Positions 1 through 10,431 of a DNA stretch of 10,431 nt are shown here, one piece after another. Origin of the DNA: an uncultured Burkholderiales bacterium (GTDB taxonomy: Bacteria > Pseudomonadota > Gammaproteobacteria > Burkholderiales > Burkholderiaceae_C); NCBI GenBank assembly GCA_937897495.1, contig CALCBL010000611.1, positions 1-10,431 of the forward strand, in the 5' to 3' direction. Below the pieces are notes generated by a model. The model had not been told where the DNA came from and did not search any database. It saw only the letters and a list, made by a program, of their open reading frames with translations. The translations under genes were made by a program, and so were the position numbers. Numbering within the stretch: position 1 is the first letter of the stretch; every line of letters begins with the position of its first letter.

Positions 1-409
1 CCAAGCTTTCGTATTGAGCCGCTTCAAAGCTGTCGCCTTCTAAGCCTTCCAGTTCAATGCCAATCGAGTCGTCATTGCAATTGTTGCGGCCTCGGTAACT
101 TGAAACGCCGGCGTGCCAAGCGCGTTGCTCGCAACTCACAAATTGCCAAACCTTGCCCGTTCGTTCAATGAAAAAGTGTGAGGAAACTTCCAAGCCTCGA
201 ATCGATGCGAAGTAGGGATGGGCTTCCCAGTCGAGTTGATTGGTAAAGAGTTGTTGAACGGCGCCCGTGCCAAACTCCCCGGGAGGGAGGCTGATGGAGT
301 GAATCACCAGCAAATCAAGAGTGGCGCTAGGGGGGCGTGGGCCAAAATTGGGCGACTCGCATTTTTCAGCGCCTTGGCACCAGCCCTGTTGCCAATTGTC
401 AAAGCTCAT
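1..409 (-). CDS. ampD: AmpD, 1,6-anhydro-N-acetylmuramyl-L-alanine amidase (partial, C-terminus outside window)
   Basis: Cytoplasmic zinc amidase of cell-wall recycling. It cleaves the bond between anhydro-MurNAc and the stem peptide of imported muropeptides, and in many bacteria it thereby controls beta-lactamase induction. Reading leftward from the ATG at 409-407, 136 codons are visible before the frame leaves the window. The AmpD signatures appear in order: VIHSISLPPGEFG (about 35-46, with the first zinc-ligand His at 37), AHPYFASIRGLEVSSHF (about 63-79), QRAWHAGVSSYRGR (about 95-108), then CNDDSIGIELEG, in which Glu119 matches the catalytic Glu of the family. The remaining zinc ligands (His and Asp near residues 155-165) would lie outside. 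The start is five bases after the stop of the PP0621 gene, so the two are probably co-transcribed and perhaps translationally coupled; I see no strong Shine-Dalgarno. The family assignment is firm. Confidence 0.93.
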   Translation of the reverse strand, partial: MSFDNWQQGWCQGAEKCESPNFGPRPPSATLDLLVIHSISLPPGEFGTGAVQQLFTNQLDWEAHPYFASIRGLEVSSHFFIERTGKVWQFVSCEQRAWHAGVSSYRGRNNCNDDSIGIELEGLEGDSFEAAQYESL

Positions 410-414
410 GGCAC

Positions 415-684
415 TCAGGCCAACTGATCGCCTGCGGCTTGGCGATGGGATTCTGAGCAATAACGACCCGCGCGGCCTTTCACCATGTCCGGTTCGGGCA
501 GATGAACGCCGCAATGATCACAGGCGTGCATGGCGCTAGGTTCTTGCAAGTCAACTTTGGCATTGACTTGGGAAGCAGCAGTGTGAGACTTGTCTTGTTG
601 TTTCTCTTTGAGAGCATTCAGGCGGTTTCTTCGCCACAACCAAACCCCAAACAAAACAGCCAGCAAAAAAATGAAGATTTTCAA
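415..684 (-). CDS. PP0621-family small membrane-anchored protein with Cys/His cluster
   Basis: 89-residue protein of unknown function resembling the PP0621 family. It has one N-terminal membrane segment (about residues 3-17) followed by a basic stretch (WRRNR), so it is probably anchored with the rest in the cytoplasm. After a polar linker comes CDHCGVHLPEPD (CxxC at 55-58), then GRAGRYCSESHR with Cys76 and His80. The CxxC...CxxxH pattern suggests a zinc-ribbon-like site; metal binding is inferred. The start is TTG at 684-682, chosen because it puts the hydrophobic segment at the very N-terminus as expected. The TTG overlaps the TGA of the upstream CcsA-like gene (TTGA), which points to translational coupling. 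The stop lies five bases before ampD. The neighbourhood hints at an envelope-related role, but the function is not known. Confidence 0.82.
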   Translation of the reverse strand: MKIFIFLLAVLFGVWLWRRNRLNALKEKQQDKSHTAASQVNAKVDLQEPSAMHACDHCGVHLPEPDMVKGRAGRYCSESHRQAAGDQLA

Positions 685-1487
685 AGGCTTCGTCCCAAAA
701 TGACTTCAAGGACAAACCGCGATCCGGCGTAGGCGAACAACAAAAATGCTGAGCCTATATAGAGCACCCGCACCGCGCGCCTGCCACGCCAACCAAACTG
801 ATGGCGTCCGAGCAAAAGAGCGCCAAAGGTGAGCCAAGACAAAACAGAAAACACGGTTTTGTGATCCCACTTCCAATGAATGCCTGCAGCGCCGTACAGC
901 TGTTCGCCAAAAACAAAACCCGCGATGAGCGTCAAGGTGAGCAATATAAAGCCCAGAAGCACAAACCGGAACATCAGACGTTCAAGCGTCAGCAAGGGCA
1001 GGCCGCTTTGGTTTTCGTTGCCTTTTCGAATTTCAATCTCGGCGTTGGTCATGAGCGCTGCGTGAACCACAGCGGCTGCAAACATGCCATACGACGCAAT
1101 GCCCAAAGCCCAGTGCAGGGGTAGCCAAATAGAGGCAGACACTTGAAGTGCTTGGCCGGGGAAGTACCAAGACAGCGCCACTGCGGCGCTGCCCAAAGCC
1201 GCCATGGCCCAACGTGCTTTGAACTTTGGAAAGTATTGGCTCTCAAAGGTGTAAGCAGTCAAGACCCACCAGATGGTGACCGACAAAGCCGGCGCAAAAC
1301 CAAAGCGGGGTGTTTCTCCCCACAAGCCCAGGCCCAGCGTGAAAGCGTGCATGACCCAAGCCAGCCACAGGTATCGACGGGTCAAGTTGGGGCCCATTCG
1401 ATCGGCTACAAGAGCGGGAATGCCATAGGCGATGACGGTTAAAACAGTCAACCACATCGCCAATTCGGAGGGACTGGCTAAAATCAT
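681..1487 (-). CDS. CcsA/YpjD-family integral membrane protein (cytochrome c assembly family)
   Basis: 268-residue polytopic inner-membrane protein with roughly seven to eight hydrophobic segments. It belongs to the CcsA/CcmC/HemX-like heme-handling superfamily. Visible family features are His47 in WVMHAFTLG, LHWALGIASYG (His125), and the motif HWKWDHKTVFSVLSW (about 204-218), which resembles the conserved Trp/Asp-rich segment of cytochrome c assembly proteins. E. coli ypjD, also next to ffh, is the likely counterpart, so the locus looks conserved. Whether this branch really handles heme is unproven; YpjD-type proteins are not established cytochrome c maturation factors. The ATG start at 1487-1485 has an AGGA three bases upstream, a close but usable ribosome site. 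The gene is divergent from ffh across a 78-base spacer and starts a cluster with the PP0621 gene and ampD. Confidence 0.88.
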   Translation of the reverse strand: MILASPSELAMWLTVLTVIAYGIPALVADRMGPNLTRRYLWLAWVMHAFTLGLGLWGETPRFGFAPALSVTIWWVLTAYTFESQYFPKFKARWAMAALGSAAVALSWYFPGQALQVSASIWLPLHWALGIASYGMFAAAVVHAALMTNAEIEIRKGNENQSGLPLLTLERLMFRFVLLGFILLTLTLIAGFVFGEQLYGAAGIHWKWDHKTVFSVLSWLTFGALLLGRHQFGWRGRRAVRVLYIGSAFLLFAYAGSRFVLEVILGRSL

Positions 1488-1503
1488 GCTTCCTAGTTTA
1501 GCG

Positions 1504-1538
1504 TTTTGAGCCGCTGCAATCTGGCAATGGGCTCAAAA
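1504..1538. repeat. Perfect 9-bp inverted repeat between the CcsA-like gene and ffh
   Basis: TTTTGAGCC at 1504-1512 and its exact reverse complement GGCTCAAAA at 1530-1538 are separated by 17 bases. The dyad fills the middle of the short divergent spacer 1488-1565. Each arm contains TTGAGC, a weak -35-like hexamer reading outward-in on both strands. It could be an operator or an RNA hairpin in the ffh leader. There is no T-run, so a terminator is unlikely. I see no convincing -10 box for either gene. Confidence 0.5.
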
Positions 1539-1565
1539 GCTAGCGGTTTATGAAAAATTTTCTTT

Positions 1566-2963
1566 ATGGCCTCCGCTCTCACCGACAAACTCTCGCTACT
1601 TGTTAAGCAGATCAGTGGACAAGCGCGGATCACTGAATCCAACGTGTCCGACATGCTGCGTGAGGTGCGCATGGCGCTCTTGGAAGCCGACGTTGCGCTG
1701 CCAGTCGTTCGCGATTTCATTGCCCGTGTCAAAGAAAAGTCCTTAGGTCAATAGGTCTTGGGTTCTTTGAAACCCGGCCAAGCCTTGGTGGCCATCGTGA
1801 ACCGCGAACTGGCCGCCACCATGGGCGATGGTGTGGCCGACATCAATTTAGCGGCGCAACCGCCGGCGGTGATTTTGATGGCGGGCTTGCAAGGTGCCGG
1901 TAAAACCACCACCACGGCCAAATTGGCCAAGCACTTAATAGAAAAGCGCAAGAAAAAAGTGCTGACTGTGTCGGGCGACGTCTACCGACCCGCGGCCATT
2001 GAGCAGTTGAAAACTGTCACGGCACAAGCTGGCGCTGAATGGTTCCCAAGCTCACCCGATCAAAAGCCCTTGGACATTGCGCGCGCCGCCATTGATTACG
2101 CACGCAAACATTTCTTTGACGTGCTGTTGGTAGATACAGCCGGTCGCTTGGCCATTGACGAAGCCTTGATGGCCGAAATTCGCGAACTGCACGCTGTTTT
2201 GAAGCCGGTTGAAACCTTGTTTGTGGTCGATGCCATGCAAGGACAAGATGCCGCCAACACGGCCAAAGCATTTAGCGATGCGCTGCCACTCACTGGCATT
2301 GTGCTCACCAAGATGGATGGCGACTCACGCGGTGGCGCTGCTTTGTCTGTGCGTCAAATCACGGGCGCTCCCATCAAGTTTGCAGGTACCAGCGAAAAAA
2401 TTGACGGTCTCGAAGTGTTTGATGCCGAGCGTCATGCCGGCCGCATTTTGGGCATGGGCGATATCTTGGCCTTGGTCGAGCAAGTCACGGCAGGCATCGA
2501 CATGGAGGCCGCCCAAAAAATGGCGGCCAAAGTCAAAAGCGGCGCTGGCTTTGATTTGAATGACTTCTTGGCACAAATTCAGCAAATGAAACAGATGGGT
2601 GGTTTGTCGAGTTTGATGGACAAATTGCCCAGCCAACTGGCGGCCAAAGCGGGCAACATGGATTTGGGCAAAGCAGAAAAAGACATGGCCCGCAAGCAAG
2701 GCATCATTCACAGCATGACGCTCAGGGAGCGCAGCAAACCTGAACTCATCAAGGCCACGCGCAAGCGCCGAATTGCCATGGGCGCGGGTGTTCAAGTGCA
2801 AGAGGTGAACCGCTTGCTCAAAGAGTTTGAGCAGATGCAAGACATGATGAAAAAAATGTCGGGCGGCGGCATGATGAAAATGATGAAGCGCTTGGGCGGT
2901 ATGAAGGGTATGGGAGGCTTGGGTGGCATGGGCGGGGGTGGATTCCCCGGCATGAAACGCTAA
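1566..2963 (+). CDS. ffh: Ffh, signal recognition particle protein, interrupted by an in-frame TAG at codon 63
   Basis: SRP GTPase that binds 4.5S RNA and signal sequences and delivers ribosomes to FtsY at the membrane; normally essential. From the ATG at 1566 the frame codes 62 residues ending in KEKSLGQ, meets TAG at 1752-1754, and continues in the same frame to TAA at 2961-2963 (465 positions counting the TAG, a normal length). The segment before the TAG matches the first helices of the N domain (LREVRMALLEADVALPVV). After it come the rest of the N domain (SLKPGQALVAIVNREL), the P-loop GLQGAGKTT (107-115), DVYRPAA, DTAGR (190-194), TKMDGD (248-253), and the methionine-rich M domain with RKRRIAMGAG and a Gly/Met-rich tail. 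E. coli Ffh has Glu in the cognate position (GHEV), so one G-to-T change in GAG explains the stop. No other lesion is seen. A TTG at 1758 could restart translation, but would give a 402-codon open frame (including stop) lacking much of the N domain. No clear Shine-Dalgarno precedes the ATG at 1566. Identity is certain; whether the product is functional is open. Confidence 0.95.
1752..1754 (+). other. In-frame amber codon within ffh
   Basis: The reading is TCC TTA GGT CAA TAG GTC TTG GGT TCT TTG AAA, i.e. SLGQ-stop-VLGSLK. By comparison with E. coli Ffh (KAVGHEV...SLTPGQ) the stop replaces Glu, in the linker between the third and fourth helices of the N domain. The next possible start is TTG at 1758, with weak purine runs TTAGG (1743-1747) and ATAGG (1751-1755) before it. 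Explanations in order of my expectation: sequencing or consensus error, a real recent mutation, or suppression of the stop. Confidence 0.95.
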
Positions 2964-2975
2964 TAGCATATGCTA
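2964..2975. repeat. 12-bp perfect palindrome just after ffh
   Basis: TAGCATATGCTA follows immediately after the ffh stop codon, in the 43-base spacer between the convergent ends of ffh and the glutamine-synthetase-like gene. It has no loop long enough for a stable RNA hairpin, so it is more likely a protein site or chance. Confidence 0.4.
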
Positions 2976-2978
2976 AGT

Positions 2979-3002
2979 TGCCCGGCAGTTTTGCGTTGGG
3001 CA
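2979..3002. terminator. Possible weak bidirectional terminator between ffh and the ligase gene
   Basis: TGCCC at 2979-2983 can pair with GGGCA at 2998-3002 around a 14-base loop that contains a further GCA/TGC pairing. Its place between two convergent gene ends fits a terminator. The stem is short and no T-run follows on either strand, so this is a weak call. Confidence 0.25.
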
Positions 3003-3006
3003 GACC

Positions 3007-4518
3007 TTAAATGCGGCTGAAATATTCGCGCCGCTGAAATTCAACAGGGTCTTTTGCTTCATTGAAACGTGTTTGCTCTGACTGCTTGATGCGTTGGTAA
3101 TAGCGCACAAAATCTCGGCCTAAGCCTGCATTCAAAACCGCGTCTGCGTCCAAGTGTGTCAGAGCTTCGACCAAGGTGATCGGCAGGCGCGTGCCGCCCT
3201 CGGCATAGGGCGTTTCTGTGGCCTCGGGAGCACTCAGTGAATTTTGAATGCCATCTAACCCGGCCAAAATTTGCGAGGCCATGTACAAGTAGGGGTTGGC
3301 GGCAGGTTCACCCAATCTGTTTTCAATGCGTGTGGCAGGGTCGCCCGCGCCGCCCACCACTCTGAGCATGGCACCCCGGTTGTCACGACCCCACAAAATG
3401 GCTTGCGGCGCAAGTGCGTTGGGTTTGAAGCGGCCAAAGCCATTCACGGTGGTGGTGCACAAAGACGTCATGCCTTGGCCATGCGCCAACAAGCCTGCCA
3501 AATAATGTGCGCCCATGTTGGACAGCGTGTGGCGAGCATCGTTGGCCCGAAGAGCTTGGGCTTCTTGAATATCTTGTTGTGAAGTCCGTGCAAAAAGATT
3601 GTGCCCAGAAGACAAGTCATAAAGCGATTGGTGCAGGTGCCAGCCGCTGCTCATGATGTTGTCAAATGGGGGTCGGCACATGAATGTGGCGTGATAACCG
3701 CCTCGCCGCAAGGCTTGTTTGACGGCGCTTCTGAACAAGACCATGTTGTCGGCGGCGGTCATGGCATCGGTGACTTTGAACACCGCTTCAACTTGGCTGG
3801 GGCCGAGTTCAATCTCTAAAGATAACAGCGGCAAACCCAAGTCCTGAGCGGTTTGCTTCACAATTCTCAGAGCAGGTTCTGCGCGGTCAAACCACAACTC
3901 ATTTAACAAGTTGTAGCCAGGATGGATCATGCTCACTTGGGGTGCGGGCCCTGGCCATGAAGCTTGTACAGGATCGGCATCATCGCCATGGTCTGCATCT
4001 TTGAGTTTGTAAATGTGAAACTCAACTTCAAGACCGCATTTCATGCCCCAGCCTTTGGCGGCCACTTTTTCAAGCGCGCTTTGCAAGATGCGGCGTGAGT
4101 CATAGGGCACGGCTTGACCGTTGGGAAACCACGGTTGGCACAACAGCCATCCGGTTTTTTCGGCCCATGGCAGTATTTTGAAAGTGCTGGGATCGGGCAA
4201 CAGCATGACATTGCTGGCGCCTTCAAATCCAGGCAACTCAGTTTTGACATTGGCCTCGAACACCTTGTACACCGTGCGGTCGGAAGTGTCTTTGAGCATG
4301 AGGGTGCTGACCATGCCCATGCCCTCTGCGAAGGCGGCGGCCAACTCGGAGGTGACCCATGTTTTGCCGCGCAAACTACCGTGCACATCGCACCACACCA
4401 AACGTATCCATTCAAGGCCTGAGGCTTGAGCCAAGGACAGAACCTTTTGAACTTCAGCTTGCCTGTGAGGCGTGTTCTGGCCGCATTGTTCGGCAAAGCT
4501 GATGCGTTTTAAATTCAT
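3007..4518 (-). CDS. Glutamine-synthetase-like gamma-glutamyl ligase
   Basis: 503-residue member of the glutamine synthetase superfamily, of the kind that joins the gamma-carboxyl of glutamate to an amine using ATP (PuuA, IpuC and TdnQ/AtdA1 are characterised relatives in function). An N-terminal beta-grasp region is seen as VWCDVHGSLRGK (about 41-52). The catalytic domain follows: GLEVEF (162-167, metal-binding glutamates), SLEIELGPSQVEAVF (233-247), SGWHLHQSL (291-299, nucleotide/metal-site His), then GRFKPNALAP, WGRDNRGAMLR and RIENRLGEPAANPYLYMA with the active-site Arg/Glu. The ATG at 4518-4516 overlaps the Rieske gene stop as ATGA. A start 78 bases further upstream is open but would lie inside the Rieske gene and adds an unrelated-looking extension. 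The operon with an oxygenase suggests amine catabolism rather than nitrogen assimilation; the substrate is unknown. Confidence 0.88.
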   Translation of the reverse strand: MNLKRISFAEQCGQNTPHRQAEVQKVLSLAQASGLEWIRLVWCDVHGSLRGKTWVTSELAAAFAEGMGMVSTLMLKDTSDRTVYKVFEANVKTELPGFEGASNVMLLPDPSTFKILPWAEKTGWLLCQPWFPNGQAVPYDSRRILQSALEKVAAKGWGMKCGLEVEFHIYKLKDADHGDDADPVQASWPGPAPQVSMIHPGYNLLNELWFDRAEPALRIVKQTAQDLGLPLLSLEIELGPSQVEAVFKVTDAMTAADNMVLFRSAVKQALRRGGYHATFMCRPPFDNIMSSGWHLHQSLYDLSSGHNLFARTSQQDIQEAQALRANDARHTLSNMGAHYLAGLLAHGQGMTSLCTTTVNGFGRFKPNALAPQAILWGRDNRGAMLRVVGGAGDPATRIENRLGEPAANPYLYMASQILAGLDGIQNSLSAPEATETPYAEGGTRLPITLVEALTHLDADAVLNAGLGRDFVRYYQRIKQSEQTRFNEAKDPVEFQRREYFSRI

Positions 4519-5879
4519 GCGGCTTTGGTCAATGAAGCATTCCAAGGTGCGCCATCGCGTTTGGCCTGCATGGTGTCTGTGGACCATGTTTGCCAACCTT
4601 GGGCGGGTGCAATGCCATCCACCGTGTCCGGTCCTGTTCGAGATGCGGCCACTTCAGGGTTGGCAAACCCGGGCGGCAATAAACCCGCGGCCACGTCGTC
4701 AATGGCTTTGGCCAAAATGCGCCGGTTGGCAATGATCACTTTGTCGGAGGTGCCCAAATGTTCGCGTGTGCGGTTTTGGATGGCGCCCATGCTTTCGCAA
4801 GCCCACTGATCATGCACATTGATGTCGTCTTCGCCCATGCCTAAAAAGGTGCGCGTCATTTGCTCTTCTGGGTTAAAGCCCCATTGGTTGTGTTTGCCAG
4901 ATTTTGGAATGTAGTCGGGCAAACTGACAGCCTCCAGGCGCTGCTTGCGCATGGCATCTTTGTTGACGGGATCGGCAAAGCTGGTGAACACCGCATACCA
5001 GTAAGTGCGCGTGTCATCGACTGGCACGTGCATTTGAGTGATGGTCATGGTTTCCGACAAGGGAATGACAAAGGTGTTGGGAAACAAAGAATTGGTAATG
5101 CGAACGTGCGTGAGTTTTTCGTTCAAGGGCCTGAGGGTGGTCAGTTGAAAGCCGTAGGGCTTTTCTGTGAAAGAAATCTCGGGCTGATCAAACTCGCGCA
5201 TGACCTTTGTCATGGGCCATTTTTCACCTTCTATTTCGCCGGCACTGGCGCCGCGAAATTGCTTGCCGTAGGTGTCTTCAAGCGAGGCGTCGTTGAAAAA
5301 ACGGTGCAAGAAAGAAGCATGGGCAGGGTCGATGCCCACTTCAAATGCTTGAAGCCAATTGCAATGCCACAAGCCTTTGAATGCGAAGGTGTGTGTGCCA
5401 GGTGCTTTGAAACAATCGAGTTCTGGCAAGGGCGGCGGCGTACTGCCTTCTGCGCCCATCCATGCAAACAAAATGCCACTGCGTTCTTGGACGGGGTAAT
5501 TGCGCTGCTTGATGCGCGTACACAAAACGCTGCCTTTGGGCTCAGCTGGCGTTTCTAGGCATTGACCCGTGACATCAAATTTCCAACCATGGAAGGGGCA
5601 ACGAAGGCCATCGCCTTCATTGCGGCCATAGGCCAAGTCGGCTCCGCGGTGCGGACAGTCGCGGTCTAGCAAACCAAATTCGCCTTGTGCGTTTTTGAAC
5701 AAGACCAAATCTTGGCCTAGCAACTTGACAGCCTTGACGGCTCGAACGCCCATGTTGGGATCTAGTGCGGGATTGAACTCATCGAGCAAGGCCACTGGGT
5801 GCCAATAGTGGCGCATGACTTGCCCACAAGGGGTACCGGGGCCAATGCGCGTGACGCGCTCATTTTGTTCAGCTCTCAT
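4515..5879 (-). CDS. Rieske non-heme iron oxygenase, alpha subunit (phthalate-dioxygenase-like)
   Basis: 454-residue oxygenase component that inserts oxygen into an organic, usually aromatic, substrate using electrons from a reductase. The N-terminus (IGPGTPCGQVMRHYWHPV, 12-29) is typical of the phthalate 4,5-dioxygenase / single-subunit branch. The Rieske [2Fe-2S] ligands are Cys75-x-His77 in DCPHRGADL and Cys94-x2-His97 in CPFHGWKFD. The mononuclear iron site is seen in NWLQAFEVGIDPAHASFLH, with the Asp184-x2-His187-x4-His192 spacing of characterised dioxygenases. The C-terminal ESMGAIQNRTREHLGTSD is also family-typical. The third, carboxylate iron ligand is probably the Asp/Glu cluster just before it (GEDDINVHDQWACES). 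No beta subunit, ferredoxin or reductase gene is in the window, so the electron partner is elsewhere. The ATG at 5879 has only a weak ribosome site. It is the first gene of a two-gene operon with the ligase. The substrate cannot be read from sequence. Confidence 0.92.
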   Translation of the reverse strand: MRAEQNERVTRIGPGTPCGQVMRHYWHPVALLDEFNPALDPNMGVRAVKAVKLLGQDLVLFKNAQGEFGLLDRDCPHRGADLAYGRNEGDGLRCPFHGWKFDVTGQCLETPAEPKGSVLCTRIKQRNYPVQERSGILFAWMGAEGSTPPPLPELDCFKAPGTHTFAFKGLWHCNWLQAFEVGIDPAHASFLHRFFNDASLEDTYGKQFRGASAGEIEGEKWPMTKVMREFDQPEISFTEKPYGFQLTTLRPLNEKLTHVRITNSLFPNTFVIPLSETMTITQMHVPVDDTRTYWYAVFTSFADPVNKDAMRKQRLEAVSLPDYIPKSGKHNQWGFNPEEQMTRTFLGMGEDDINVHDQWACESMGAIQNRTREHLGTSDKVIIANRRILAKAIDDVAAGLLPPGFANPEVAASRTGPDTVDGIAPAQGWQTWSTDTMQAKRDGAPWNASLTKAA

Positions 5880-5985
5880 CGAATCACTTTAACGCAAAAT
5901 GCTGAGAAAGAAAATGATTTAAGCTTCGAGTCAGTTCATTTCTGGCACAAGTGCAAAAGATGCGGGCCACTTCTTGAAGCAATGT
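5880..5985. promoter_or_regulatory. Divergent promoter region between the Rieske operon and the cyclotransferase gene
   Basis: This AT-richer 106-base spacer must hold the Rieske operon promoter and probably that of the cyclotransferase gene. Two short dyads are visible: GCAC-AA-GTGC at 5945-5954 and CTTC-TT-GAAG at 5970-5979, the latter just upstream of the cyclotransferase start. I could not identify a convincing -35/-10 pair on either strand. Confidence 0.4.
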
Positions 5986-6402
5986 ATGAATTCTGAAAAC
6001 CTTTTGTTTGTTTACGGCACTTTGCTGTCGGGCCTGAGTAACCACCACCACATGGCAGGTGCAACTTGTTTGGGCGAAGCCCATATTCATGCAGCTTTGT
6101 TTGACATGGGTGAATATCCGGCGCTCAGTGTGCAGGGTACGTGGGCACTGCCACTGGGCCCTGTGTTGGGTGAGTTGTATCAAATTGAGCCAACGCAATG
6201 GCAAGCTTTGGACGACTTAGAAGAAGTAGACCCTGATTCAATTGAAAACTCAATGTACGTGCGTGTGCCAATTCAGGTGCAATGGCAACCCGCCGAAGGG
6301 CCGCAAACTGTGACTGCGCAAGTCTATGTTTACAACTGGTCTTTGGCGGGTAGGCCGCGCATTGAACATGGCGACTTTCGCCGCCATTGCTTAAAGCGTT
6401 GA
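5986..6402 (+). CDS. Gamma-glutamylcyclotransferase / AIG2-like family protein
   Basis: 138-residue protein of the gamma-glutamylcyclotransferase (GGCT/AIG2/YtfP) fold. Members turn gamma-glutamyl peptides or gamma-glutamylamines into 5-oxoproline plus the free amine. The signature FVYGTLLSG (8-16) forms the substrate-binding loop. GEYPAL (42-47) and PVLGELYQI (59-67) are typical, and LDDLEEVD (75-82) carries Glu79 at the position of the catalytic Glu. The ATG at 5986 was chosen because it puts FVYGTL at the usual distance from the N-terminus and has GAAG six bases upstream; a TTG at 5974 in the same frame would add four residues. The gene is divergent from the Rieske-ligase operon, and its end overlaps that of miaB by 12 bases. 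Its place beside a gamma-glutamyl ligase suggests, but does not prove, a role in removing the glutamyl group. Confidence 0.85.
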
Positions 6403-7746
6403 GACGGTTGATTCTGTGAGAACCAACTCGCCGCGCAATGAATGCGACAAGGCGGTGTCAATTCGCACATCGACCATCTGACCCACCAAGCGCATGCCGT
6501 TGGGGCCGGCTGGAAAGTTGACCACCCGGTTGCACTCGGTGCGGCCAGCCATTTCGGTGGCGTCTTTGCGCGCTGGGCGCTCTACCAAAATGCGTTGTAC
6601 CGTGTTCAGGCGACTGTCGCCAATGCGTTTCACATTGGCTTCAATGGTGGCTTGCAAATGGTGCAAGCGCTTGAGCTTGACGTCGTGCGGTGTGTCATCT
6701 TGCAAGTTGGCCGCTGGGGTGCCAGGACGCGGACTGAAGATAAAGCTGAAACTGGTGTCATAGCCCACGTCGTCAATCAGCTTCATCATCTTGTTGAAGT
6801 CTTCGTCGGTTTCGCCTGGGAAGCCCACAATGAAGTCACTGCTCATGGCCATGTCGGGGCGAATGGCACGCAGTTTGCGAATGGTGCTTTTGTATTCCAT
6901 GGCGGTGTAGCCGCGCTTCATGGCCATCAAAATTCTGTCTGAGCCGTGTTGCACGGGCAAGTGCAAGTGGCTGACCAGTTTGGGCACTTTGTCGTACGCA
7001 TCAATCAGGCGCTGGGTAAATTCATTGGGATGGCTGGTGGTGTAGCGAATGCGCTCAATGCCTGGCATGTCGGCCACGTATTCAATCAGGAGCGCAAAGT
7101 CGGCAATCTCGGCTGTGCCGCCCATTTTGCCGCGGTAGGCATTGACGTTTTGACCCAACAAAGTGACTTCGCGCACGCCTTGTTCGGCCAAGCCTGCTAT
7201 TTCGACCAACACGTCTTCAAAGGGACGGCTGACTTCTTCGCCGCGGGTGTAAGGCACTACGCAGTAGCTGCAATATTTGCTGCAACCTTCCATGATGGAC
7301 ACGAAGGCGGTGGGGCCGTCCATCTTGGCGGGCGGCAGGTGATCGAACTTTTCAATTTCAGGAAAAGAGATGTCGACTTGGGGTCGTTTTTTGGCGCTGC
7401 GAGCGGCCAAAAGTTCGGGCAGTCGGTGCAAAGTTTGCGGGCCAAACACCACGTCGACATAGGGTGCACGTTTGATGATGTCGGCGCCTTCTTGGCTGGC
7501 TACGCAGCCGCCCACGCCAATCAAAACACCTTTTTCTTTGAGGTGCTTCACGCGGCCTAAGTCGCTGAAAACTTTTTCTTGCGCGCGTTCACGCACCGAG
7601 CAGGTGTTGAACAAAATAAGGTCGGCTTCGTCGACGTTTTGGGTGGGCTCGTAACCCTCGGCAGCCTTCATGACATCGGCCATTTTGTCCGAGTCGTACT
7701 CGTTCATTTGGCACCCGAAGGTTTTGATAAATACTTTTTTGCTCAC
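6391..7746 (-). CDS. miaB: MiaB, tRNA-2-methylthio-N6-isopentenyladenosine synthase
   Basis: Radical-SAM methylthiotransferase that adds a methylthio group to i6A37 of tRNAs reading UNN codons, improving decoding. It has 451 residues, normal for the family. The N-terminal domain shows the three cysteines of the auxiliary 4Fe-4S cluster: Cys12 ([10 protein letters not shown]), Cys49 ([12 protein letters not shown]) and Cys81 (GVGGCVASQ). The radical-SAM cluster motif is GCSKYCSYC (Cys155, 159, 162), followed by [17 protein letters not shown] and a complete barrel including [18 protein letters not shown]-terminal TRAM domain ends in SHSLRGEL. The start is GTG at 7746-7744, with GGAG six bases upstream. 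A TTG at 7758 in the same frame overlaps that ribosome site and is less likely. It lies downstream of the DUF2889 gene across a 99-base gap, so it may have its own promoter. Confidence 0.96.
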
Positions 7747-7752
7747 AAGAGA

Positions 7753-7756
7753 CTCC
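7753..7756 (-). promoter_or_regulatory. Ribosome binding site deciding the miaB start
   Basis: GGAG on the minus strand lies six bases before the GTG at 7746. This supports GTG, which gives the usual [12 protein letters not shown] start, over the upstream TTG that shares bases with this site. Confidence 0.7.
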
Positions 7757-7793
7757 AAGCGGTGACTGGTTTATATCCAGGGGCTGATGGAAG

Positions 7794-7812
7794 GCGCACG
7801 CCATGGCGGCGC
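7794..7812. repeat. GC-rich dyad between the DUF2889 gene and miaB
   Basis: CGCCATGGCG at 7799-7808 is a perfect palindrome. With one bulged A (7798) the arms extend to GCGC on both sides, giving a hairpin of about seven pairs with a CATG loop. No T-run follows in the direction of miaB. It could be a weak attenuator or simply a GC-rich coincidence. A TATAAA sequence (minus strand) lies between it and miaB, but without a good -35. Confidence 0.3.
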
Positions 7813-7845
7813 GCATTGGAAAGGCAGATTATCGCAGGGACTGCG

Positions 7846-8421
7846 TCATTGAGTTTCGCCCGGTTTTCTATAAAACATGGGGTAATGGCGTTGCACCACG
7901 GGTCCGTCAAAGGCCCATGACATGCATTTGCCCACATGCGGTGGCGGTGTGGTGGGAACCGTATCGGGCAGACCGGCTTGCTGGTTTCTAAATTGACGCG
8001 CAGAAGGAATGGTTTGGTAAGCCGCCGTGGCCATGTTGAACAACATCTCTCGCAAATGGGTGCACCCCGCAATGCCGCCAATGTGCGCATCAATGGTTTT
8101 GCGCCAACCTGAACCCAAAGTGCAGCCAATCAATTTGTGCATGCCTTGGGGGGCTTGGTCGCATTCTGGGTGGGGAATGTGGGCCATGTCGGTGATCACA
8201 TCGTGGATGATGAATTGATCGTCCACGGTGAGGCGAATGTTCAAACCATGAATGGGCTGCCCTGCCTCGCGCGGGCCTTGACTGGGAATGACGAAGCTGT
8301 AGGTTTTGACGTCGGTGAGTGCGGCTTCAATGTCCCACATGCCGTCTTCCCGCTCGAAGCCTGAATAGACTGCGGTTCTCGTATGTGACAGTTTTCGGGG
8401 GGAGGGTGGTGGAAGTGCCAA
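7846..8421 (-). CDS. DUF2889 domain-containing protein
   Basis: 191-residue protein of the uncharacterised DUF2889 family. It shows the family pattern PRKLSHTRTAVYSGFEREDGMWDIEA near the N-terminus (positions about 8-33), then LTDVKTYSF and a central GLNIRLTVDD..IIHDV region. A C-terminal IGGIAGCTHLREML is the most conserved segment, with Cys and His that could bind metal or act in catalysis. No signal peptide or membrane segment is seen. I chose TTG at 8421-8419 because GAGAGA lies six bases upstream and because relatives, from memory, begin at this point. The frame is open to a TTG at 8448, directly after a stop codon, which would add nine residues; no ATG start is available. It is divergent from the acyl-CoA ligase, so a shared role or shared control is possible. 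Function unknown. Confidence 0.82.
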   Translation of the reverse strand: MALPPPSPRKLSHTRTAVYSGFEREDGMWDIEAALTDVKTYSFVIPSQGPREAGQPIHGLNIRLTVDDQFIIHDVITDMAHIPHPECDQAPQGMHKLIGCTLGSGWRKTIDAHIGGIAGCTHLREMLFNMATAAYQTIPSARQFRNQQAGLPDTVPTTPPPHVGKCMSWAFDGPVVQRHYPMFYRKPGETQ

Positions 8422-8482
8422 TTGCAGTCTCTCAATTTTCAAGTTCAATCACGCCATTATCGATTTGATTTGGAGTTTTTGA
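8422..8482. promoter_or_regulatory. Divergent promoter spacer, DUF2889 gene / acyl-CoA ligase
   Basis: Only about 60 bases separate the two starts, so the promoters must overlap. The ligase ribosome site GGAG is at 8472-8475, seven bases before the ATG. The minus-strand GAGAGA for the DUF2889 gene is at 8433-8428. CATTAT at 8455-8460 is a weak -10 candidate for the ligase without a matching -35. Confidence 0.4.
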
Positions 8483-10054
8483 ATGTCAACTGCGGCACAG
8501 CCCCTTATTTCGCCTGCTGTCAGGCGCCAAACCATTGCCGATGCGCTGCGGCGCACTGCTCTGCGATTGCCCCAAAAGTTGGGCATTGTGTGCGGTCAAA
8601 CGGCTTGGACTTATGCTGAATTTGATGCGCTGGTGTCGCGCCTTGCCGCTGGTCTTTCGGGCGTCGGGGTGAAGCCGGGAGATCGGGTGGCCGTCTTGGC
8701 TAGAAACTCTCACGGTTTTGCCGCATTGAGGTTTGCTCTGGCCCGCATGGGCGCAGTCATGGTGCCCATCAACTTCATGTTGAAGGCCGATGAAGTGGCT
8801 TACATCTTGCGCCATGCTGGCGCACAAACTCTGGCCACAGACAGTGGCTTGGCAGAATTGGCCAAGCTGGCAGCGACATTGGAAACTCAGGTTAAACAGT
8901 TTGTCTGGTTGCCCTCGGAAGATGACACTGAACCCGTCACTGGCATGCACAACTTCCATGAGTTGGCTGCCTGCCAAGCCGCCTTGTCCGAATCAGGCTT
9001 GGCCAGCCAAGACTTGGCCCAAATCGTGTACACCAGTGGCACAGAGTCCATGCCCAAAGGGGCCATGTTGACCCATGACGCGGTGCTTTGGCAGTACGTG
9101 AGTTGCGTGGTCAACGCTGAAATTGCAGAGCACGATTTGGCCTTGCATGCCTTGCCGCTTTACCACTGCGCGCAGCTCGATGTGTTTTTTGGCCCGGCCA
9201 TTTACATTGGCAGCAGCAATGTGATCACCTCCAAGCCCGTGCCCGACAATTTGTTGGCGCTCATTGAGAAATACAAAATCACCAGCTTCTTTGCCCCGCC
9301 CACGGTCTGGATTGCGCTCTTGCGTTCCTCCTTGTTTGACCCCAACAGGCTTGCGCATTTGGCGAAGGGCTACTACGGTGCGTCGATCATGCCGGTTGAA
9401 GTTTTGAAAGAATTGGCCTCGCGTCTGCCCAAGGTGCGCTTGTGGAATTTGTATGGCCAAACCGAAATTGCACCTTTGGCCACCATGCTTGGCCCAGAAG
9501 ACCAGTTGCGCAAGCCCGGTTCCTGCGGGCGTGCGGTGTTGAACGTAGAAACACGGGTGGTGAACGATGACATGCAAGACGTGACGCCAGGTGAGGTGGG
9601 TGAAATCGTGCACCGCTCGCCCCATTTGATGCTGGGTTATTTCAATGACGCAGAAAAAACCCGCGCCGCTTTTACCGGCGATTGGTTTCACAGCGGCGAC
9701 TTGGCCACCATCGACGAAGAAGGCTACATCAGTGTGGTGGACCGCAAGAAGGACATGATCAAAACGGGTGGCGAAAACGTGGCCAGTCGCGAAGTCGAAG
9801 AGATGATTTACCGTTTAAGCGCCGTCAGTGAAGTGGCGGTGATCGGACTGCCTGACCCCAAGTGGGTAGAGGCCGTGACCGCTGTGATTGTGCTGAAGAC
9901 GGGGCAGTCCCTGACCGAGGCTGAAGTGATGGCGCATTGCAACCAAAACATGGCCAGTTTCAAGTCGCCCAAGCGGGTGGTGTTTGCACAGGCGCTGCCG
10001 AAAAACCCCAGCGGTAAATTGCTCAAGCGAGAACTCAGAACCCAATACGCCTGA
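8483..10054 (+). CDS. AMP-forming acyl-CoA ligase (acyl-CoA synthetase)
   Basis: 523-residue member of the ANL superfamily. It activates a carboxylic acid with ATP to an acyl-adenylate and transfers it to CoA; the length fits a medium/long-chain or aryl acyl-CoA synthetase. The core motifs run in order: P-loop YTSGTESMPKGAMLTH (about 182-197, with Glu-Ser-Met where TTGx is usual), substrate-pocket ALPLYHCAQ, NLYGQTEIAP (A5), HSGDLATIDEEGY (A7), DRKKDMIKTGGENVASREVEE (A8 hinge), and PKNPSGKLLKREL near the end with catalytic Lys512. It is complete, with no signal or membrane segment, and so is cytoplasmic. The ATG at 8483 has GGAG seven bases upstream. It is divergent from the DUF2889 gene and followed by a GntR regulator, which suggests a regulated catabolic unit. 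Substrate specificity cannot be read from sequence. Confidence 0.9.
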   Translation: MSTAAQPLISPAVRRQTIADALRRTALRLPQKLGIVCGQTAWTYAEFDALVSRLAAGLSGVGVKPGDRVAVLARNSHGFAALRFALARMGAVMVPINFMLKADEVAYILRHAGAQTLATDSGLAELAKLAATLETQVKQFVWLPSEDDTEPVTGMHNFHELAACQAALSESGLASQDLAQIVYTSGTESMPKGAMLTHDAVLWQYVSCVVNAEIAEHDLALHALPLYHCAQLDVFFGPAIYIGSSNVITSKPVPDNLLALIEKYKITSFFAPPTVWIALLRSSLFDPNRLAHLAKGYYGASIMPVEVLKELASRLPKVRLWNLYGQTEIAPLATMLGPEDQLRKPGSCGRAVLNVETRVVNDDMQDVTPGEVGEIVHRSPHLMLGYFNDAEKTRAAFTGDWFHSGDLATIDEEGYISVVDRKKDMIKTGGENVASREVEEMIYRLSAVSEVAVIGLPDPKWVEAVTAVIVLKTGQSLTEAEVMAHCNQNMASFKSPKRVVFAQALPKNPSGKLLKRELRTQYA

Positions 10055-10121
10055 ACTTTGAGCCAGGCTGAGCGCATTGCGTGAAGCGATTTTCTTGGGC
10101 CGCGAGTCATGCCCTAAATTT

Positions 10122-10157
10122 GTCCTATGGAATGTCCTATTGACAGATCATTAGGAC
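10122..10157. promoter_or_regulatory. Candidate operator/promoter of the GntR regulator: three GTCCTA half-sites around TTGACA
   Basis: GTCCTA occurs at 10122-10127 and again at 10134-10139, inside the direct repeat TGTCCTAT with a 12-base period. Its exact inverse TAGGAC is at 10152-10157. Between the inverted pair lies a perfect -35 hexamer TTGACA (10140-10145); the -10 region about 17 bases on (GAACAC) is poor. The regulator ATG is at 10176. The arrangement fits autorepression by the GntR protein encoded next to it, but the link is inferred. Confidence 0.5.
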
Positions 10158-10175
10158 TGATGGAACACTGCTGCC

Positions 10176-10431
10176 ATGAATCAAAACCTACCCTTGCCCA
10201 AGTACCATCAGATTTATCTGGTCTTGTGCGAAAAATTGCAGGAAGGCAAGTTTGATTCCGGATTGCCGGGTGAGTTGGCGCTCATGCAACAGTATTCAGT
10301 GGCACGCGTCACGGTGCGGCGAGCCTTGTCTCAAATGGCCGAAGAGGGCCTCATCAAACGAGAGCCAGGCAGGGGGACGCGGCCTTTGCATCAAAAAGGT
10401 TTCGACAAACCAGTCAAGTTGAGTCAAGGCT
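10176..10431 (+). CDS. GntR-family transcriptional regulator, HutC-like (partial, C-terminus outside window)
   Basis: The first 85 codons of a GntR-type regulator are visible before the window ends. The N-terminal winged helix-turn-helix is clear: KYHQIYLVLCEKLQEGKFDSG, then LPGELALMQQYSVARVTVRRAL (recognition helix region) and MAEEGLIKREPGRGT (wing). The LPGE/S-x-LAxxYxVSRxTVRxAL pattern and the GRGT wing are characteristic. The early position of the domain and its spacing suggest the HutC subfamily, whose C-terminal UTRA domain binds a small ligand; that part is not in view. The ATG at 10176 has only a weak GGA eleven bases upstream. It lies 121 bases after the acyl-CoA ligase and may control it or genes to the right. 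Confidence 0.9.
   Translation, partial: MNQNLPLPKYHQIYLVLCEKLQEGKFDSGLPGELALMQQYSVARVTVRRALSQMAEEGLIKREPGRGTRPLHQKGFDKPVKLSQG

Follow-up and report, generated by a model that had tools for sequence, protein, structure and literature searches.

Does the TAG that interrupts the ffh gene on this contig represent the gene carried by living cells, or does it belong to the draft assembly in which it was found? The window, that is, the whole stretch of 10,431 nucleotides analyzed here, is the entire contig C611 of the draft genome G000 (2,706,258 bases in 682 contigs; completeness, 94.95%; contamination, 4.97%), which we take to be metagenome-assembled because it is fragmented. The host is a freshwater-type bacterium related to Limnohabitans. 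Among the best 80 of 577 loci encoding relatives in named genomes, the nearest Ffh is that of the Burkholderiales MAG LinL2_bin-0731 (99% over 365 residues), followed by those of Limnohabitans sp. Rim11 (96%) and a Limnohabitans MAG (95%). At the DNA level, the closest relative is G020, a genome of the same genus, with 94.7% identity in ffh and 92.5% across 9.1 kb; no conspecific ffh copy or genome was found in the comparison sets.

Read from the ATG at 1566, ffh runs for 62 codons to the TAG at 1752 to 1754 (codon 63), continues with 402 sense codons, and ends with TAA at 2961 to 2963, so that a single uninterrupted Ffh frame is not present. Reading of the frame confirms an earlier note, in which this TAG was the only interruption between 1566 and 2963. 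The GTPase and M-domain motifs described there as intact belong to domains that Pfam finds complete after the stop, with PF00448 (SRP54 GTPase domain) matched at positions 1 to 196 of 196 (E 9.3e-70) and PF02978 (signal-peptide-binding M domain) at positions 2 to 91 of 91 (E 8.6e-31). The TTG placed two codons past the stop is likewise present, at 1758, and a piece starting at the later ATG at 1821 retains the G- and M-domain matches (Pfam). The features discussed below are as follows.

1566 to 1751, plus strand: first piece of ffh, 62 codons, a partial SRP54_N helical bundle (PF02881 positions 1 to 57 of 75, E 9.3e-17)
1743 to 1748, plus strand: TTAGGT, a weak Shine-Dalgarno-like stretch in the sequence, whose AGG ends 10 nt before the TTG at 1758
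1752 to 1754, plus strand: in-frame TAG, codon 63, the sole stop at this column among 110 loci
1758 to 2963, plus strand: second piece of ffh, open from TTG, 401 amino acids with complete G and M domains (Pfam), 98% identical to the G020 protein
1821 to 1823, plus strand: next in-frame ATG in the sequence (codon 86), a possible internal start, with no Shine-Dalgarno by eye

The stop appears to be peculiar to the window. The genome comparison comprised 40 genomes, namely, the window's own, 23 of the same genus, and 16 of the same order. Of the 23 from the same genus, 21 gave an ffh match, and in each of them the gene was uninterrupted. The same-genus genomes G019 and G021 (66% and 84% complete) yielded an FtsY-like match only, and ffh is probably missing from them through absent sequence. 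Stops flagged inside ffh of two order-level relatives, G036 and G028, were rejected as natural gene ends. In a set of 110 loci (the window, 29 from one genome collection, and 80 from named records, with possible double counting of some genomes), codon 63 is a sense codon in all 109 loci other than the window (94 Glu, 13 Asp, and 2 Ala). The aligned E. coli chain also has Glu in this column, as had been claimed, and the Glu codon of the nearest relatives is one substitution away from TAG, in keeping with the proposed single change from a Glu codon. When a protein collection was queried with the read-through product and with the 401-amino-acid piece, the best matches were full length, the top one being 98% identical (120 best of 8,000 scored for each query); P0122 (432 amino acids) and P0123 (407 amino acids) start upstream of codon 63 and have Glu at the site. 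P0121, an Ffh of 398 amino acids that is 96% identical and lies on a 2,900-base contig, starts five codons past the site; it is probably a contig-edge fragment, since its first residue is Leu and not Met.

A second complete ffh, which according to the earlier note would remove the puzzle, was not found in G000, where the sole other match was FtsY. In viral contigs, three stretches fit a pattern, and none of them encodes a relative. Matches were obtained in 37 phage records, with at most 64.2% identity among the best 20 matches, and a plasmid collection searched solely for near matches gave none.

How long the stop may have been present was assessed from the differences between the window and G020, the direction of change being polarized with six more distant same-genus loci. 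On the window lineage, the part downstream of the stop had acquired 10 synonymous and no nonsynonymous changes and the upstream part 1 synonymous change plus the stop, which is the only nonsynonymous change assigned to this lineage. On the G020 lineage, there were 10 synonymous and 4 nonsynonymous changes downstream and 4 synonymous changes upstream; a further 33 synonymous and 2 nonsynonymous differences downstream, and 7 and 2, respectively, upstream, were unassignable. Between the window and G020, dN and dS amount to 0.0065 and 0.223 downstream of the stop and to 0.0145 and 0.316 upstream of it, and to judge from these substitutions, ffh apart from the stop is under strong purifying selection. 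A coding sequence offers about three nonsynonymous sites per synonymous site. Had the downstream part evolved without constraint during a fraction f of the window branch, about 30f nonsynonymous changes would be expected beside the 10 synonymous ones; because none was assigned, f would be below about 0.1, an estimate that the two unassigned nonsynonymous differences could loosen. The lack of downstream decay leaves a stop that is unreal, or very young, or borne by a gene whose product still works.

We consider it probable that the TAG either is an error in the consensus of a fragmented draft or was taken up by the assembler as a rare allele present in a mixture of strains. This reading is favored because the stop is unique in 110 loci, the rest of the gene is conserved, the SRP partners and RF1 are present, and the draft is fragmented. 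The TAG would then be a difference of one base in an ffh gene that is otherwise normal and of which no second copy was found, the population's working gene would be an ordinary uninterrupted ffh, and the TAG base would not be representative of living cells. Of the four causes listed in the earlier note, an artifact and a recent mutation indeed fit best, whereas a suppressor tRNA and a split gene are without positive support. Internal stops are a documented assembly artifact (Cooley and Wright 2024, PMC11017572), and all assemblers probably produce occasional local assembly errors, as stated in a review on MAG curation (PMC7111523). Stop codons make up 3.8% of the outcomes of single substitutions in long ORFs. 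With a consensus error of 1e-5 and a coding content of 2.4 Mb, both of them assumed values, about 0.9 error-made stops would be expected per genome, a number to be set beside the fact that this stop was picked for looking odd. A literature search on premature stops caused by sequencing errors in essential genes of MAGs returned no match.

What counts against an assembly error is that the assembly is not visibly error-ridden in the sampled genes. Every eighth contig of G000 was taken (80 in all), 36 of which were readable and 44 of which were all N, and 659 ORFs were collected from 40 G020 stretches, 75 of them aligning with G000 at 60% identity or more over a total of 23,052 residues. Ten in-frame stops were flagged in 8 of these 75 ORFs. 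Five flagged ORFs were inspected and turned out to be three over-extended starts and two shadow frames; in the three others, the stop falls at ORF position 3 to 5, and these were taken, uninspected, to be over-extended starts. Within the 75 aligned ORFs, the script reported no frameshifts, and in a comparison of nine other window genes with G020, the window had neither a frameshift nor an internal stop, the AMP-binding gene being covered for 607 of 1,572 bases and the regulator-like frame at the window end being excluded. One of the nine has a 6-base in-frame gap relative to G020. A codon-bias scan for stop-interrupted genes produced 124 unsorted candidates against a background distorted by N-filled contigs, and the tally of stop codons used below is a recount that leaves these contigs out. 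In the small sample of aligned ORFs, nothing pointed to general read-through of TAG. The clean ORF sample is weak evidence either way, since only about 0.03 error stops are expected in 23,052 residues at 1e-5.

The sequence next to ffh has its own irregularity. A mosaic patch of about 650 bp (2970 to 3620) starts just past ffh and reaches the C-terminal part of a glutamine-synthetase-like gene; it is 68 to 85% identical to G020, versus 92 to 99% in the flanking bins. Because G020 and G005 remain 79 to 89% alike across the patch, the odd copy is that of the window, having arisen by recombination or chimeric assembly. The glutamine-synthetase-like gene lies in tandem with a Rieske oxygenase of the LigXa_C type on the minus strand (3007 to 5879; Pfam).

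The main rival is that the sampled strain truly carries a nonsense mutation of very recent origin, which we regard as possible but rather unlikely. One substitution is enough to create the stop, and the absence of nonsynonymous changes among the 10 assigned downstream fits a mutation too young for decay, although by the estimate above, the downstream part would have been unconstrained for less than about 0.1 of the branch. Such a strain might get by with little or no Ffh because it grows slowly, reads through the stop in part, or carries extragenic suppressors; alternatively, the lineage might be dying out. Loss of SRP was found to be survived by Streptococcus mutans and, given suppressors, by E. 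coli (PMC7844537), which favors this possibility and calls for some softening of the statement that ffh is normally essential. Retention of the SRP partners speaks against a mutation but would be equally expected after a very recent loss. FtsY is encoded by an uninterrupted frame of 376 amino acids on contig C288, and 4.5S RNA (RF00169) scores 56.5 bits on contig C75, with a cutoff of 40. A TAA flagged in FtsY is not internal, as it falls where the 376-amino-acid frame ends.

Alternatively, codon 63 might be decoded by an amber-suppressor tRNA with a CUA anticodon, or by natural read-through, to give full-length Ffh. We consider this improbable, even though the frame past the stop is open and conserved. 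The search for a CUA-anticodon tRNA advised in the earlier note was carried out, and none of the 19 tRNAs found in G000 has this anticodon; the set is incomplete, and a suppressor could sit in missing sequence. A pattern combining CUA with a T arm gave 3 matches versus 9 in the reversed control, its T-arm part fitting 14 of the 19 known tRNAs, such that it could miss a suppressor. One of the three matches is tRNA-Arg(tct), and the other two are not tRNAs according to ARAGORN, which added no CUA tRNA on the 36 readable contigs. RF1 is present, with a prfA match of 500.5 bits that lacks an internal stop. TAG is an ordinary stop in this genome, since it closes 13 of the 178 ORFs that reach 200 amino acids (TGA, 86; TAA, 79), as tallied over mechanical ORFs, rather than curated genes, from the 36 readable contigs and the window. 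Thus, neither RF1 loss nor TAG avoidance, either of which would mark genome-wide recoding of TAG, was found, and the G020-ORF sample yielded no convincing TAG-interrupted gene. Taken together, a suppressor tRNA in this genome is unlikely. Among the literature matches listed, none had a title that concerned an amber codon in ffh.

Least probable of all, and very doubtful in our view, is a stop that is real and fixed, with Ffh made as an N-domain peptide that terminates at codon 63 and a GTPase-M protein restarted at the TTG at 1758 (or the ATG at 1821) that acts alone or with the N piece. The TTG lies two codons past the stop, with TTAGGT just upstream as a putative Shine-Dalgarno sequence, codon 60 is TTA in the window alone of 110 loci, and both pieces retain domain matches. 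Against this, TTG at codon 65 is shared with 8 of the 109 loci that lack the stop, which makes 9 of 110 once the window is included, and the N domain would be severed at profile position 57 of 75. P0121, with its start five codons past the site, is at best a lead, as it begins with Leu, and no other protein starting at its place was noticed among the 120 best of 8,000 scored, for which seven sequences were read. Spacing aside, nothing speaks in favor of a split Ffh.

If the TAG were real and fixed, a core protein-targeting factor would be split or recoded, which would be surprising. An error or a rare allele, as we prefer to read it, carries a more practical message, namely, that a stop created by one base in a housekeeping gene of a draft genome needs to be backed by reads before conclusions are drawn from it.

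In conclusion, the locus resembles Ffh/SRP54 in that its G and M domains are complete and its N domain is largely present and differs from it in that the frame is split by one TAG at codon 63. Amber suppression and stop-codon recoding are characterized by a TAG inside a conserved frame. The window shares this feature, whereas its genome has RF1, uses TAG as a normal stop, and yielded no CUA tRNA among the 19 tRNAs found. Assembly-made pseudogenes (PMC11017572) provide the remaining comparison: the sampled part of this genome is unlike them in being without an excess of internal stops, but the locus is like them in combining an internal stop, an otherwise conserved gene, and a draft assembly.
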